63,086 nucleotides of DNA from NCBI GenBank assembly GCA_026417795.1, contig JAOACP010000010.1:1-63086 (forward strand), read 5' to 3'. Under the pieces are notes generated by a model, which saw only the letters and a list, made by a program, of their open reading frames with translations, ran no database searches and had not been told where the DNA came from. Shown here piece by piece: positions 1 through 63,086 of this stretch. The DNA comes from Thermanaerothrix sp. (GTDB lineage Bacteria > Synergistota > Synergistia > Synergistales > Synergistaceae). The translations under genes were made by a program, and so were the position numbers. Position 1 is the first letter of the stretch; every line of letters begins with the position of its first letter.

Positions 1-1
1 C

Positions 2-58
2 CTTGTGGAGTACCGGGACGGCACCATAATAGACAGCGTGTTCCGGGTGGAGTGCTAG
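2..58 (+). CDS. C-terminal tail of a truncated gene, possibly citrate lyase alpha
   Basis: Only the last 18 codons of an open frame are present, reading LVEYRDGTIIDSVFRVEC and then TAG. The 'YRDGT-I/V-ID' ending resembles, from memory, the C-terminus of citrate lyase alpha subunits (CitF), but the fragment is far too short for a firm call. The gene enters from outside the window and is followed by a long GC-rich hairpin. An unrelated protein with a similar tail cannot be excluded. Confidence 0.35.
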   Translation, partial: LVEYRDGTIIDSVFRVEC

Positions 59-99
59 GGCCTTCCCGATTGGAGGCTCTAGCCGGTTGGCGGTGGAAT

Positions 100-152
100 G
101 GGGCCCAAGGGAGGTGGGTGGGATTCCGGTCCCACCGTCCCCCTTGGGCCCC
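100..152 (+). terminator. Large GC-rich inverted repeat, probable terminator
   Basis: Bases 100-110 (GGGGCCCAAGG) are exactly complementary to 142-152 (CCTTGGGCCCC), and the intervening bases contain a second nested pairing (GGTGGGA with TCCCACC). It lies 40 nt after the first stop codon. There is no good U-tract, only TTTGG and later TTCTT, so it may be a weak terminator or a transcript-stabilising hairpin. Confidence 0.45.
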
Positions 153-261
153 GGCCTTTGGATGGTTCTTAATGATTGATGGCGGAAGTTGTGGGCCTTC
201 TTGACCTACACAGCTACGCTATGGTAATTCATTTAATTTAAGAGGGAAGGTGGTGAGCCTC

Positions 262-699
262 GTGCGCCTTTGGTCCCTTCACCCCATGTATTTGGACTCC
301 AAGGGCTTGGTGGCCCTTTGGAGGGAGGGGCTGCTTGCCAAGGCGGTCCTGGAGGGGAAGACCGTGGGATACAGGAACCATCCGCAGCTCATCCGGTTCA
401 GGTCTCTTGATGAGCCGGTGCTTGCGGTGAACCAGTACCTGCGGGCGGTTTTGGAGGAAGCCCGGCGGAGGGGTTATGGGTTCGACGGTTCAAAGCTTGA
501 TGCGCCGGGCAGGGAGATGGGCACAAGGATACCGGTGTCCTCCGGTCAGCTGGCCTACGAATGGGAGCACCTATTGAGGAAGCTGGCCCGAAGGGATCCT
601 CAAAGGTATGAGGATCTCAGCCCCCTATCGGATATATTGCCCCATCCCATGATGGAGGTGTTCCCCGGCGGAGTGGAGAGCTGGGAGGCGGTAAAATAG
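262..699 (+). CDS. Pyrimidine-dimer DNA glycosylase family protein
   Basis: The protein of about 145 residues begins MRLWSLHPMYLDSKGLVALW and carries the blocks GYRNHPQLIRF and YLRAVLEEARRRGY. These match the small 'Pyr_excise' family related to T4 endonuclease V, which excises UV pyrimidine dimers using its N-terminal amine and a glutamate near residue 23. I chose the GTG at 262 over those at 250 and 253 because homologues start 'MRLWSLHP' and because it places a glutamate at residue 22, as the T4 mechanism needs. The C-terminal third is more divergent. It is monocistronic, between a hairpin and an AT-rich spacer. Enzyme activity is inferred from family resemblance only. Confidence 0.7.
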   Translation: MRLWSLHPMYLDSKGLVALWREGLLAKAVLEGKTVGYRNHPQLIRFRSLDEPVLAVNQYLRAVLEEARRRGYGFDGSKLDAPGREMGTRIPVSSGQLAYEWEHLLRKLARRDPQRYEDLSPLSDILPHPMMEVFPGGVESWEAVK

Positions 700-973
700 C
701 TGAGGGGCCCTGGGGGCTGCGGGGGTCGTAGTGGCTGTTGATTTTAAATTTTCTTTATAAAACCATCTCCCCAACGCGCTTTTAGTGATTTATATATTTA
801 AGTAGTTATTTGCGTATAAAAACGTCGTCCGGAGTAGGGAAAATTAAGAGATGCATGCTAGCCCAAAGAGCCAATTTGGGTGTATCCTTTATGCTGTTGT
901 TCGGGACAATTGTGCAAAAACACGGAACAATATTCCCGAAAATTTAGAATCTAACACATGGAGGGCGGCGGCT
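700..973 (+). promoter_or_regulatory. AT-rich spacer and possible structured leader of the rnf operon
   Basis: No gene is supported here. 731-850 is strikingly AT-rich for this genome and should hold the rnf promoter, although I could not pick a clean -35/-10 pair. Further down are two inverted repeats: CCCAAA (862-867) with TTTGGG (875-880), and TTCGGGA (900-906) with TCCCGAA (934-940). The frame stays open from an ATG at 851, but that segment looks non-coding. Confidence 0.4.
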
Positions 974-2317
974 ATGGCGTTACCTACTTTCAGGAAAGGG
1001 GTTCATCCCCCCCATCGGAAGGGTTCCACCGAGTCCTCTCCGGTGCAGTGGATAGACCCGGGGGGCGAGCTGGTATTTCCAATGTCGCAGCACATAGGGG
1101 CCCCCTGCAAACCCCTTGTGAAAAAGGGGGACAGGGTTTTTGTGGGTCAGAAGATAGGCGACAGCGAAGCCTTCGTGTCCGCCCCGGTTCACTCGTCGGT
1201 GTCGGGGGTGGTCAAGGAGGTGTCCCAGCGGCTGGTGATATCCGGCGCTCTGGACACCTGTGTGGTGGTGGAAAACGACGGCCTCTACGAATGGGATCCC
1301 TCCATAGCTCCCAGGGAAGACTGGGAGGGCTTAGCCCCCGACGAGATCAGAAGGATAATACGGGAGTCCGGCATAGTGGGCATGGGGGGGGCCTGCTTCC
1401 CCACGGCGGTTAAGCTCACTCCCCCGCCGGACAAGAACATAGACCACGTGATAATAAACGGCGCGGAGTGCGAGCCGTACCTCACCTGCGACGACCGGCT
1501 CATGATGGAGGAGGGAGGGCAGGTTTTAAGGGGGCTCTCCGTGGTTCTTAGGCTCTTCCCCCAAGGCGTCAAGGGAGTTGTGGCGGTGGAGGACAACAAA
1601 CCCCACGCCCTTGGCGCCATGCGGAAGTACCTGGAGGAGACGGGGCTTGCCTCAAAGGGCATATCGGTGCAGGCCGTGAAGACCAAGTACCCCCAAGGGG
1701 CGGAGAAGATGCTGATCTACGCCGTCACCGGGAGGGAGGTCCCCCCCGGAGGGCTTCCCGCCGACGTGGGCTGCATAATCCTCAACGTCCGCACGGTTCA
1801 CCAGATATGGAACGGGGTGGTGAACGGCCGTCCTGTCATCGACCGCATAGTCACGGTGACCGGGGATGCGGTGAAGGAGCCCAAGAACCTTGGCGTGAGG
1901 CTTGGCATGTCCGTGCGGGAGCTCATCGAGGCCTGCGGGGGCTTCGTGAAGGAACCCATGAAGGTCATAGCCGGAGGCCCGATGATGGGCATAGCCCTTG
2001 GGGACCTTGACGTGCCGGTGGTGAAGGGTACCTCCGGCATACTGGCCCTCTCGGAGGCCATGGCGAGGCTTGGCCAGGAGGAGAACTGCATAAGGTGCGG
2101 CAAGTGCGTGGCCACATGCCCCATGGGGCTTACCCCCTATGAGCTGGACGCCATGATCCGCCAGCGGGAGTACGACCAGTTCGAGAGCCTTGGGGGGATG
2201 AACTGCATCGAGTGCGGGTGCTGTGCCTACTCATGCCCTGCCAGGCGTCACCTCACCCAGTCCTGCAGGGACGGCAAGAGAACTATCCTAGCCAGAAGGC
2301 GCAAAGGAGGGGCATAG
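974..2317 (+). CDS. rnfC: Rnf electron transport complex subunit C
   Basis: RnfC is the peripheral NADH-side subunit of the Rnf ferredoxin:NAD+ oxidoreductase. It carries FMN/NADH-binding segments (GMGGACFPTAVKL, then NGAECEPYLTCDDRL) and near the C-terminus two 4Fe-4S motifs, CIRCGKCVATCP and CIECGCCAYSCP. The frame is open from 851, but I place the start at ATG 974, preceded by GGAGGG at 8 nt. This gives 447 residues beginning MALPTFRKGVHPP, the usual length and N-terminus for this family. It is first in the order C-D-G-E-A-B, as in clostridia and Thermotoga, and rnfD starts two bases after its stop, so translation is probably coupled. Confidence 0.95.
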   Translation: MALPTFRKGVHPPHRKGSTESSPVQWIDPGGELVFPMSQHIGAPCKPLVKKGDRVFVGQKIGDSEAFVSAPVHSSVSGVVKEVSQRLVISGALDTCVVVENDGLYEWDPSIAPREDWEGLAPDEIRRIIRESGIVGMGGACFPTAVKLTPPPDKNIDHVIINGAECEPYLTCDDRLMMEEGGQVLRGLSVVLRLFPQGVKGVVAVEDNKPHALGAMRKYLEETGLASKGISVQAVKTKYPQGAEKMLIYAVTGREVPPGGLPADVGCIILNVRTVHQIWNGVVNGRPVIDRIVTVTGDAVKEPKNLGVRLGMSVRELIEACGGFVKEPMKVIAGGPMMGIALGDLDVPVVKGTSGILALSEAMARLGQEENCIRCGKCVATCPMGLTPYELDAMIRQREYDQFESLGGMNCIECGCCAYSCPARRHLTQSCRDGKRTILARRRKGGA

Positions 2318-2318
2318 G

Positions 2319-3272
2319 TTGAACAGGCTTCTTGTGGTTTCCAGCTCCCCCCACATAAGGGATGAGCTGACGGTCCGTAAGATAATGGGGCTGGTGCTCC
2401 TGGCGCTGCTGCCCGCAGGGGTGGCGGGGGTCTATTTCTTCGGGCTCCATGCCTTTTGGGTCATAGCGGTGTGCGTTATGTCCGCGGTGGGCTCCGAGGC
2501 GCTGTGGCAGAAGGTCACGGGCCGCAAGGTCACCGTGTCTGACCTGTCCGCCGCGGTGACGGGGCTTCTTCTGGCCTATAACCTGCCGCCGGACATATCC
2601 CTTTTCATCGCCGCCCTCGGCAGCTGTTTTGCCATCATCGTGGTTAAACAACTTTACGGCGGCCTTGGGAAGAACATAGTCAACCCCGCCCTGGCCGCCA
2701 GGGCCGTGATGCTAACCAGCTGGCCGGTGCCCATGACCACCTGGAGCCTCCATGGTGTGACGGGCCCCACCCCCCTGGCCTTGCTTAAAGGGGTTGAGGC
2801 CGCGGGAGCGAAGCTCCCCCCCCTCATGGACCTCTTCATCGGCAACGTGGGGGGCTGCATCGGTGAGACCTCGGCGCTGGCCCTTCTCTTGGGCGGTCTC
2901 TTCCTCATCTGGAAGCGGGTAATCACATGGCACATCCCGGTGGTCTACATAGGCACCGTGGCGGTGCTGAGCGCGGTTCTCCACAGGCCCTCGGGCATAT
3001 CCATGGGGCCTCTCTACGAGATATTCGCCGGTGGTCTCTTCCTGGGCGCCATATTCATGGCCACCGACTACGCCACAAGCCCCATGGACAAGTCCGGGCA
3101 GATGGTGTTCGCCTTCGGCTGCGGAGTCATAGCCACGCTCATAAGGTTCTACGGGGGTTATCCAGAGGGGGTTTCCTACTCCATCCTCATAATGAACCTC
3201 ACGGTGCCCCTCATAGACCGTTACTTCAAGCCCAGGATATTTGGGCAGCCCCAGGGGGTGAAGAGGTCTTGA
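2319..3272 (+). CDS. rnfD: Rnf electron transport complex subunit D
   Basis: RnfD is an integral membrane subunit of the NqrB/RnfD family with several hydrophobic helices. The block GVTGPTPLALL contains Thr151 in a TGPTPL context, matching the [ST]GxT motif where the family carries covalently bound FMN; ApbE-type transferases attach it. IGETSALALLLGG and MATDYATSPM are further family signatures. The start is TTG 2319, directly after the rnfC stop and read as MNRLLVVSSSPH. The last four bases overlap rnfG. Its 317 residues are normal. The role in ion translocation is known for the family, while the coupling ion (Na+ or H+) cannot be told from sequence. Confidence 0.95.
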   Translation: MNRLLVVSSSPHIRDELTVRKIMGLVLLALLPAGVAGVYFFGLHAFWVIAVCVMSAVGSEALWQKVTGRKVTVSDLSAAVTGLLLAYNLPPDISLFIAALGSCFAIIVVKQLYGGLGKNIVNPALAARAVMLTSWPVPMTTWSLHGVTGPTPLALLKGVEAAGAKLPPLMDLFIGNVGGCIGETSALALLLGGLFLIWKRVITWHIPVVYIGTVAVLSAVLHRPSGISMGPLYEIFAGGLFLGAIFMATDYATSPMDKSGQMVFAFGCGVIATLIRFYGGYPEGVSYSILIMNLTVPLIDRYFKPRIFGQPQGVKRS

Positions 3273-3829
3273 ACGAGAAGGTGAAGCTTGGAACCATCCT
3301 GTTCGTCATAACCGCCGTCACCGGCCTGGTGCTTGGGGCGGTGCAGCAGATAACCGCGGGCCCCATAAGCAAGACCAAGGAGGCCCAAAGACAGGAGGCC
3401 TTTAGGAAGACCCTTCCGGAGGCGGATTCCTTTGCGTCCGTAAAATTTCCACCCGTAACGGGGGTTCAGGACGTGCAGGAGGGCCGCAAGGGCGGCAGCG
3501 TCGTGGGCTACGCGGTGACCGTTTCTGTCAGGGGTTATGCCGGTCCTGTGGTCTTCGTCACCGGCATAGGGACCGACGGGATCATAAAGGGGATAAGCAT
3601 CCTGAGCCAGTCGGAGACCCCTGGCCTTGGTGCCAAGGCCTCCGAGCCGGGCTTCTCCGGCCAGTTCAGCGGCAAAAAGGCCCAGGCGCTCAAGGTGGTC
3701 AAGTCCGCCCCGGCGAAGGAGGACGAGGTGTTGGCCATATCCGGCGCCACCATAACCTCCCGGGCGGTCACCGAGGGGGTCAACTCCGCGGTGGAGGTCT
3801 TTGAGAAGATGGGGGGTAAGAGGAAATGA
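3269..3829 (+). CDS. rnfG: Rnf electron transport complex subunit G
   Basis: RnfG is a single-pass membrane flavoprotein facing outwards. The 186-residue product has one N-terminal helix (residues about 8-24), the SETPGLGAKASEPGF block, and the flavinylation motif SGATITS with Thr161 as the expected FMN-phosphoester site. The start is a TTG at 3269 overlapping the rnfD stop by 4 nt, with GGGGGTGAAGAGG just upstream; the shadow frame that extends further 5' is not protein-like. Translation is probably coupled to rnfD. The adjacent apbE supplies the cognate flavin transferase. Confidence 0.93.
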   Translation: MNEKVKLGTILFVITAVTGLVLGAVQQITAGPISKTKEAQRQEAFRKTLPEADSFASVKFPPVTGVQDVQEGRKGGSVVGYAVTVSVRGYAGPVVFVTGIGTDGIIKGISILSQSETPGLGAKASEPGFSGQFSGKKAQALKVVKSAPAKEDEVLAISGATITSRAVTEGVNSAVEVFEKMGGKRK

Positions 3830-4548
3830 TACGTACCGCCCTGGAGAGGATAAGGGCCGGCGTGTTCGGCGAGAACCCCACGTTTGTCCAGGTCATAGGG
3901 CTTTGCCCCACCCTGGCGGTTACCACCAGCGCCATAAACGGCCTTGGAATGGGGGTCGCCGCCACCGCGGTGCTGATGGGCTCCAACGTGGTCATATCCA
4001 TGCTTAGGCGCATGATACCCAATCAGATCAGGATACCCGCCTTCATAGTGGTCATAGCGGGGTTCGTCACCATCATCCAGTTCCTGGTGTCCGCCTACGC
4101 CCCGTCCCTGGACAAGTCCCTTGGCATATTCATCCCACTCATAGTGGTGAACTGCATAATACTTGCCCGGGCGGAGGCCTTTGCCTTTAAGAACGGCGTG
4201 GCGGCGTCGCTCTTCGACGGCATAGGCATGGGGCTTGGGTTCACCGTGGGCCTTCTGATACTGGGATCCATCCGGGAGGTACTGGGGAACGGAACCATCT
4301 TCGGATACCCGGTGTTTCCCCATTACGTGCAGCCCGCCCTGGTGATGATACTGGCTCCCGGCGGGTTCCTCACCCTGGGGCTGGTGATGGGGTACCTTAA
4401 CTACAGGAAGGACTTAAAGCGCCGCCGCCGTCCGGGAGGCACCGACATGATAGACGCGGACTCCGACGCGGATCGGCTTGGCAAGCAGACCGCTTGCGGG
4501 AGCTGCCAGGTGTGCAGCATGCTAAGGACGGAGGATGACGGAAGATGA
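3826..4548 (+). CDS. rnfE: Rnf electron transport complex subunit E with Cys-rich tail
   Basis: RnfE is one of the two homologous six-helix subunits of Rnf (with RnfA). Its 240 residues include the signatures GLCPTLAVTTSAINGLGMG and KSLGIFIPLIVVNCIILARAE. The start is ATG 3826, overlapping the rnfG stop (ATGA). Beyond the normal family end there is a hydrophilic tail (about residues 205-240) with CGSCQVC, three cysteines in seven residues, which I do not recall as a standard RnfE feature. It could bind a metal or Fe-S centre or form disulfides. The 3' end overlaps rnfA by 4 nt. Confidence 0.93.
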   Translation: MIRTALERIRAGVFGENPTFVQVIGLCPTLAVTTSAINGLGMGVAATAVLMGSNVVISMLRRMIPNQIRIPAFIVVIAGFVTIIQFLVSAYAPSLDKSLGIFIPLIVVNCIILARAEAFAFKNGVAASLFDGIGMGLGFTVGLLILGSIREVLGNGTIFGYPVFPHYVQPALVMILAPGGFLTLGLVMGYLNYRKDLKRRRRPGGTDMIDADSDADRLGKQTACGSCQVCSMLRTEDDGR

Positions 4549-5120
4549 GCCTCATAGGGATATTCTTGGGCGCGGTTTTCGTCCACAACATAATACTCTC
4601 CCAGTTCTTGGGGTGCTGCCCCTTCCTTGGGGTGTCCTCCAAGCTCGGCACCGCCAAGGGCATGGGCATGGCGGTCATATTCGTCATATTCCTGGCCTCC
4701 CTGATAACCTGGCTGCTGTACAACTTCGTTCTGGTCCCCCTGGGGCTGCAGTACCTTTACACCCTTTCGTTCATCCTGGTCATAGCGGCCCTGGTGCAGC
4801 TGGTGGAGATGGCGCTTAAAAAGCTTAACCCCGGCCTTTACAAGTCCTTGGGCATATTCCTTCCCCTCATAACCACCAACTGCGCGGTCTTGGGCGTGGC
4901 GGTCATCAACATGAACAAAGGCTACGGGCTTCTTGGCAGCATGGTTAACGCCGTAGGGGCCTCGGTGGGTTTCCTCTTGGCCCTCATACTGATGGCGGGG
5001 TTGAGGGAGCGGATAGACGCCAGCGACACCATGCCCCGATGCATGAGGGGGCTTCCCATCGCCCTGGTCACCGCCAGCCTCATGGCGGTGGCGTTCATGG
5101 GCTTCACGGGACTCATATAG
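4545..5120 (+). CDS. rnfA: Rnf electron transport complex subunit A
   Basis: RnfA is the partner of RnfE in the membrane core of Rnf. The 191-residue product is almost entirely hydrophobic and shows the family blocks NIILSQFLGCCPFLGVS and KSLGIFLPLITTNCAVLGVA. The cysteines in those blocks are the ones proposed to hold a membrane-embedded Fe-S cluster between RnfA and RnfE. ATG 4545 overlaps the rnfE stop. A 12-nt gap containing GGGAGGTG separates it from rnfB. Confidence 0.95.
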   Translation: MSLIGIFLGAVFVHNIILSQFLGCCPFLGVSSKLGTAKGMGMAVIFVIFLASLITWLLYNFVLVPLGLQYLYTLSFILVIAALVQLVEMALKKLNPGLYKSLGIFLPLITTNCAVLGVAVINMNKGYGLLGSMVNAVGASVGFLLALILMAGLRERIDASDTMPRCMRGLPIALVTASLMAVAFMGFTGLI

Positions 5121-5132
5121 GGAGGTGCTTCT

Positions 5133-5942
5133 ATGGGGGTGGAAGGAACCTTGTTCCCAGCGGCGGTCTTGGGCGGGCTGGGACTGTGCTTCGGAGTCCT
5201 CTTGGCGGTGGCGGCGGAGAAGTTCCGGGTTCAGGTGGACCCGAGGGTTGAGCAGGTAAGGGACGCCCTTCCGGGGGCTAACTGCGGCGCCTGCGGTTAC
5301 CCGGGCTGCGACGGATATGCGGAGGCGGTGGTGTCCGGGGAGGCGAAGCCCAACAAGTGCGCCCCCGGCGGGGCCGATGTGGCCACCAAGGTGGCGGCCG
5401 TCATGGGTATGTCCGCGGAGGACGTGGTAAAACGGGTGGCCTTTGTGAAGTGCAAGGGAAGCCCTGACGTGGCCAAGGCCCGTTACATATACGACGGCGT
5501 CATGGACTGCCGGGAGGCGGTGGTGCTGCCCGGGAGCGGACCCAAGGCCTGCTCCTACGGGTGTCTTGGGCTTGGCACCTGCGTTGCGGTCTGCCCCTTT
5601 GACGCCATAAGGATAGAGAACTCCTTGGCCCGGGTGGACGAATCCAAGTGCGTGGGTTGCGGTCTTTGCGTCGCCTCCTGCCCCAAGGGGGTCATAGAGC
5701 TGGTGGTGATGGACAAGCGGGTCCGGGTGGCCTGCGGCTCCCATCAGCGGGGGGCGGACGTCAAGAAGGTCTGCCAGCTTGGGTGCATAGGGTGCGGCCT
5801 TTGCGAGAAGGTCTGCCCCGAAGGGGCCGTAACCATGGACAACAACCTGCCGGTCATAGACCAGTCCAAGTGTACCCAGTGCAGGAAGTGCGTCGATAAG
5901 TGCCCCACCAAGTCGATCATATTCCTGGAGTCCTCATACTAA
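5133..5942 (+). CDS. rnfB: Rnf electron transport complex subunit B (ferredoxin-like)
   Basis: RnfB receives electrons from ferredoxin. The 269-residue protein has an N-terminal hydrophobic anchor (about residues 5-27), then a CGACGYPGC four-cysteine cluster domain, and then ferredoxin-type motifs CVGCGLCVASCP, CIGCGLCEKVCP and CTQCRKCVDKCP. The start is ATG 5133 with GGGAGGTG 8 nt upstream. It closes the operon and is followed at once by a strong bidirectional hairpin. The many clusters fit the long-chain RnfB of fermenters. Confidence 0.95.
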   Translation: MGVEGTLFPAAVLGGLGLCFGVLLAVAAEKFRVQVDPRVEQVRDALPGANCGACGYPGCDGYAEAVVSGEAKPNKCAPGGADVATKVAAVMGMSAEDVVKRVAFVKCKGSPDVAKARYIYDGVMDCREAVVLPGSGPKACSYGCLGLGTCVAVCPFDAIRIENSLARVDESKCVGCGLCVASCPKGVIELVVMDKRVRVACGSHQRGADVKKVCQLGCIGCGLCEKVCPEGAVTMDNNLPVIDQSKCTQCRKCVDKCPTKSIIFLESSY

Positions 5943-5948
5943 AAATTC

Positions 5949-5984
5949 GAGGGGCCCTGGGCTAGTCCCTGGGCCCCTCTATCT
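5949..5984. terminator. Bidirectional terminator between rnfB and the apbE operon
   Basis: GAGGGGCCC (5949-5957) pairs with GGGCCCCTC (5971-5979), followed on the plus strand by TATCTTTCC and preceded, for the minus strand, by a run read as TTTTT. It sits between convergent genes, and the last codons of the minus-strand gene run into the stem. Confidence 0.8.
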
Positions 5985-6468
5985 TTCCCCTAAGCCATCC
6001 CGCCATGGTGCCGGTGGCGAAGCCCGTAAGCAGCGACGATATGCCCATGATGGGAAGGTACGTTAGGAACAGGTGGAAGGAGTTCACCGCCCTTGAGGCC
6101 ACCCAGAGCTGAGCCAGGTTGAAGGCCAGCGCCTGGGCTTGGGCTAGGCCTTTCAATGACAGCCTCTCGGGCCAAAGGCCCCCAAGAAGCCGAAGGACCC
6201 CAAGTGCCCCAAGGACCCCCGCCAGGGAACACAGGAACGACAGCCCGAACCCTGAAAAGAGCAGCCCTGCCATAAGCACCCTACCGATGGATACCAGCGC
6301 CGCGTCCTTGAAGCCCCAAAGGGCGAAGGCGGTGAGCCCTAAGGCGTTAGAAAGCCCAAGCTTCACCCCCGGTATGGGATAGGGGAAGAGCCCCTCCAGG
6401 AGGTTTACGCACACCGCGGCTCCCAGGAGCAGTCCGTCGACGGCTACCCGCCTACTGGGATATCCCAT
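5962..6468 (-). CDS. Gx transporter / heptaprenyl diphosphate synthase component I family membrane protein
   Basis: A 168-residue membrane protein with about five hydrophobic helices. Blocks such as LLLGAAVCVNLLEGLFPYP, PGVKLGLSNALGLTAF and FCSLAGVLGALGVLRLLGG match the 'Gx transporter' or HepI family. These genes often lie beside rnf and apbE and may import a flavin-related or other small compound, but the substrate is not established. The start is ATG 6468 after GGGAGG, overlapping the NusG-II gene by 17 nt. It is the last gene of the operon apbE - NusG-II - this gene. Confidence 0.8.
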   Translation of the reverse strand: MGYPSRRVAVDGLLLGAAVCVNLLEGLFPYPIPGVKLGLSNALGLTAFALWGFKDAALVSIGRVLMAGLLFSGFGLSFLCSLAGVLGALGVLRLLGGLWPERLSLKGLAQAQALAFNLAQLWVASRAVNSFHLFLTYLPIMGISSLLTGFATGTMAGWLRGKIEGPRD

Positions 6469-6826
6469 GGATATCCTCCCCCCTATCCCCCCTTACCCGC
6501 ACCACAAGCCTATGGGGGAGGCACACCGCCTGGTCTCCCGCTTTTGAGAGCCAGCCCTGTTTTACGCACAACCGGTCCGGGCAGTCCGCGTCCAGGACCC
6601 TGGCTGTCTTGCCCCGCACCTCCACCACGTTAAAACCCCCGTCCGGGGCCTCGATCCGTATGGTGCCGCTGAAGGACCCGTCCAGGGGTATGACCCTTTG
6701 CAGCGTGGGCGAGGATATCTCGAGCGTTGCGGTCCCCGCAGTCCGGTCAATCACGCGCCTTGCGGCCAGGGCGCCAAGGCATACGAGGATTATCAGCGCC
6801 GCCACCCAGCGATCCAGCTTCCTCAT
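6452..6826 (-). CDS. NusG domain II-containing membrane-anchored protein
   Basis: A 124-residue protein with one N-terminal membrane segment (AALIILVCLGALAARRV) and an outward beta-rich domain ending CPDRLCVKQGWLSKAGDQAV-CLPHRLVV. The spaced cysteines DCPDRLC...VCLPH are the hallmark of the NusG domain II family found with rnf and apbE. Function is unknown; its constant location suggests a part in maturing or stabilising the extracytoplasmic flavoproteins RnfG and RnfD. It starts 2 bases after the apbE stop. Despite the name it has no KOW/NGN transcription-factor architecture. Confidence 0.8.
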   Translation of the reverse strand: MRKLDRWVAALIILVCLGALAARRVIDRTAGTATLEISSPTLQRVIPLDGSFSGTIRIEAPDGGFNVVEVRGKTARVLDADCPDRLCVKQGWLSKAGDQAVCLPHRLVVRVRGDRGEDIHGISQ

Positions 6827-6828
6827 GT

Positions 6829-7890
6829 CTACGGCCCGTCCCCTCCCTCCAGGCCTGCGCCGGGCTTAATGGGCTCAACCCTGAAGGACTGATCCTTAAG
6901 GGTGAACCTCCCCATGAGCTCGGGGCTTATGAGCACCCGGCGGTCTTGTGTCACGAACAGGGCAAGGGCGCCGTATCTTTTGAGGAGTCCTTGCCCACTC
7001 TTGGGGCCTAGGACGAACAGTGCGGTGCTCAGCGCGTCTGCCTCGGAGGAGGAATGGGACACCACCGTAACCGATAGAAGACCCGATTGGACGGGATAGC
7101 CGGTCTTGGGGTCCAGGATGTGATGATACCTTCGGTTGCCCACCTCGAGGAACCTCTCGTAGACCCCCGACGTCACCACCGCCGCCTTAGGACCTGCTAT
7201 CTCCAGGACCCCCAAGATGGTCCCCCTGGGGGAGATGGGATGCTGTATGCCTATCCTCCAGGGGCCCTTGTCGGGATTTCCCACCACCACCACGTTCCCG
7301 CCTAGGTCCAGCACCGCCCATTGGACCCCCATGGACCTAAGCTCCTTTGCCAGCACGTCCCCGGCGAAGCCCTTGGCTATGCCGCCAAGGTCCAGCCTCT
7401 GTCCCGCCTTAAGGTGAAACCTCCCGTCCCGGTCCTCAAAGAGCCCCCGGTAATCCACATGCCTTACCGCCCTTGCTATCTCCCATGGCTTGGGTACCCT
7501 TGCGTTGGGGGTACCTATCTGCCAAAGGGACGTTAAGGCCCCTATGGTGGGGTCGAAGGCGCCCCTTGAGTCTTTGGCCGCCTTCAACGCCATTCGCAGC
7601 AGCCGCCGCACATCCTCCGACGGGTACAGGGCGCCGGTCCTGGAGAGGCTGGATACCTCCGAGAACTCAAGGTGGGCGGATGTAAGCTCCTCAAGACGCC
7701 TTACCTGAGCTTCGCAGCGCTCCAAAACCTCATCAGGGGCAAGGGACTTAACCCTTATCCTCATGACGGTGTTCATGGCGAAGAACTCCGCCTCCCCTTC
7801 CCTGGGAAGCTCCATGTGGGCCCACAGGAGAATAGCTGCCAGGAGGAGGGCTAATAAAAAAGATAATAAAAAGCGGTAGGATCGTCTCAT
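6829..7890 (-). CDS. apbE: FAD:protein FMN transferase
   Basis: ApbE transfers FMN from FAD to a threonine of targets such as RnfG, RnfD and NqrB/C. The 353-residue product has an N-terminal membrane anchor (FLLSFLLALLLAAILLW) without a lipobox cysteine, followed by the ApbE signatures MNTVMRIRV, GAFDPTIG, LDLGGIAKGFAGD, LDLGGNVVVVG and HHILDPKTGYPV. Conserved acidic residues near SEADALSTALFVLG bind the metal. It is convergent with the rnf operon that encodes its likely substrates, so the window holds both enzyme and acceptors. A short gap (7891-7936) separates it from the next minus-strand gene, so they may share a transcript. Confidence 0.95.
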   Translation of the reverse strand: MRRSYRFLLSFLLALLLAAILLWAHMELPREGEAEFFAMNTVMRIRVKSLAPDEVLERCEAQVRRLEELTSAHLEFSEVSSLSRTGALYPSEDVRRLLRMALKAAKDSRGAFDPTIGALTSLWQIGTPNARVPKPWEIARAVRHVDYRGLFEDRDGRFHLKAGQRLDLGGIAKGFAGDVLAKELRSMGVQWAVLDLGGNVVVVGNPDKGPWRIGIQHPISPRGTILGVLEIAGPKAAVVTSGVYERFLEVGNRRYHHILDPKTGYPVQSGLLSVTVVSHSSSEADALSTALFVLGPKSGQGLLKRYGALALFVTQDRRVLISPELMGRFTLKDQSFRVEPIKPGAGLEGGDGP

Positions 7891-7936
7891 GTGAGAGATC
7901 CTACCACAGCATGGCTTCCCTGTGGTTGAATTGCGG

Positions 7937-9289
7937 TCACAGGAGCTTCAACAGACCCCTGGCTGCCACCTGCAGCGGGTCCCAAACGGGGGAGAAGGGC
8001 GGGGCGTAGCTTAGGTCCATGTTCACCAGGTCCTCGGCGGTGAGGCCCCCCCTTATGGCGGTGGCGATCACGTCTATGCGCTTTGCCGCCCCCTCCACGC
8101 CGACTATCTGTCCTCCAATTATGGCGCCGTCGTCCTTCCGGGCCGTAAGCTTGACGGTTATGTCCCCGGAACCGGGGTAGTAACCCGCCCTGGTCTCGTC
8201 GGTTATTACGGCGGAAACCGCTTCGATGCCGGCTTCCCGCACCTCCCTTTCCGAAAGGCCGGTCCTTGCCACCTCGTACTTGCATATCTTGCACACCGCG
8301 GTGCCCATGACCCCTTGGAAGAGGTAATCCCTTCCCGCCAGGTTGAGCCCCGCCACCCGGCCCATCTTGTTGGCCGATGTCCCCATGGCCACGTAGAAGG
8401 GCTTGCGGGTTATCATGTGGAAGTTCTGGGCGCAGTCCCCGGCGGCCCAGACCCCCTCCACCGGGGTGCGCATCCTAAGGTCCACCTCTATGGAGTTCCT
8501 GAAGCCCAAGGGTATTCCGGACTTCTGGGCCAGGTCCGAGTTAGGCGCCACCCCGAGCCCCAACACCACCATGTCCGCCTCGATGAACCCCTGGTCGGTC
8601 CAGACCCCCTTAACCCAGCCTCCGTGGTGCTCCACCGACTTCAGGGTCTCGTTGGTCCTGAGCTTCACCCCCACGTCCAAAAGGGCGTCCCCCACCAGCT
8701 TTCCCATGTCCTGGTCTAGGGTTCCCATCACCGCAGTAGCCCGCTCGACCACGGTTACGTCCAGTCCCCTGTGGCAGTTCAACGCCTCCGCCACCTCAAG
8801 CCCGATGTAGCCGCCGCCTATTATCACCGCCTTGCGGGGGTGCCGCTCCTCTATGGCGTTGAGGAGCTCCATGCCGCTGTCCAGGGTGTTGACCCCGAAT
8901 ACGCCGGGGGCGTCTATGCCCTCCACCGAGGGCCTTATGGGCTTGGCCCCGGTGGCTATGAGCAGCTGGTCGTAGGGCTCCCGGTAGGTCCTCCCGGCGT
9001 CCAGCTCCAGCACCTCCACGGTCCTTGTGGTGGTGTCTATATGGGTCACCTCCGACCGGGTCCGCACCTCAATCCCCATGGCGGCGAACCCTTCGGGGGT
9101 CCTGGATATGAGCCTAAGGGGATCCTTTATGAGCCCCCCTACAAGGTATGGGATCCCGCAGGCGGAGTAGGACGTGTAATGCCCCTTTTCGAAGGCCAGG
9201 ATTTCAACATCCCGGTCCAGCCGCCTGAGCTGTGAGGCGGCGCTCATGCCCGCCGCGTCGGCCCCTATTATTACCACCTTTCTTGCCAT
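7937..9289 (-). CDS. CoA-disulfide reductase / NADH oxidase family flavoprotein
   Basis: This pyridine-nucleotide-disulfide oxidoreductase of about 450 residues has an N-terminal FAD motif (VVIIGADAAGMSAASQLRR), a redox-active single cysteine in SYSACGIPYLVGG, an NAD(P)H-binding motif (AVIIGGGYIGLEVAEAL), a second FAD motif (GVWAAGDCA) and a dimerisation domain. The single-cysteine form is typical of CoA-disulfide, polysulfide and NADH:O2 oxidoreductases, which reduce disulfides, S0 or oxygen with NAD(P)H in the cytoplasm. I use ATG 9289, with GTGAAGGA upstream, over GTG 9298. Which electron acceptor is used cannot be decided from sequence. Confidence 0.85.
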   Translation of the reverse strand: MARKVVIIGADAAGMSAASQLRRLDRDVEILAFEKGHYTSYSACGIPYLVGGLIKDPLRLISRTPEGFAAMGIEVRTRSEVTHIDTTTRTVEVLELDAGRTYREPYDQLLIATGAKPIRPSVEGIDAPGVFGVNTLDSGMELLNAIEERHPRKAVIIGGGYIGLEVAEALNCHRGLDVTVVERATAVMGTLDQDMGKLVGDALLDVGVKLRTNETLKSVEHHGGWVKGVWTDQGFIEADMVVLGLGVAPNSDLAQKSGIPLGFRNSIEVDLRMRTPVEGVWAAGDCAQNFHMITRKPFYVAMGTSANKMGRVAGLNLAGRDYLFQGVMGTAVCKICKYEVARTGLSEREVREAGIEAVSAVITDETRAGYYPGSGDITVKLTARKDDGAIIGGQIVGVEGAAKRIDVIATAIRGGLTAEDLVNMDLSYAPPFSPVWDPLQVAARGLLKLL

Positions 9290-9412
9290 GTCCTTCACCC
9301 CCCGGCTGGTTTTTATATTTTAATGGCCCTGAGATTGCGTTGAAATCATTTTACTTGATAACCTGGCGTTGTTAAAATAAGCCCCCCGGAATGGGGTGCT
9401 AAAATCCTCACG

Positions 9413-10345
9413 GTGCCTGTAAGATATGGGGCAATAACAGTAAGGCGGGGGGTGCTGCGGGTGCCCGATTACGCGGTCATAAGCGGGATGGTGGACGGCA
9501 AGAACGAGAGGGGGCAGCGGTTTCTATTCCCCTTCTGCGTGTTAGGGGACTCCAAGCGGATCATATGGGTCAAGGCGGCGGGGGCGTCCACCGACGTGGA
9601 GCTGCCGGACTCCTGGAGGTCCAGGGTTCACCTCATAGAGTCCATGGGAGGGGATGAGCAGTCCTTCGGGGCCTACGGGGCCCTGCAGCTTAAGATGTTC
9701 ATCCAGGACGGCCAGGTTTTTCAGCGGGCCCTGCTTCAGGGTAGCGTGAAGTCCTTTGAACATGAGCTGGTTAGGTTTTCTATGGACCGGCTTGGGCTCA
9801 AGGCGGTGGCGGTGGCCCGTATGGACGAGATATCCGCGGAGGAGGCGTCGGAGGAGCTGGAGGCAGTGGAGGCGAAGAACCGGCGGGATGAAGAGGCTCC
9901 AGCCGCCGGGGAGGAGGAGCCGAAGCTTCGGCCCGATGTCCCCCACCTGGTGGTGCTCACCTGTCAACCGGTGTTGGACCCCGTGGGAGGAATCCCGCTC
10001 CAGGGCCTGAAGGAAGGCGATGAGGTGCTGGCGGCCCTGCCGGAGGACTCGTTCTTCTACGACCTGTTCAAGTCAAAACTGCCGGAATTCGACGGGGTGG
10101 TGTCCGCCAAGGTAATATCGGTGAAGAAGACCGAGACCGGAAGCACACAGGTGGACCTGCACCTCTCCGATGGGCTGGTGGGGATCTTGAGGCTTTCTGG
10201 CAACGTCCGGATAAAGAAGGCGGTTAAGGACGTCAAGGAAGACGTACCGCCGCCTCCCAAGGCCCTGTCACCCTTGGTGATAGCCGGGGCGGGGGCGGTG
10301 CTGGCGGTATTGGCGGGGCTTGCTTACTACATGTTCGTTCGTTAG
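9413..10345 (+). CDS. Tail-anchored protein of unknown function
   Basis: I do not recognise this 310-residue protein. Residues 1-130 look like a compact alpha/beta domain (VRYGAITVRRGVLRVPDYAV). Residues 135-175 are an acidic, Glu/Ala-rich linker. A second domain (about 175-265) contains GIPLQGLKEGDEVLAALP and strands suggesting a beta barrel. The C-terminus has a proline run and one hydrophobic helix (LSPLVIAGAGAVLAVLAGLAYYMF) followed by a single Arg, the topology of a tail-anchored protein facing the cytoplasm. Start is GTG 9413. It overlaps the convergent endonuclease V gene by 4 nt at the stop codons. Confidence 0.75.
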   Translation: MPVRYGAITVRRGVLRVPDYAVISGMVDGKNERGQRFLFPFCVLGDSKRIIWVKAAGASTDVELPDSWRSRVHLIESMGGDEQSFGAYGALQLKMFIQDGQVFQRALLQGSVKSFEHELVRFSMDRLGLKAVAVARMDEISAEEASEELEAVEAKNRRDEEAPAAGEEEPKLRPDVPHLVVLTCQPVLDPVGGIPLQGLKEGDEVLAALPEDSFFYDLFKSKLPEFDGVVSAKVISVKKTETGSTQVDLHLSDGLVGILRLSGNVRIKKAVKDVKEDVPPPPKALSPLVIAGAGAVLAVLAGLAYYMFVR

Positions 10346-10998
10346 CTTGCCTTGCGGGGCCTTAGCTTCGACAGTCCGTCGGCCCTCCTTACGGGCTCCG
10401 GCAGCTTGTAGCCCCGTAGGGCTCCTGTGACCATTTCAAGGGCACCCTCAAGGTCAGTGAGGTGTCCTGGGCTTACGAATATGGGCTTGCAGCCCCTTCG
10501 GCTCCTCAGCGCCCATCCCACCTGCCGGCCTTGATGGATCCAGGGGGAGGTTGAGAGGGGCTCCTCGCCGGGCTCTTCGAAGCTCCCCACCAGGGGCGAC
10601 TTCGACACCCCCACGGAGGGCGTCCCCATCACCACCCCCAGGTGGCTTGCTATCCCAAGCCCCCGGGGGTGGGCTATGCCGCACCCGTCCACCATCACAA
10701 GATCCACCGATCCCTGGAGGGCTTCCAGGGCCTTCTTCATGGGGTCCAGCTCCCGGAAGGACAGAAATCCCGGTACGTAGGGCGCCTCGCAGGGGCCGTC
10801 GAAGGTGGAGGTTTCCAGTTCTTCAAGGTCGGGCCACGACATGAGCACCGCCGCGGCCCTTATGAGACCTCGGGCCTCGGAACAGTCCACCCCGGCCACC
10901 CTTCGTATCTCCCGCCGGAGAGGGCGCAGGACCACCTGCTGAGCCAGCCGGCGCTGGATTTCGGATAGGGTTAAGAAATTAGTTTCAATTCTCTTCAT
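10342..10998 (-). CDS. nfi: Endonuclease V (deoxyinosine endonuclease)
   Basis: Endonuclease V nicks DNA one base 3' of deoxyinosine, a product of adenine deamination. The 218-residue product keeps the catalytic acids: Asp38 in VAGVDCS, Glu83 in YVPGFLSFRE and Asp104 in VMVDGCG. It also has the family block HPRGLGIASHLGV and the VGVSKSPLVG segment. The usual GVDxSY reads GVDCSE here, a small deviation that leaves the metal ligand intact. It is divergent from the BcsB-like gene across a 99-nt spacer. Together with the glycosylase at 262 it suggests attention to base damage at high temperature, but that is inference. Confidence 0.9.
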   Translation of the reverse strand: MKRIETNFLTLSEIQRRLAQQVVLRPLRREIRRVAGVDCSEARGLIRAAAVLMSWPDLEELETSTFDGPCEAPYVPGFLSFRELDPMKKALEALQGSVDLVMVDGCGIAHPRGLGIASHLGVVMGTPSVGVSKSPLVGSFEEPGEEPLSTSPWIHQGRQVGWALRSRRGCKPIFVSPGHLTDLEGALEMVTGALRGYKLPEPVRRADGLSKLRPRKAS

Positions 10999-11002
10999 GC
11001 CG

Positions 11003-11030
11003 TTGCCACCGCCTTTATAGCGGGTATAAT
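11003..11030 (+). promoter_or_regulatory. Sigma-70-type promoter for the BcsB-like gene
   Basis: TTGCCA (11003-11008) is followed after 16 nt by a perfect TATAAT (11025-11030), 68 nt before the ATG of the downstream gene. The strong -10 in an otherwise GC-rich stretch makes this convincing. Confidence 0.7.
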
Positions 11031-11097
11031 AATTTGGTCTTAACAGGTATTTTAATACATCCGGGGGTATTTAGATCCGGCGGGTAGGGGGCTTTTC

Positions 11098-13215
11098 ATG
11101 TTTCGAAGGTTTTTTTCCCTGACGGTGGGCCTTTTGCTGTTCACCGGCATGTTTTTTTCTTCTGCCTGGGGGCAGGAGAGGTGGGTCAGCTCTCCGTCCT
11201 TAGGTCCCGGAGGCCTTGTCATAGGGGGTCCCAAGGGGGAGGCGGAGCTGTCCTTCCCGATTCCCCCCGGGCCTTCTGTGGTTCCTTCGCGGCTTGAGCT
11301 GTCGGTGCGCTGCCCGGAGGGGTCCCTTTCGGGCACCCTTTCGGTGTTTTGGGGGAACGTTATGGTGGGTTCCTACAACCTGGCGCCTGGGGATAACCGC
11401 ATCGTCTTCCCCCTTTCGGGCCTCACGTCCCCGGGGACCAAGGTGTCGGTACGGGTGCTTGTAAGCCTCTCCAAGGGCAATTGGGACGATCCGTCCCAGG
11501 ACGTGGGGGTTCAAATAACCTCAGGCCGTCTGGTCTTGGCCGGGGCTTTCTCCATGCCGAAGAGCGTGTCCCAGTGGCTTGCGTCCCTCAACGACGGGGT
11601 GGCGGTGGTGGTGCCCAACGAGGCCAGGGATGAGGAACTCTCCGCCGGTTTCGCCCTGGTGGGTACCTTGAGCCGCCTTCTGCCAGGAGGAAGGGTGGTG
11701 CTCCTGAAGGCCTCCGAGGAGGTATCGGAGCCCTTTCTCCCAAAGGTTCGCGTTCAGCTGGATGACCAGCAGGCCGAGGGGGTCACATTGGACTCCGGGG
11801 GGGCCAACCTGCTTGTAAACGGGGTATCGAGGCAGTCCCTTAGGGACCTGTGCGCCAAGATCTTCGACCCCACCTTGATGGGCATCATGCAGGGAGCCAC
11901 GGTGACCGGCCTGTCCGAGGCCTCCGATGGAGCCCATGGGGCCTGCTGGAGCTATCGCAGGCTTTCAAGATCGTGGGCCCCGGGGTGGTCCTACGAGCTG
12001 GGGGATCTCTTCTTGTGGGGTGGAGTGGTTGAGGGCCTGTCACTCACCGTGAAGGGGGTGGTGCCCCTTGCGGTCAAGGGTGAGGGGAGCGTTGACCTGT
12101 ACGTCAACGGCCAGCTGGCCTGTTCCGAGAGGCTTGAGGACCGCAACGTGGATGTGATCCTGGACGTTCCCGATTGGGTTAACCTCAAGGTGAAAAACCG
12201 GTTGAAGCTGGTGGTTCGAGGCGCCGCGGGCCCTTCTTCACTGCAGGTTGCGTATGCGAAGGTCTCCTATGGCAAGGCCTACGGAATGCTTGGGGACTTG
12301 GGGGCCCTGATGAAGGACAACGTACCGGTTCTCATCGAACGAAATCTCAAGTGGACCGGGGTTCTTGGAGCCCTTTCCGCCTTTCGGTGGCTTTGTTCCT
12401 TGCTGCCCCCCGGGGTTCCCGTGTTCCCCGACGTTCGGTTTTACCAGGATGAAATGGATGTGCCGGAGGGCTTTTTCGTATCTGTGGGGAGCAGTTTGCC
12501 CAAGGACATGGAGGACAGGCTGAGCGTGTTGTACCAGGACGGTCAGCTGAAGCTTACCCATAGGGACGCGGGGGCCAAGCTTTCCGGCGAGGCCTTTTGG
12601 GTGATGGGTCAGTCCCTCCTGGGGGACGGGGGGCTTGCGGTGCTGGTTCCGTCTCGGATGGAGGCGGTTCAGGGGGCCTTCGACGCCCTGGCCGATTACG
12701 GGTCGAACACGGCTAACCAGGACGGCCACGTGTTCTTCTTCGGCCCCGAGGGCCTCAAGGTGGTTGACCTGGGGCTAGGCAAGCCCTTTGGCTGGAGGAT
12801 GGGGGAGCTGTGGAGGTCCCTTTGGACCCCGGTGGCGAGGATAGCCAAGATAGTAAGCAGCGTCCGCATTCCTTGGCCGGCCTTATGGCACAAACAGGAA
12901 ACCCCGGAAACTCCAGAAATTCCAGAAACTCCTAAAACTAAAACGCCGGCCGCTAATAAGGCACCGGCCGCGGTGGATGCGCCGGACAAGTCGGACGAGA
13001 CTAAAACGCCGGAAACGCCGGATGCCCCTCAAGGGTCTTGGATGCAGCACATGTTGGACAAAGGGACCATGTGGACCCTCCTTGGAGGAGTGGTGGCCCT
13101 GGCGCTTTTTGGGGCCGTTCTTTTGAACCCAGGCATCCTTACAAGACCGTTCAGGAAGAAGGAGAAGCGGCAGTCCACCCTGTTGACCAGAAGAAGGCGG
13201 AGCCGCCGCCGCTAG
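11098..13215 (+). CDS. BcsB-like exported, membrane-anchored envelope protein
   Basis: The 705-residue protein has a signal peptide (LTVGLLLFTGMFFSSAWG), a long extracytoplasmic region of about 600 residues rich in beta strands, a Pro/Thr-rich linker (PETPEIPETPKTKTP), a C-terminal helix (WTLLGGVVALALFGAVLLNP) and a basic cytoplasmic tail (RRRRSRRR). This layout, plus segments like MPKSVSQWLASLNDGVAVVVP followed by an alternating alpha/beta domain, resembles BcsB, the envelope partner of cellulose-type synthases. Similarity is at architecture level, not clear motif identity. It lies back to back with a Wsp-like c-di-GMP operon, which fits a c-di-GMP-controlled exopolysaccharide role. No synthase (BcsA with PilZ) is next to it. 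Confidence 0.5.
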   Translation: MFRRFFSLTVGLLLFTGMFFSSAWGQERWVSSPSLGPGGLVIGGPKGEAELSFPIPPGPSVVPSRLELSVRCPEGSLSGTLSVFWGNVMVGSYNLAPGDNRIVFPLSGLTSPGTKVSVRVLVSLSKGNWDDPSQDVGVQITSGRLVLAGAFSMPKSVSQWLASLNDGVAVVVPNEARDEELSAGFALVGTLSRLLPGGRVVLLKASEEVSEPFLPKVRVQLDDQQAEGVTLDSGGANLLVNGVSRQSLRDLCAKIFDPTLMGIMQGATVTGLSEASDGAHGACWSYRRLSRSWAPGWSYELGDLFLWGGVVEGLSLTVKGVVPLAVKGEGSVDLYVNGQLACSERLEDRNVDVILDVPDWVNLKVKNRLKLVVRGAAGPSSLQVAYAKVSYGKAYGMLGDLGALMKDNVPVLIERNLKWTGVLGALSAFRWLCSLLPPGVPVFPDVRFYQDEMDVPEGFFVSVGSSLPKDMEDRLSVLYQDGQLKLTHRDAGAKLSGEAFWVMGQSLLGDGGLAVLVPSRMEAVQGAFDALADYGSNTANQDGHVFFFGPEGLKVVDLGLGKPFGWRMGELWRSLWTPVARIAKIVSSVRIPWPALWHKQETPETPEIPETPKTKTPAANKAPAAVDAPDKSDETKTPETPDAPQGSWMQHMLDKGTMWTLLGGVVALALFGAVLLNPGILTRPFRKKEKRQSTLLTRRRRSRRR

Positions 13216-13263
13216 ACCGACATTGCGGCGTCGTCCATTGCCTTGCCATGGGGGGAGGGGGTG

Positions 13264-14649
13264 TCATGCGTAAGCCCCTTCCCCCCGGGCCCTCTTCTCC
13301 TCCTTATGCTTGTACATGGCCTTGTCCGCCTCTATCATCATCTCCTCCAGGGTTTTGGAGCCCTCCGGGTGGTCTTGGGATATGCCGTGGCTTACCGATA
13401 TGCTCCCGTGGTTGGCCGTGAGGAGCTCTTCCAGCTGCCCCACCAGCTCCTTGGGATTGAAGCCCTCCTGGTGGATCAGGAAGCAGGCGAACTCGTCGCC
13501 TCCGACGCGTCCTAACACGTCCTGGGACCTGAAGGACTCCATCATGGCCTGGGCCATGGCCTTAAGGAGCTGGTCCCCCGCGTCGTGCCCCAGGGTGTCG
13601 TTCACGTTCTTGAAGCCGTCCAGGTCCATGTATATCAGTGAGACGCACCGGCCCTCCTCCTTGGAGCGCCTTAAAGCCCTTTTGGCCATCTCCAAGAACC
13701 CCCGGCGGTTGTAAATACCCGTGAGGGCGTCGGTTACGGCCTGGGTCTTCAGCTGGTCCCGCAGCGCCACGAGCTCCGTCACGTCCCTTATGACCGCCAT
13801 CCTGCACTGGGACCCGTTCCACATTACCGTGGAGTGCTTGACGTCAAGGATCATTGGGCTGCCGTCCGGAAGGGTAAGCCGCATCTCCCCGGTTGTCTTG
13901 GTTATCAAGGGGAGCAGCTCTTGGGTCCCCGCGGTCTCCATTACGGCTTTGGCGGACATGTTGGAGTAGGCCGCATTACCTGAAAGGTCCAGCACGATCA
14001 CGCCGTCGTCCATTGATTCCAGCACCTGCTGCAGGTTTTGAGACAGGATACGCTTGTCCTCCTCCAGCTGCTCTTGACGGTACAAAAGGTCGTTGAGCTT
14101 CTGGGCGGACTCGGAGGAGGAGTCTATGAGGGAGAAGATCAGGTTCACTATCTGCATCTTCTGGGCGGTTATCTGATGCACCCGTCCGCCGAAGTTGACC
14201 TCCAGGACCACCCTGGCCCTGGCTTCCGGGTTCTCCTCAAGGCGGGCCTGGTTTATGAGGTAGAAGACCTGTTTGAGGATCTGCTCCGGCGAAGAGGGTT
14301 TTACGATGAAGTTGTCAGCCCCCGCCTTCAGGCCGTTTATTACCTCTATGGGATCCGACAGGGCGGTGAGCAGGATCACCGGTATGTCCTTGGTGGCCGG
14401 TGAGGATTTTATCTGCTTTGTAAGCTCAAACCCGTCCATCCTTGGCATCACCACGTCGGATATCACGATGGAGGGTAGCGGATCCATGGCTTTTATGTGG
14501 TCAAGGGCGTCTATTCCGTCCCGGAACCACAGGACGTGGAAGCCCTCCTTCTCCAGTACGCCCTTGAGCCCCCTGCCCTGGGTTGGGCTGTCCTCCACCA
14601 GGACCACAGTGTGGTTGCGGGGATTCAATAAATCGTCCAATATCATCAT
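13264..14649 (-). CDS. Response regulator diguanylate cyclase (REC-PAS-GGDEF), WspR-like
   Basis: The protein has 461 residues: REC domain (1-125; phosphoacceptor Asp65 in VISDVVMPRMDG, Lys in KPSSPEQ), a coiled linker (about 170-210), a PAS-like domain (about 205-300) and a C-terminal GGDEF cyclase (about 300-455) with intact GGDEF (383-387) and an inhibitory RxxD site (Arg374-Asp377). It should make c-di-GMP when phosphorylated and be feedback-inhibited. The frame is open upstream to 14880, but that part overlaps cheB; ATG 14649 has AAAGGA at good spacing. It is the last gene of the chemosensory operon, the position of wspR. The added PAS domain distinguishes it from Pseudomonas WspR. Confidence 0.93.
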   Translation of the reverse strand: MMILDDLLNPRNHTVVLVEDSPTQGRGLKGVLEKEGFHVLWFRDGIDALDHIKAMDPLPSIVISDVVMPRMDGFELTKQIKSSPATKDIPVILLTALSDPIEVINGLKAGADNFIVKPSSPEQILKQVFYLINQARLEENPEARARVVLEVNFGGRVHQITAQKMQIVNLIFSLIDSSSESAQKLNDLLYRQEQLEEDKRILSQNLQQVLESMDDGVIVLDLSGNAAYSNMSAKAVMETAGTQELLPLITKTTGEMRLTLPDGSPMILDVKHSTVMWNGSQCRMAVIRDVTELVALRDQLKTQAVTDALTGIYNRRGFLEMAKRALRRSKEEGRCVSLIYMDLDGFKNVNDTLGHDAGDQLLKAMAQAMMESFRSQDVLGRVGGDEFACFLIHQEGFNPKELVGQLEELLTANHGSISVSHGISQDHPEGSKTLEEMMIEADKAMYKHKEEKRARGEGAYA

Positions 14650-14672
14650 CACCCGTCCTTTCGGCTTGGGGA

Positions 14673-15701
14673 TCAACCTATCAGGTTCCTTAAAAAGCCC
14701 CCCATTTCCGATGGGCTGAGCATCATCTCCGCCGCCCCTATCCGCCAGGCCTCCCCGGGCATTCCCCAAACCACCGAGGATTCTACGTCCTGTACCATGG
14801 TAAGGGCCCCAGCCTCCCTGGCGGCCTTGAGCTCCTGGGCCCCGTCGGACCCCATGCCGGACAGGAGTATGCCGCACCAACCTCCGCCCAGCTCGTTTAC
14901 CAGGGACCTGAAGAGCACCGAAACCGACGGCCTTACCCCGTGCTCCGCCGGGGCCTCGGTTAGCCTTATCCTGCCCTTGTGAAGCTCCATGTGGCGCCCC
15001 GCGGGGGCTGCCAACACCAGGCCATTGGGGGGGACGTCTCCCTCCCGGGCCAGTTTAATTTTATGGCCCGAGGCGTTTTTTATCCACTCCACGTAGCCTT
15101 CGTCGAACCCTTCGCTCATGTGCTGCACCAACAAAACCGGCAGCGGTATGGGGTTGGGAAGGGCTGTGAGTAGCTCCAGCGTGGCCTTGGGGCCGCCGGT
15201 GGAGGCCCCAAGGGCTATCATCTTCAGATTGCGCTTCGCCGTCAGCTCCGAAGCCGCAGGGGCATCGGGCTTCCTTGTGGGTCTTATTTCGGCGCCGTTT
15301 ATTACCGGCATCGCCGTGGAGATGACCCGTCTTGCGAAGTCCTTAGGATCCGTCCCGGGGCTGGGCTTCCCCATGACATCGAAGGCGCCGGCCTCGAAGG
15401 CCTTGAAGGTCAACGCAACTTCCGCCGGCGACCACAGGGAGGATATGACCATCACCGGAACGTCCCAGCGGGACTTTATGCGCCTTATGGCCTCCATGCC
15501 CCCCATGCCGGGCATCTCGATGTCCATGGTCACCAGTTGGAAGTGGCCTTCCGAGAGGTTGAGCACCTCCAACGCCTCCTCGCCGGATTCCGCTAGGGTG
15601 ACTCGATCCACCTCCGGGAGGGAGGATAGTCCCATCCGCATGTATCTTCTGAACGAAAGGGAGTCGTCCACCACCAGCACGTTTATCCCCACCGGTGCCA
15701 T
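14673..15701 (-). CDS. cheB: Chemotaxis response regulator protein-glutamate methylesterase
   Basis: CheB demethylates or deamidates receptor glutamates. About 342 residues: N-terminal REC domain (VLVVDDSLSFRR, TMDIEMPGMGG), linker with Pro/Lys (PTRKPDAP), and the methylesterase domain with catalytic Ser in LGASTGGP, His in LLVQHM and Asp in LSGMGSDGA. AGGAGG lies so close to ATG 15701 that GTG 15692 (MGINVLVVDD) is an alternative start. It corresponds to WspF in the operon and ends 24 nt before the diguanylate cyclase gene. Confidence 0.95.
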   Translation of the reverse strand: MAPVGINVLVVDDSLSFRRYMRMGLSSLPEVDRVTLAESGEEALEVLNLSEGHFQLVTMDIEMPGMGGMEAIRRIKSRWDVPVMVISSLWSPAEVALTFKAFEAGAFDVMGKPSPGTDPKDFARRVISTAMPVINGAEIRPTRKPDAPAASELTAKRNLKMIALGASTGGPKATLELLTALPNPIPLPVLLVQHMSEGFDEGYVEWIKNASGHKIKLAREGDVPPNGLVLAAPAGRHMELHKGRIRLTEAPAEHGVRPSVSVLFRSLVNELGGGWCGILLSGMGSDGAQELKAAREAGALTMVQDVESSVVWGMPGEAWRIGAAEMMLSPSEMGGFLRNLIG

Positions 15702-15741
15702 CACCTCCTGTCAACCTGTCTTCCTTGCCTTTGTGCCCCGG

Positions 15742-17982
15742 TCATCCAAGGAATCCCCATATCATGGATTTGAGCTTGTCCTGGTCGAAGTCCTTCTTCG
15801 ACACGTAGGCGTCCGCCCCGGCCTCCATCCCCATCTTCACCTGCTCCTGGGAGTCCAGGGAGGTTACCACAATGACCGGCAGCCTGGCGGTGGACGGATT
15901 GGCCCTTATGCGCCTTAAAAGCTCGATGCCGTCCATCCTTGGCATCTCCACGTCGGTAACCACCAGATGGAAGGTCTCCTTCGACAACCTCTCCCAGGCG
16001 TCCTGGCCGTCCGAGGCGGTGTCCACCTGGTACCCGAGGGAGCCTATGATGTTCTTGAGAAGGACCCTGGATGTGACCGAGTCCTCCGCCACCAGCACCC
16101 TCTTGGGCCCCGACGGCTTGTCTTCCATCAATGGCGCCGAGTCCCTCTCCAAGGAGTCCAGCAGGTCCTTCACGTCCAGCACCGGCAGCACCATCCCCGA
16201 TCCCAGCACGGTACCCCCAGCGAAGAACCGCACCTTGCCCAGGAACGACCCAAGCCCCTTTACTATCCCCTCATGTTCCCCAAGGATCTGGTCCACCTTT
16301 ACCACTCCGGCCTCCTGGCCGTCGGGAGAGAGGATTACCACACCCTGGGGTCTTAGGGAGGGCTGTGAAGGGGTGTTTATGCCGAACAGCCTCGCCAGGT
16401 CGATTACAGGAAGGTACCTGTCCTTCCCCATGGCGATCCCGCCGGCATGGTCTTCACTGCCTTTAATGGGGCATACCATGGAGACCTGTTGCGAGGGTAT
16501 GCTGAAGGTGTGGCCCCCCGCCTTCACCATCACCCCCCGGTAGGTCCTTACGGCGGCGGGGAAGCGCATTAAAAACGTGGTCCCAAGTCCCTTAGCGGTC
16601 TCCACCTTGATGGAGCCCCCTATCCTGTCCAAGGCCTCCCGTACTATGGACATGCCTATCCCTCGGCCAGAGACGTCCGATATGGTCTGGGCGGTGGAGA
16701 ACCCCGATTGGAATATGAGGTTCAAGATCTCTTCGGTCCCCATGGATGAGGCCTGGTGGCTGGATATGAGACCCTCCCTTAGGGCCTTCCCCTTTATCGC
16801 TTCGGGATCCATGCCCCTTCCGTCGTCCCTGACGGTGATGGTGCAGTCGCTGCCCTGGGTCCCCATGGATATCCATACGGTGCCGGACCTGGGCTTCCCC
16901 AGCTTTTCCCGCTCACCAGGGGATTCTATCCCATGGTCCATGGCGTTCCTCACCAGGTGCATGAGGGGGTCCTTCAGGGTCTCCATGACCTTCCTGTCCA
17001 GCCTTACGTGCCCCCCCGACACCTTAACACTTACGGACTTTGATAGCTTAAGGGCCAGTCCCATGGCGGAGTTCTTGAGGTACTTTAATAGCCACTCCCC
17101 CCGTATCATAGCCATGTCCCTGGCCTTGTGCATCAGGCCCTTTATGGACCTGTCCATGGCTGAAAGGTCCTCCCTAAGCCCCCGGATGACGGGCCTTACA
17201 TCGCCGAAGCCCTTCTCCTCCGATGCGGCGGCGAAGAGCTGGTCCGCCTTCTGGGCCGCGTAAAGGCGCAGCGACATGAGATCCTCCAGCAGGGAGATGA
17301 GCTCCTCCACATCCTTGAAACTGACCCTTACGGTGTCGTCGTGCTCCTGTGGCTGGCCTTGGTGCCCCTTGGGCTCCTGTCCTTCCAGCCCCTGAAGGGG
17401 CATTGCGTCAGAAACCGCGGTCAAGGGCTCCTGGGTCGACGTCCCACTTGCCGCCTTCGGGGCTTCCACGTCTTCCGCGGTAGGGGACTTCGGGCCCTTT
17501 GGGGCGTCGGATATCTCCGCTGTCCTGTGGGCGCCCCCTTGGGCATCCGCCGGGGCCCTTTCGGTTGATGGGGCAGGGCTTGGGGCTTCACCGGCGGGAG
17601 GGGGCGGGGAAGACTTCCCGCTTAGGAGGGCTTCGACTTCCCTTACCACCGCCTCAATGGGCGTGTCTTGACCGCTTATCAGGGCCTCAAGGGCCTCCAG
17701 GCCGGCGGCTATCACCCTAAGGTCCGACGGGACGATCTTTCTATGCCCCTTCCTTGCGGCGGAGAGCAGGGACTCCAGGGACTGGCATAATATGGACACC
17801 TTGGGGTATCCCACCGTCTGGGAGGCCCCCTTCATGTTGTGAAAGGCCCTGTAGGCGGAGTCCAGCCTGGATGAATCCTCAAGCGACCAGGGGTCCTGGA
17901 GCACCTCCTTTATGGTGGAGAGGTACTCATCCGCCTCGATGGCGAAATCCTTTCGAAGCTCTTCCAGGAAATCGTCCTCCAT
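15742..17982 (-). CDS. cheA: Hybrid chemotaxis histidine kinase CheA with C-terminal receiver, WspE-like
   Basis: CheA autophosphorylates and passes phosphate to response regulators. About 746 residues: HPt domain with His48 in AFHNMKGAS, a Pro/Ala/Glu-rich linker (about 125-215), a short dimerisation region, a HATPase domain (HLVRNAMDHGIES, DDGRGMDPEA, SGRGIGMSIV, GLGTTF), a CheW-like domain (VMVKAGGHTFSIP) and a final REC domain (VLVAEDSVTS, VTDVEMPRMDG). The REC fusion is the WspE/FrzE architecture. ATG 17982 is preferred over 17991 because AGGAG is 9 nt upstream of it. The Shine-Dalgarno overlaps the mcp stop, so the two are translationally linked. Confidence 0.95.
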   Translation of the reverse strand: MEDDFLEELRKDFAIEADEYLSTIKEVLQDPWSLEDSSRLDSAYRAFHNMKGASQTVGYPKVSILCQSLESLLSAARKGHRKIVPSDLRVIAAGLEALEALISGQDTPIEAVVREVEALLSGKSSPPPPAGEAPSPAPSTERAPADAQGGAHRTAEISDAPKGPKSPTAEDVEAPKAASGTSTQEPLTAVSDAMPLQGLEGQEPKGHQGQPQEHDDTVRVSFKDVEELISLLEDLMSLRLYAAQKADQLFAAASEEKGFGDVRPVIRGLREDLSAMDRSIKGLMHKARDMAMIRGEWLLKYLKNSAMGLALKLSKSVSVKVSGGHVRLDRKVMETLKDPLMHLVRNAMDHGIESPGEREKLGKPRSGTVWISMGTQGSDCTITVRDDGRGMDPEAIKGKALREGLISSHQASSMGTEEILNLIFQSGFSTAQTISDVSGRGIGMSIVREALDRIGGSIKVETAKGLGTTFLMRFPAAVRTYRGVMVKAGGHTFSIPSQQVSMVCPIKGSEDHAGGIAMGKDRYLPVIDLARLFGINTPSQPSLRPQGVVILSPDGQEAGVVKVDQILGEHEGIVKGLGSFLGKVRFFAGGTVLGSGMVLPVLDVKDLLDSLERDSAPLMEDKPSGPKRVLVAEDSVTSRVLLKNIIGSLGYQVDTASDGQDAWERLSKETFHLVVTDVEMPRMDGIELLRRIRANPSTARLPVIVVTSLDSQEQVKMGMEAGADAYVSKKDFDQDKLKSMIWGFLG

Positions 17983-17994
17983 GGGGCTCATCTC

Positions 17995-19668
17995 CTAGAG
18001 CTTGTATGTGCTCACAAGGTGCAGCAGGTTGTGCCCCTTGGCCTTGAGCTCCTTCGCGGCGGATTCGAGTTCCTTCATGGCGTCGGCGTTCTCCCTGCTG
18101 GAGGTTCGTATCTGCTCCAGCGCCAGGTTCACCTGCTCGACCCCTACGAACAGGTCCTGGTTGGCCTTGAGTATCTGGGCTGCCATCTGGGATATCTCCC
18201 CAAGCTGTCGGGCCATCTGGTCCATGGAGACCTTCACCGGCTCAGTGTGCCTCTCCGCCTCCGACACCGCCCTCATCCCCTGTTCGGTGGCCATAACCGC
18301 CGATGACGTGGCCCGCTGGACCTCCTCCAGCTTGCGCTTTACGTCCTTGGCGGACTGCTTGGACTGTTCCGCCAGGCTCTTTATCTCCTGGGCCACCACC
18401 GCGAAGCCCTTCCCGCTGTCGGAGTAGCGGGCGGCCTCCACCGCCGCGTTCACCGCCAGCAGGTTGGACTGCTCCGCCAGGTCCTCCACGGTGTCCGCTA
18501 TGTCCATTATCTCCCGGCTTCGGTCATTCAGGTTCACTATGGTGCCCGATATGAAGTTCATCCTCTCCATTATAAGCTTGAGGGATTCCAGAAGTCCCAT
18601 CACCGCCTCGTTGGTCCTTATGACCAGTTCAAGCCCCTCCCGGGAGAGCTGCGTGGCCTCCTCCATCCGCTTTGTGGTGGCCTTGGCGGTGGCCTTTATC
18701 TCCTCCATGGAGGAGGAGCTCTCGGTTATGGCGGAGTGGTTTCCCTCCGTTGAGGCCGCCACCTGGGACATGGTGGCCCCTATCTTCACCGCCGTGTCGT
18801 CTATGGTCTTTGAGGTCTCGGCCATCTCCGATATCTGCTCTCTGAGGCTCGTCAGAAGCCGTTCCACGGATCTTGCCATGTCGCCCGCCTCGTCGGACCT
18901 CTTAAGAAACCTCTCGGGGACCTTGAAGTCTATCCTGTGGGACCCTATCTGCCCCATCACGCCGGAGCCCCACCGGAAGGCGGAGGATATCTGGAAGGCA
19001 AGAAGGTATCCGGTGAACGCGATCAGAGCTATTATGACCCCAAGGCCTATAATGGCCTTCATGGCGGAGCGCCTTGCCCTTTCCGCGGATTCCATCAGCT
19101 TTTTGGAGGCCTCGGCGGTCATGTAGCTGGAGAAAGCCTCCGTCTCCTTGCCGAACTGGTCGGATACCTTGAGGAGCTCCCTTATCCTTTCAAGGCCTTC
19201 GGCGTAGATCCTTTCGCGGGATGACCTGTTTTTGCTGCGGCTCAACGCCAAAAGTACCTGGTCCACCTCTTCGTGCCCCTGATGCCACGCCATGTAGTGG
19301 TCCTTCAGGTGCTCCACCATGGAAAGCTCCTTGGGGTTAGACCTTACGTACCGGTTGTTGAGCAGTTTGTCGATGTCCCTGCCCATCTGGTTGATGGTCT
19401 CCCTCTTATGGCTTAGGTTTTTAGATATGTCGCCCCCGTAGAGGTCGTTTATGTGTTCCGAAAGGACGGAGAAGAAGAGCCCCCGTATCTCCACCCGGTT
19501 GTAGTTCAGCCCTTTCGCCAGCAAAAGCGCCTCATGGACCAGCCGCTGGTCCACGGCCATCCTCTCCGCCTGGACGCTGTTTTCCCAAAGGATAAATCCA
19601 AGCCAGACGAGAGAGGCGGACGCTACGGTGATAAGTCCGAGCAGTTTGAGCCTTATGGTCAGCTTCAT
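17995..19668 (-). CDS. Methyl-accepting chemotaxis protein, WspA-like
   Basis: A receptor of about 557 residues: membrane helix (LLGLITVASASLVWLGFILW), a mostly helical periplasmic domain of about 180 residues, a second helix (AIIGLGVIIALIAFTGYLLAF), a HAMP-like segment and a cytoplasmic signalling hairpin with the MCP tip (DLAEQSNLLAVNAAVEAAR, GKGFAVVAQEIKSLAEQS). It senses an unknown, possibly envelope or surface, cue and controls CheA. Starts at 19674 and 19668 are both possible; upstream codons in the open frame look non-coding. It lies mid-operon rather than first as in Pseudomonas wsp. Confidence 0.93.
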   Translation of the reverse strand: MKLTIRLKLLGLITVASASLVWLGFILWENSVQAERMAVDQRLVHEALLLAKGLNYNRVEIRGLFFSVLSEHINDLYGGDISKNLSHKRETINQMGRDIDKLLNNRYVRSNPKELSMVEHLKDHYMAWHQGHEEVDQVLLALSRSKNRSSRERIYAEGLERIRELLKVSDQFGKETEAFSSYMTAEASKKLMESAERARRSAMKAIIGLGVIIALIAFTGYLLAFQISSAFRWGSGVMGQIGSHRIDFKVPERFLKRSDEAGDMARSVERLLTSLREQISEMAETSKTIDDTAVKIGATMSQVAASTEGNHSAITESSSSMEEIKATAKATTKRMEEATQLSREGLELVIRTNEAVMGLLESLKLIMERMNFISGTIVNLNDRSREIMDIADTVEDLAEQSNLLAVNAAVEAARYSDSGKGFAVVAQEIKSLAEQSKQSAKDVKRKLEEVQRATSSAVMATEQGMRAVSEAERHTEPVKVSMDQMARQLGEISQMAAQILKANQDLFVGVEQVNLALEQIRTSSRENADAMKELESAAKELKAKGHNLLHLVSTYKL

Positions 19669-19761
19669 CAACATCCATCCCCAAGCGGATAGAGTGTTTT
19701 GTTCTAAGGTTAAGGCCTTCAATGGATAGGCCTGCGCCTTTCGAGTCGGTCGAAACCCAGG

Positions 19762-20226
19762 TCACGGGGATATCACGTCCGGATCGATCACGGGCACCTC
19801 CCCGAACATCCAGCGCACCGCCCCTGCGCCCAGCACCTCCCGTATCTCGGAGGCCTTGACGTTCACCATGCCCTCCAGCCTGTCGAACCCGATGCCGAAG
19901 GGCCCCTTGAGGTTCTGGGTCATCATGGCCACCGATATCTCCCCGAAACCGGATATGCCCGCCAGGGAAGACGGGTCTATGAGGGGCACGATGCTGCCCC
20001 TCAGGTTGAACACCCCCGCTATGTGGGGGGCGGTCAGCGGAAGGGGAGTGTATCCTATTTTAAGCCGCACTATCTCGCCCCCCTTTGAGGCGGGCACCCC
20101 CAGCCTTTTCCCCATCCTGACGAAGACCAGCATGCTGATGAGCTCCTCCTCCGCCGGCGGTAGATGGGACAGCTTGGCCGCCCTGGCCCTTAACCGTTGG
20201 ACCCTTAGATCCTCTTTTGAACTCAT
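19762..20226 (-). CDS. cheW: CheW-type coupling protein
   Basis: The 154-residue CheW domain protein (ISMLVFVRMGKRLGVPASKGG, IAGVFNLRGSIVPLIDPSSL, FDRLEGMVNVKASEIREVLG) couples the receptor to CheA. An N-terminal extension of about 35 basic residues precedes the domain, as in WspB/WspD-type couplers. ATG 20226 has AGGAGG at 7 nt; the upstream in-frame codons overlap cheR. It is one of two CheW genes flanking cheR, the arrangement of wspB-wspC-wspD. Confidence 0.9.
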   Translation of the reverse strand: MSSKEDLRVQRLRARAAKLSHLPPAEEELISMLVFVRMGKRLGVPASKGGEIVRLKIGYTPLPLTAPHIAGVFNLRGSIVPLIDPSSLAGISGFGEISVAMMTQNLKGPFGIGFDRLEGMVNVKASEIREVLGAGAVRWMFGEVPVIDPDVISP

Positions 20227-20249
20227 CGTAGTGCCTCCTTTTGCGGAGT

Positions 20250-21605
20250 TCATACCAGTTCCCTTGCGGCCCGTCTAAGATGTCCCACCGCTATGTGCGA
20301 TCCGTAAAGCGTAGGTTTCCCGTCGTCCATGTCCTTAAGGCTGTTGAGAAGAAGCCTCCCGTGCCTTTGGGCGGAGGCCACGTCCCCCTCCTTAAGGGAC
20401 AGTATCATGAGGGAGTATCTGGCTTCGGGCATGTCTGGATCGAGATACGCCGCCTCCTTGAGGGCCTCCTTAGCCTCCTTGTGCATCCCCATGTCCGTCA
20501 ATATCACCCCCTTGAGGAACCTGATCTTGGCCCAGGTGGGGTTCTCCGCCTCCGCTAAGGCCAGGAGGGCAAGGGCCCCCTGCAGGTCCCCCCGGTCGGC
20601 GGTGGATTTTATGCTGTAAAAAACCCTGTCCTCCTCATCCTTGTCCACCGCCTTTGGTGCGTCCGCTTCCTTGCTGGATTTCGGGGTGCTTGGTTTGGGT
20701 GTTTCGTTTATTAGGTTCGGGCTTCTTAAAACAGGATGTTGGGCCCCGTCCACTGGGTGATGCTCCCCTTGGAGGGCCCGCCATCCGCCCTCCAGGTTGC
20801 GTGTTGGCCGTCCCTCGCCGGTGGGGGCCGTTTTCCGGAAGACGAAGAGCCCAGAGGGGCTGAAAAGGGTGCCCCTTAGCCTGGTTACCGAAGGAGCCTC
20901 CGCCGCCCCTACAAGAAGAACCCCTTGGGGACTAAGTCTTTCGTGGAAGATGTCCAAGGCCTTACATGTGGCGGAGTCGGAGAAGTATATGAATAGGTTC
21001 CTGCAGGATATGCCGTCGAATAGGCCTTCCGGCGGGGACAGCACGTTGCCCGTGAGGAAGCGCACGTTCTTCCTGTACCTGTCCTTGACCCTGAAGCGCT
21101 CCCCCTGGAGGTGGTCTAGCAAAAGACGCTTCTCATCCCCAAGCCCCCGGAGGGACCATAGGCCGTAGACGCCCTCCATGGCCCGCCGGACGGCGGAGGG
21201 GTTTATGTCGGAGCCCACTATGGAGAAGTCCTCTACCCCCCGCTGGACTAAGAGGAACGCCAAGGAGTAGACCTCTTCGCCGGAGCTGCAGGCGGCGCAC
21301 CACACCCGGGGCCTTCCAATGGCCGACAGGTGTCTTACGAACTCCTCAAGGGCCTCCCGGTGCCTCATGAAGTAGGTTTCCCCCACCGCCAGGCGTTTGA
21401 CCACCTCGTCGCAAAGCTCCTCAAGCCCCATGGAAAGACAGCGGTCCATCCCCGCCTCGCAAAGCCCCTTGAGGGCCCTTAGCACCTGTTCTTCCTGCCC
21501 CCCAAGGTCAAGGCCGTACCGGGCTTCCATCCTTGGGATCAGGGACTTAGTCAGTTCCTGGATCTTCCAAACGTCCCCCTCCGCAGCCCAGTCATGGACC
21601 TTCAG
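20250..21605 (-). CDS. cheR: Chemotaxis methyltransferase CheR with TPR tail, WspC-like; probable CTG start
   Basis: CheR methylates receptor glutamates with SAM. The protein has the N-terminal CheR helix bundle, the catalytic domain (VGETYFMRH, WCAACSSGEEVYSLAF, VGSDINPSAV, FDGISCRNLFIYF) and, after a polar linker, C-terminal TPR-like repeats (about the last 120 residues), the WspC/FrzF architecture. The first ATG in frame (21530) has no Shine-Dalgarno and cuts into the family's first helix. The upstream codons read protein-like (VWKIQELTKSLIPRM) back to a TGA at 21609-21611. I propose a CTG at 21605, seven bases after GGGGGG. A one-base G-run error that would connect an ATG at 21595 is the alternative. 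Confidence 0.88.
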   Translation of the reverse strand: MKVHDWAAEGDVWKIQELTKSLIPRMEARYGLDLGGQEEQVLRALKGLCEAGMDRCLSMGLEELCDEVVKRLAVGETYFMRHREALEEFVRHLSAIGRPRVWCAACSSGEEVYSLAFLLVQRGVEDFSIVGSDINPSAVRRAMEGVYGLWSLRGLGDEKRLLLDHLQGERFRVKDRYRKNVRFLTGNVLSPPEGLFDGISCRNLFIYFSDSATCKALDIFHERLSPQGVLLVGAAEAPSVTRLRGTLFSPSGLFVFRKTAPTGEGRPTRNLEGGWRALQGEHHPVDGAQHPVLRSPNLINETPKPSTPKSSKEADAPKAVDKDEEDRVFYSIKSTADRGDLQGALALLALAEAENPTWAKIRFLKGVILTDMGMHKEAKEALKEAAYLDPDMPEARYSLMILSLKEGDVASAQRHGRLLLNSLKDMDDGKPTLYGSHIAVGHLRRAARELV

Positions 21606-21993
21606 AGATCATCCCCCCGATGTTAAGCACCACCGCCACGGTTTTATGGTCCTCCATCACCACCGCGTCCAACGGCTGCCCCATCACGGTGCAGCGGGTC
21701 CTGGACCGGGCCTCGAAGACCCCCAGCACCTCGTCCACCCATATGCCAAGTACGTCGTCCCCCGATCGGGCCAGCACTATGGCGTCCGAGGTGGCCATAT
21801 CCTTACGAGGTACCCCTAGGATCCCCCTTAGGTCCAGCACCGGCACCATCTCGCCGCTCAAGTTAAGCATCCCCGCCACGGGGCCCTCCCCGGTGGAAGG
21901 GGTGAGAAGCGCCGCGGGAACGGCTCGCACCACCTGCTCAAGGGGCAGGGCCAGATGCCGGTTTTCTACCCTCATGGCAAGGAACGTGTCCAG
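21592..21993 (-). CDS. cheW: CheW-type coupling protein; probable CTG start
   Basis: A second coupling protein of about 133 residues (TFLAMRVENRHLALPLEQVV, GMLNLSGEMVPVLDLRGILG, LGIWVDEVLGVFEARSRT). CheW proteins begin with a strand of the type 'FLxFRLxxxxYALPLExV'. The first ATG in frame (21975) falls inside that strand, so the true start must be upstream. Between the sir2 stop (22015-22017) and 21975 no ATG, GTG or TTG is in frame; a CTG at 21993 lies six bases after GGGGGGGAG. This may be a non-AUG start or a one-base undercall in the G7 run (22002-22008). It is the first che gene after sir2. Confidence 0.85.
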   Translation of the reverse strand: MDTFLAMRVENRHLALPLEQVVRAVPAALLTPSTGEGPVAGMLNLSGEMVPVLDLRGILGVPRKDMATSDAIVLARSGDDVLGIWVDEVLGVFEARSRTRCTVMGQPLDAVVMEDHKTVAVVLNIGGMISEGP

Positions 21994-22014
21994 TGAGATC
22001 TCCCCCCCATGCCC

Positions 22015-22761
22015 TTACGCCATGTCCTTCAGGTGTCCGCTTACCCTCCGGAAGAACGAGTCTATGCCCTCCTGGGCGGTTATGTCCGCCTTGCGGCCCA
22101 GGTTTTGCCAGTTGAAATCCCCCAGGTTCACCACCCCGAGCAACCCTCTTGATGCGGAGGGTATCAGCGCCGCGGGGGTCACGTTAAGGGAGGTGCCTAT
22201 GACCAGCATGAGGTCGCTTTCCGATGCGGACTTGAAACAGCGGTCCAGGTGCTTTACCGGCTCGCCGAAGAAGACTATGTCAGGCCTTATTATGCCAGAA
22301 CAGGGGCACCTTGGCACCTCGTTCAGGCCCAGGAGCTCCCTTACGTCCTGGACGGAGTATGCCTTGCCGCAGGAGGAACAGAAGTTGTGGGTTATGCCGC
22401 CGTGGATCTCGATGACGTCCCTGGAGCCCGCCCGCTGGTGCAATCCGTCCACGTTCTGGGTTATGACCGTCACCTTTTGGGAGCCCTCCAGTTCCGCAAG
22501 GAACCTGTGGGTAAAGGTGGGCTGGGCGTTTAGCATGATGTCCATGAGACCTCGGTGGAAACTGTAGAACTCCGACGGGTCCTCGCGGAACCGGCGGATG
22601 TCGAAGATCCCCTCCGGATCCTTGACGTTTAGGGTCCTGTATATGCCCTTGGGCCCCCTGAAGTCCGGTATGCCCGCCTCGGTGGATATGCCGGCGCCGG
22701 TTAAAACCGTTATCCTTTGGGATTCCTTGATGGCTTGGGCCATCCTCTCCGCTTGGGTCAT
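22015..22761 (-). CDS. NAD-dependent protein deacylase, Sir2 family
   Basis: Sirtuins remove acyl groups from protein lysines using NAD+. The 248-residue product has the NAD-binding motifs GAGISTEAGIPDFRG and TQNVDGLHQRAG, the catalytic His120 (IEIHGG), the FFGE and GTSLNV motifs, and a zinc site. The zinc site reads CSSC and then CPC, one residue tighter than the usual CxxC for the second pair. ATG 22761 is preferred, with GGGGGATG upstream. The promoter in front of it appears to serve the whole che/diguanylate-cyclase operon, since cheW begins about 22 nt after its stop. Confidence 0.93.
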   Translation of the reverse strand: MTQAERMAQAIKESQRITVLTGAGISTEAGIPDFRGPKGIYRTLNVKDPEGIFDIRRFREDPSEFYSFHRGLMDIMLNAQPTFTHRFLAELEGSQKVTVITQNVDGLHQRAGSRDVIEIHGGITHNFCSSCGKAYSVQDVRELLGLNEVPRCPCSGIIRPDIVFFGEPVKHLDRCFKSASESDLMLVIGTSLNVTPAALIPSASRGLLGVVNLGDFNWQNLGRKADITAQEGIDSFFRRVSGHLKDMA

Positions 22762-22795
22762 GACCACATCCCCCGCTTTGTTGTTTTATTTTTTT

Positions 22796-22824
22796 ATTGT
22801 AACCCCCTTATGTTGGGATGCCAA
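22796..22824 (-). promoter_or_regulatory. Promoter of the sir2-che operon
   Basis: On the minus strand, TTGGCA (22824-22819) and TACAAT (22801-22796) are separated by 17 nt, about 35 nt before the sir2 ATG. It is divergent from glgB. On the plus strand TACAAT occurs twice (22840 and 22850), but without a matching -35. Confidence 0.65.
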
Positions 22825-22946
22825 AGCGGATTGTTGGGGTACAATGGGATACAATATATTGGGTTTTGCCTGGATTCTATCATCTATACACATCCGGTAC
22901 ACAGGTGGTGGTGCCTTTGGGCGGTGCTGTTCCGGGGATAAGCCTC

Positions 22947-24839
22947 ATGAGCGACTATGACGTGTATCTTTTCAGGGAGGGCCGCCACTTCCGGCTCTAC
23001 CGGTGCCTTGGATGCCACCTCATGGAGGCCGATGGCCAGGAGGGGGCCCTTTTCGCCCTTTGGGCCCCCAACGCCGAGTGGGTGGCGGTGTCAGGGGACT
23101 TCAACGGCTGGAGCTGGGATTCCCATCGGTTGTACCCTAGGTGGGACGGTTCCGGGATATTCGAGGGGTTTGTGCCCTTCGTAAGGCCCGGTGACAGGTA
23201 CAAGTACGTGATAAAGTCCAAGGTGACGGGGGAGGCCTACGAAAAGGCGGACCCCTTCGGCTTCTTCTTCGAGCCTCCACCCCGGAGCGCTTCGGTGGTT
23301 TGGGACCTCTCTTACCGGTGGGGTGACCACGTCTGGATGTCCGAAAGGCCGGGGAGGAACACTTTAAGCTCCCCCTGGACCATATACGAGGCTCATATTG
23401 GCTCCTGGCAGAGGGTGCCGGAGGAGGGGAACCGGTCCCTTTCGTACCGGGAGCTGGCGGATAGGCTCGGGAACTACCTTTTGGAGACCGGTTTCACCCA
23501 CATTGAGCTGCTTCCCGTTATGGAGCACCCCTTCTACGGCTCCTGGGGTTATCAGACCATAGGCTACTTCGCCCCTTCGGCCCGATACGGCGCCCCCCAG
23601 GACTTCATGTACCTTGTGGACCATCTTCACCGGCTGGGGATAGGGGTCATCCTGGACTGGGTGCCGTCCCACTTCCCCAAGGACGGACACGGCCTTGGGT
23701 TCTTCGACGGCACCTGCCTTTTCGAGCACCAGGACCCCCGCAAGGGCTACCATCCGGACTGGAAGAGCGGGATCTTTAACTACGACCGCAACGAGGTGAG
23801 GAGCTTTCTCATAAGCTCCGCCGCCTTCTGGTGCGACCTTTACCACGCCGACGGGCTGCGGGTGGATGCGGTGGCCTCCATGCTGTACCTGGACTACTCA
23901 AGGAAGGACGGCGAGTGGGTCCCGAACCAACACGGCGGAAGGGAGAACCTGGGGGCCATAGAGTTCCTTAGGGCCATGAACTGCGAGATCTACCGGAGCT
24001 TTCCTGGGGTCCAGACCATAGCAGAGGAGTCTACCGCTTGGCCCATGGTGAGCCGGCCGGCCTTCCTTGGGGGCCTTGGGTTCGGCATGAAGTGGAACAT
24101 GGGCTGGATGCACGACGTACTGTCCCACATGGCAAGGGACCCAATTCACCGCAAGTGGCACTTCAACGAGCTCACCTTCGGGCTTTGGTACAACTACTCG
24201 GAGAACTTCGTGCTTCCCTTGTCCCACGACGAGGTGGTGCACGGCAAGGGCTCCCTGTGGGGCAAGATGTGGGGGGGCTCCTGGGACAAGGCCGCCTCGC
24301 TCAGGCTACTGTACGGTTGGATGTACTGCCATCCGGGCAAGAAGCTTCTGTTCATGGGCGGGGAGTTCGGCCAGGAGGGGGAGTGGAACCACGACGCAAG
24401 CCTTGACTGGCACCTTATAAGGGACTCGGAGCTTCATCGGGGGGTGTTCCAATGGGTCAAGGACCTGAACTACTTCCTTCGGTCCCATCCTGCCCTTTAC
24501 CGAGAGGACTTCCAGTCCGACGGTTTCCAGTGGGTGGACTGTGACGACCGGGACAACGGGGTGCTGGCGTGCCTTAGGTTCTCCGGGGATGGGGACGTGG
24601 TGTTGGGGGTGGGCAACTTCACGCCCGTTGCCCGCAGGGGCTACCGCATAGGGGTTCCCTTCGGGGGCTTTTGGAGGGAGGCGCTGAACTCGAACGCATT
24701 GGTTTACGGCGGTTCCGGGGAGGGCAACCTGGGGGGCCTTTGGGCATCTGAGGCTGGTTCCCACGGCAGGCCCTTCTCCCTGGAGATGACGATACCGGGC
24801 AACTCTTTCCTCTTCTTCGAGCCAGCCCGGCAGGCTTGA
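22947..24839 (+). CDS. glgB: 1,4-alpha-glucan branching enzyme
   Basis: GlgB makes alpha-1,6 branches in glycogen. The 630-residue protein has an N-terminal CBM48 domain (FALWAPNAEWVAVSGDFNGW) and a GH13 catalytic barrel with Asp nucleophile in DGLRVDAVASMLYLDY, Glu in IAEESTAW and Asp in LSHDEVVHGKGS, then a C-terminal beta domain. The frame is open from 22818, but the natural start is ATG 22947 (MSDYDVYLFREG). malQ follows 26 nt after its stop. No glgA, glgC or glgP is in the window. Confidence 0.95.
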   Translation: MSDYDVYLFREGRHFRLYRCLGCHLMEADGQEGALFALWAPNAEWVAVSGDFNGWSWDSHRLYPRWDGSGIFEGFVPFVRPGDRYKYVIKSKVTGEAYEKADPFGFFFEPPPRSASVVWDLSYRWGDHVWMSERPGRNTLSSPWTIYEAHIGSWQRVPEEGNRSLSYRELADRLGNYLLETGFTHIELLPVMEHPFYGSWGYQTIGYFAPSARYGAPQDFMYLVDHLHRLGIGVILDWVPSHFPKDGHGLGFFDGTCLFEHQDPRKGYHPDWKSGIFNYDRNEVRSFLISSAAFWCDLYHADGLRVDAVASMLYLDYSRKDGEWVPNQHGGRENLGAIEFLRAMNCEIYRSFPGVQTIAEESTAWPMVSRPAFLGGLGFGMKWNMGWMHDVLSHMARDPIHRKWHFNELTFGLWYNYSENFVLPLSHDEVVHGKGSLWGKMWGGSWDKAASLRLLYGWMYCHPGKKLLFMGGEFGQEGEWNHDASLDWHLIRDSELHRGVFQWVKDLNYFLRSHPALYREDFQSDGFQWVDCDDRDNGVLACLRFSGDGDVVLGVGNFTPVARRGYRIGVPFGGFWREALNSNALVYGGSGEGNLGGLWASEAGSHGRPFSLEMTIPGNSFLFFEPARQA

Positions 24840-24865
24840 ATCCGGAAGGATGTGGAGGGATGTCC

Positions 24866-26371
24866 ATGTTCCTTCAAAGGAAGAGGGGGGTGCTTCTGCA
24901 CTTCACCTCCCTTGAGGGGCCCTACGGGGCGGGGGATTTAGGGCCTTCCGCCAGGAGGATGGGGGAGATCATGGCGGAAGGGGGGTGGACCCTTTGGCAG
25001 ATGCTGCCCCTCAACTACCCGAACCCCGCCATGGGGTTCAGCCCCTACGCGTCCTACGGGGCCTTCCCCCTGAACCCTGCCCTAATCTCCATAGAGGACC
25101 TGGTGGACCAAGGGCTGATAGGCCCCGAGCTGGCGGGGTCCCTTCGGGTTTCCCTTGAGACCCCCTGGAGGGCGGACCTCATGGGGGCCTTCAGGTCAAG
25201 GCGGGCGGCGGCGGAGGAGGCGTTCCGGCTTTTTAAGGGGGGCGCTTCGTCCCATCTCTTGGAGGACTACCAGGGGTTTCTTGAGGAAAACTCCTTTTGG
25301 ATACACCGGTGGGGGCTCTTCATGGCCTTGAAGGAGCGCTTCCGGGGGGACTCTTGGACCCGCTGGCCCCTGTGGGCTCGGAGCTTTGAGGGAGCCTCGG
25401 CCAAGGCGGACGTGGAGCTTATGGATAGGGGCGAGTTCTTCAAGTTCGAGCAGTTCCTCGCCTTCCGCCAGGTGCGGGCTTCCCGGGAGTTCTGTTCCTC
25501 GAAGGGTGTGACCCTGATGGGGGACCTTCCAATATACGTGGCCCACGACGGCATGGATCCCTGGGCCTTCCCGGAGATCTTCGAGCTGGACGGGGAGGGG
25601 AACCCCGTAGAGGTGGCGGGGGTGCCGCCGGATTACTTCAGCGAGACCGGCCAGCGGTGGGGGAATCCCCTTTATCGATGGGATGTGATGAAGGAGGACC
25701 GGTACCAGTGGTGGTTCATGAGGCTTAAAACCTCCCTTCAGGTGTTCGATGTGGTGAGGATCGACCACTTCAGGGGGTTTGCGGGCTACTGGGCCATACC
25801 GTCCGGAGAGGACACGGCGGTGAAGGGCCGCTGGAGGGAGGGGCCGGGAAACGGTTTCTTCGATGCCATCCTGGAGAGGTTCGGCTTCACCCCTCGCATT
25901 GAGGGCCGTGGATGTCCGCTGCCATTGGTGGCGGAGGACCTCGGGGTGATAACCGACGACGTGACGTCCCTTCGCCTGAGGTATGGGATGCCGGGCATGA
26001 GGGTGCTGCAGTTCGCCTTTTCGGGCGGGGAGGACAACCCGCACCTTCCATGGAACCACGAGGCCTTGGGGGTGGCCTATACCGGCACCCACGACAACGA
26101 CACGTCCCTTGGGTGGTGGATAAAGGCTTCTTCGGAGGAGAGGAGGGCTTTAAGGCGCCTTGCGGGTCGTCCGTTGGACCCCGAGGGGGCGGTGGAGGCC
26201 ATGGTAAGGCTTGTGCTGTGCTCTCCTTCGAGGTGGAGGGTCATACCCGTTCAGGATCTGCTCTGTCTTGACGGCGGGCATCGGATGAACACCCCCTCAT
26301 CGGCCGCGGGCAACTGGCTGTTCAGGCTTCACCGGGCCGATCACAGGAGGTTCCAGGCATGGTGGATATGA
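24866..26371 (+). CDS. malQ: 4-alpha-glucanotransferase (amylomaltase)
   Basis: MalQ transfers alpha-1,4-glucan segments between chains. The 501-residue GH77 protein shows RGVLLHFTSLEGPYGAGDLG, WTLWQMLPLNYPN, SPYASYGAFPLNP, VRIDHFRGFAGYWAIP with the catalytic Asp, and the catalytic Glu in VAEDLGVITDDV. Near the end is TGTHDNDTSLGWW. ATG 24866 has GGAGGG six bases upstream and is preferred to 24860. Its 3' end overlaps the HPt gene by 13 nt, an unexpected coupling of sugar metabolism to a signalling gene. Confidence 0.95.
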   Translation: MFLQRKRGVLLHFTSLEGPYGAGDLGPSARRMGEIMAEGGWTLWQMLPLNYPNPAMGFSPYASYGAFPLNPALISIEDLVDQGLIGPELAGSLRVSLETPWRADLMGAFRSRRAAAEEAFRLFKGGASSHLLEDYQGFLEENSFWIHRWGLFMALKERFRGDSWTRWPLWARSFEGASAKADVELMDRGEFFKFEQFLAFRQVRASREFCSSKGVTLMGDLPIYVAHDGMDPWAFPEIFELDGEGNPVEVAGVPPDYFSETGQRWGNPLYRWDVMKEDRYQWWFMRLKTSLQVFDVVRIDHFRGFAGYWAIPSGEDTAVKGRWREGPGNGFFDAILERFGFTPRIEGRGCPLPLVAEDLGVITDDVTSLRLRYGMPGMRVLQFAFSGGEDNPHLPWNHEALGVAYTGTHDNDTSLGWWIKASSEERRALRRLAGRPLDPEGAVEAMVRLVLCSPSRWRVIPVQDLLCLDGGHRMNTPSSAAGNWLFRLHRADHRRFQAWWI

Positions 26372-26724
26372 CGGGAGCTGGTGATTGCCTTCCCGATTTT
26401 GACGTTGAGGGTCTTTGGGAGAGGCTGAGCGGGGACGTGGAGGCCATGTTGACCATGCTGGAGATGTTCCAGGACGAGTTTCCCCGGCGCCTTACGGCCT
26501 TGAGGGATGGTGTGGGCAGGGGGGATCTCAAGGAGGTGTCTCGGTGCGCCCACGGCATCAAGGGGCTCTGCGCCGGCATAGGGGCGGAGAGGCTCAGGGC
26601 TTTGATGGCGGCGGTGGAGAAGGAGCCTTCCCTTGCGGATCAGGGGTTTTTTAGGGAGGTAAGCGCTGGTTTTTTGCGGTTTGCCAAGGCATCGGAGGAG
26701 CTTCGGAGGAGGTGGGGAAGATGA
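26359..26724 (+). CDS. Stand-alone HPt (histidine phosphotransfer) protein
   Basis: A small 121-residue protein with a single HPt fold: CAHGIKGLCAGIGAERL carries the phosphorylatable His in the AHxxKGxxxxxGA context, flanked by amphipathic helices (DVEAMLTMLEMFQDEFPRRL). HPt proteins relay phosphate between receiver domains. It overlaps malQ at its start and the next gene at its stop (ATGA), so it is embedded in a metabolic operon with no kinase or regulator beside it. The only REC proteins visible are those of the che operon, 4 kb away on the other strand. The partner is unknown. Confidence 0.85.
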   Translation: MVDMTGAGDCLPDFDVEGLWERLSGDVEAMLTMLEMFQDEFPRRLTALRDGVGRGDLKEVSRCAHGIKGLCAGIGAERLRALMAAVEKEPSLADQGFFREVSAGFLRFAKASEELRRRWGR

Positions 26725-27707
26725 GGCTTATAAGGGCTGAGGAGGTAAGGAGGCTGCTTCCCATGGGTGAGGCGGCCAAGGCGGTGAGGCGTGCGCTGGC
26801 GGCCTGGTCCGCCGACAGGGCTCAGGTGCCGGTGAGGGAGAGGCTGTCCCTTGAGCTTGGGGACGTGCTGTTCATGCCCGCCTCGGTGAAGGACGTGACC
26901 GAGGCGGCGGGAATCAAGGTGGTATCGGTTTTTCCGGGCAACGCGTCATTGGACAAGCCCTCCGTCAGCGCCATGATGGTCCTCTTGTCCCCTCAGACCG
27001 GTGAGGTGGAGGCCTTGATGGACGGAACGGAGCTCACCCGGATAAGGACCGGTGCGGTCACCTGCTGCGCCACCGACCTGCTGGCCCGGAAGGACGCGGC
27101 GGTGGGGGCTTTGTTCGGCACCGGCGGACAGGGGATGACCCAGCTGGAGGGCATGTTAACCGCAAGACCCCTTGAAAGGGTGAACGTGTACGACCAGGAC
27201 AGGGAGAGGGCCCAGAGGTTCGTAAACGCCGCGTCCAAGCTGGCGGAGTCCAGGGGGTGCCGCCTTTTGGTGGCGGATTCCCCGGAGGACGCGGTGGCGG
27301 ACGCCATGGTAATAACCACCGCCACCACATCCAGCAAGCCGGTCTTCCCCGGGGCCATGCTGTCCATGGGGGCCCACGTGAACGCCATAGGGGCCTACAC
27401 CCCCACCTCCCGGGAGCTGGATTCTAAGACCATGGAACGGGCGGACCTGGTCTACGTGGACTACCTTAAGGGGGCGTTGGAGGAGGCGGGGGACATACTC
27501 ATCCCCATCGGCGAGGGGCTGTTCGGACCTGAGCGGATAGCCGGAGAGCTTGGGGAGCTGGTGCTCGGCACCGCCGAGGGCCGGACCGGCAACTTCCAGA
27601 TAACGGTGATGAAGAGCGTGGGCTTCGGCGCCCTGGACGTGGTGTGCGCCAACAGGGTCCTCCAGCGGGCCCTTGAGGAGGGGCTGGGGGAGGAGATAAG
27701 CCTTTAG
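26721..27707 (+). CDS. Ornithine cyclodeaminase / mu-crystallin family protein
   Basis: An NAD(P)-binding enzyme of 328 residues with the family blocks VPVRERLSLELGDVLFMPAS, LTRIRTGAVTCCATDLLAR, AALFGTGGQGMTQLEGML-like Rossmann motif (GTGGQG) and GAHVNAIGAYTPTSRELD. Members include ornithine cyclodeaminase, alanine dehydrogenase and imine/ketimine reductases, so the substrate is not fixed by sequence. Start ATG 26721 overlaps the HPt stop and has AGGAGG at 8 nt. It is last in a glgB-malQ-HPt-ocd run. The convergent sulfatase gene ends 19 nt beyond. Confidence 0.85.
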   Translation: MRLIRAEEVRRLLPMGEAAKAVRRALAAWSADRAQVPVRERLSLELGDVLFMPASVKDVTEAAGIKVVSVFPGNASLDKPSVSAMMVLLSPQTGEVEALMDGTELTRIRTGAVTCCATDLLARKDAAVGALFGTGGQGMTQLEGMLTARPLERVNVYDQDRERAQRFVNAASKLAESRGCRLLVADSPEDAVADAMVITTATTSSKPVFPGAMLSMGAHVNAIGAYTPTSRELDSKTMERADLVYVDYLKGALEEAGDILIPIGEGLFGPERIAGELGELVLGTAEGRTGNFQITVMKSVGFGALDVVCANRVLQRALEEGLGEEISL

Positions 27708-27725
27708 GTGGTTTTACCGTGGGGC

Positions 27726-28964
27726 TCAGCGGGGGGTTTTTATCCCAAGCACCCGGAGGCTGGCATCCTTGGCCCTTCGGGCCTCCTCCCACTGGGGGTT
27801 TAGAACCATGGGCATCACCGGGGCCTTGAGGGCGGTGTCCACCACCGTCTTGCCATTGAAGGCGCTCCAGTAATCCTTGTATATGATCTCCTCCTGGGGG
27901 AACACCACAAGGCCCCGGTGCTCCCCCAGGAGGTCGCTCCCAAGCCCCTGGGGCATCCTGAAGCCCATAAGGCGCGCCACCGTGGGGGATATGTCCCATT
28001 GGCCGCAGGGGACGTGGGAGGCTCCGGTTTCGTAGGTCCCGTCCCCCTTGGGGACCAGCATGATGAAGGGCACCCTGGAGAAGTCCCGTTGGCTCCAGGG
28101 GTCTACCGTCACGGGGTCCATGCCGTTCATCTGGAGGAACTCGTTGACCTTGGACATCTCAAGCCCCGGGGCCCTGTGGTCCCCGTAGATAACCACCAGC
28201 GTCCTCCGGGCCAGGGGTGATCCCTCCAGGGCCCTTATGAAGTCCCCCACCGCCCGGTCCGCGTAGTTGGTGCTTGTGAGGTAGTCTCCAAAAACCGTGC
28301 CCCTGAAGGGGCCGGGGTCGAAGTCCCATCCCGGGACCTTGTAGGGATGGTGGCTGGACAACGTCATAACAAGGGCGAAGAAGGGCTCCTTCAAGCGCCC
28401 GCGCTTGAACATCACGTGCCCGGTCTGCCGCACCAGGCTCATGTCCGATATGCCAAGGCCCACGATTTCGTCGTTTACCAGCTTTCCCCGGTGGTAGTAC
28501 CTTTCTATGCCTATCATGGGGTAGACCCTTCTGCGGTTCCACACCGACGGGTAGTTGCCGTGGAAGGCGTAGGTGTGGTAGCCCATGGCCTTGAGTTGGT
28601 TTGGGAGGGACGGGATGGGGGATCGAAGGAGGTTGAAGGCCCCCTGGTCCTTTAAGGGAAGGAGGGAACACATGGCCAATAGTTCCCCGTCGGAGGTGTT
28701 CCCCATCCCCGTTTGTGGGTAGCAGCGGGTGAACTGTATCCCCCGTTGGGCCAGCCGATTGAGTTCCGGCGTGATCTCCCTGCCCTCTACTTTTGTGCCG
28801 ATGAGAAACTGTTGGATGGACTCCATCTGTATGTATATCACGTTAAAGCCTTTGAAGGCCCCGAAGGGCACTTCCGGGAGGGCCGCCATGCCGGGGGTGG
28901 CAGGCCACAGGGCTCCCAGGAGGACGGCTGCCAGGGCTAGGATGTGCGGGGCTTTGAGTTTCAT
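27726..28964 (-). CDS. Exported LtaS/alkaline-phosphatase-fold sulfatase family enzyme
   Basis: A 412-residue protein with a signal peptide (HILALAAVLLGALWPATPGMA) and one sulfatase-fold domain. IYIQMESIQQF holds the metal-binding Glu49, QTGMGNTSDGEL the nucleophile Thr90, and VVIYGDHRAP and the SHVP segment further metal ligands. This is the LtaS/phosphoglycerol-transferase branch, with Thr rather than a formylglycine Cys/Ser. It has only a signal peptide, no multi-helix anchor, so it may be secreted to the periplasm. ATG 28964 has GAGGTGAT upstream; 81 further in-frame bases 5' look non-coding. A full-length paralogue lies at 31474. Confidence 0.88.
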   Translation of the reverse strand: MKLKAPHILALAAVLLGALWPATPGMAALPEVPFGAFKGFNVIYIQMESIQQFLIGTKVEGREITPELNRLAQRGIQFTRCYPQTGMGNTSDGELLAMCSLLPLKDQGAFNLLRSPIPSLPNQLKAMGYHTYAFHGNYPSVWNRRRVYPMIGIERYYHRGKLVNDEIVGLGISDMSLVRQTGHVMFKRGRLKEPFFALVMTLSSHHPYKVPGWDFDPGPFRGTVFGDYLTSTNYADRAVGDFIRALEGSPLARRTLVVIYGDHRAPGLEMSKVNEFLQMNGMDPVTVDPWSQRDFSRVPFIMLVPKGDGTYETGASHVPCGQWDISPTVARLMGFRMPQGLGSDLLGEHRGLVVFPQEEIIYKDYWSAFNGKTVVDTALKAPVMPMVLNPQWEEARRAKDASLRVLGIKTPR

Positions 28965-28997
28965 GCTATCACCTCGATAGGCGATTATACCTCCATC

Positions 28998-29026
28998 TTG
29001 AAGGGTGTGCTTCGTTGGGGTATAGA
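28998..29026 (+). promoter_or_regulatory. Promoter of the PPOX-fold gene
   Basis: TTGAAG (28998-29003), 17 nt, TATAGA (29021-29026), ending 28 nt before the ATG at 29055. It sits in the 90-bp divergent spacer with the sulfatase gene, for which a lone TATAAT (minus strand, read from 28988) can be seen. Confidence 0.6.
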
Positions 29027-29054
29027 TATGTAGCCCATTAAACATAGGAGGTGG

Positions 29055-29471
29055 ATGGCTTTGGCTTCCAAGAAGGATATGTACGATTTCCTGAGCAAGA
29101 ACCCCTTTGGATTTCTTGCCACCCTTTCAACCGAAGGGCCCAGGGTGAGGCCCTTCATGTTCCAGTTTGAGGACCAGGGGTGCCCATTGTTCTGCCTTTC
29201 CAACGACAAGGAGGTCTTCGGGCAGCTCAAGGAGGACCCCCGCTGCGAGGTGGCCTTCTGCTCCCCCGACTGGTCGGTGACGCTGCGGATCAGGGGAAGG
29301 GCGGAGTTCTTCCCGGGCCTTGAGCAGAAGGCAAGGATACTGGAGGGCAACGAGACCCTTAGGGACATGTACAAGACCCCGGACAACCCGAGCTTCGAGG
29401 TATTCCGCCTTGCCCAGTGGGAGGCCTTCTTCTGGGACTTCTCCGGCAGGAAGGACCCGGTGGAGAGGTGA
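29055..29471 (+). CDS. Pyridoxamine 5'-phosphate oxidase-fold flavin-binding protein
   Basis: A 138-residue split-barrel protein: MYDFLSKNPFGFLATLSTEG, PRVRPFMFQFEDQG and CEVAFCSPDWSVTLRIRG follow the PPOX/FMN-binding pattern seen in small oxidoreductases of anaerobes. Such proteins bind FMN or F420-like cofactors or heme; the substrate is unknown. AGGAGG is only 3 nt from ATG 29055, so TTG 29061 is an alternative start. It is a single gene with its own promoter and a strong terminator at 29571. Confidence 0.85.
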   Translation: MALASKKDMYDFLSKNPFGFLATLSTEGPRVRPFMFQFEDQGCPLFCLSNDKEVFGQLKEDPRCEVAFCSPDWSVTLRIRGRAEFFPGLEQKARILEGNETLRDMYKTPDNPSFEVFRLAQWEAFFWDFSGRKDPVER

Positions 29472-29570
29472 GGGGGCTTTGATGGAGCCGGTGGGCCCAT
29501 GGTTTTAGGCGTCTGGCGGCCCGTGGGCTGAGGGGTAGGCATGTCGAAATACCAAAAAACGTTGAAAGGC

Positions 29571-29610
29571 GTCCCGGGGGCTTGTCCCCCGGGACGGTGG
29601 TTTTTATTTT
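29571..29610 (+). terminator. Intrinsic terminator after the PPOX gene
   Basis: Perfect 10-bp stem GTCCCGGGGG (29571-29580) with CCCCCGGGAC (29586-29595), loop CTTGT, followed by GGTGG and then TTTTTATTTT. Confidence 0.9.
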
Positions 29611-29636
29611 AGGGGGCCTTTGGCCGTTCCCGCAGC

Positions 29637-30980
29637 TTAGCTCTCCCGTGATTCGAACTCCCTTAGCGCCTTTATCACCACGGGGCAGAGCATTATGAGG
29701 GCCAGCAGGTTGGGGAACACCATGAGCCCGTTGAAGGTGTCCGCCAGTTCCCAGACCAGGTCCACCTTCAGCGTGGAGCCAAGGACAATGAAGGCCACCA
29801 CCGCCGCCTTGTAGACTGGCAGCCCCTTTGAGCCGAAGAGGTACCGTACGTTTGCCTCCCCGAAGAAGTACCAGCCAACTATGGTGGAGAAGGCGAAGAA
29901 GAATAGGCACACCGCCACGAAGGGGTTTCCGATGCTTCCAAGGGCGGATGTGAAGGCCTTTTGGGTGAGGGCTATGCCGGTGGTCTTGCCGTTCAGGACG
30001 CCGGTGCAGAGGATGACGAAGGCGGTCATGTTTAGCACCACGAAGGTGTCTATGAAGACCCCCACTATTCCCATGAGGCCCTGTTCCACCGGGTGGTTTA
30101 CCTTGGCCACCGCGTGGGCGTGGGGTGTGGAGCCCATGCCAGCCTCGTTGGAGAAGAGCCCCCGGGCTATGCCGTACCGGGCGGCTTCCCTTATGGTGGC
30201 CCCTATGAGGCCTCCGGTGGCGGCGGCGGGGTTGAAGGCCCCCACCAGGATGGACTTTACGGCGCCCGGCAGCGCCCCCAGGTGGGTGGCTATGATGTAA
30301 AGGCTTCCCAGCAGGTATATGCCCGCCATGACGGGCACCATCTTCTCGGTTACCGAGGCTATCCGGCCGATGCCGCCTATGAACACGAAGGCCCCCACGG
30401 CCCCCACCCCTATGCCTACCCACAGGGGCGGCACTTGGAAGGCGGTGTGGAAGGCGTCGGCTATGGAGTTTGACTGCACCATGTTGCCTATGAAGCCCAG
30501 GGCCACGATGATGGAGATGGAGAAGAAGGCCGCCATGGAGGGCATGTTAAGGCCCCGGCTTATGTAGTAGGCGGGGCCGCCGGTGACCTGTCCCAGGTCG
30601 TCTTCGGTCTTGTAGATCTGTCCTAACACCGCTTCCCCCAGGTTGGTGGCCATGCCGAAGAAGGCCGCCAGGTACATCCAGAAGATGGCGCCGGGGCCTC
30701 CCATGGCGATGGCGGTGGCGGCTCCCGCCAGGTTGCCGGTGCCCACCTGGGCGGCCACCGCGGTGGCAAGGGCCTGGAAGGAGGACATACCGTCCTTGTC
30801 GGCCCTCTTGCCGAACAGGTTGAGCTCCCCGAAGGCCTTTCTGAAGGCCCTTCCGAAGAGCCTTATTTGAACGAAGCGGAGCCTTAGGGTGTAGAAGATG
30901 CCGGTTCCGCACAGGAGAAATATAAGGAGGTACCCCCACAGCACCCCGTTTACCGCTTTTACGAGTTCTAAGATATCCAA
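29637..30980 (-). CDS. Sodium:alanine/glycine symporter (AGCS family)
   Basis: This 447-residue carrier with about ten membrane helices imports alanine, glycine or a similar amino acid with Na+. Family signatures are GTGNLAGAATAIAMGGPGAI, FWMYLAAFFGMATNLGEAVL and GLFSNEAGMGSTPHAHAVA. The upstream in-frame region to 31112 is a structured leader, not protein. I place the start at TTG 30980 (MDILELVKAVNG) with GGGAGG 8 nt upstream. That Shine-Dalgarno lies in a long-range stem (see the leader entry), so translation is likely regulated. Confidence 0.93.
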   Translation of the reverse strand: MDILELVKAVNGVLWGYLLIFLLCGTGIFYTLRLRFVQIRLFGRAFRKAFGELNLFGKRADKDGMSSFQALATAVAAQVGTGNLAGAATAIAMGGPGAIFWMYLAAFFGMATNLGEAVLGQIYKTEDDLGQVTGGPAYYISRGLNMPSMAAFFSISIIVALGFIGNMVQSNSIADAFHTAFQVPPLWVGIGVGAVGAFVFIGGIGRIASVTEKMVPVMAGIYLLGSLYIIATHLGALPGAVKSILVGAFNPAAATGGLIGATIREAARYGIARGLFSNEAGMGSTPHAHAVAKVNHPVEQGLMGIVGVFIDTFVVLNMTAFVILCTGVLNGKTTGIALTQKAFTSALGSIGNPFVAVCLFFFAFSTIVGWYFFGEANVRYLFGSKGLPVYKAAVVAFIVLGSTLKVDLVWELADTFNGLMVFPNLLALIMLCPVVIKALREFESRES

Positions 30981-30985
30981 AGCAA

Positions 30986-31110
30986 CGTCCTCCCTTCCCT
31001 GGTTGGATAGTTGGCGGGTTCCACCGGTGTTGTTCGTCCCGTAATGTCCCGCCAGGGAGGGAAGGAGTGCCCCCAGGGCTCCGCCGGAGCCGATGGAGGG
31101 ATGCCTTGTC
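30986..31110 (-). promoter_or_regulatory. Structured mRNA leader sequestering the symporter ribosome-binding site
   Basis: On the minus strand, CCTTCCCTCCCTGG (31065-31052) can pair with CCAGGGAAGGGAGG (31002-30989), 14 positions with one mismatch and one G-U, burying the GGGAGG of the symporter. Inside lies GGCGGG (31053-31048) pairing with CCCGCC (31018-31013). Upstream is the perfect hairpin GGCTCC-GGC-GGAGCC (31091-31077). The loop contains GGTGGAACC, similar to the T-box core GGTGGNACCGCG but lacking the GCG. A TTGACA on the minus strand at 31243-31238 suggests a leader of about 200 nt. It looks like a riboswitch or attenuator; no known class could be assigned. Confidence 0.55.
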
Positions 31111-31398
31111 AAAGCAGACGTTCGGCCCTTCCGCTTGGGTTGATCAAGGAGACCACCCCCTTGTTGGGGGTATTTTAAATATTACACCCCACGCCGTCTA
31201 TATGATTGGAATATAAAAACTATTTACCGGGATAAACTGTCAAAGATAAAACAAAAATTCGGGATACATATTGTTTGTAATTTTGGGTCCAATTCGCCCT
31301 GGTCACAAGGCCGTTGGTGTTGTCTTGCCGCCGATCGGTCTTGCTGGGTCCCCTGGGGAGGCCCGTTCTTCGATGGGTTTGGCGGTTTGCGCCATGGC
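31111..31398. other. Non-coding spacer between divergent symporter and LtaS-like genes
   Basis: No gene is supported. The stretch holds a CCCCC-TTGTT-GGGGG hairpin (31156-31170) followed by TATTTTAAATATT, a very AT-rich part (31170-31290) that should contain the symporter promoter, and then ordinary GC-rich sequence leading to the LtaS-like promoter. Short open frames here have no plausible ribosome-binding site. Confidence 0.5.
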
Positions 31399-31426
31399 TT
31401 GCCTTGCCGGTTTAGGGGTGTATAAT
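31399..31426 (+). promoter_or_regulatory. Promoter of the LtaS-like gene
   Basis: TTGCCT (31399-31404), 16 nt, perfect TATAAT (31421-31426). The start codon at 31474 lies about 40 nt downstream of the expected transcription start. Confidence 0.7.
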
Positions 31427-31473
31427 CTATCGGATTCTGACTTCAAGGCAAGCTTTTTGGAGGAATGGGAGTA

Positions 31474-33387
31474 ATGGGTTTCTTCGGTGGGTTGTTTCAT
31501 CGGGGTGGCTTTGTAAGGTCCCTTGAGATGAGGAGGGATCTCGTCTGGTGTCTTTACGTCTGGGCCGCGTTGGTTCTCAAGCTCCTTGCGGTGTGCGGCG
31601 GGGTGGTGGCGGGTTCGTACCGGTATCCACAGGTCCTCTGGCCCACCGTGTTCGGGGCGCTCCCCTTGGCGGGGTTGTCGCTTGTCTTTCCCCGGCGGTT
31701 CCGCCCTTTGGGCATGTTCGTCATAAGCGCCGGCGTTTCCGCCCTCTGCCTTGCGGACCTGCTGTCCTTCCGTTACTACTCGGACCTTTTCACCGTGAGG
31801 AGCCTTGTCTTCGCAGGCCAGCTGGGGGACGTATCCGACTCCGTTTGGGCCCTTTTAACCCCCCAGGACGGGCTCTACCTTTTGGACCTTCCGCTTCTGC
31901 TTGCGGCCGCGGTGGTCAGGCTGCGCAGGACCTCTGCCGACTGCCGGGACGTCCCCGTAAAGGTGAGGGGGGCCTTCGCCGCCCTCTGCCTTTTGGGCTT
32001 TGTGCCATTCCTCTTCCAGAGCGGAATCGCCAAGCTCCGGGTGCCGGGTTACATAAAGGCCATGTGGGACAGGCCGGCGGTGATGATGAGCTTAGGTCCC
32101 GTGGGGTATCACCTGGCGGACCTCATCAACGCGTCGTCGGACCTTTTCTCCTCCAAGGCGGTGGCGGCGGAGGAAGAGGAGGCCCTTGTGGACTGGGCCC
32201 TGAAGCGGGTGGATTCCAAGGCGTCGGATAAGAGGGGCGGCCTGGCCGGTGCCGGCAGGGGGCTCAACCTCATAATGATCCAGGTGGAGGCCCTTCAGGG
32301 TTTTGTGATCGGCAGGTCCGTGGGGGGGCAGGAGATAACCCCCAACCTAAACCGTCTTTCCCGGGAGAGCCTTTACTTCCCCAACGCTTACAACCAAACC
32401 AGCCTGGGCAACAGCGCCGACGCGGAGTTCATGTCCCAGACCTCCATGTTCCCCGCCTCCAAGGGGGTGGCCTACACCCGGTTTTACTCCAACGGGTTCG
32501 AGTCCCTGCCCAAGGCCCTGAAGCGCAACGGCTACTCCACGCTGGCGCTGCACGGCGACAGGGCCTCCTTCTGGAACAGGCATCGGATGTACCCGGCCCT
32601 GGGCTTTGAGCGGTACATCAGCCGGGAGAAGATGCGGTTCGACGAGGCCATAGGGCTGGGGCTTTCGGATAGGAGCTTCTTCGCCCAGGCCTCAGGGATC
32701 TTGGCCCGGGAGAAGGGGCCCTTTTACGCCTTCCTGGTGACCCTTACCAGCCACTACCCGTACTCCTTCGAGGGCATACCCAGGACCCTTAAGCTGGACC
32801 AGGCGATGGAGGGAACCCTTTTGGGGGACTATCTGCAGGCCATCCACTACGCCGACGCCCAGATAGGCATGTTCCTAAGGGACCTCAAATCCCGTGGAAT
32901 CCTGGACCGATCGGTGGTGGTGCTTTACGGGGACCATGTGGCCATCCCCAGCGCCAACAAGGACGAGCTTGGGGCCTTCCTGGGGGAGGACATGGGGGAG
33001 TCGTTCCGCTGGAAGTCCGTCCAGACGGTGCCCCTCATGATACGGCTTCCCCGTGGAAAGGGGGCTCAGGTTGTGGAGATGTCCACGGGACACATGGACA
33101 TAGCCCCCACCGTGGCGTCCATAATGGGGGTGGAGATGCCGCTTCCCTTCGGTCAGGACCTCCTGTCCGCCAAGGTGGGCAACGTGGTCTTCCGCAACGG
33201 CTCCTTCATAAGGGGCAGCGTGCTTGTGGACCCCGCCGCGGGCAGTGCGGTCAGCTTGAGGACCGGAGAGGTGGTGGACTTCAACGCCTACCGCGACGTG
33301 GCCCAGGAGGCCTCGGAGCTTTTGAAGTTCTCGGACCTTCTGCTCGAACATGACATGGTGGAGAGGGTTTGCCAACAGCTTCCTTAG
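31474..33387 (+). CDS. LtaS-like membrane sulfatase-fold transferase with Ser at the nucleophile position
   Basis: A 637-residue protein: four to five N-terminal helices (about residues 25-190), then an extracytoplasmic LtaS/MdoB-type domain. IMIQVEALQGF holds the metal Glu; QTSLGNSADAEF is the nucleophile motif; VVLYGDHVAI and STGHMDIAPT carry the other ligands. LtaS enzymes use Thr in GxGxTSDAE; here the position reads Ser (residue 314). Such enzymes move phosphoglycerol or phosphoethanolamine onto glycolipids or glucans. A diderm would not be expected to make lipoteichoic acid, so an osmoregulated-glucan or lipid decoration is likelier. ATG 31474 is chosen because GGAGGA abuts the alternative ATG at 31465. 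Confidence 0.88.
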   Translation: MGFFGGLFHRGGFVRSLEMRRDLVWCLYVWAALVLKLLAVCGGVVAGSYRYPQVLWPTVFGALPLAGLSLVFPRRFRPLGMFVISAGVSALCLADLLSFRYYSDLFTVRSLVFAGQLGDVSDSVWALLTPQDGLYLLDLPLLLAAAVVRLRRTSADCRDVPVKVRGAFAALCLLGFVPFLFQSGIAKLRVPGYIKAMWDRPAVMMSLGPVGYHLADLINASSDLFSSKAVAAEEEEALVDWALKRVDSKASDKRGGLAGAGRGLNLIMIQVEALQGFVIGRSVGGQEITPNLNRLSRESLYFPNAYNQTSLGNSADAEFMSQTSMFPASKGVAYTRFYSNGFESLPKALKRNGYSTLALHGDRASFWNRHRMYPALGFERYISREKMRFDEAIGLGLSDRSFFAQASGILAREKGPFYAFLVTLTSHYPYSFEGIPRTLKLDQAMEGTLLGDYLQAIHYADAQIGMFLRDLKSRGILDRSVVVLYGDHVAIPSANKDELGAFLGEDMGESFRWKSVQTVPLMIRLPRGKGAQVVEMSTGHMDIAPTVASIMGVEMPLPFGQDLLSAKVGNVVFRNGSFIRGSVLVDPAAGSAVSLRTGEVVDFNAYRDVAQEASELLKFSDLLLEHDMVERVCQQLP

Positions 33388-33499
33388 GTGTAAAATACTT
33401 CGTCCCCTTAGGGTTCAAGTGCGGAGAGGGAGATTGAGAGACTTATCCCCGGTGTGGGGAACTTATTGTCAGGTCTACGGAACGGAGGGCGTGTGACCC

Positions 33500-34819
33500 A
33501 TGAGCGGTGAGGAGATGATGTACTTTGCCATATGGTGGGGGTGGTGGCTGGTTCAGTGCTGCCTTTACCTGCTGTTCGGCCTGCTGATAGCCGACGGGGT
33601 GTATCAGTTTATAGTCAGCTTTAGAGGGTGGTGGACCCCAAAGGAGCCTCCCAAGGCCTCTCGATACAGGAGGTTTGCGGTTTTGATCCCCGCCCACAAC
33701 GAGGCCAGGGTGATAGGCCCCCTTTTGGAGAGCCTTAACGCCCAGGACTACCCCAAGGGCTGCTACCGGGTCTTCGTGTCCTGCGACAACTGCAGCGACG
33801 ACACCGCCCAGGTGGCGGAGTCCTACGGGGCCACGGCGCTCATAAGGCACGACACCACCAAGAGCGGCAAGACCTGGAACGTCCGTTGGGCCCTGACCCA
33901 GATCCCCATGGACGAGGTGGACGCCCTGGTGATGTTCGACGCGGACAACCTGGCGGCGGGGGACTTTTTAAGCCGCATGAACGACTACATGGAGGCCCAC
34001 CCGGAGGCGGAGGCGGTGCAGGGGGTTCTTGACGTCAAGAACCCGGACGACAACTGGCTCACCAAGGCCTACGCCTTGGCGTACTGGTACACCAACCGGT
34101 TCTGGCAGCTGGCCCGGTCCAACTGGGGGCTTTCCTGCACCCTGGGGGGCACCGGCCTTGTGATAAGGTCCTCCACCTTGCGCCGCATAGGTTGGAACCT
34201 GGAGAGCCTCACCGAGGACCTTGAGATGTCCACCCGCCTCATCCTCTCCGGCAGCCGGGTCCACTGGAACGAGCACGCGGTGGTCTACGACGAGAAGCCC
34301 CTGGACTACCGGATATCGGTCCGTCAGAGGACCCGATGGATGCAGGGGCACTACTGGGTTTGCTGGAGGTACGGCATGGAGGCCCTCAGGATGTTCATGA
34401 GGACCCGTAGGGTCCAGTACCTGGATCTGTTCCTCTACCTCTTGGCCCCCGCCAAGGCCTGCATATCCCTGATCGCCATGTTCGCCGGCATGGTATACAC
34501 GGTGGTGAACAACGCCATCCTCTTTCCCACCCTTGAGAGCAAGGCCCCCACGTCCCCCCTGGAGTGGCTGGCCTTCGTGGGGCTGCCGGTGGCCATGATA
34601 CTGGGCCACTGCTTCTTCGTGGCCCTGGTGGGGCCCTCCATGCACCGGCGCCGGCTCTGCTTGAGCTACGTCAAGGACGTGTTCGGCTACTTCCTGTTCG
34701 GCCTTACTTGGATACCCATACTGTTCAAGGCGGCGTTCCTGGCGAAACACCAGGGGGTTTGGGTGAAGACCGAGCACACCAGGAGCATATCCATAGAGCA
34801 GCTGGCCCGGAGGAACTGA
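33500..34819 (+). CDS. Processive family 2 glycosyltransferase (membrane)
   Basis: The 439-residue protein has an N-terminal helix pair (about 8-40), a GT2 catalytic domain and C-terminal helices (about 305-415). The four motifs of polymerising GT2 enzymes are intact: the SCDNCSDD substrate site, DAD at 147-149, the TED base (Glu239-Asp240) and QRTRW at 276-280. This resembles poly-N-acetylglucosamine or hyaluronan-type synthases rather than BcsA, since no PilZ domain is present. It begins 112 nt after the LtaS-like gene and ends in a strong terminator. The two may build and decorate an envelope polymer together. Confidence 0.88.
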   Translation: MSGEEMMYFAIWWGWWLVQCCLYLLFGLLIADGVYQFIVSFRGWWTPKEPPKASRYRRFAVLIPAHNEARVIGPLLESLNAQDYPKGCYRVFVSCDNCSDDTAQVAESYGATALIRHDTTKSGKTWNVRWALTQIPMDEVDALVMFDADNLAAGDFLSRMNDYMEAHPEAEAVQGVLDVKNPDDNWLTKAYALAYWYTNRFWQLARSNWGLSCTLGGTGLVIRSSTLRRIGWNLESLTEDLEMSTRLILSGSRVHWNEHAVVYDEKPLDYRISVRQRTRWMQGHYWVCWRYGMEALRMFMRTRRVQYLDLFLYLLAPAKACISLIAMFAGMVYTVVNNAILFPTLESKAPTSPLEWLAFVGLPVAMILGHCFFVALVGPSMHRRRLCLSYVKDVFGYFLFGLTWIPILFKAAFLAKHQGVWVKTEHTRSISIEQLARRN

Positions 34820-34890
34820 GGTGCCTTCGGCCTTTAGCCGGGATCCTGTGTTCACCTGGCCAAGCTTCAGGCGCTGAATTAAAGGTTGAC

Positions 34891-34922
34891 AAGCGGAGGG
34901 CATCGCCCTCCGCTTTATTTTT
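34891..34922 (+). terminator. Intrinsic terminator after the glycosyltransferase gene
   Basis: Perfect 11-bp stem AAGCGGAGGGC (34891-34901) with GCCCTCCGCTT (34905-34915), triloop ATC, followed by TATTTTTG. Confidence 0.92.
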
Positions 34923-35034
34923 GCGGTTTATATGGTGAATAAACGGAGGGGGTTTGACTATATCGGTTGGCTTGTGCATTATATTCTGCATAGGTTGCGG
35001 TGAAGCTCGAATACGTGAAAGGAGGGTTTTCATC

Positions 35035-36024
35035 ATGAGGTACAGGTCTTTGGCTTTGGTCGTTTCTTTGTTGCTGGGATTGTGGGTTCCGTCCCAATCA
35101 TTCGGGGCGGGGAAGTTCATCACCATAGTGACCGGCAGCACCGGCGGAACATACTACCCGGTGGGAACCATACTGGCCAACCACTTTAACCAGGCCTTGG
35201 GCGCCAAGGGGTACAAGTGGTCCGCCCAGAGCAGCGGCGGCACCGCGGAGAACCTGGAGATGCTGAGGAAGAAGGAGGCCGAGATGGCCATAGCCATGTC
35301 AAACCTCACGGGCTTCGCCTACACCGGGACGGTGCGCTACGAGGGCAAGCGCATCGAGAACGTGAGGTACGTGATGGGGCTTTGGCCCGACGTGACCCAG
35401 TTCGTGGTGAGGGCGGACTCCAAGATATCCACCTGGAAGGACATGAAGGGCAAGAAGATAGCGGTGGGTCCCGCCGCTTCCGGCACCGAGTTCTCAAGCC
35501 GGGTGTTGCTCAAGGCCCTTGGGGGGCTTGAGTTCAGCGACATAGTGCCCGAGAGGGTGGGCTACACCGAGGCCTCCCAGGCGCTCCAGAACGGACAGAT
35601 TGACGGGTTTAACGCCGAGGCGGGGATCCCAACCGGGGCGGTGGCGGAGCTCCTGGCCAGCAGGACCAAGGTGAAGTTCCTGGAGTTCTCCGACGACGAC
35701 ATGCAGAAGCTACGCAAGGAGGCCCCCTTCTACTACAGGGTTGTGGTCCCGGCGAACACCTACCCCAAGCAGGACAAGCCCCTGATGTTGGCGGGGGTGA
35801 AGTCCGCCCTCATAGTTGACAAGAGCGTGCCGGACCAGGTGGTCTACGACATGCTGAAGGTCATCTACGACAACAAGGACAAGATGCAGAAGGAGCACGC
35901 CGCCTTCACCAAGATAGACTACGAAAAGCCGTTGGACGGCCTTTTCGGAGCTCCCCTGCACCCCGGAGCCGTGAAGTTCTTCATGGACAGGGGGATAAAG
36001 GTTCCTCCGAAGCTCCTTCCCTGA
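35035..36024 (+). CDS. TAXI family TRAP transporter substrate-binding protein
   Basis: The 329-residue periplasmic binding protein has a signal peptide (MRYRSLALVVSLLLGLWVPS, cleavage near SFGAG) and the TAXI-family blocks ITIVTGSTGGTYYPVG, GTAENLEMLRKKEAEMAIAMS, KIAVGPAASGTEFSSRVLL and DGFNAEAGIPTGAV. TAXI proteins feed fused 4TM/12TM permeases with organic acids such as glutamate or related compounds; the ligand is not predictable here. ATG 35035 follows AAAGGAGGG at 8 nt; the open frame from 34954 is leader. The permease gene lies beyond an intercistronic hairpin. Confidence 0.93.
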   Translation: MRYRSLALVVSLLLGLWVPSQSFGAGKFITIVTGSTGGTYYPVGTILANHFNQALGAKGYKWSAQSSGGTAENLEMLRKKEAEMAIAMSNLTGFAYTGTVRYEGKRIENVRYVMGLWPDVTQFVVRADSKISTWKDMKGKKIAVGPAASGTEFSSRVLLKALGGLEFSDIVPERVGYTEASQALQNGQIDGFNAEAGIPTGAVAELLASRTKVKFLEFSDDDMQKLRKEAPFYYRVVVPANTYPKQDKPLMLAGVKSALIVDKSVPDQVVYDMLKVIYDNKDKMQKEHAAFTKIDYEKPLDGLFGAPLHPGAVKFFMDRGIKVPPKLLP

Positions 36025-36050
36025 TGATTTGTTCGCACCGGAGGTTTAAG

Positions 36051-36079
36051 AAGGTCCGGGGGATGTCCCCCGGACCTTT
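36051..36079 (+). terminator. Intercistronic attenuator between binding protein and permease
   Basis: Perfect 12-bp stem AAGGTCCGGGGG (36051-36062) with CCCCCGGACCTT (36067-36078), loop ATGT, with only a weak T-run afterwards. Its place between a binding-protein gene and its permease suggests partial termination or 3'-end protection that gives excess binding protein. Confidence 0.75.
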
Positions 36080-36120
36080 AAGATATTCGGTCTTTTTACA
36101 GGAAACGGAGGTAATCCATT

Positions 36121-38037
36121 TTGATTAAGCTGGCCAAGCTTTTATCTCCCTTTGAAAGCCTCCCGTTGAGGAGCTTTGATGGGCCCCTCGCCAAATGGAC
36201 GGCCCTTTTCGCGGTGGCCATATCGCTGGTTCACTGTTGGATGAACACCGTGGGGGTCATGATGACCATAAAGATGAACGCCATACACCTGGGGACCCTT
36301 ATGGCCCTCACGTTCATCCTCTGTCCCGCACTGCCTTCGTCTCCCATGAAGAGGCCCTCTGGGCCGGATCTTGTCATGGCGGCATTCTCCCTGTTCTCCG
36401 CGGGTTACATGATCATGAGGTATGACCATCTCCTGGCGCTCAACATGGAACCCTCCGGCATGGATCTTTGGATGGCCGCGGCGATAATGGTGGTTTTAAC
36501 CGAGGCCAGCAGGAGGTCCGTGGGGATCCCTTTGACGCTGCTCAGCCTGTTCTTCCTGGGTTACACCCGTTTCGGGCCCTATTTCCCGGGGCTTTTCGCC
36601 CACCGGGGGTTCAACTGGGAGAGGATACTGGTCAGGATGGTCTTCACCGACGAGGGCATATACGGCACCACCCTCACGGTTTCAGCCACCTACGTCTTCA
36701 TGTTCATCCTCTTCGGGTCGTTCCTTGCCGCCACCAGGACCAGCGAGTTCTTCAACGACCTTGCCATGGCCCTGGCGGGGAGGTACCGGGGCGGACCCGC
36801 TAAGGTGTCCGTCATAGCCTCCGCCCTTATGGGCACCATCTCCGGCAGCGCCCAGGCCAACGTGGCCACCACCGGAGCTTTCACCATACCGCTTATGAAG
36901 AAGATAGGTTACCCGGACTACTTCGCGGGAGCGGTGGAGGCCTCCGCCAGCACCGGCGGCATTCTCATGCCCCCCATAATGGGGGCATCGGCCTTCATAA
37001 TGAGCTCCTTCCTGGGGATACCCTACGTCAAGATAATGGTGGCCGGTTTTGCCCCCGCCATACTGTACTTCCTTGGCATAATGTTCATGGTGGACCTCAA
37101 GGCCAAACGCCAGGGGATGAAGGGGCTGCCCGAGGACGAGGTGCCGCCCCTTTCCAAGACCATGAAGGAGAGGGGCCACATGATGATACCCTTGGCCTTC
37201 ATAATGTACATGTTGGTGGCCGGTTACACCCCACTTTTCTCCGCCATGGCGGGGCTTGTGGCCATAATAGTGGTCTCCTCTTTAAGGCCCACCACCAGGA
37301 TGAGCCTTAAGGACGCCTTGGGGGCCCTGGAGGATGGGGCCAAGAGCTCCGCCTCCGTGGCGGTGTCCTGCGCCATAGTGGGTTTTATCGTCGGGGCCGT
37401 TGGCATGACCGGTCTTGGGCAGGTCATAGCCATGAACATAATGCACCTCTCCGGCGGGATGCTTTGGGCGTCGCTTTTGCTTTGCATGATAGCGTCCATA
37501 GTGCTTGGGATGGGGCTTCCCTCCACCGCCTGCTACATAGTGGTGGCCACCATCGCCGCCCCGGCCCTTCAGGGGATGGGGGTTCCCCCATTGGCGGCCC
37601 ACTTCTTCGCCTTCTACTACGGCACCCTATCGGGGGTTGTGCCGCCCGTGGCCCTCACGAGTTTCACCGCCGCGGGACTTTCGGGGGGGCGCCCTTCCAA
37701 GGTGGCCCTCATGGGGCTCTTCCTTGCCTCCTCGGGGCTCATACTCCCCTTCTTCTTCGTGTACAACCCGGTGCTCCTGCTGGTGGAGTTCTCCTGGCTT
37801 AATTTCCTGGAGGTGTTCGCCGTGGCCGCCATGGGCATACTGTTCCTTTCCTGCGCCTTCATAGGCACCGGCCTTTCCGATATGACCTGGTGGGAGAGGG
37901 TGTTGTTCCTGCTGTCCGGCGTGGTGTTGGTCTATCCAAAGGGGGCGGGGTTCAAGGTGGCCCTTGTGGCGGTGGCGGTTACCGCTTCCCTGCACTGGCT
38001 GCTTACGGTCAAGAGGAGGTCTTTCCAAGTCTCATGA
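36121..38037 (+). CDS. TRAP transporter fused permease (4TM/12TM)
   Basis: A 638-residue, highly hydrophobic protein fusing the small DctQ-like (about residues 1-130) and large DctM-like (about 150-600) subunits, the form paired with TAXI binding proteins. Signatures include GTISGSAQANVATTGAFTIP, GYPDYFAGAVEASASTGGIL, MPPIMGASAFIM and ILGMGLPSTACYIVVA-type segments. It uses an ion gradient for uptake. TTG 36121 is the start, GGAGG lying 10 nt upstream. The gene ends before a 32-nt perfect palindrome. Confidence 0.95.
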   Translation: MIKLAKLLSPFESLPLRSFDGPLAKWTALFAVAISLVHCWMNTVGVMMTIKMNAIHLGTLMALTFILCPALPSSPMKRPSGPDLVMAAFSLFSAGYMIMRYDHLLALNMEPSGMDLWMAAAIMVVLTEASRRSVGIPLTLLSLFFLGYTRFGPYFPGLFAHRGFNWERILVRMVFTDEGIYGTTLTVSATYVFMFILFGSFLAATRTSEFFNDLAMALAGRYRGGPAKVSVIASALMGTISGSAQANVATTGAFTIPLMKKIGYPDYFAGAVEASASTGGILMPPIMGASAFIMSSFLGIPYVKIMVAGFAPAILYFLGIMFMVDLKAKRQGMKGLPEDEVPPLSKTMKERGHMMIPLAFIMYMLVAGYTPLFSAMAGLVAIIVVSSLRPTTRMSLKDALGALEDGAKSSASVAVSCAIVGFIVGAVGMTGLGQVIAMNIMHLSGGMLWASLLLCMIASIVLGMGLPSTACYIVVATIAAPALQGMGVPPLAAHFFAFYYGTLSGVVPPVALTSFTAAGLSGGRPSKVALMGLFLASSGLILPFFFVYNPVLLLVEFSWLNFLEVFAVAAMGILFLSCAFIGTGLSDMTWWERVLFLLSGVVLVYPKGAGFKVALVAVAVTASLHWLLTVKRRSFQVS

Positions 38038-38069
38038 GGGCTTAGGGGCTTTGACGTGCCGGTTGCTGC

Positions 38070-38106
38070 CTAAAAATCCAGGGGGCCCCGCGGGGCCCCC
38101 TGGATT
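38070..38106 (-). terminator. Perfect 32-nt palindrome, terminator for the minus-strand CsgG-like operon
   Basis: 38075-38106 is a perfect palindrome, AATCCAGGGGGCCCCG followed by its exact reverse complement. Read on the minus strand the stem is followed by TTTTTAGG (38076-38069), a usable U-tract. On the plus strand there is none, so it mainly serves the genes at 38136-39921. Confidence 0.8.
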
Positions 38107-38135
38107 CGAAGTCCCATTCTTGAGACGTGGTTCTT

Positions 38136-38966
38136 TCACTGGAAGGTGGCCACCACCACCCCTCCCTGGGAGGCCGCGGACTTTATCCCCGGTACGGCCT
38201 TTACGGCGGAGGCGAGATCCCCCAAGGCGCCGCCGAAGCTTACGGATATGGAGGCCCTGCCGCCCCCGTAGGAGGTCACCGCCGCCTCGGACGTGGCGGG
38301 GTGCTTCTGGATGGACTCCAACACGGCGTTAACCGCCTGGAAGTCGCTCACGTTCATCAGCTGCACCACCACCTTGTGGTATGCTGACGGAGCCTTTGAA
38401 CCGTGGATGGTCTGTCCTTGGCCGGAGATCAGCTTTCTTGCCAGGTCCTGGGCCGCCGCCTCCACCGCCTTCTGGGAGGCCTCGTCAGGGGTTCCACCCA
38501 GCTGCTTGGAGCTGCTCATCTCGCTCAGCAGGTACTTGCCGTCCTGGGTTGAGTAGCCCTGAAGGGTCACCGTGGCGGTGGCGGTGTACGTGCCGAAGTC
38601 GTTCTTCACCGCCTCGGCCAAGGTGGCCTTCCCCACCAGGAATATCCTAACGTCGTAGACCTTCCCCAGCTCCCTTATGGCCTTCGCGTTGCCGGTCATG
38701 AGAAGCTCCGAACGCTTATCCCGTTTTATCCTTTCCACCTGGGCGGCGTTCACCACCGGGTAACCGTTCTCTATGAGGGCCTTTGTTATCACCGTGGAGG
38801 AGGTGTCCACCGCCAGGTTCTCCCGGAAAAGCCCGCTGGCCTCCTCGAATATCACCACCGCTATGCGCTTGTGCTGGGGCAGCATGGCTCCGAAGGCCAA
38901 GGACGCGCCAAAGAGGCAAGCCAGGGCCGCGATGCCGAAGGATTTCAAAGCTTTCAATCGGAACAC
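38136..38966 (-). CDS. Exported protein of unknown function, partner of a CsgG-like protein
   Basis: A 276-residue protein with a signal peptide (SFGIAALACLFGASLAFG) and no lipobox. The first half (KRIAVVIFEEASGLFRENL, ALIENGYPVVNAAQVERIKR, AIRELGKVYDVRIFLVGKAT) parallels the CsgG/TolB-N-like fold in which a nucleus 'xxAVxxF' strand is followed by 'G.xVVxxxxVExI'. The second half (VVVQLMNVSDFQAVNAVLES, KAVPGIKSAASQGGVVVATF) looks like a separate ferredoxin-like or FlgT-type domain. It follows the CsgG-like gene by 25 nt in one operon. Specific function is not known; an outer-envelope assembly factor is a guess from the neighbour. Confidence 0.75.
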   Translation of the reverse strand: MFRLKALKSFGIAALACLFGASLAFGAMLPQHKRIAVVIFEEASGLFRENLAVDTSSTVITKALIENGYPVVNAAQVERIKRDKRSELLMTGNAKAIRELGKVYDVRIFLVGKATLAEAVKNDFGTYTATATVTLQGYSTQDGKYLLSEMSSSKQLGGTPDEASQKAVEAAAQDLARKLISGQGQTIHGSKAPSAYHKVVVQLMNVSDFQAVNAVLESIQKHPATSEAAVTSYGGGRASISVSFGGALGDLASAVKAVPGIKSAASQGGVVVATFQ

Positions 38967-38991
38967 CCCCTTGCGGGTAAGATGTCGTAGC

Positions 38992-39921
38992 CTACCTTAT
39001 GCCGATCTTGAAGCTCTCCACGTCCCCCCAGTAGGGTATGACCTTGTCGCCTCGGCGGACGTCGACGCCCTTTATGAGGTTGCCCTTGGAGTAGCTGGGG
39101 TTCACCTCGGTTATCTGGATGAGCCCCAGGGGTATCTTCTCCACGTCCAATATCTCCCCCTTAAGTCCCAGCACCGGGCTTCCCTCGGCGTAGACCATGA
39201 AGATCTGCCCCGGCTGCACACCACCGTTGTTCATCCCAGCGTCTATGGTGACCACCTTGGCCATCTCGGAGAGCACGTTGTAGGGCTTGACCTTGATGGC
39301 GGAGCCCGCCTTGGCCTTTATCTGGTCCACCACCTTGGTTACCGCCTTGTAAGTGGCCTGCCCCAGGAGGCCTCCCGCCTTGCCGGTGCCGAACACCGCG
39401 GAGTCGTAGGCCAGCCCCCCCTGGGTTTGGTTGGCCGCCCCCTCGGATTTGGCGGTTAGGACTATCTCCCCGGTGGCGGCGTTGATGAGCCTCACGTCCA
39501 AGGTAACGTAGGCGGTCTCGGAGCCCACCGCCACCCCGCTGAACCCTGCAAAGGGGAGGGGTATCACGCCGCCGGAGGCCTCGTACTTATACTGGGTCAC
39601 GGAGCCGGTTATTAGGTAGTCCGCCCCGAGCATCTTGCCCATCTGCACCGCCGCGGTGGGGTCCATGAGCCCTTGGGCGGACATGCGCTGCTCCGCCGCC
39701 ACCTGGTCGAGCCTTGAACGCTCCACCACCGAGAAGAGGCCGGTGTTGAAGAGCTCCGTGGTCATCATGTCCGCTATGGCCCCCGCGGGGGCTCCGGCGC
39801 CGGAGTTGTCCTGAAAGCTCAGCACCGCCACCCGGGTCTTGGCCTGGGCGGCCGGGACCAGGGTGAGGATGACCCCTAACGCCAACAACGCGCGGCTGAA
39901 CTTGCTTCCCCAATTCGGCAT
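38992..39921 (-). CDS. CsgG family exported protein
   Basis: The 309-residue protein has a signal peptide (SRALLALGVILTLVPAAQA) and a CsgG domain: TRVAVLSFQDNSGAG, DMMTTELFNTGLFSVVERSRLDQVAAEQ, AVQMGKMLGADYLITGSVT and TLDVRLINAATGEIV. CsgG forms the outer-membrane pore for curli, but this family also includes many periplasmic proteins of unknown role. There is no lipobox cysteine, unlike true CsgG, so the pore role is doubtful. ATG 39921 follows GGAGG. No curlin-like gene is nearby. Confidence 0.85.
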   Translation of the reverse strand: MPNWGSKFSRALLALGVILTLVPAAQAKTRVAVLSFQDNSGAGAPAGAIADMMTTELFNTGLFSVVERSRLDQVAAEQRMSAQGLMDPTAAVQMGKMLGADYLITGSVTQYKYEASGGVIPLPFAGFSGVAVGSETAYVTLDVRLINAATGEIVLTAKSEGAANQTQGGLAYDSAVFGTGKAGGLLGQATYKAVTKVVDQIKAKAGSAIKVKPYNVLSEMAKVVTIDAGMNNGGVQPGQIFMVYAEGSPVLGLKGEILDVEKIPLGLIQITEVNPSYSKGNLIKGVDVRRGDKVIPYWGDVESFKIGIR

Positions 39922-39948
39922 GGGCACCACCTCCAATTTTTATTCCAA

Positions 39949-39957
39949 ATTATAACA
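39949..39957 (-). promoter_or_regulatory. Extended -10 promoter for the CsgG-like operon
   Basis: On the minus strand the sequence reads TGTTATAAT (39957-39949), an extended -10 element, 28 nt before the ATG, with an AT-rich upstream stretch but no recognisable -35. Confidence 0.5.
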
Positions 39958-40186
39958 TTTTACTAATGATTTTGCGCTGGGTGCCCCGGTCGATTTTTAT
40001 GGGTTTGCCGCACCCCCGCCGCTCCTTTGAGCCCTTTAGGCGGGGGGATTACCTTTCCCGTGGCTCGTAGCTTTTTATAGCAGGGGGTTGGGGATCTTAA
40101 CCGGCGCAGCGCCAAGTGGGGCGGTTTGGAAGGCAGCCGAAGGGTTGCCCCGATTTAGCGGGATAAAGCGCAAGGGATTAAAAATT

Positions 40187-40220
40187 AAAAAAAGACGGGA
40201 GACCCCTTGGGGTCCCCCGC
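40187..40220 (-). terminator. Intrinsic terminator of the ferredoxin gene
   Basis: On the minus strand CGGGGGACCCC and GGGGTCTCCCG (40219-40196) form a stem with an AA loop and one asymmetric pair, followed by TCTTTTTTTAATTTTT. Confidence 0.9.
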
Positions 40221-40236
40221 GGCGGTGCTTACCGAC

Positions 40237-40410
40237 CTACTGGGAGATGGCGCTCACCGGGCAGGTGGCCACGCAGGCGCCGCACTCCACGCAGCTGTCG
40301 GGGTTGACCTCCGCCTTGCCGTCCACCATGGAGATGGCGGAGGTGGGGCACACGCCCACGCAAGCTTCGCAACCCACGCAGGTATCCTTGTCCACTACAG
40401 CCTTGGCCAT
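40237..40410 (-). CDS. 2[4Fe-4S] ferredoxin
   Basis: A short gene of 58 codons encoding a 57-residue clostridial-type ferredoxin: MAKAVVDKDTCVGCEACVGV begins the protein, giving CVGCEACVGVCP and CVECGACVATCP, two complete Cx2Cx2Cx3CP cluster motifs. It is the cytoplasmic electron carrier that links oxo-acid oxidoreductases such as the iorAB product to Rnf. ATG 40410 is preceded by GGAGGAG. It is monocistronic with its own promoter and terminator. Confidence 0.95.
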   Translation of the reverse strand: MAKAVVDKDTCVGCEACVGVCPTSAISMVDGKAEVNPDSCVECGACVATCPVSAISQ

Positions 40411-40458
40411 TTTCGCTCCTCCTCTTCGCTGGGATGGGCTTCCATGAAGCCGTTACCA

Positions 40459-40487
40459 ATTTTAACCGTTGAACCGCCATGCCACAA
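40459..40487 (-). promoter_or_regulatory. Promoter of the ferredoxin gene
   Basis: On the minus strand TTGTGG (40487-40482), 17 nt, TAAAAT (40464-40459), about 50 nt before the ATG. Two direct repeats TCAACGGTT overlap its edges (see the repeat entry). Confidence 0.6.
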
Positions 40488-40494
40488 CCGTTGA
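40464..40494 (-). repeat. Tandem TCAACGGTT sites at the ferredoxin promoter
   Basis: AACCGTTGA occurs at 40464-40472 and 40486-40494 on the plus strand (TCAACGGTT on the minus strand), 22 bp apart, overlapping the -10 and -35 edges. The spacing of two helical turns suggests a regulator binding one DNA face. The same octamer pair recurs at 57687-57715. Confidence 0.5.
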
Positions 40495-40733
40495 GGGTGC
40501 GGAAAACGGGTTCCCGGAGTGCGCTTCTAATATATAGCTTCAAAAAGAATAAAAACATAAAAGCGATAAAGGATGACCAGAAAAAGCTGTTTTTTTATCC
40601 AGCCGCCAGATGTCAGGCCTGGACAAGGGCCCCTTGGGGTATTAATCTTGGGTTTGTGGTGCGGTGCAGAACTTTTGTGTTATTTGGGTTATTGGCTTAT
40701 TTGCGGCATCTCACATGACTGGGGGGTAGGCTC

Positions 40734-41642
40734 ATGCTTCGAAGCTACGACGAGGTGCTTAAGAGGGTGTCCGAGGGCAGTCCGGTGACATTGGCGGTGG
40801 CGGCGGCGGAGGACCGGGAGGTTTTGGAGTGCGTGGCCATGGCCAAGGGGATGGGGCTTTGCGACGCCCTCTTGGTGGGGGACCCGGAGCGCATAGCGCC
40901 GCTGGCGGAGGAGGTGGGGCTCAAGGACTTTGAGGTCATCCCGGATCCGGACCCTGTGTCCGCGGCGCTGACCGCCTCGGATGCGGTAAGAAACCGCAGG
41001 GCCCAGGTGCTGATGAAGGGGCTTGTAAACACCAGCGACTTCATGCGGGGGGTTTTAAACCCCGATAAGGGCCTTAGGACCGGAAACCTCATAAGCCACC
41101 TGTCGGTGTTCCAGATACCAGGCGAGGAGAGGCTGGTGTTCCACTCCGACGGGGGTATAAACATAGCCCCCGACCTGGAGGCCAAGAGGGGGATACTTCG
41201 GAACGCCCTTGGGGCCTTGAGGGCCCTTGGGTACCAGCGGCCCAACGTGGCGCTCCTGGCGGCGAACGAGCAGGTGAACCCCAAGATGCAGGCCACGGTG
41301 GACGCCGCGGCGCTGGTGGAGGAGTGGAAGTCCGGGGCCTTTGGGGACTGCGTGGTGGAGGGGCCCATAGCCTTGGACGTGGCGGTGTCCCCTGAGGCCG
41401 CAAGGCACAAGGGCATAGACAGCAAGATAACCGGCCAGGTGGACCTGTTCCTCATGCCCAACATAGAGGCGGGCAACGTGGCGGGGAAGAGCCTCATCTA
41501 CTACGCCAATGCCCAGATGGCGGGGCTTGTCCTTGGGGCCGCGTCCCCCATAGTGCTGACCTCCCGGTCCGAGACCGCAAGGGGGAAGCTTTACTCCATA
41601 GCCCTGGCCTGTCTGGTGTCCCAGGGAAGCGGAAGTCTCTAG
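40734..41642 (+). CDS. ptb: Phosphate butyryltransferase family enzyme
   Basis: Ptb converts acyl-CoA and phosphate to acyl-phosphate and CoA. The 302-residue product matches Ptb more than Pta: AQVLMKGLVNTSDFMRGVL, LISHLSVFQIPG, DGGINIAPDLEAKRGIL, VALLAANEQVNPKMQATVDA, SKITGQVDLFLMPNIEAGNV and PIVLTSRSETARGK. Next to iorAB it probably accepts the aryl- or branched-chain acyl-CoA released from amino acid oxidation. The butyrate kinase that would harvest ATP is not in the window. Start ATG 40734 with GGGGGGTAGG upstream. Confidence 0.88.
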   Translation: MLRSYDEVLKRVSEGSPVTLAVAAAEDREVLECVAMAKGMGLCDALLVGDPERIAPLAEEVGLKDFEVIPDPDPVSAALTASDAVRNRRAQVLMKGLVNTSDFMRGVLNPDKGLRTGNLISHLSVFQIPGEERLVFHSDGGINIAPDLEAKRGILRNALGALRALGYQRPNVALLAANEQVNPKMQATVDAAALVEEWKSGAFGDCVVEGPIALDVAVSPEAARHKGIDSKITGQVDLFLMPNIEAGNVAGKSLIYYANAQMAGLVLGAASPIVLTSRSETARGKLYSIALACLVSQGSGSL

Positions 41643-41710
41643 GTTTCATGCCCCTATGCTTGGGGGCTTAGGCTGAGGAAGGAACAAAAAGACAGAAGGA
41701 GGGGAAGGTC

Positions 41711-43489
41711 TTGGCCAAAAAGGCGATACTGACGGGGAACGAGGCCATAGCCCGGGGGGCCTGGGAGGCGGGGCTTCACGTGGCGGCCGCGTATCCTGGG
41801 ACCCCCAGCACGGAGATACTGGAGAACCTGTCCCAGTACAAGGATGTCTACTCCGAGTGGTCTCCAAACGAGAAGGTGGCCCTGGAGGTGGCCAGCGGTG
41901 CGTCCCTGGGAGGGGCCAGGGCCCTGGCGGCCATGAAGCACGTTGGGGTGAACGTGGCGGCGGATCCGTTCTTCACCATGGCCTACATAGGGGTGAACGG
42001 CGGTTTGGTGCTCATCTCCGCCGACGACCCGGGGCTTTTCAGCTCCCAGAACGAGCAGGACAACCGATGGTACGCCCCCCACGCCAAGGTGCCCATGCTG
42101 GAGCCATCGGACAGCCAGGAGTGCAAGGACTTCATAAAGGCCGCCTTCGAGATATCCGAGCGGTTTGACACCCCGGTTCTCTTCCGGGTCACCACCCGGG
42201 TGTGTCACAGCAAGGGGGTTGTGGAGCTTGCGGATAGGGAGGAGCGGCCCATAAGGGAGTACCAGCGGGACATAAGGAAGACGTTGATGGCCCCCTCCTC
42301 CGCCAAGGCCAGGCACTACGTGGTGGAGGAGCGGCTAAAGGCCTTGCGGGACTTCTCCAACCGCTGTCCATACAACCGCATAGAGTGGGGGACCCACCGG
42401 GAGGTTGGGGTGATAGCCAGCGGCATAGGCTATCAGCACGCGAGGGAGGTCTTCGGCGAAAGGGCCAGCTACCTTAAGATAGGTTTCTCCTATCCCCTGC
42501 CGGACGAGATGATAAGGGCCTTCGCCAAGTGCGTGGATAGGATATACGTGGTGGAGGAGAACGAGCCCTACATAGAGGGCTTCGTTAAGCAGCTTGGGAT
42601 CCAGTGCGTGGGGAGGGAGCTTTTGCCCTCCGTGGACGAGCTGTCCCCAGCGGTGGTGCGCCGGGCCTTCGTGTCCTCCGAGCCCCCGGCTGTTACCGCC
42701 CCGGACTGCGAGATACCGGGACGCCCGCCGGTGCTTTGCGCCGGCTGTCCCCACCGGGGCATCTTCTACGCCATGAGCCGGGTGAAGGACAAGGTGGTGA
42801 CCAGCGACATAGGCTGCTACACCCTTGGGGCCATGGAGCCCCTCAACGTGGGGGACACGGTGATATGCATGGGGGCTTCGGTCTCGGCGGGGGTTGGGTT
42901 CCAGAAGGTGCAGCAGCTGGCTGGGCGGAAGGGCAAGGTGTTCGGGGTCATCGGGGACTCCACCTTCTTCCACTCGGGCATCACGGGGCTCATAGACTCG
43001 GTGTACAACAAGGTGCCCCTGGCGCTGGTGATAGTGGACAACCGGATAACCGCCATGACGGGGCATCAGGAGAACCCGGGCACCGGCCGCACCTTGATGG
43101 GGGAGGAGACCGTGTCCTTGGACATAGAGGCCCTGTGCGTGGCCTGCGGGGTGAAGAGGGAGAACCTGGTGGTGGTGGACCCCTACGACTACAAGGCCTG
43201 CGAGGGGGCGGTGAAGGCGGCGGAGGCCTCTGAGGAGCCCTTCGTGATAATAACCCGCCGTCCATGCGCCCTCGTAAAGGACGTGCAGAGGGCCCGGGCG
43301 GGGGTGCACTGCGTGGTGGACCAGTCCAAGTGCGTCAAGTGCAAGTCCTGTTTGAGGCCCGGATGCCCCGCCATAGCCATGAAGGACGGGATCATAACCA
43401 TAGACGTGGCCCAGTGCAACGGGTGCGGCCTTTGCATGCAGCTATGCCCCAAGGGGGCCATCTCGAGGGAGGGCGAGGTCAATGAGTAG
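41711..43489 (+). CDS. iorA: Indolepyruvate:ferredoxin oxidoreductase alpha subunit
   Basis: IorA oxidises aryl pyruvates, formed by transamination of Trp, Phe and Tyr, to aryl-acyl-CoA and reduces ferredoxin. The 592-residue protein has an N-terminal pyruvate-oxidoreductase domain (GNEAIARGAWEAGLHVAAAY), a TPP-binding domain (CAGCPHRGIFYAM, IGDSTFFHSGITGLIDSVYN) and a C-terminal ferredoxin domain with CVKCKSCLRPGCP and CNGCGLCMQLCP. The first cluster motif has the extra residue typical of IorA. TTG 41711 follows GGAGGGGAAGG. It overlaps iorB by 8 nt. Confidence 0.95.
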   Translation: MAKKAILTGNEAIARGAWEAGLHVAAAYPGTPSTEILENLSQYKDVYSEWSPNEKVALEVASGASLGGARALAAMKHVGVNVAADPFFTMAYIGVNGGLVLISADDPGLFSSQNEQDNRWYAPHAKVPMLEPSDSQECKDFIKAAFEISERFDTPVLFRVTTRVCHSKGVVELADREERPIREYQRDIRKTLMAPSSAKARHYVVEERLKALRDFSNRCPYNRIEWGTHREVGVIASGIGYQHAREVFGERASYLKIGFSYPLPDEMIRAFAKCVDRIYVVEENEPYIEGFVKQLGIQCVGRELLPSVDELSPAVVRRAFVSSEPPAVTAPDCEIPGRPPVLCAGCPHRGIFYAMSRVKDKVVTSDIGCYTLGAMEPLNVGDTVICMGASVSAGVGFQKVQQLAGRKGKVFGVIGDSTFFHSGITGLIDSVYNKVPLALVIVDNRITAMTGHQENPGTGRTLMGEETVSLDIEALCVACGVKRENLVVVDPYDYKACEGAVKAAEASEEPFVIITRRPCALVKDVQRARAGVHCVVDQSKCVKCKSCLRPGCPAIAMKDGIITIDVAQCNGCGLCMQLCPKGAISREGEVNE

Positions 43490-44063
43490 TAACTCCACCA
43501 AGAGCATTCTCCTGGTCGGCGTGGGCGGGCAGGGTACCATACTGGCCTCCAAGGTCCTCTCCGAGGGCCTCATGCGGATGGGGTACGACGTTAAGATGTC
43601 GGAGATCCACGGCATGTCCCAGCGGGGCGGCAGCGTCACCACCCACGTCCGCTACGGCTCCAAGGTGTACTCTCCGGTCATATCCGAGGGTGAGGCGGAC
43701 ATACTGGTGGCCTTTGAGAAGCTTGAGGCCGCCAGGTGGCTTACGTATCTTAAGGACGGCGGGGCGCTGGTGGTGAACGACTACGAGATATACCCGGTGC
43801 CGGTCCTTTTGGGGCAGGCCAGGTACCCCGAGGACCTGAACGGCATGTTCCGCCGGAAGGTTAAGGACGTCAAGATATTCGACGCCGGAAAGGTGGCCCA
43901 GGACCTCGGAAACGTGAAGGCCCAGAACGTGGTGCTCCTTGGGGCGCTCATAAAGGCCATGGGGCTTGACTCCATAAACTGGGAGGAGGTCCTGGCGGAG
44001 GTGGTGCCCCCCAGGTTCCTGGAGCTTAACGTCAAGGCCCTAAGGGCGGGCATGGAGCTTTAA
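43482..44063 (+). CDS. iorB: Indolepyruvate:ferredoxin oxidoreductase beta subunit
   Basis: IorB is the gamma-domain subunit that completes the oxidoreductase. The 193-residue product contains ILLVGVGGQGTILASKVLSE, SEIHGMSQRGGSVTTHVRYG and NVVLLGALIKAMGL, all family signatures. The start ATG 43482 lies within the iorA end, giving coupled translation for a one-to-one complex. A GC-rich terminator follows 70 nt later. Confidence 0.95.
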   Translation: MSSNSTKSILLVGVGGQGTILASKVLSEGLMRMGYDVKMSEIHGMSQRGGSVTTHVRYGSKVYSPVISEGEADILVAFEKLEAARWLTYLKDGGALVVNDYEIYPVPVLLGQARYPEDLNGMFRRKVKDVKIFDAGKVAQDLGNVKAQNVVLLGALIKAMGLDSINWEEVLAEVVPPRFLELNVKALRAGMEL

Positions 44064-44134
44064 TGGCCCCCTTTTGGGGTATTGGGGTGGCCTTTGGCGT
44101 GGCAGCCGGGGCGCTGGAAAGGTGAAAGAACATG

Positions 44135-44167
44135 GCGGGCGGGGATAGAACCCCGCCCGCTTCTCTT
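44135..44167 (+). terminator. Terminator of the ptb-iorAB operon
   Basis: Perfect 10-bp stem GCGGGCGGGG (44135-44144) with CCCCGCCCGC (44151-44160), loop ATAGAA, followed by TTCTCTT. Confidence 0.75.
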
Positions 44168-44204
44168 CCGGTATGAGGATGGAGTTAACGTTCCGCGTCG
44201 CCTT

Positions 44205-44348
44205 TTAGCACCGGTTCATGAGGTCCTGTACGGTGACCATGCTGCGCCTTAGGGAAGAAGCCCGATCCCCGTCGAAGAGCATCTCAAGCCTTTCCCCCTT
44301 GAGGCTCATGACGTAGACCATTCCGAGTATCCTTCTTATGAGCGCCAA
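44205..44348 (-). CDS. Unrecognised 47-residue small protein
   Basis: An overlooked small frame with a TTG start (44348) 8 nt after GGGAGG, ending in TAA. The product starts MALIRRILGMVYVMSLKGER and ends TVQDLMNRC: a short hydrophobic first third, then a charged, probably helical remainder with a terminal Cys. A clean promoter (44406-44378) lies just upstream, giving a leader of only about 22 nt, which argues that it is really expressed. I recognise no family. A regulatory peptide or a small protein-interaction factor is possible; chance is the alternative. Confidence 0.5.
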   Translation of the reverse strand: MALIRRILGMVYVMSLKGERLEMLFDGDRASSLRRSMVTVQDLMNRC

Positions 44349-44377
44349 ACCCAACACCTCCCTTGGATGTCGGGTTC

Positions 44378-44406
44378 ATGGTAACTCGCAGTAACCCAAA
44401 AGTCAA
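44378..44406 (-). promoter_or_regulatory. Strong promoter for the 47-residue gene
   Basis: On the minus strand TTGACT (44406-44401), 17 nt, TACCAT (44383-44378). It starts only 6 nt beyond the stop of the upstream 110-residue gene, so it gives the small gene independent expression. Confidence 0.6.
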
Positions 44407-44411
44407 GTGAG

Positions 44412-44744
44412 TTATCCTATTGAATTCAACACCTTGCCCTTTGGCTCCTTGGGCCTGTGGGCCTCCAGGAAGGGCAGTGGGCTTTCCTTCACCTGCCTGA
44501 GCACCTCCTTTGGGTCCCCGCCGGACGTTGGCGCTGGACTCTCCTGGTCTGTCTTGGGGCTAGGGGGTGGGCCGTCGTCCTCTTGGCGCTGTGGGCGGTG
44601 GCCGTGGTTCCCCTTTCGCTCTTCTTCCTCCAAAAGGTCCTCCCATCGGCGTTTAAGTTTGCCCGGCGCTCCCTTGGGATTTCTCTTGGGGCGGATGGGC
44701 TCCACGGGATTGACTCCCGTTAGGGGATCAACCTTGCGATCCAT
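44412..44744 (-). CDS. Unrecognised basic, hydrophilic 110-residue protein
   Basis: The protein begins MDRKVDPLTGVNPVEPIRPK and is rich in Lys, Arg, Glu and Pro, with no hydrophobic segment; the middle (EEEERKGNHGHRPQRQEDDG) looks disordered. The start ATG has GGAGG 9 nt upstream, and that ribosome-binding site lies in the 3' arm of an inverted repeat. The opposite-strand open frame is a shadow lacking a ribosome-binding site. No family recognised. The Pro/charged composition would suit a scaffold or a nucleic-acid-binding protein, but that is speculation. Confidence 0.6.
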   Translation of the reverse strand: MDRKVDPLTGVNPVEPIRPKRNPKGAPGKLKRRWEDLLEEEERKGNHGHRPQRQEDDGPPPSPKTDQESPAPTSGGDPKEVLRQVKESPLPFLEAHRPKEPKGKVLNSIG

Positions 44745-44753
44745 TCCGCATCA

Positions 44754-44792
44754 CCTCCGAAGGGTCCTAGGTGTTTATCGGACCTTCGGAGG
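44754..44792 (-). promoter_or_regulatory. Inverted repeat sequestering the ribosome-binding site of the 110-residue gene
   Basis: On the minus strand CCTCCGAAGGTCC (44792-44780) pairs with GGACCCTTCGGAGG (44767-44754) with one bulged C, loop 12 nt. The final GGAGG is the Shine-Dalgarno of the gene starting at 44744. The same hairpin lies 34 nt after the end of the upstream transporter gene and has no T-run, so control of translation is as likely as termination. Confidence 0.55.
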
Positions 44793-44825
44793 CGATCTCA
44801 TCGGGACCTTGGAATCATATTTAAG

Positions 44826-46226
44826 TTAAAGTTTTATGACTCCAGCGGTGTTGAGGAAGACCAGAAGCAGCAGCGCTGGGGTTATGTAGCGTATTACGAA
44901 CAGGTAGCACCTTATGAGAAACCGGTTATGCAGGGTTCCGTTGTTCGACAGTTCCTCCTCCACCACCTGGGGTTTGAGGAAGTAGCCCACGAAGAGGGCG
45001 GTAAGGAGTCCTCCGATGGGCATGAGTATGTTGCTGGACAGGTGGTCGTATAGGTCGAAGAAGCTCCTGCCCAGCACCTTGACGTGTCCTAAGTAGCCGG
45101 TGCTGTCCGCCGAAAGGGTGGCGGTGGCCCCCACCAGGGCTATGATAAGGCAGTTGAGGAGCGCCGCCTTGGGCCTTTTTAAGCCCAGCTCCTCCACCAT
45201 GAAGGCTATGGGCACCTCGATGATGGACAGCATGGCGGTGGTGGCGGCGAAGCAGGTGAGCAGGAAGAAGCAGGCCAGCAGCAGGCTTCCCATTGGTATC
45301 TGGCTGAACACCAGCGGTATGGTCATGAAGAGCAGCCCCGGCCCTGCGGAGGGCTCCATGTGGAAGCTGAAGACCGTGGGGAATATGGCAAGCCCCGCCA
45401 GCATGGACACCAGGGTGTCCGAGGCCGCCACCCTCACGGCGGTGTTGAGCATCCGGTTGTCCTGGGTGAAGTAGGATCCGTAGGTTATCATGGTGCTCAT
45501 CCCGAGGGACAGCTTGAAGAAAGCAAGCCCCAGGGCGGAGAGGATCACCGAGGCGGTGACCTTGGAGAAGTCCACCTTGAAGAGGAATGAAACCCCCTCC
45601 TTGGCTCCCGGAAGGGTGAGGGCCCTTATGTCACACATTATTATGAGGACGAACAAAAGTGGCATGAGGGTCTTGGTTATCCGCTCTATGCCGCTTCTCA
45701 CTCCCATGGATATGGCGGTACCCACCAGCCCCAACACTACCCACTGCCAGAGCAGGGGGGACACGGCGCCCTTCATGTCCGACGCGCCGGCTCCCACCAC
45801 GCTCTTGAACAGGGGCTCCACCTGGTCCTTGGTGATCCCCGCCAGCTGCCCCGTGGCGGCCTTGAAGAAGTAGAAGTAGACCCATCCCGCCACGTCGGTG
45901 TAGAAGAACATTATGAGGTAAGCCGACAGAACCCCCATGATCCCGACGAACCTCCATGGGGTGCTTGGGTTTCCCGTAACGTTCCGGAAGGACCCCACCG
46001 CGTTGCTCCTGCCCCGGCGGCCTATGATGAACTCCCCGGCCATCACCGGTATGCCCACCAGGGCTATGCATATGAAGTAGATCACCAGAAACGCCCCGCC
46101 TCCGTTAGCCCCGGTGAGGTACGGGAACTTCCATATGTTCCCAAGGCCCACCGCGGACCCCAACGTGGCGAAGAACACCGCAAGGCCAGAGGAAAACCCC
46201 TCCCTCTTGTTTACAGCGTCGGACAA
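44826..46226 (-). CDS. Sodium-dependent transporter, NSS/SNF family
   Basis: A Na+-coupled amino acid or amine carrier of 466 residues with 11-12 helices. The N-terminal signature GLAVFFATLGSAVGLGNIWK-FPYLTGANGGGAF holds the Na+ and substrate site of LeuT-type transporters, and FFKLSLGMSTMITYGSYF marks helix 6-7. TTG 46226 (MSDAVNKREGFSSG) is preferred, AAGGGAG lying 9 nt upstream; the longer open frame to 46304 overlaps the promoter. Substrate cannot be specified. Confidence 0.92.
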   Translation of the reverse strand: MSDAVNKREGFSSGLAVFFATLGSAVGLGNIWKFPYLTGANGGGAFLVIYFICIALVGIPVMAGEFIIGRRGRSNAVGSFRNVTGNPSTPWRFVGIMGVLSAYLIMFFYTDVAGWVYFYFFKAATGQLAGITKDQVEPLFKSVVGAGASDMKGAVSPLLWQWVVLGLVGTAISMGVRSGIERITKTLMPLLFVLIIMCDIRALTLPGAKEGVSFLFKVDFSKVTASVILSALGLAFFKLSLGMSTMITYGSYFTQDNRMLNTAVRVAASDTLVSMLAGLAIFPTVFSFHMEPSAGPGLLFMTIPLVFSQIPMGSLLLACFFLLTCFAATTAMLSIIEVPIAFMVEELGLKRPKAALLNCLIIALVGATATLSADSTGYLGHVKVLGRSFFDLYDHLSSNILMPIGGLLTALFVGYFLKPQVVEEELSNNGTLHNRFLIRCYLFVIRYITPALLLLVFLNTAGVIKL

Positions 46227-46276
46227 AAACACCAACTCCCTTCCAGTTTTCGTTTCCCCAGCGGGGGATTCGTATA

Positions 46277-46304
46277 TATTTAGTTCCCTTGGGAGTTGAG
46301 TCAA
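46277..46304 (-). promoter_or_regulatory. Promoter of the NSS transporter gene
   Basis: On the minus strand TTGACT (46304-46299), 16 nt, TAAATA (46282-46277), followed by a further TATA stretch. The spacer carries the small dyad TCCC-AA-GGGA, a possible operator. Confidence 0.6.
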
Positions 46305-46327
46305 TAGAAGGAAATCGTTTTTGAATC

Positions 46328-46371
46328 TTAAGAAAAAAATATCAGCGGCATGACTTTTTTAGCCATGCCGC
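46328..46371 (-). terminator. Terminator of the nitroreductase gene
   Basis: On the minus strand GCGGCATG (46371-46364) pairs with CATGCCGC (46352-46345), followed by TGATATTTTTTTCTT, an excellent U-tract. Confidence 0.88.
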
Positions 46372-46416
46372 CGGTTAAGCTGAACCGTCATTCAATGGGC
46401 CCTAGGCGCTGAGAAC

Positions 46417-47046
46417 TCAGAAACTCTCCCGGTGAACGAACTCCCCAAGGGGTCTTCTCATTCCCCTGGGCAGCAGGGTCACCCCTTCCTTGAGGTAGCC
46501 CACCGCTATGAGCATGGGTATCACAAATCTGTCCGGTATGCCGAAGGCCTCCTTCACCTTGGCCTCGTCGAACCCGTCCATGGGGTGGGTGCAAAGCCCG
46601 TGCCCCATGGCGGAGATCATCACGCTCATGGCGAAGAGCGAGGCGTTCTTCATGGCGAAGAGCCTGCGCCTTTCGGAGTCCGGCTCCCCGTATAGCTTGA
46701 ACGGCATGGGCCTCATCTTCGCCGCGTCCTCTTCCTTCATGTAGCCCAGGCGCACCATGCTCTCCAGCACCGGGTCTATGTGGTTCTCCACCGCCATCGG
46801 GTCTGCCGCCACTATAAGCACCGCCGAGGCCTCTTCCACCTTGGGCTGGTTGAAGGCGCACTCCCGAAGCCTGCGCTTGTTCTCCCGGTCCCTTACCAAT
46901 ACCACCTCCCAGGGCTGGAGGTTGAATGACGAGGGCGAGAGGTTGGCCTCCTCCAGCACCGCCTCTAGCACCCCTTCGGGTATCTCCCCTTGGGGGTCGA
47001 AGAAGTTTATGGACCTCCTCTGTCTTATTGCCTCCGAGACGTTCAC
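46417..47046 (-). CDS. Nitroreductase family flavoprotein
   Basis: A 209-residue FMN-dependent NAD(P)H oxidoreductase: MNVSEAIRQRRSINFFDPQG, ANLSPSSFNLQPWEVVLVRD and the C-terminal PMLIAVGYLKEG followed by PRGMRRPLGEFV are characteristic. These enzymes reduce nitro-compounds, quinones or enones; the physiological substrate is unknown. It has a clear terminator downstream and is divergent from the YqjD-like cluster over a 119-nt spacer. Confidence 0.92.
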   Translation of the reverse strand: MNVSEAIRQRRSINFFDPQGEIPEGVLEAVLEEANLSPSSFNLQPWEVVLVRDRENKRRLRECAFNQPKVEEASAVLIVAADPMAVENHIDPVLESMVRLGYMKEEDAAKMRPMPFKLYGEPDSERRRLFAMKNASLFAMSVMISAMGHGLCTHPMDGFDEAKVKEAFGIPDRFVIPMLIAVGYLKEGVTLLPRGMRRPLGEFVHRESF

Positions 47047-47165
47047 GGCATACCGCTCCTTTCTGCTGGGAATTTCAATAATTATATCAGTTTTTGCTTG
47101 CCGCCATGCTTCGGCGCAATCTGGTTATATAATTGAAGGCACACAGACGTTCGGAGGTGAGGCGG

Positions 47166-47459
47166 ATGGAGGAGGATCTGAAGGAGATACTGCGTCGCTT
47201 GGATGCCATCGAGCAGAAGGTTGGGGGGGATTTGTTGGAGGATAGGGCGGGGGAGGAGCGGATACGAAGATACCTTGAGGGCCTCAAGGACCGGATAGTG
47301 GAGGGCATATCCAAGGGGGCCGGAGCCGTGGCGGAGCCCGCCTCGGAGGCCTTGAACCGCGCCAAGGTGATGGTGGGGGAGTCCCCCCTTGCGGTGGCGG
47401 CCCTGGCCTTTGGAGCGGGGCTTCTCCTGGGGGCCCTTGTGAGGCACCGGCAGGACTAA
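47166..47459 (+). CDS. YqjD/DUF883-like membrane-anchored protein
   Basis: The 97-residue protein has an amphipathic charged first half (MEEDLKEILRRLDAIEQKVG), a middle helix with Gly/Ala, and a C-terminal membrane helix (SPLAVAALAFGAGLLLGALV) followed by RHRQD. This is the layout of the ElaB/YqjD (DUF883) family, in E. coli reported to tether ribosomes to the membrane in stationary phase. ATG 47166 follows GGAGGTGAGG; an upstream in-frame ATG (47133) is less likely. It is first in a three-gene set like yqjD-yqjE-yqjK. Confidence 0.7.
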   Translation: MEEDLKEILRRLDAIEQKVGGDLLEDRAGEERIRRYLEGLKDRIVEGISKGAGAVAEPASEALNRAKVMVGESPLAVAALAFGAGLLLGALVRHRQD

Positions 47460-47485
47460 GGGCGGGAAGGCGCTTCCTTAAGACG

Positions 47486-47761
47486 ATGGAGACCCTGGCG
47501 AAGCTGTTTTTGAGCGCCCTTGAGACCCTGGAGGCGGAGATGCGGCTCCTTAGGGCCCTTTGGGCCCGGTGGGCGGCGGGGGTTATGCTGGGTATCGTGC
47601 TCCTTGGGCTGGGGGCGGGCTTCGTCGCCTACGGGGGGGCCCTTTGGGCCTCCCCTTACCTGGGTCGCCCGGGAGCCTTTGCCATTGCGGGGGCGGCCCT
47701 TTGGGGCTTGGGGGCGGGGTGTTTCAAATGGGCTTTGGGGCCTCGGAAGAAAGGGAGCTGA
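47486..47761 (+). CDS. YqjE/holin-X-like small membrane protein
   Basis: A 91-residue protein with an N-terminal amphipathic helix (METLAKLFLSALETLEAEMR) and two membrane helices (AGVMLGIVLLGLGAGFVAY and GAFAIAGAALWGLGAGCFKW). This topology and its position after a DUF883-like gene match the YqjE/holin-superfamily III group. Function unknown in general. Its end overlaps the next gene by 34 nt in another frame. Confidence 0.65.
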   Translation: METLAKLFLSALETLEAEMRLLRALWARWAAGVMLGIVLLGLGAGFVAYGGALWASPYLGRPGAFAIAGAALWGLGAGCFKWALGPRKKGS

Positions 47762-47964
47762 CCGCTTCCCGGGAGAGGCTGCTCGCCCTCTCCAGGGATG
47801 TGGACCGGTGGCTTTCGAAGAACGCTCCCGCCCTAGCGGCGGGGGCCTTCGGTGCGGGGTTTGTGCTGGGGATCACTGGTCCCCGCAGGCTTTTGGTTAA
47901 GATCTTCCTCAGGGTGGCCCCTTTGGCCATGGCCTTGTGGAGCCCGGGAGGTGAAGACCCATGA
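47728..47964 (+). CDS. YqjK-like small protein
   Basis: A 78-residue product (MGFGASEERELTASRERLLA start) with a charged N-terminal helix, a hydrophobic segment (ALAAGAFGAGFVLGITG) and a basic patch (PRRLLVKIF). It completes the D-E-K-like triad. The start is uncertain, since ATG 47728 has only a G-rich stretch before it and overlaps the previous gene. Its stop overlaps the following gene (ATGA). Family assignment rests mainly on order and topology. Confidence 0.5.
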   Translation: MGFGASEERELTASRERLLALSRDVDRWLSKNAPALAAGAFGAGFVLGITGPRRLLVKIFLRVAPLAMALWSPGGEDP

Positions 47965-48971
47965 AGTTCTTCGTTGGGCTTAAGCGTTATGTGGCGCCCT
48001 TTGCCTCAGCGGCTTTGTGTACGATCCTTTTAGCCCTTCCGGCCGCGTCCGGCGAGATGCCGGACCCAATGAACGGCCGGTACCAGCTTCCAGGGGGCCT
48101 GGCGGTGAGACTCTTGGATGGTAAGTGCGTATCAGGAGACCTCAAGGTCCAGCTGGTGGACGCAAGGCCCTTGGACCCCTTGGGGCTTGGCTGGGCGGCG
48201 CTGCTCAAGGTGGCGTCTGGGGATCATACCGAGTGGTTCATAGCCTCCACGGGGGACGCCCCCTTTGAGCCCATGCCCCTGGAGGACCGCCATTGGATCA
48301 AGCTCTCGGCCAGCGGAGTGCCCTATCTTCCAAGGGTCGTCCATGTGCTGAACCTGGACGGGACGGAGTTGAGGTTCAGGGTTGAGAAGGGCCGGCTGGT
48401 GCCCTTGTCGGATGACTGGGAGATGCCGGTCGTAAAGAAGCCCGTCATATACCTCTATCCCCCCGTAAAGACCTTTGTGGTTTTGGAGCCCAAACCCAAG
48501 GGAGAGGTGGTGGAGTGCGACCCCCCGCTGGGGCCCTGGCGGGTGTACGCCTCCCCCGACGGTTCCCTTTCCACCGGCGGCCACAGCCTTTACTACGAGT
48601 GTTCCCTTCGTGATGCGGTGCGCACCGAGAGCGCGGGATGGGTGGTGCGCGCCAACGGCCTGGAGGGCGGTCTTAGACGCGTTGGGTCCGCCTTGGGCCT
48701 TGAGGGGCGGGAGCTGGATGAGTTCGTCGCCTACTGGACGCCTACCCTGAGACAGAAGGGGGTTGACGTGGCGGCAAGGCCCTTCGATCCTGTGTTCCTA
48801 AGGGAAAACATGCCCCTTGAGGTCAACCCATCGCCGGAAACCGAGATAAGGGCCCTGGTGGCCTTCAGCCCCTGGGATGGTGGGGTCCTTGATGAGCCTA
48901 AGGTGAAGGTCCCCGCCAGGAGGGGCTTTACCCTGGTGGAATGGGGAGGGGTGTGGCTTCCAGAGCCGTAG
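47961..48971 (+). CDS. Exported protein with a KPVIYLYP motif, function unknown
   Basis: The 336-residue protein has a signal peptide (FASAALCTILLALPAASG) and an unfamiliar first domain, followed from about residue 158 by a domain opening KKPVIYLYPPVKTFVVLEP. That 'KPxIYLYP' strand is a recurrent signature of uncharacterised secreted proteins. The rest of this domain is beta-rich (LVAFSPWDGGVLDEPKVKVP). It overlaps the YqjK-like gene by 4 nt, so it belongs to the same operon and acts outside the membrane those small proteins sit in. No catalytic residues could be identified. Confidence 0.7.
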   Translation: MKFFVGLKRYVAPFASAALCTILLALPAASGEMPDPMNGRYQLPGGLAVRLLDGKCVSGDLKVQLVDARPLDPLGLGWAALLKVASGDHTEWFIASTGDAPFEPMPLEDRHWIKLSASGVPYLPRVVHVLNLDGTELRFRVEKGRLVPLSDDWEMPVVKKPVIYLYPPVKTFVVLEPKPKGEVVECDPPLGPWRVYASPDGSLSTGGHSLYYECSLRDAVRTESAGWVVRANGLEGGLRRVGSALGLEGRELDEFVAYWTPTLRQKGVDVAARPFDPVFLRENMPLEVNPSPETEIRALVAFSPWDGGVLDEPKVKVPARRGFTLVEWGGVWLPEP

Positions 48972-49001
48972 CGGTTAAAAAAATTAATTTAAATTCCCCG
49001 G

Positions 49002-49029
49002 TTGACAAAATTTTTAGAAGATCTATAAT
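49002..49029 (+). promoter_or_regulatory. Consensus promoter of the cold-shock gene
   Basis: Perfect TTGACA (49002-49007), 16 nt, perfect TATAAT (49024-49029). This is the best sigma-70 match in the window, as expected for an abundant cold-shock protein. Confidence 0.9.
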
Positions 49030-49042
49030 GTCACTGTCGCCC

Positions 49043-49079
49043 AGGACGGGCGGCGCAACCGTCCTTCTCTAGAAAGGAC
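49043..49079 (+). promoter_or_regulatory. Cold-shock mRNA leader with mutually exclusive hairpins
   Basis: AGGACGG (49043-49049) can pair with CCGTCCT (49059-49065), or GTCCTT (49061-49066) with AAGGAC (49074-49079). The two structures compete for the same bases directly upstream of the AGGAGG at 49087-49092. Such alternative folding is the known principle of the cspA thermosensor leader. Confidence 0.55.
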
Positions 49080-49098
49080 TAAATTCAGGAGGCAACAA

Positions 49099-49302
49099 GT
49101 GGCTACTCAGGGTACTGTTAAGTGGTTCAACGCGACGAAGGGTTATGGCTTCATCACCACCGACGAGGGTAGGGATGTTTTCTGTCATTTCAGCGCCATC
49201 AAGATGGATGGCTACAAGTCCCTCGAGGAGGGGCAGCGGGTCTCCCTTGATGTGGAGATGGGCCCCAAGGGCGAGCAGGCTGCCAACGTGGTGAAGCTCT
49301 AA
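49099..49302 (+). CDS. Cold-shock protein (CspA family)
   Basis: The 67-residue OB-fold protein has the nucleic-acid-binding motifs RNP1 KGYGFIT and RNP2 VFCHF and begins [20 protein letters not shown]. It acts as an RNA chaperone. Translation starts at GTG 49099 with AGGAGG at ideal spacing. It has its own consensus promoter, a switching leader and an intrinsic terminator. RNP2 reads VFCHF where VFVHF is usual. Confidence 0.97.
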
Positions 49303-49323
49303 ATAAAATTTAGAACTTCCCCG

Positions 49324-49353
49324 AAGGGGCGATCGTAAGATCGCCCCTTTTTG
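49324..49353 (+). terminator. Terminator of the cold-shock gene
   Basis: Perfect 9-bp stem GGGGCGATC (49326-49334) with GATCGCCCC (49339-49347), loop GTAA, then TTTTTG. Confidence 0.93.
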
Positions 49354-49408
49354 CTTGTGTGCTGAGGCCTCTTGGCGGGGAAGGACGCGTAAACAAGACG
49401 GTTTCAGG

Positions 49409-49452
49409 GATAAGGCGCGGGACGGAGGTTCGCCTCCGCCCCGCGCCTTATC
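49409..49452. repeat. Very long GC-rich hairpin
   Basis: Twenty bases at 49409-49428 (starting GATAAGGCGCGG) are complementary to 49433-49452 (ending CCGCGCCTTATC) apart from one mismatch, with tetraloop TTCG. It follows the cold-shock terminator and precedes the convergent DMT transporter gene. It may terminate the latter, though no T-run follows on that strand, or it may be a stable structured RNA end. Confidence 0.7.
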
Positions 49453-49530
49453 GCCTTATCTATGGCTTTTCATGCCCTGAGGTTTTGAGGGTTTCCCGCT
49501 GCCTTCGAGCCCCCTGGTTATTGTCTTTTT

Positions 49531-50463
49531 TCACCGCTCCTCCGCCTTGCCGAATAGGCCCATCAACCGCTCCGTCCAGCCCTGGGGCAGCTGCAGCTCC
49601 ACCATGAGTATGGCCGCCATGACCATGGATGCGCCGATGAACATCTGGGGGGTGAAGACCTCTCCCAGCATAAGCACCCCCGCTATGGCTCCGAAGACCG
49701 CCTCGGTGGAGAGCAAAAGCGCTGCATGGGTGGGGGAGGTGTAGCGCTGCGCCACGTTCTGGATCGTGAAGGCTCCAACGGTGGAGAAGGCCACCATGTA
49801 GGCCATGGACCACCAGACCCTTGGGGGCATGGCGCCGAACGAGGGCTCCTCAAGCATCGCCGCCAGGGGCAGGCTCAAAAGCCCCAGGGTGATCATCTGC
49901 ACGGAAGCCAGCCCAACGGGGTCGGTCCTCTTGGAGAACCGGTCCACCCCCAGGAGGTGGCCGGCGAAGAACACCGCGGAGCCCAAGGTCATGAGGTCTC
50001 CCTTGTTGAGCCCCCCCGCCTCGGCGGAGCCCAAGGTCCATATTCCCCAAAGGCATATGAACGAAGCCGCCATGGGCTTAAGGCCCGGGAAGCGCTTGGT
50101 TATCCCCCAGGATATGAGGGGTGCCAGCACCACGTATGTGGCGGTAAGAAATGCCTGCTTCCCCGCGCTGGTCCATATGAGCCCCATGGTCTGAAGGGCG
50201 AAGGCCATGAATAGAAGGACCCCGGCGATGAAGCCGTCGGAGATCCCCCTCTTCGAGAGCCCCGTAAGCCGTTTTCGGAAGATGAGCCCCAGGATGGCGC
50301 CTCCAATGAGAAATCGGCACGCCAACACCGTGAAGGTTGGAAGGTACGTCAACGCGTCCTTCAGCACCGCAAACCCCACGCCCCAGAAAGAGGCGGCCAA
50401 GAGTATCGAACCGTCTGCCAGGAGCACCGTTCTCCTGCTAATATTTAACCGGCACTCGGTCAT
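49531..50463 (-). CDS. DMT superfamily (EamA-type) transporter
   Basis: A 310-residue, ten-helix permease with two EamA repeats: LLAASFWGVGFAVLKDALTY, MGLIWTSAGKQAFLTATYVV, and in the second half AQRYTSPTHAALLLSTEAVF with AGVLMLGEVFTPQMFIGA. Such proteins usually export amino acids or metabolites. ATG 50463 has GGGAGG 7 nt upstream; the open frame to 50511 is leader. The motif 'P.HAALLLSTEAVFGA' is the standard EamA signature. Confidence 0.92.
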   Translation of the reverse strand: MTECRLNISRRTVLLADGSILLAASFWGVGFAVLKDALTYLPTFTVLACRFLIGGAILGLIFRKRLTGLSKRGISDGFIAGVLLFMAFALQTMGLIWTSAGKQAFLTATYVVLAPLISWGITKRFPGLKPMAASFICLWGIWTLGSAEAGGLNKGDLMTLGSAVFFAGHLLGVDRFSKRTDPVGLASVQMITLGLLSLPLAAMLEEPSFGAMPPRVWWSMAYMVAFSTVGAFTIQNVAQRYTSPTHAALLLSTEAVFGAIAGVLMLGEVFTPQMFIGASMVMAAILMVELQLPQGWTERLMGLFGKAEER

Positions 50464-50566
50464 TTTAAAGCCTCCCTTCCGGGCTAAGGCCCCGAAGACG
50501 TAATATATCATATGGACCCATAAGAGTCTAACTTGTGATCAAAATTAAAAGAATGGGGTGGGTCTC

Positions 50567-50986
50567 GTGCAAATCGCCGGTTATCTTTTGGGTTTTCTTA
50601 CCTGGGGAGTAATATTCTGGATCTCTTACGGAAGGGGGATTGCCCCTCTGGTACGATCCCTAAGGTCCCAGTCCGCCTCGCTGCCCCTTGGCAGGGTGTT
50701 CGTCCTGTGCTTCCTACTTCTCGAGGTTCTCGTGCAGGGGCTTTGGGTGGCCTACTGCTCCAACCGGGCCATGGGGTTTGTACAAGACCTCGGCAAACCC
50801 CTTGCCTACGGTTTGGGCTTTATGTGCTGCCAGGTGCCCCTTGCCATGGTGGCCAGGACCGAGACCCCCGGTTCCGCTTACCACGTGGCAAGGTCCGTGA
50901 TACCCATGGGGCTCTTCCCCGCCTTCGTCCTAAACCCCCGGTGGCTCTTGATATATCAGTGGATTCTATCCGGCTTTAGCGGATAG
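50567..50986 (+). CDS. Small membrane protein of unknown function
   Basis: About 139 residues with four hydrophobic segments (QIAGYLLGFLTWGVIFWISY, VFVLCFLLLEVLVQGLWVAY, LAYGLGFMCCQVPLAMVA, SVIPMGLFPAFVLNPRWLL). GTG 50567 and GTG 50558 are both possible starts. I recognise no family. A dyad (CTATCCG-N7-CGGATAG) overlaps its last codons, and the promoter of the DUF1576 operon starts right behind it, so it may be regulated separately. Confidence 0.65.
   Translation: MQIAGYLLGFLTWGVIFWISYGRGIAPLVRSLRSQSASLPLGRVFVLCFLLLEVLVQGLWVAYCSNRAMGFVQDLGKPLAYGLGFMCCQVPLAMVARTETPGSAYHVARSVIPMGLFPAFVLNPRWLLIYQWILSGFSG
50966..50986. promoter_or_regulatory. Dyad operator candidate overlapping the -35 region of the DUF1576 operon
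   Basis: CTATCCG (50966-50972), 7 nt, CGGATAG (50980-50986). It occupies the place where a -35 element would lie for the TATAAT at 50992-50997, and no TTGACA-like box exists there. This suggests an activator site. Confidence 0.5.
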
Positions 50987-50991
50987 GATGG

Positions 50992-51021
50992 TATAATTGA
51001 GAATAATAAACCTTTATTATT
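50992..51021 (+). promoter_or_regulatory. TATAAT box and perfect palindrome at the DUF1576 operon start
   Basis: TATAAT (50992-50997) is followed by AATAATAAA (51002-51010), CC, TTTATTATT (51013-51021), a perfect 9+2+9 palindrome covering the expected transcription start. It is a typical repressor-operator placement. Confidence 0.55.
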
Positions 51022-51044
51022 AAAATATTAAGGAGTGTGACCCG

Positions 51045-51119
51045 GTGAATAAGAAGTTCCTTAACCACTCACCGCCCCTTGCCGATATCTTCGGAGGTGC
51101 CTCCCGATGGAGGAGGTGA
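51045..51119 (+). CDS. Upstream 24-residue ORF overlapping the DUF1576 gene
   Basis: GTG 51045 is preceded by AAGGAG at 9 nt and opens a 24-codon frame (MNKKFLNHSPPLADIFGGAS, then RWRR and stop) whose TGA lies 10 nt inside the DUF1576 gene. A short frame that ends within the start region of the next gene often serves for translational coupling. It may equally be a chance frame, since the peptide has no recognisable feature. Confidence 0.35.
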   Translation: MNKKFLNHSPPLADIFGGASRWRR

Positions 51120-52369
51120 GGAGGGAGTTTCGACGATACTGGATCGTCTCAGCGTTCATGTGGGCCATCATCCTATGGGGCATCGTCATGTCCGGTGGAG
51201 ACGTGGACGAGCTGTTCGCGGGGCTTCAGCGGATACTCTTCTCCACCTGCACCCTCATAACCGACTACGTGTTGCTTGGAGGTCCCTCCGCCGCGTTGGT
51301 TAACGCGGGGTTTTTGGGCCTTGCGGCGCTGGGGGTGTGCGCCGCCGCCCAGGTTAGGCTCACCGGTCCTGCCATAGCGGCGGTTTTTACGGTCTGCGGC
51401 TTCGGGTTCTTCGGCAAAAACCTGCTCAACGTTTGGCCCATCATAATCGGTGTGTTCCTCCACAGCCGTTTCCGGGGCGTCCCCTTCAAGGACCACCTTC
51501 TCATATCCCTGTTTGGCACGTCCCTGGCCCCCTTGGTCAGCGAGCTTGCCTTCGGGGCCTCCTTGTCGCCGGTGGGGCCTTGGCTTGGGTCCTTGCTGGC
51601 GGGGCTTGTGGGGGGGGTTGCGGCAGGTTTCTTCCTGCCTCCCCTTGCCAAACACTTCCTTGTGGTGCACCAGGGCTACAACCTCTACAACGTGGGATTC
51701 ACCTGCGGCTTTCTTGGGCTGGTGTCCCTTGGGCTCTTTAGGGCCATAGGAGTTCCCCTTGACGGGGGATTCTACTGGTTCCACGGAGGCCACGACATCT
51801 TCTTCGTGCCGGTCCTGCTTTTCTTTTCAGCCATGATGATCACGGGCCTTGTGATAACCCCCAACCCAATGCCGGGTCTTAGGGACATTTACTCCTCCTC
51901 GGGGCGTCTTGTGTCCGATTTCGTGCAGTACTCAGGCTTCGGCCCTTCCCTTGTGAACATGGGGTCCCTGGGGCTTCTGGGCCTTATGTACATAAGGCTG
52001 ACCGGAGGGGACCTGAACGGTCCTACCATAGGCGGCATGATAACCCTGGCGGGTTTTGGGGGGTTTGGCAAGCACTTGAGGAACGTGGTGCCCGTCATGC
52101 TGGGCACCTGGGGAGCCGCGGTGATATCCGTCTGGCCGGTGGCCAGCCCGGGGGCATCCCTGGCGGTGCTGTTCAGCGGCTGTCTTGCCCCGGTGAGCGG
52201 AGCCTTTGGGGTGGTGGCGGGCTTGGCCGCCGGGTTCCTGCACCTAATGGTGGTGATGACCGTGGGCAGCGTCCACGGCGGGCTTAGCCTATATAACAAC
52301 GGCCTTTCGGGTGGCATCGTGGCCGCCATGCTGCTTCCCGTGCTTGAGGCCTTGAGGGAGGAGGATTGA
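51107..52369 (+). CDS. DUF1576 family multi-pass membrane protein
   Basis: A 420-residue protein with ten or more helices matching the DUF1576 family, notably the end HLMVVMTVGSVHGGLSLYNN. It is built from two related halves: GPSAALVNAGFLGLAALGV, then LTGPAIAAVFTVCGFGFFGK in the first, and GPSLVNMGSLGLLGLMYIRL, then LNGPTIGGMITLAGFGGFGK in the second. Internal duplication is typical of transporters, and conserved HQGYNLYN and SVHGGLSLYNN loops may line a substrate site. The substrate is unknown. It is followed 4 nt later by a small ATPase-like protein. Confidence 0.85.
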   Translation: MEEVRREFRRYWIVSAFMWAIILWGIVMSGGDVDELFAGLQRILFSTCTLITDYVLLGGPSAALVNAGFLGLAALGVCAAAQVRLTGPAIAAVFTVCGFGFFGKNLLNVWPIIIGVFLHSRFRGVPFKDHLLISLFGTSLAPLVSELAFGASLSPVGPWLGSLLAGLVGGVAAGFFLPPLAKHFLVVHQGYNLYNVGFTCGFLGLVSLGLFRAIGVPLDGGFYWFHGGHDIFFVPVLLFFSAMMITGLVITPNPMPGLRDIYSSSGRLVSDFVQYSGFGPSLVNMGSLGLLGLMYIRLTGGDLNGPTIGGMITLAGFGGFGKHLRNVVPVMLGTWGAAVISVWPVASPGASLAVLFSGCLAPVSGAFGVVAGLAAGFLHLMVVMTVGSVHGGLSLYNNGLSGGIVAAMLLPVLEALREED

Positions 52370-52373
52370 TAGC

Positions 52374-52718
52374 ATGAAAGGACAGTGGGCCAAGGCAGTG
52401 CACGCCTGCGGGGAGCTCGTGGCCTACCTGATAAGGCGCGGCTCCCGGGACATAGAGAACCGATTCATGTTCGTAAACGGCGTCCTTCACGTGGAGATCC
52501 GATCCTGGGACCTGGTTTTGTCCCAAGAGGAGCTGGAAAAGTTGAGGCGCCGCCTCATACACCCCCAACAGAGGGAGATAGGGGAGTACTACTGGGGGCT
52601 GGCCGGGGGGGAGCACAAGGGCACGGAGCTCGAGGTGGTGGGCAACGCCACGGAGGTGCTGTGCGTGGAGTCCTCCCCCGGCGAGGGTACGTTCATAAGG
52701 CTGCGCCGCAGGGATTGA
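52374..52718 (+). CDS. Small cytoplasmic protein, remnant-like GHKL ATPase fold
   Basis: A 114-residue soluble protein co-transcribed with the DUF1576 gene (GAGGAGG before ATG 52374). The C-terminal half (YYWGLAGGEHKGTELEVVGN, then ATEVLCVESSPGEGTFIRLR) resembles the end of histidine-kinase ATPase domains, in which a 'GLxL...I.V.S..G.GTxF' block closes the fold. The N-box and DxGxG motifs are missing, so ATP binding is doubtful. The tight linkage suggests a regulator or partner of the membrane protein. Confidence 0.6.
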   Translation: MKGQWAKAVHACGELVAYLIRRGSRDIENRFMFVNGVLHVEIRSWDLVLSQEELEKLRRRLIHPQQREIGEYYWGLAGGEHKGTELEVVGNATEVLCVESSPGEGTFIRLRRRD

Positions 52719-52756
52719 TGGTTGAAGGGCGGTCCATCGGGCCCCTTGCGGAGCTT

Positions 52757-52773
52757 CGGGGCTCAGCGCCCCG
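52757..52773. terminator. Short hairpin between convergent genes
   Basis: CGGGGC (52757-52762), loop TCAGC, GCCCCG (52768-52773), situated between the ends of the DUF1576 operon and the ABC-F gene. T-runs are poor on both sides (TCATCTTATC on plus). Confidence 0.45.
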
Positions 52774-52781
52774 GGCTCATC

Positions 52782-54731
52782 TTATCTACCTATGGCGTCA
52801 AGCTCCTCCGCCAGCGCCTCCCACTGGGGGTACAATGCCTCAAGGCGCCGGTTTATCTCCGACAGCTCAAGCATGAGGGATTGTACCTTTGACGAATCCC
52901 CAAGCACCTCGGGGCTGCACAAAAGCCCCTCCAGCTCCCCCTTCCTCGCCTCCGCCGCCCCGATGGCCTCCTCTATGGGGGCCATCCTGTCCAACACCGC
53001 CTTCTTGAGGCGGTATATCCTGTTCCTGTCCTCCGCCCTGCGCCTTCGCTCCTCCTTTATGGAGTCCTTGGAGGAGCTTAGATCCCGGCGGGGCCTCTTG
53101 GACTCCTCCCCAGGTAAGTCCGAGTTACCATCGAGCTCCCCCCGAAGCTCCGCGAACCTGCTGTAGTTCCCCAGGTATTCCCGAAGGGTGCCCCGCCGTA
53201 TCTCGAACACCCGGTTCACCACCGCGTCTAAGAAGTCCCGGTCGTGGGAGACTATCACCAAAGTTCCCTGGTAGGCCCCAAGGGCGCTTGCGAAGATCTC
53301 CTTGGTCCTCTCGTCCAGGTGGTTTGTGGGCTCGTCCAGGAGCAGCAGGTTCGCGGGCTCCATGAGCATCTTGGCCAGCGTAAGCCGGGACTTCTCGCCG
53401 CCCGAAAGGACCTCCACCGGCAGGTCCCAGTAGTCGGGGCCTAAAAGAAAGGCCCCAAGGGTTGACTTCACGTCCTGGTCGGTGACGGACAGGCTGGCGG
53501 ATCTTGCCTCCTCCAGAACGGTCTTGCCATAGTCCAGGTTGGTGGCGCTCTCCTGGGAGAAGAAAGCGGTCCTAACCCCGCTGCCAAGGCGCAGGGTTCC
53601 CTCCGACGGGGATTCCCTAAGGCCCATGAGCCGCATGAGGGTGGACTTGCCGGACCCGTTGTACCCCACCAGGGCCACCCGGTCGCCCCGGTGCACCTCG
53701 AACCGCACTCCCCGGAAGATCCACCGTCCGTCGTAACTCATGCCAAGGTCCTGGGCGCTCATGACCAACTCGGGCCCCCTGGGAGGGGCGGGGATCTTTA
53801 TCTTGAGCTCCCTGGCGGACTCCATCTGCCCCGTCTCCTCTATCCTCTCCAGGGCCTTCAGCCGGCTTTGTGCCTGAGAGGCCTTCGAGGCCTTGTAGCG
53901 GAAGCGCTCCACGAAGGCCATGGTCCTGGCCCTCAGCTCCCTTACATCCCGGGCCCTTCGGCGCAGCTCTTCATCCTCCGCCTCCCGGGCCTTGAGGTAG
54001 GACTCGTAGCTTCCCTGGTGGGTCCTTATCTTGCCTCCCCGGATCTCCGCCACCGCCCCGGTGGTCCTGTTTATGAAACGCCTGTCGTGGGACACCGCCA
54101 CCATGGTCCCATCGAAGGACTTGAGGTACCCCTCCAGCCACTCCATGCTCTCCGTGTCGAGGTGGTTTGTGGGCTCGTCAAGGAGGAGCACCTCCGGCTG
54201 AGACAGGAGTATCGAGGCCAGCAGTATCCGCATCTTCCATCCCCCGGAGAAATCGGAACAGTCCCTTTCGTAGTCCCGTTCTTCAAACCCAAGGCCGCTC
54301 AGAACCCGCTTGGCCCGGGCCTCGAAGGAGTAGCCCCCCAAGGAGGCGATCCTTGACTGCAGCCCGTCGTGCTCCCTGGCGAGCCTTATGGCCTCGTCCT
54401 CCTCCATGTGGGGCTCCCCCATTCGAGCTTCCAACTCCCGCATGGCCGCCTCCGCCTGCGTGAGGCCGCTCCTCGACTTCAGGTACTCCATGACGCTCCC
54501 TGGCCCCACCTGGGCTATGTCCTGGGGCAGATACCCCACCTGAAGGGCCTTCACCGTGACCGTGCCGGACTCGGGATGATCCTCCCCGGCCAGCAGCCTC
54601 ATGAGCGACGTCTTGCCGCAGCCGTTGGGACCCACCAGGGCCACCTTTTGCCCCGTCGTAACCACCCAGCCCGCGTTGTCCAGTATCACCCTTTCACCGT
54701 ATCTAAGGGACACCCCTTCCAAAATTATCAG
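52782..54731 (-). CDS. ABC-F family ATPase; probable CTG start
   Basis: ABC-F proteins carry two ATPase domains without membrane segments and act on ribosomes. The protein of about 649 residues has Walker A VGPNGCGKTSLM and VGYNGSGKSTLM, signatures FSGGWKMR and LSGGEKSR, LLLDEPTNHLD twice, an interdomain linker rich in Arg, and a C-terminal charged coiled-coil (about the last 90 residues) as in Uup. The open frame starts at GTG 54746, but family members begin directly with a strand of the 'MIILExVSxxYG' type. A CTG at 54731 gives that and has GGAGGG at 7 nt. The GTG would overlap that Shine-Dalgarno. Confidence 0.92.
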   Translation of the reverse strand: MIILEGVSLRYGERVILDNAGWVVTTGQKVALVGPNGCGKTSLMRLLAGEDHPESGTVTVKALQVGYLPQDIAQVGPGSVMEYLKSRSGLTQAEAAMRELEARMGEPHMEEDEAIRLAREHDGLQSRIASLGGYSFEARAKRVLSGLGFEERDYERDCSDFSGGWKMRILLASILLSQPEVLLLDEPTNHLDTESMEWLEGYLKSFDGTMVAVSHDRRFINRTTGAVAEIRGGKIRTHQGSYESYLKAREAEDEELRRRARDVRELRARTMAFVERFRYKASKASQAQSRLKALERIEETGQMESARELKIKIPAPPRGPELVMSAQDLGMSYDGRWIFRGVRFEVHRGDRVALVGYNGSGKSTLMRLMGLRESPSEGTLRLGSGVRTAFFSQESATNLDYGKTVLEEARSASLSVTDQDVKSTLGAFLLGPDYWDLPVEVLSGGEKSRLTLAKMLMEPANLLLLDEPTNHLDERTKEIFASALGAYQGTLVIVSHDRDFLDAVVNRVFEIRRGTLREYLGNYSRFAELRGELDGNSDLPGEESKRPRRDLSSSKDSIKEERRRRAEDRNRIYRLKKAVLDRMAPIEEAIGAAEARKGELEGLLCSPEVLGDSSKVQSLMLELSEINRRLEALYPQWEALAEELDAIGR

Positions 54732-54859
54732 ACCCGATCCCTCCACTTCGCTTCTTGTGGACCAAGGAGGATTTTACAACCCATTAGGTTCTTTGGCGCG
54801 GGGATGGTAAACTAAGTCCCATCCTGCCTAGATGAAGGGGGGCTTTCGTAATTAGTATT

Positions 54860-56074
54860 TTGAAAATGGCTAAGGTCTTCAAGGACCCCAAATGGCTGGC
54901 CTGGGTCCTGCAGGACGTGGGCAACTCTGGGTTTGCCACCACCATAATGGCGGTCATGTTCCCCCTTTTCTACCGGGAGGTCCTGGGGACGGGATCTAGC
55001 AAACAGCTGGTGCTCGCCATGTGGGGCTACGGCACCGCCCTTGGGATGCTCGTCACCGCCCTTTTGGCCCCTGCGCTGGGGGCCGCGGCGGACCAGCGGG
55101 GGATCCGCAAGGCCCTCTTCACGGCCTTTACCGCCCTTGGGGTGGCCTCCTCCTTCCTGATGGGACTGCTTCCCGAAGGTGGCTGGGTCCTTGGGCTTGG
55201 GCTTTTTATCGTGGGTTCCCTTGGGTTCTCCTTCAACAACGTCTTCTACGACTCGTTCCTTCCCCACATAGCCCCCGAGGAGGACCGTTCCCTCCTGTCC
55301 TCCGCGGGCTACGCCCTGGGATACCTGGGCGGCGGGGTGCTTCTTACGATCAACGTCTTCATGGCCGCCCGTTACGGAGAGGCGGGTTTCAGGATGGCCT
55401 TCGCCTCCGTGGCCCTCTGGTGGGCCGCCGCCACGGTCCCCTTCTGGCTGTTCATCCAAGAGCCTCCCGCCACCCCCAAGGATCCCTTGGGGCCCTTCGC
55501 AAGGCCCATAAGAACCCTCCGGGAGCTGCCCCAAAACCCCAACGTCATGTGGTTCCTCTTTGCCTTTTGGCTCTACAACGACGGCATAGGGACCATCATG
55601 AGGATGGGGGTTATTTACGGTTCCAGCATAGGGATAGATCAGCGCACCCTCCTCATGTCGCTGGTGGCCACCCAGTTCGTGGGCATCCCCTTGACCATGT
55701 TGTGGGCCAAGGTGTCGGACTTCATCGGGGACAAGGGGGCCCTCATGGGCGCCCTGGCGGTGTACCTTGTGATATGCCTGTTCGTCCCCTTCATAAGGAC
55801 CTCGTCCCACTTCTGGGCCATGGCGCTCGCCATAGGTTCCGTCCAGGGCGGCGCCCAGGCGCTGTCCAGATCCCTTTTCTCGAGGATAGTTCCCAAGGAC
55901 CGCAGCGCGGAGCTCTTCGGCTTCTACGACCTCTCCAGCAAGTTCGCCGGGGTGCTGGGCCCCATGGCGTTCGGGCTCATCTCTCAGATGACCGGCTCCT
56001 TCGCCCTTGGGGGGCCGCTGTTGGCGGGGTTCTTCCTCCTGGGAATCGTGATGCTTTTTAAGGTCAGAGCTTGA
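54860..56074 (+). CDS. MFS transporter, UMF1/Atg22-like
   Basis: The 404-residue permease has 12 helices. WVLQDVGNSGFATTIMAVMF, followed by PLFYREVLGTG, matches the UMF1 branch ('YDWANSAFATTV..FFP.F'), and GSVQGGAQALSRSLFSRIVP is the second hallmark. Substrates of bacterial members are mostly unknown. The start is unclear: TTG 54860 and ATG 54866 have no close Shine-Dalgarno, while GGGGGG at 54837 would suit a non-standard ATT at 54851. It ends overlapping the convergent PucR-type gene by 11 nt. Confidence 0.88.
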   Translation: MKMAKVFKDPKWLAWVLQDVGNSGFATTIMAVMFPLFYREVLGTGSSKQLVLAMWGYGTALGMLVTALLAPALGAAADQRGIRKALFTAFTALGVASSFLMGLLPEGGWVLGLGLFIVGSLGFSFNNVFYDSFLPHIAPEEDRSLLSSAGYALGYLGGGVLLTINVFMAARYGEAGFRMAFASVALWWAAATVPFWLFIQEPPATPKDPLGPFARPIRTLRELPQNPNVMWFLFAFWLYNDGIGTIMRMGVIYGSSIGIDQRTLLMSLVATQFVGIPLTMLWAKVSDFIGDKGALMGALAVYLVICLFVPFIRTSSHFWAMALAIGSVQGGAQALSRSLFSRIVPKDRSAELFGFYDLSSKFAGVLGPMAFGLISQMTGSFALGGPLLAGFFLLGIVMLFKVRA

Positions 56075-57629
56075 TCCCCCGCTTTTGAACACCGTTGCCT
56101 ATGTGGTAAGCCAGGGCGAGCCCCAGCCTGTGGTGGGGGTTGTTGAGGTCCACCCCCAACAGCTTCTCCAGCTCGTCCAGGTGGTTCCTCACGGTGTTGT
56201 AGTGCAGATGAAGCGCCTGGGCGCACTGCCGGGCGTTGAAGTCGCAGCTCACCAGGCTCTTTACCAGGTCCTTTAGGGGAAGGCTCCTCCTTGAGCTGGA
56301 CGAGGCCTCCTCGAGAAGGGGTTCGAAGAACCTCTTGTAAACACCCTTGGCCTCGGGAAGCCGGAAGAGGTTGTCCAGCAGGGCGTACAGCGACAGGTCA
56401 TCGTGGGCGTAAGCCCCGGGGTCCAGGGAGAACTCCCTAAGCCAGTTGAAGGTCCGTTTGGCTTCCTGGTAGGACCTGCTTATCTCTCCCATGGTCCGGA
56501 CGGTTCCCCCTATGGCCACGTACACCTTGAGGTCCATGGCTCGCTGGTTCCACTCCCGCTTGATCTGTTCCAGGTCGGACAGTGGTATCAGCCCCGTCCA
56601 CATGTCCCCGAGCCGGTAGCTCATCACCGGGTTTGAAGGGGTCCAACGAGGCGGCGAGGAGCCCTCCGCGGCGGAGACTATGGCCACGCAGGACCTCTGG
56701 GGAAGGGTTATGCCAAGCTCCTTCAGGTTGGCCTCGATTATGGAGGGGTCGTTGTATATATCAAGGCAAAGGGCCTCGAATAGCTTCTCCTTCCTCATGG
56801 CGGACCGGTTAGATATGGCGGACAGCTCCAGGGCGGAGGCCCGCACCAGCGTCATGGCCCTTAGAACCATCCGTTCCTGCCTTGTGGAGGGAAGGTTCTC
56901 CCCTTGGCTCAGCCACAGGTGGAGCGTGAGGGGGGTGTCGGATAGGAAGCGGTAGGAGGCGCTCCACTGTAGGACCCCGCTGTTCCTGAGCTCCAGGCTG
57001 GCCACCACCTGCCCCCGCTTGGGAAGCCCCCGCTCCTGGACCACCGGGGTCTTGAGGAAGGCCTGGGTCGCTTCTGGACCCTCCACGGAACCGTCGGGCA
57101 GGAAGTTGTGGCATATGCCCATCTGGGAGCACTGGACCGTGAGGGTCCTCTGAAGCCTGGAGGCGAAGGTGGAGAGTATCTGCCGTATGTCCAGCCCCTC
57201 CTCAAGGAAGCTCCCCACCTCATAGGGTGAACAGGCAGAACGGTTCCTCTCCTGAAGGATGAAGGTCTGGACCCCCTCTATTATGTCGGTCCAGCGATAG
57301 TGAAGGGGTATGGATAGCAGCGGCAGCCCCATCCGATCTGCCTCGCTCACCATGGAGGATGGCAGCTCGTGATGGTACCGGTCCAGCTTCACACCCACCG
57401 CCGCTATGCCCCGGTCGTTCACCCGCCTTAAGAAGTCCGTGAAGGCCTCGGGGTCCTCCCGGAATATGTAGCCGCTCCCCACCAGGAACTCCCCGCCCCT
57501 CATCCATCGGTCCACGTCCGGGGCGTCTATGACGGACACCGAAGAGAGCTCCCGGTTGAGGCCGCTGCTGCCCCCCAAAAGGTCGAAGTCAGGGAATAGG
57601 TGATGCCTTAAAAGGTCCGCCGCTATCAA
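56064..57629 (-). CDS. PucR family transcriptional regulator
   Basis: A 521-residue regulator with an N-terminal PucR domain (VSVIDAPDVDRWMRGGEFLV, LLSIPLHYRWTDIIEGVQTF), a central GGDEF-like region (VYVAIGGTVRTMGEISRSYQ) and a C-terminal HTH_30 domain (FNARQCAQALHLHYNTVRNHLDELEKLLG-type, seen at CAQALHLHYNTVRNHLDELE). PucR proteins control purine and amino acid catabolism. TTG 57629 has GGGGG at 7 nt; TTG 57671 is an alternative giving 535 residues. It is divergent from the nitrilase-to-DUF1116 cluster and is the obvious candidate to regulate it. Confidence 0.9.
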   Translation of the reverse strand: MIAADLLRHHLFPDFDLLGGSSGLNRELSSVSVIDAPDVDRWMRGGEFLVGSGYIFREDPEAFTDFLRRVNDRGIAAVGVKLDRYHHELPSSMVSEADRMGLPLLSIPLHYRWTDIIEGVQTFILQERNRSACSPYEVGSFLEEGLDIRQILSTFASRLQRTLTVQCSQMGICHNFLPDGSVEGPEATQAFLKTPVVQERGLPKRGQVVASLELRNSGVLQWSASYRFLSDTPLTLHLWLSQGENLPSTRQERMVLRAMTLVRASALELSAISNRSAMRKEKLFEALCLDIYNDPSIIEANLKELGITLPQRSCVAIVSAAEGSSPPRWTPSNPVMSYRLGDMWTGLIPLSDLEQIKREWNQRAMDLKVYVAIGGTVRTMGEISRSYQEAKRTFNWLREFSLDPGAYAHDDLSLYALLDNLFRLPEAKGVYKRFFEPLLEEASSSSRRSLPLKDLVKSLVSCDFNARQCAQALHLHYNTVRNHLDELEKLLGVDLNNPHHRLGLALAYHIGNGVQKRGIKL

Positions 57630-57686
57630 AGCCAGTCCCCCTTGGACCGCCCATTGTGAAGCCCTGGGCAATATGGATATTGTTGC

Positions 57687-57715
57687 TCAACGGTCTTCGC
57701 CAGATTGTCAACGGT
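57687..57715 (+). repeat. Tandem TCAACGGT sites between PucR and the nitrilase cluster
   Basis: TCAACGGT at 57687-57694 and 57708-57715, 21 bp apart (two helical turns). The same octamer pair is present at the ferredoxin promoter (40464-40494). Confidence 0.5.
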
Positions 57716-57730
57716 TGCCATGTGATGGCA
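57716..57730. promoter_or_regulatory. Perfect palindromic operator candidate
   Basis: TGCCAT-GTG-ATGGCA, an uninterrupted dyad immediately after the tandem TCAACGGT sites and about 90 nt upstream of the PucR start codon. It is a plausible PucR auto-regulation or cluster-control site. Confidence 0.55.
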
Positions 57731-57912
57731 TCCCTTAAGAAGGTATTGTAATGTAGCGGACGATAAAGGCAAGAGGCTTCAGGGCTCGAAAGCGACGATC
57801 GCAGGACCTGGTCGGAATGTTGCTCTCGAGGCGGGCTTCCTGTGCCGAATTTACAAAATGAGCGGCGCATAGTTTTACGGGTTCCTGTTTGGGGCCATAC
57901 GGGGGGATGGGG

Positions 57913-58800
57913 ATGAGATCTTTCGTTGCGGCGGCGGTTCAGTTCGCCGTGGAGCCCATGGACGTGAAGGAGAACCTTCTAAGGGCGGAAGCCTGGGTGG
58001 ATCGCTGCGTCAAGGAGTCCGGGGCGGAGCTGGTGGTCTTGCCCGAGAGCTTCACCACCGGGTTTACTCCCTTGGGGGACTCGAAGGACCTTTGGGACGC
58101 GGTGTCCGAGATCCCAGGGCCTTTGACGGACCGGGGGGTTGAGTGGGCTCGTAAGATGGGAATACATCTGGTCTTCCCAACCTACGAGAGGGGGCCTGAG
58201 CGGGTGGTAGTTTACAACTCCGCGGTCCTCATAGGGCCCTCCGGCATATTGGGGGTTTACAGGAAGACCCATCCGTTCCCCACCGAGAGGCTTGAGGGGG
58301 GCGGGTGGACCACGCCGGGGCACGAGCCCTTCTGCGTCAAGACGGAGCTTGGGAACATAGGCATAGTGATCTGTTACGACGGCGACTTCCCTGAGCTTGC
58401 CAGGGTCACCACCCTCATGGGGGCGGAGGTCATATGCCGGCCCTCGGCGTTCATGAGGACCTTCGACCATTGGGAGATAACCAACCGTGCCAGGGCCTAC
58501 GACAACCACGTTTACTGGGTGGCCACCAACTCGGTGGGCCGGGACGCTTCGGGGGCCTATTTCTTCGGGGGGTCCATGATAGTGCATCCCTCCGCCATGA
58601 AGCTTGCCCAGGCCAGGGCCAGCGACGAGTACGTTTGGGCCCGGCTGGATCCGGACCCCATAAGGCGGGTCTTGCCCAACAGCTCCGGGGAGCAGTGGTT
58701 TGACCACGTGGAAGACCGCAACCTAAGGAGTTACCGGGGGATCCTGGATGAGGGCCGTTGCCCCTTTGAGCCCGCCAGGCGGATACCTTACGGGAGGTGA
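57913..58800 (+). CDS. Nitrilase-superfamily carbon-nitrogen hydrolase
   Basis: A 295-residue amidohydrolase with the full catalytic triad: Glu45 in VVLPESF, Lys118 in VYRKTHPFP and Cys154 in VICYDGDFPE. It would split a C-N bond (amide, carbamoyl-amino acid or nitrile). RSYRGILDEGR near the end resembles amidase/ureidopropionase-type members more than aliphatic nitrilases, but the substrate is open. ATG 57913 has GGGGGG six bases upstream and is preferred over 57889 and 57907. It leads the putative PucR-controlled catabolic operon, followed by a CoA transferase 5 nt later. Confidence 0.9.
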   Translation: MRSFVAAAVQFAVEPMDVKENLLRAEAWVDRCVKESGAELVVLPESFTTGFTPLGDSKDLWDAVSEIPGPLTDRGVEWARKMGIHLVFPTYERGPERVVVYNSAVLIGPSGILGVYRKTHPFPTERLEGGGWTTPGHEPFCVKTELGNIGIVICYDGDFPELARVTTLMGAEVICRPSAFMRTFDHWEITNRARAYDNHVYWVATNSVGRDASGAYFFGGSMIVHPSAMKLAQARASDEYVWARLDPDPIRRVLPNSSGEQWFDHVEDRNLRSYRGILDEGRCPFEPARRIPYGR

Positions 58801-58805
58801 GGGTT

Positions 58806-59993
58806 ATGAGGCCGTTGGAAGGAGTTACGGTGCTGGATCTTACCAGGGTGTTGGCGGGCCCCTTCGCCACCATGATGCTGTCCGACATGGGGGCCAGGGT
58901 CATAAAGGTTGAGAACCCCACGGGTGGCGACGACTCCAGGGCCTTTGCCCCCATGGTCAACGGTGAGAGCGCCTACTTCATGAGCATAAACCGTGGCAAG
59001 GAGAGCGTCGCCATAAACCTTAAGCACCCGGAGGGGAAGAAGCTGCTCCTGGAGCTTGTGAAGAAGGTGGACGTGCTGGTGGAGAACTTCAAGCCCGGCA
59101 CCATGGAGAAGCTGGGGCTGGGCTACTCGGTGCTTTCCGAGGCGAACCCAAGACTTATTTACGCCGCCAGCTCAGGGTTCGGCCAGTACGGCCCCTACAG
59201 CCACCTCCCCGCCTACGACCTGATCATCCAGGGCATGGGGGGGCTGCAGAGCATAACCGGCCAGGATGAGGAGCACCCTACCAAGGTGGGGTCCTCCATG
59301 GCGGACATACTGGCGGGCGTGTTCACCGTAATAGGCATACTGGGGGCATTGCGGGCCAGGGACATCACGGGGCAGGGCCAGATGGTGGACGTGGCCATGC
59401 TGGATTGTCTGGTGGCCACGTTGGAGAACGCCATAGCCCGGTACGTGGTGACCGGCAACGTACCTAAGCCCGCTGGCAACGATCATCCTTCCATAGCCCC
59501 CTTCGCCACCTTCGAGAGTTCCGACGGGTTCGTGAACATAGCGGCGGGCAACGACGCCCTGTGGGCCAAGCTCTGCGCGGTGCTTGGCATGGAGGATTTT
59601 GTGGAGGACCCCAGGTTCCTCACCAACTCGGACCGCATAAGGAACTGGCCGGAGCTCAAGGCGGCCATAAACGAGCGCATCAGGACCAGGAGCACCGCCC
59701 ATTGGGTGGAGGTCCTGCGGGAGGCCAACGTGCCCTGCGGGCCCATAAACACGGTGGATAAGGTCATATCGGACCCCCACGTGCTGGCCCGGGACATGAT
59801 AGTGTCTTTGGTTCATCCGGTGGCGGGGGAGCTCAAGGTGCCGGGTATACCCATAAAGTTCTCCAAGACCCCGGGCAAGATAAATGGCCCCGCTCCGCTG
59901 CTTGGGGAGCACACCGGGAAGGTCCTCGCGGAGTTCCTTTCCATGGGGGATGGTGAGGTTGATCAGCTGAAGCGCCAGGGGGTGCTGGGCTGA
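58806..59993 (+). CDS. CaiB/BaiF family (class III) CoA transferase
   Basis: Class III CoA transferases move CoA between carboxylic acids, e.g. formyl-CoA to oxalate. The 395-residue product shows LEGVTVLDLTRVLAGPFATM, ARVIKVENPTGGDDSR, VLVENFKPGTMEKLGLGY, GFGQYGPYSHLPAYDLIIQ and the catalytic Asp167 in SSMADILAG. ATG 58806 follows GGGAGG. Its presence beside FdrA-type genes is notable, because oxalate/oxamate chemistry and CoA transfer could be connected. The substrates are unknown. Confidence 0.92.
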   Translation: MRPLEGVTVLDLTRVLAGPFATMMLSDMGARVIKVENPTGGDDSRAFAPMVNGESAYFMSINRGKESVAINLKHPEGKKLLLELVKKVDVLVENFKPGTMEKLGLGYSVLSEANPRLIYAASSGFGQYGPYSHLPAYDLIIQGMGGLQSITGQDEEHPTKVGSSMADILAGVFTVIGILGALRARDITGQGQMVDVAMLDCLVATLENAIARYVVTGNVPKPAGNDHPSIAPFATFESSDGFVNIAAGNDALWAKLCAVLGMEDFVEDPRFLTNSDRIRNWPELKAAINERIRTRSTAHWVEVLREANVPCGPINTVDKVISDPHVLARDMIVSLVHPVAGELKVPGIPIKFSKTPGKINGPAPLLGEHTGKVLAEFLSMGDGEVDQLKRQGVLG

Positions 59994-60000
59994 GGTACCC

Positions 60001-60717
60001 ATGGGGGATCGCAGGGTCTTCCCCCTTGGGGTAAGCGATGACACCCTGTTAGAGCCGTCCATTTGGGAGTTTCCCCTTAAGGTTCGGGAGGTTCACCGAA
60101 GGGCGGTGAACCTGGAGGGGGTTGGAGGAGGACGGGTGAGCCTGGTGGAGGACCCGTCCATCATGGGGCCCAAGAGCGCACTTGTGGGTTCCCTGGAGGG
60201 CTTTGAGCCGGGCGGCTGGGTCTGGCTTTCCCCGGCCCCCGGGATGTACCGGCCCTGGGTGGAGGGGCTTGAGCCCCTTGAGAGTTTAAGGCCCCTTTGG
60301 CTTGAGTGGCTTGGTTACCTTGATGACCCGGAGCTTTGGTCCCTCAGGGGGCCTGTGGAGAGGGGGGATCCCATGGGGCTTGTGGGCATGGGCCCTGGAC
60401 ACACACCGGCGGGGGACGACGTGCTGACCGGTTGGCTTTTAGCCAGGAGGGCCGTTGGAGACGTACTTGCGGGGCAAGGGTTCCTTAGGGTCTTTGACCT
60501 GGGAGCCACGTCTTGGTTCTCTTCGGACCAGCTTATCTGCGCCGCTAGGGGTCTTGCCTGGAGGGGCGCCCTGGAGGTTCTTAAGGGGCTGCACGGGGCC
60601 ATGGAGGGGCAGGATCTGCTTGGGGCGGTGGGAAGGGCCGAGGCGGTGGGACATACCTCCGGAAGGTGCTGCCTTCTTGGGATCGCCCTGGGCATCGAGG
60701 GGTTGATGGCTCTTTGA
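60001..60717 (+). CDS. DUF2877 family protein (AllH/YlbF-like)
   Basis: A 238-residue cytoplasmic protein with the DUF2877 signature GMGPGHTPAGDDVLTG and a second conserved GHTSGR near the C-terminus. In E. coli the homologue YlbF (AllH) is encoded with FdrA (AllF) and YlbE (AllG), reported together as oxamate carbamoyltransferase of the allantoin pathway. Here it precedes fdrA by 44 nt and lies 7 nt after the CoA transferase. GHTPAGDD suggests a phosphate- or nucleotide-binding loop, by inference. Confidence 0.85.
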   Translation: MGDRRVFPLGVSDDTLLEPSIWEFPLKVREVHRRAVNLEGVGGGRVSLVEDPSIMGPKSALVGSLEGFEPGGWVWLSPAPGMYRPWVEGLEPLESLRPLWLEWLGYLDDPELWSLRGPVERGDPMGLVGMGPGHTPAGDDVLTGWLLARRAVGDVLAGQGFLRVFDLGATSWFSSDQLICAARGLAWRGALEVLKGLHGAMEGQDLLGAVGRAEAVGHTSGRCCLLGIALGIEGLMAL

Positions 60718-60761
60718 GTTTTGTTTTAGACGTAAATTTTTTAGGTTGCGGAGGTGATCTT

Positions 60762-62300
60762 GTGGTTCAGCGCATAGAGGTGGTGGAGCGCACCTATTAC
60801 GACAGCGTCACCCTCATGAGGGTTGCCAAGGAGATCAACTCCATGGAGGGGGTAAGCTCCGCGTCCCTTTCCATGGGCACCGAGGCGAACTTGAGGATCC
60901 TTGCCGCCGCGGGTTACGACCTGTCGGGGCTTTGCGCCACCCCCAACGACCTTATCATAGCGGTCATGGGGGAGCCGGACCTGCTTGATGGGGCGGTGGC
61001 GAAGGCCAAGGAGTACCTTAGCAACCCTCCCTGGAAGCAGCAGGGGCAGGACGGGGGCGGGGTTTACAGGCCCAAGAGCCTTGACGGCGCCCTTTCTGTC
61101 CTTTCGGACGCCAACCTGGCGGTGGTGTCCGTTGCGGGCCGTTACGCCGGGGACGTGGCAATGGACTGCATATCCAAGGGCCTCAACGTGATGCTCTACT
61201 CGGACAACGTGCCCCTGGAGAAGGAGGTAGAGGTTAAGCGGGCGGCGGCGGAGAAGGGGCTTTTGGTGATGGGTCCCGACTGCGGCACCGTGATAATCCG
61301 GGGCGTGGCCATAGGGATGGCCAACGTGTGTCCCGTGGGTCCCGTATCCATGGTGGCCGCGGCGGGCACGGGGCTTCAGGAGGTCCACGTGCAGCTGGCC
61401 CGCCGGGGTGTTGGGACCCTTCACGGCATAGGCACCGGCGGCAGGGACGTGAAGTCCGAGGTGGGGGGGATAATGGTTGAGATGGCCTCCAGGATCCTTT
61501 TGGAGGATCCGGAGGTGAAGGTCTTGGTGATCCTGGGCAAGCCCCCGGCGCCGGAGGTGGAGGAGAGGATACTTAAGCTCGCTTCCGGTTCCTCCAAGCC
61601 CGTGGTTCTAGGCTTCATAGGGGGCAAGGCCAGCGGCGACCGGCACCCGGTTTACATCTGCCGGGAGCTGGAGGAGACCGCGGCGGTGGCCGCTGCCCTG
61701 GCCAAGGGTGAGGACGTTAAGGCGGTGAGGTCCGCCATGGAGGAGGAGGACCGTAGGATACGGGCCATGGCGGAGCGCATAGGGATCCGCAAGGGCTACC
61801 TTAGGGGGCTCTACTCGGGAGGCACCCTCTGCTACGAGGCCCAGCTCATCGCCCAGGAGGTCTTGGGCCCCATCCACAGCAACACCCCCTTGAAGAAGGA
61901 GCTCAAGCTTGAGGACAGCTTGAGGTCCGTTGAGCACAGCATAGTGGACTTCGGGGAGGACGAGTTCACCCAGGGCCGTCTGCACCCCATGATAGACGTG
62001 TCCTTGAGGGCCTCCCGGTTTGAGGAGGAGGCGAAGGATCCCCACGTGGGGGTCATCCTCTTCGACGTGGTGATAGGTTACGGCTGCAACCCGGACCCCG
62101 CGTCGGGGTTGGTGGAGGGCATAGAGAGGGCCCGGAAGCTGGCGGGGGACCGGGTGGTCTTTGTGGCCTCCGTCTGCGGCACCCCCGAGGATCCCCAGGA
62201 CGCGGACCGTCAGAGGAAGATATTGGAGGACGCGGGAGTGGTGGTGATGGACAGCAACGCCAAGGCCTCGAGGCTTGCTGCGTACCTTCTTAAGGGGTGA
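60762..62300 (+). CDS. fdrA: FdrA family protein (succinyl-CoA-synthetase-like, AllF-like)
   Basis: The 512-residue protein is built like succinyl-CoA synthetase: a CoA-binding-like Rossmann domain (NLAVVSVAGRYAGDVAMDCI, GLLVMGPDCGT) and a ligase-like domain (VSMVAAAGTGLQEVHVQLAR, GTGGRDVKSEVGG, FVASVCGTPEDPQ). The phospho-histidine of true SCS is not apparent; the equivalent region reads GLYSGGTLCYEAQLIA. In E. coli FdrA is one of three subunits linked to oxamate carbamoyltransferase. GTG 60762 has GGAGGTGA upstream; the open frame back to 60666 overlaps the previous gene. Confidence 0.9.
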   Translation: MVQRIEVVERTYYDSVTLMRVAKEINSMEGVSSASLSMGTEANLRILAAAGYDLSGLCATPNDLIIAVMGEPDLLDGAVAKAKEYLSNPPWKQQGQDGGGVYRPKSLDGALSVLSDANLAVVSVAGRYAGDVAMDCISKGLNVMLYSDNVPLEKEVEVKRAAAEKGLLVMGPDCGTVIIRGVAIGMANVCPVGPVSMVAAAGTGLQEVHVQLARRGVGTLHGIGTGGRDVKSEVGGIMVEMASRILLEDPEVKVLVILGKPPAPEVEERILKLASGSSKPVVLGFIGGKASGDRHPVYICRELEETAAVAAALAKGEDVKAVRSAMEEEDRRIRAMAERIGIRKGYLRGLYSGGTLCYEAQLIAQEVLGPIHSNTPLKKELKLEDSLRSVEHSIVDFGEDEFTQGRLHPMIDVSLRASRFEEEAKDPHVGVILFDVVIGYGCNPDPASGLVEGIERARKLAGDRVVFVASVCGTPEDPQDADRQRKILEDAGVVVMDSNAKASRLAAYLLKG

Positions 62301-62491
62301 TGGCTTTGCACGAGAACTTGCGTAGGCTTCTCAAGGAGGGGCCCAAGGCGGTCAACATCGGGGTTGAGCAGTTTGCCCAGGACCTCACGGCCCAGAACGT
62401 GCCGGTGGTTCAGATGGACTGGCGTCCGCCGGCGGCGGGGGCGGACCTGCTTTCCAAGCTCAGGAAGCTTAAGGGCAAGCAGGGGGCTTGA
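62300..62491 (+). CDS. Small FdrA-associated protein
   Basis: A 63-residue protein with KAVNIGVEQFAQDLTAQNVP and then VVQMDWRPPAAGADLL, a block I associate with the short 'FdrA domain' proteins that lie between fdrA and the DUF1116 gene in many anaerobes. ATG 62300 overlaps the fdrA stop; TTG 62306 has better spacing from AAGGGG. It may be a fourth subunit or a small domain that is fused to FdrA elsewhere. Confidence 0.75.
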   Translation: MALHENLRRLLKEGPKAVNIGVEQFAQDLTAQNVPVVQMDWRPPAAGADLLSKLRKLKGKQGA

Positions 62492-62563
62492 GATCGGCGG
62501 CAGGTGACGGGGTTTAGGTTTCCGTTTATAGAAAGAGTTCTTCGACGTAAGGAGGGGTAGCGG

Positions 62564-63067
62564 ATGGTGGATATCGAGAAGGCCAACCAAGAGGCCCTGT
62601 CCAGGCTCTTGTCGGCCCAGCCGGTGCTGGTGGACATGGGGCTGGCGGTGGAAGTGGTGCCGGGCATGGGGGAGAAGATGCTCATGCACGCGGGCCCTCC
62701 CATAACCTGGGATCGCATGTCCGGTCCCATGCGGGGGGCTGTGATCGCCGCGTGTTTGTACGAGGGTTGGGCTTCGACGCCGGAGGAGGCCCAGGAGCTG
62801 GCGGCCAGCGGTGAGATAACCTTTGACCCCTGCCACCATCACAACGCCGTGGGCCCCATGGCGGGGGTGACGAGCCCCCACATGCCGGTGTTCGTGATAG
62901 AGAACAAGGACCTGGGGAACCGCTCTTACTGCAGCATGAACGAGGGCTTGGGCAAGGTCATGAGGATGGGGGCCTATGACCAGGAGGTGATAGAGCGCCT
63001 CAAGTGGATGCGCTACACCCTTTACCCCAACCTCCACGCGGGGATAAAGAGGGCCTACGAGGTGCAG
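62564..63067 (+). CDS. DUF1116 family protein (AllG/YlbE-like), truncated at the contig end
   Basis: The first 168 codons of a gene whose homologues are about 420-470 residues. It starts MVDIEKANQEALSRLLSAQP and shows PVLVDMGLAVEVVPGM, MLMHAGPPITWDRMSGPMRG, FDPCHHHNAVGPMAGVTSPH and FVIENKDLGNRSYCSMNEGL, typical of DUF1116. ATG 62564 follows GGAGGGG. The true sequence ends at Gln168 (63065-63067); the apparent further residues LSLIHI come from adapter DNA. It is the third subunit of the E. coli FdrA-YlbE-YlbF set. Confidence 0.9.
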
Positions 63068-63086
63068 CTGTCTCTTATACACATCT
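63068..63086. other. Tn5/Nextera mosaic-end adapter remnant
   Basis: The last 19 bases are exactly CTGTCTCTTATACACATCT, the Tn5 transposase mosaic end used in tagmentation libraries. It is not genomic. On the minus strand it produces an artefactual start reading MYKRQ. Confidence 0.97.

Follow-up and report, generated by a model that had tools for sequence, protein, structure and literature searches.

The window analysed here, a stretch of 63,086 nucleotides, very likely encodes a chemosensory operon of the ACF ('alternative cellular functions') class that has a c-di-GMP output, belongs to a lineage other than Wsp and would work as proposed below. The host genome is that of a third species of Thermanaerovibrio, a heat-loving member of the Synergistota. 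Eight tightly spaced genes occupy the minus strand from 22767 to 13264, in the order sir2, cheW, cheR-TPR, cheW, mcp, cheA-REC, cheB and a gene for a REC-PAS-GGDEF protein. All eight had been placed at these coordinates by a sequence-only reading, and all were recovered with strong Pfam matches. The ACF operon type is already known and widespread; what is unusual is its sirtuin lead gene in Thermanaerovibrio.

Gene content of the operon

The features, all on the minus strand, are as follows.

22796..22824, minus strand: promoter-like site TTGGCA-17-TACAAT upstream of sir2 (10/12 match)
22015..22767, minus strand: sir2, predicted NAD-dependent protein deacylase, Sir2Tm-like (Pfam SIR2, 2.5e-52)
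21592..21993, minus strand: cheW1 (ATG at 21975; start probably CTG 21993)
20250..21530, minus strand: cheR with C-terminal TPR repeats, WspC-like architecture (Pfam CheR 5e-35, TPR_19 2e-6)
19762..20253, minus strand: cheW2 (Pfam CheW 2.6e-12), with a 4 bp overlap with cheR
17995..19722, minus strand: mcp (Pfam MCPsignal 7e-31)
15742..17991, minus strand: cheA with C-terminal receiver, Hpt-HATPase-CheW-REC (Pfam Hpt, HATPase_c, CheW and Response_reg)
14673..15704, minus strand: cheB, REC-methylesterase (Pfam CheB_methylest 5e-51, REC 5e-18)
13264..14652, minus strand: dgc, diguanylate cyclase, REC-(162 aa with a PAS-like part)-GGDEF (REC 6e-26, GGDEF 2e-35)

The two CheW copies matched Pfam with E-values of 5e-16 and 3e-12. 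The probable CTG start of cheW1 lies behind GGGGGGA and aligns with the GTG start of the T. velox counterpart. For dgc, TTG 14880 was considered as the start and rejected in favour of 14652, 14649 or 14646.

The predicted sigma-70-like promoter before sir2 is a good match and the best promoter-like site of the region, where 6 sites were found and 2.9 expected; its TTACAAT element is shared by T. velox and T. acidaminovorans, where it also precedes sir2. That one promoter drives all the genes, as had been proposed, is borne out as far as the site itself goes; the single transcript across the eight genes is suggested by their tight spacing, and sir2 is probably co-transcribed with the chemosensory genes.

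An ACF operon outside the Wsp clade

CheR-TPR encoded in a che cluster together with a multidomain response regulator marks ACF systems (PMC3447774). The window has both, along with the CheA-REC found in such clusters, and in the CheA tree its kinase falls in a non-Wsp ACF group with support of 100/99, so that tree and gene content both point to the ACF class. Of 19 Synergistota loci, 15 show the order cheW-cheR-cheW-mcp-cheA-cheB-regulator (the other four are cut by contig ends or blurred by overlapping ORF calls), as do 46 of a further 73 loci spread over many phyla. Output regulators vary among the latter (REC-histidine kinase, REC-GGDEF and others), and sir2 was seen in none of them. Since the order is common across the Synergistota and many other phyla, being the usual one of the non-Wsp ACF lineage, the earlier statements that such a set is unusual outside Proteobacteria and that its gene order is altered must be abandoned.

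The operon had also been described as a complete Wsp set. The parts are indeed those of the Wsp R-system (wspABCDEF-wspR) known from Pseudomonas, namely a receptor, two CheWs, CheR-TPR, CheA-REC, CheB and a REC-GGDEF output, but membership does not follow. The nine syntenic Wsp systems used as reference form a separate, fully supported clade, both in the CheA tree (100/100) and in the tree of CheA, CheB, MCP and CheR (100), and the window lies outside it; it is therefore not Wsp by descent. The cyclases separate likewise, the Synergistota clade (100/98) standing apart from that of WspR (100/100), so the proposed comparison with WspE and WspR placed neither protein among its supposed counterparts. 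AU tests do not firmly reject a split that puts Synergistota and Wsp together on one side (p 0.055 for CheA; p 0.27 for the four proteins with no outgroup); it can thus be said firmly that the window lies outside the Wsp clade, but not where exactly it branches. A search of a plasmid collection for WspE references returned four distant matches without annotation, and genome loci were used instead.

Wsp is defined by the synteny of wspA to wspF, in which the receptor gene leads, and a published survey confines it to beta- and gammaproteobacteria (PMC8552884). Six of the nine reference loci read mcp-cheW-cheR-cheW-cheA, and in the other three either cheR was called in pieces or mcp was not detected, whereas in the window mcp sits between cheW2 and cheA. 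A true R-type Wsp system that was transferred to Synergistota, or rearranged there by moving mcp and adding a PAS domain, would account for the shared components and fusions and is compatible with the AU tests, but we regard it as highly improbable given the two separate clades, the range of Wsp in the survey and a gene order held in common with the 46 loci of other phyla and not with Wsp. A second flagellar chemotaxis system with a CheY-type output would have CheA, CheB, CheW and MCP modules in common with the operon, but it is just as improbable, because the operon encodes no stand-alone CheY, its CheA ends in a REC domain and falls among those of ACF systems (the class named in the earlier reading), and a separate flagellar cluster, in which a REC-less CheA has CheB, CheD and FlhA nearby, exists elsewhere in the genome.

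Proposed signal flow and the c-di-GMP output

The ACF system described here may well function as Wsp does, judging from the same parts, the equal length of the receptor signalling domain, and the intact GGDEF and I-site. The receptor (AlphaFold model pLDDT 87) has two transmembrane helices, a periplasmic four-helix-bundle sensor (19033-19605), a HAMP-like segment and a signalling domain, and its relatives match 4HB_MCP_1/TarH. Foldseek alone gave no match below E 0.001 for the sensor domain; VIA-align gave Z 16.0 against the ligand-binding domain of the Vc1313 chemoreceptor, which is only moderately above other helical bundles, and hence the ligand cannot be named. The signalling domain aligns without gaps with those of WspA-type and other ACF receptors and contains a methylation-site motif, SSSMEEIKAT. 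In the aligned CheA orthologues, the phospho-His, the N and G boxes and the REC residues are conserved.

In the proposed scheme, the membrane receptor would control the CheA-REC hybrid kinase through the two CheWs. The kinase would phosphorylate the receiver of the cyclase, raising c-di-GMP, and also that of CheB, which together with CheR-TPR would set the methylation memory of the receptor. The REC domain on CheA could serve as a phosphate sink or internal brake.

The cyclase has a VGGDEF active site and an RxxD I-site (RSQD) behind its REC domain, and both sites are intact in all 17 Synergistota cyclases; behind cheB, no cyclase was detected in two Synergistota genomes with che genes (L042 and L054). 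Its REC-GGDEF spacer measures 162-165 aa in 14 of 14 Synergistota copies compared, against 36-51 aa in WspR, and includes the PAS-like part. The suggestion that the cyclase had gained a PAS domain holds in that this spacer is kept; the Pfam match, however, is weak (2.5e-4, slightly short of the cut-off), and response regulators combining PAS/GAF with GGDEF had already been reported from CheR-TPR clusters (PMC3447774). The best match among solved structures, covering the receiver and GGDEF parts, was PleD, the REC-REC-GGDEF cyclase of Caulobacter (3.5e-38), which has a second receiver in place of the PAS-like region; the window cyclase also differs in being encoded in a chemosensory operon.

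The most likely target of c-di-GMP would be the lateral flagella, by which T. velox swims (PMC3910556), acting via the one PilZ protein that the genome encodes. This YcgR homologue (PilZNR+PilZ) is encoded between flagellar CheB and FlhA. With about 11 strong GGDEF domains in the genome, YcgR may be supplied by a cyclase other than the one in this operon. Our survey of c-di-GMP receptors covered PilZ proteins; the c-di-GMP-I riboswitch model RF01051 gave no match in the genome, but as it gave none in the controls either, this outcome carries no weight.

A sirtuin as lead gene

The lead gene is the genuine oddity of the operon. It encodes the only sirtuin of the genome, a predicted NAD-dependent deacylase whose nearest solved structure is that of T. 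maritima Sir2 (1.4e-50). The NAD-binding motifs, catalytic His and zinc cysteines of Sir2Tm and CobB are all present (GAGIS, TQNVDGLHQRAG, IHGG and CxxC...CxC); unlike those proteins, almost every Synergistota orthologue in the comparison has its third and fourth cysteines in a CxC spacing, and the gene here leads a chemosensory operon. As first proposed for the window, sir2 is the first gene, on the same strand and with a short gap, and this is so in all three Thermanaerovibrio. CheA identity among the three is as low as 51-73%, which means that the arrangement has persisted through a long divergence. The further proposal that a sirtuin-led operon is undescribed agrees with the literature searched, the coverage of which is incomplete: nothing relevant was found on Synergistetes chemotaxis with c-di-GMP or on clusters of sirtuin, chemosensory and cyclase genes.

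The likely explanation is that Sir2 is a housekeeping deacylase that shares the operon promoter without a specific functional link. It is a single-copy protein orthologous to sirtuins located elsewhere in other Synergistota, and the adjacency is limited to one lineage; the conservation of both the adjacency and the TTACAAT element across three diverged species argues against this explanation.

AcsA is a classic sirtuin substrate, and none above the NCBIfam cut-off was found in the genus Thermanaerovibrio. This absence and the conserved lead position would fit a Sir2 with a function of its own in the system, deacylating CheA, CheW or the cyclase and receiving feedback from c-di-GMP. A related genus, sister to Thermanaerovibrio in the four-protein tree, also keeps sir2 on the same strand, 3 kb upstream (G124). 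A functional link is plausible by analogy with E. coli, where CobB deacetylates CheY (PMC2883070) and, according to the part of PMC8603916 that cites Xu 2019, also deacetylates and activates the diguanylate cyclase DgcZ and is inhibited by c-di-GMP. We nevertheless consider such a role unlikely, because nearly every genome of the phylum has a sirtuin (171 of 188), sir2 lies far off or on another contig in other operon-bearing genomes (for example G021-G023, G109 and G114), it was undetected in stretches of up to 9 kb on each side of other ACF loci, and the adjacency may reflect chance fixation. The full version, in which Sir2 and the cyclase form one co-transcribed circuit, with Sir2 adjusting CheA, CheW or the cyclase by NAD-dependent deacylation while being itself restrained by c-di-GMP, is quite doubtful; if true, it would amount to the E. 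coli CobB-DgcZ loop encoded in a single operon, with the chemoreceptor array and the redox and acyl state of the cell jointly setting c-di-GMP.

Implications

Synergistota thus have a complete chemosensory route to c-di-GMP outside the Wsp clade. As ACF arrays carry different cyclase lineages, the c-di-GMP output may have been recruited to them more than once. Should sir2 have no functional link to it, the operon still cautions against equating a matching set of parts with a Wsp system; a functional link would offer a simple genetic handle on the mutual control of protein acylation and c-di-GMP.

Organization of the operon

The genome analysed (1.92 Mb in 139 contigs, the window being contig 10) belongs to a third Thermanaerovibrio species of the phylum Synergistota. 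Gene order and Pfam matches confirmed the eight-gene minus-strand set described in the sequence-only reading. Matches were strong for every assigned domain other than the PAS domain of the cyclase, which falls barely below the cut-off. Intergenic distances from sir2 to the cyclase are short or negative. The promoter-like site proposed in front of sir2 was also found and is the best of the region, with TTACAAT conserved at the same position in both other Thermanaerovibrio.

22767 to 13264, minus strand: sir2, cheW, cheR-TPR, cheW, mcp, cheA-REC, cheB, REC-PAS-GGDEF (eight-gene set)
In front of sir2: promoter-like site TTGGCA-17-TACAAT

Read as the longest ORF, from 14880, the cyclase gene would overlap cheB by 208 bp; it likely starts at 14652, 14649 or 14646, downstream of AAGGACGG. 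The start codon of cheW1 is probably the CTG at 21993 (window 21991-21993), where the GTG of T. velox aligns. Convergent with the cyclase gene, a plus-strand gene (11098-13215) present in 3/3 Thermanaerovibrio encodes a 705-aa protein with no match in Pfam or NCBIfam.

Relationship to the Wsp system

Judged from its sequences, the operon would work like Wsp, yet it is not Wsp: the earlier name 'Wsp-type' holds as an analogy and fails as a family name. Nine Wsp references from Pseudomonas and other gammaproteobacterial genomes were recognised by gene context (mcp-cheW-cheR-cheW-cheA-cheB-REC-GGDEF). In the CheA trees with these references, as proposed in that reading, the CheAs of all nine Wsp loci group in a single clade and the window lies outside it among other ACF CheAs, both in the 94-row tree (support 100 and 99, respectively) and in a careful 44-row tree (100/100 and 100/99). 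The tree of CheA, CheB, MCP and CheR agrees on this separation, and AU tests of Synergistota and Wsp on one side gave p values of 0.055 (CheA) and 0.27 (four proteins, no outgroup), neither low enough to reject that grouping firmly, so that the trees settle the window's place outside the Wsp clade but not which group is sister to Wsp. The Synergistota cyclases form a clade (100/98) apart from that of WspR (100/100). Wsp has been surveyed by wspA-wspF synteny and occurs only in beta- and gammaproteobacteria under that definition (PMC8552884), from which the window operon departs. The CheA and four-protein trees, the cyclase clades and the synteny definition all speak strongly against Wsp membership. 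The receptor gene comes first in Wsp, whereas the window mcp lies between the second cheW and cheA; the cytoplasmic part of the window receptor resembles WspA-type receptors in having the same length.

Distribution

Of 188 Synergistota genomes searched, about 18, spread over five families, have a CheA of the REC-bearing type (matching at E below about 1e-95); most CheA-matching genomes have the flagellar type alone. Contigs permitting, these loci are ordered cheW-cheR-cheW-mcp-cheA-cheB-cyclase. All 17 cyclases retain an intact GGDEF motif and an intact inhibitory RxxD site, and in every one compared REC and GGDEF are separated by 162-165 aa. Two genomes with the same che cluster (loci L042 and L054) showed no cyclase after cheB, and their output may thus have been relocated or lost.

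The supposed rarity outside Proteobacteria was not supported. A wider scan with one genome per species yielded 80 best loci; among the 73 belonging neither to Synergistota nor to Wsp, 46 share the order through cheA and many others end at contig edges, counts that tell breadth rather than frequency, as the loci were picked as best matches. The order is shared by Thermodesulfobacteriota, Bacteroidota, Planctomycetota, Acidobacteriota, Spirochaetota, Magnetococcales and others. A GGDEF protein lies within three detected genes downstream in 17/73, and Bacteroidota loci often have a receiver-kinase-like output protein. Earlier work had already reported ACF clusters that contain CheR-TPR and REC-GGDEF regulators, sometimes with PAS or GAF (PMC3447774). 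Some Pseudomonas have a second ACF cluster (loci L096, L108 and L112) with the order cheW-cheR-cheW-mcp-cheA-cheB and a very large REC...GGDEF protein (about 1190-1230 aa) encoded last; the genome of L108 also carries a Wsp operon (L187).

The sirtuin gene

The sirtuin is indeed the lead gene, a lineage-restricted arrangement: in 3/3 Thermanaerovibrio, each having a single copy, sir2 comes first and only a short gap separates it from cheW1. Sirtuins were found in 171/188 Synergistota genomes, and in other operon-bearing genomes sir2 lies elsewhere (about 333 kb away in G021). The protein is closest among solved structures to T. maritima Sir2 (1.4e-50) and retains the catalytic and zinc residues, the second cysteine pair being CxC as in nearly all orthologues compared. 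In G124, sister of Thermanaerovibrio in the four-protein tree (97), sir2 lies 3 kb upstream of cheW1 on the same strand (L049/L194), and a pair of genes for a receiver and a histidine kinase stands between the two in opposite orientation; this placement suggests that the sir2-che neighbourhood is of older date.

AcsA is the classic sirtuin substrate. None was found above the curated NCBIfam cut-off in the three Thermanaerovibrio, each with a sirtuin, and the classic substrate may therefore be missing. In E. coli, the sirtuin CobB deacetylates CheY (PMC2883070); it is also reported to deacetylate the diguanylate cyclase DgcZ and to be inhibited by c-di-GMP (PMC8603916). Given the placement of sir2, this precedent and the apparent lack of AcsA, a functional link to the chemosensory system is a reasonable, if rather improbable, proposal; it is more likely that sir2 shares transcription with the operon and has no special link.

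Receptor and output

The periplasmic part of the receptor is predicted to fold into a four-helix bundle (pLDDT 87), which aligns best with the chemoreceptor ligand-binding domains of Vc1313, PcaY and MCP2201 (Z 15-16), and 3/5 receptor homologues match 4HB_MCP_1 or TarH. The cytoplasmic part contains a methylation-site motif. By analogy with the family, CheA would pass phosphate to the cyclase and CheB, and CheR-TPR and CheB would adapt the receptor. GGDEF matches number 13 in the genome and EAL matches two or three, but there is only one PilZ protein, which is YcgR-like (PilZNR 2e-7, PilZ 9e-10).

L191 11930-12613, contig 14 of the same genome: PilZ protein gene in the flagellar cluster, between flagellar cheB and flhA

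Given this single YcgR-like protein and its location, the operon most likely acts on the lateral flagella, which would be braked or tuned, perhaps on surfaces.
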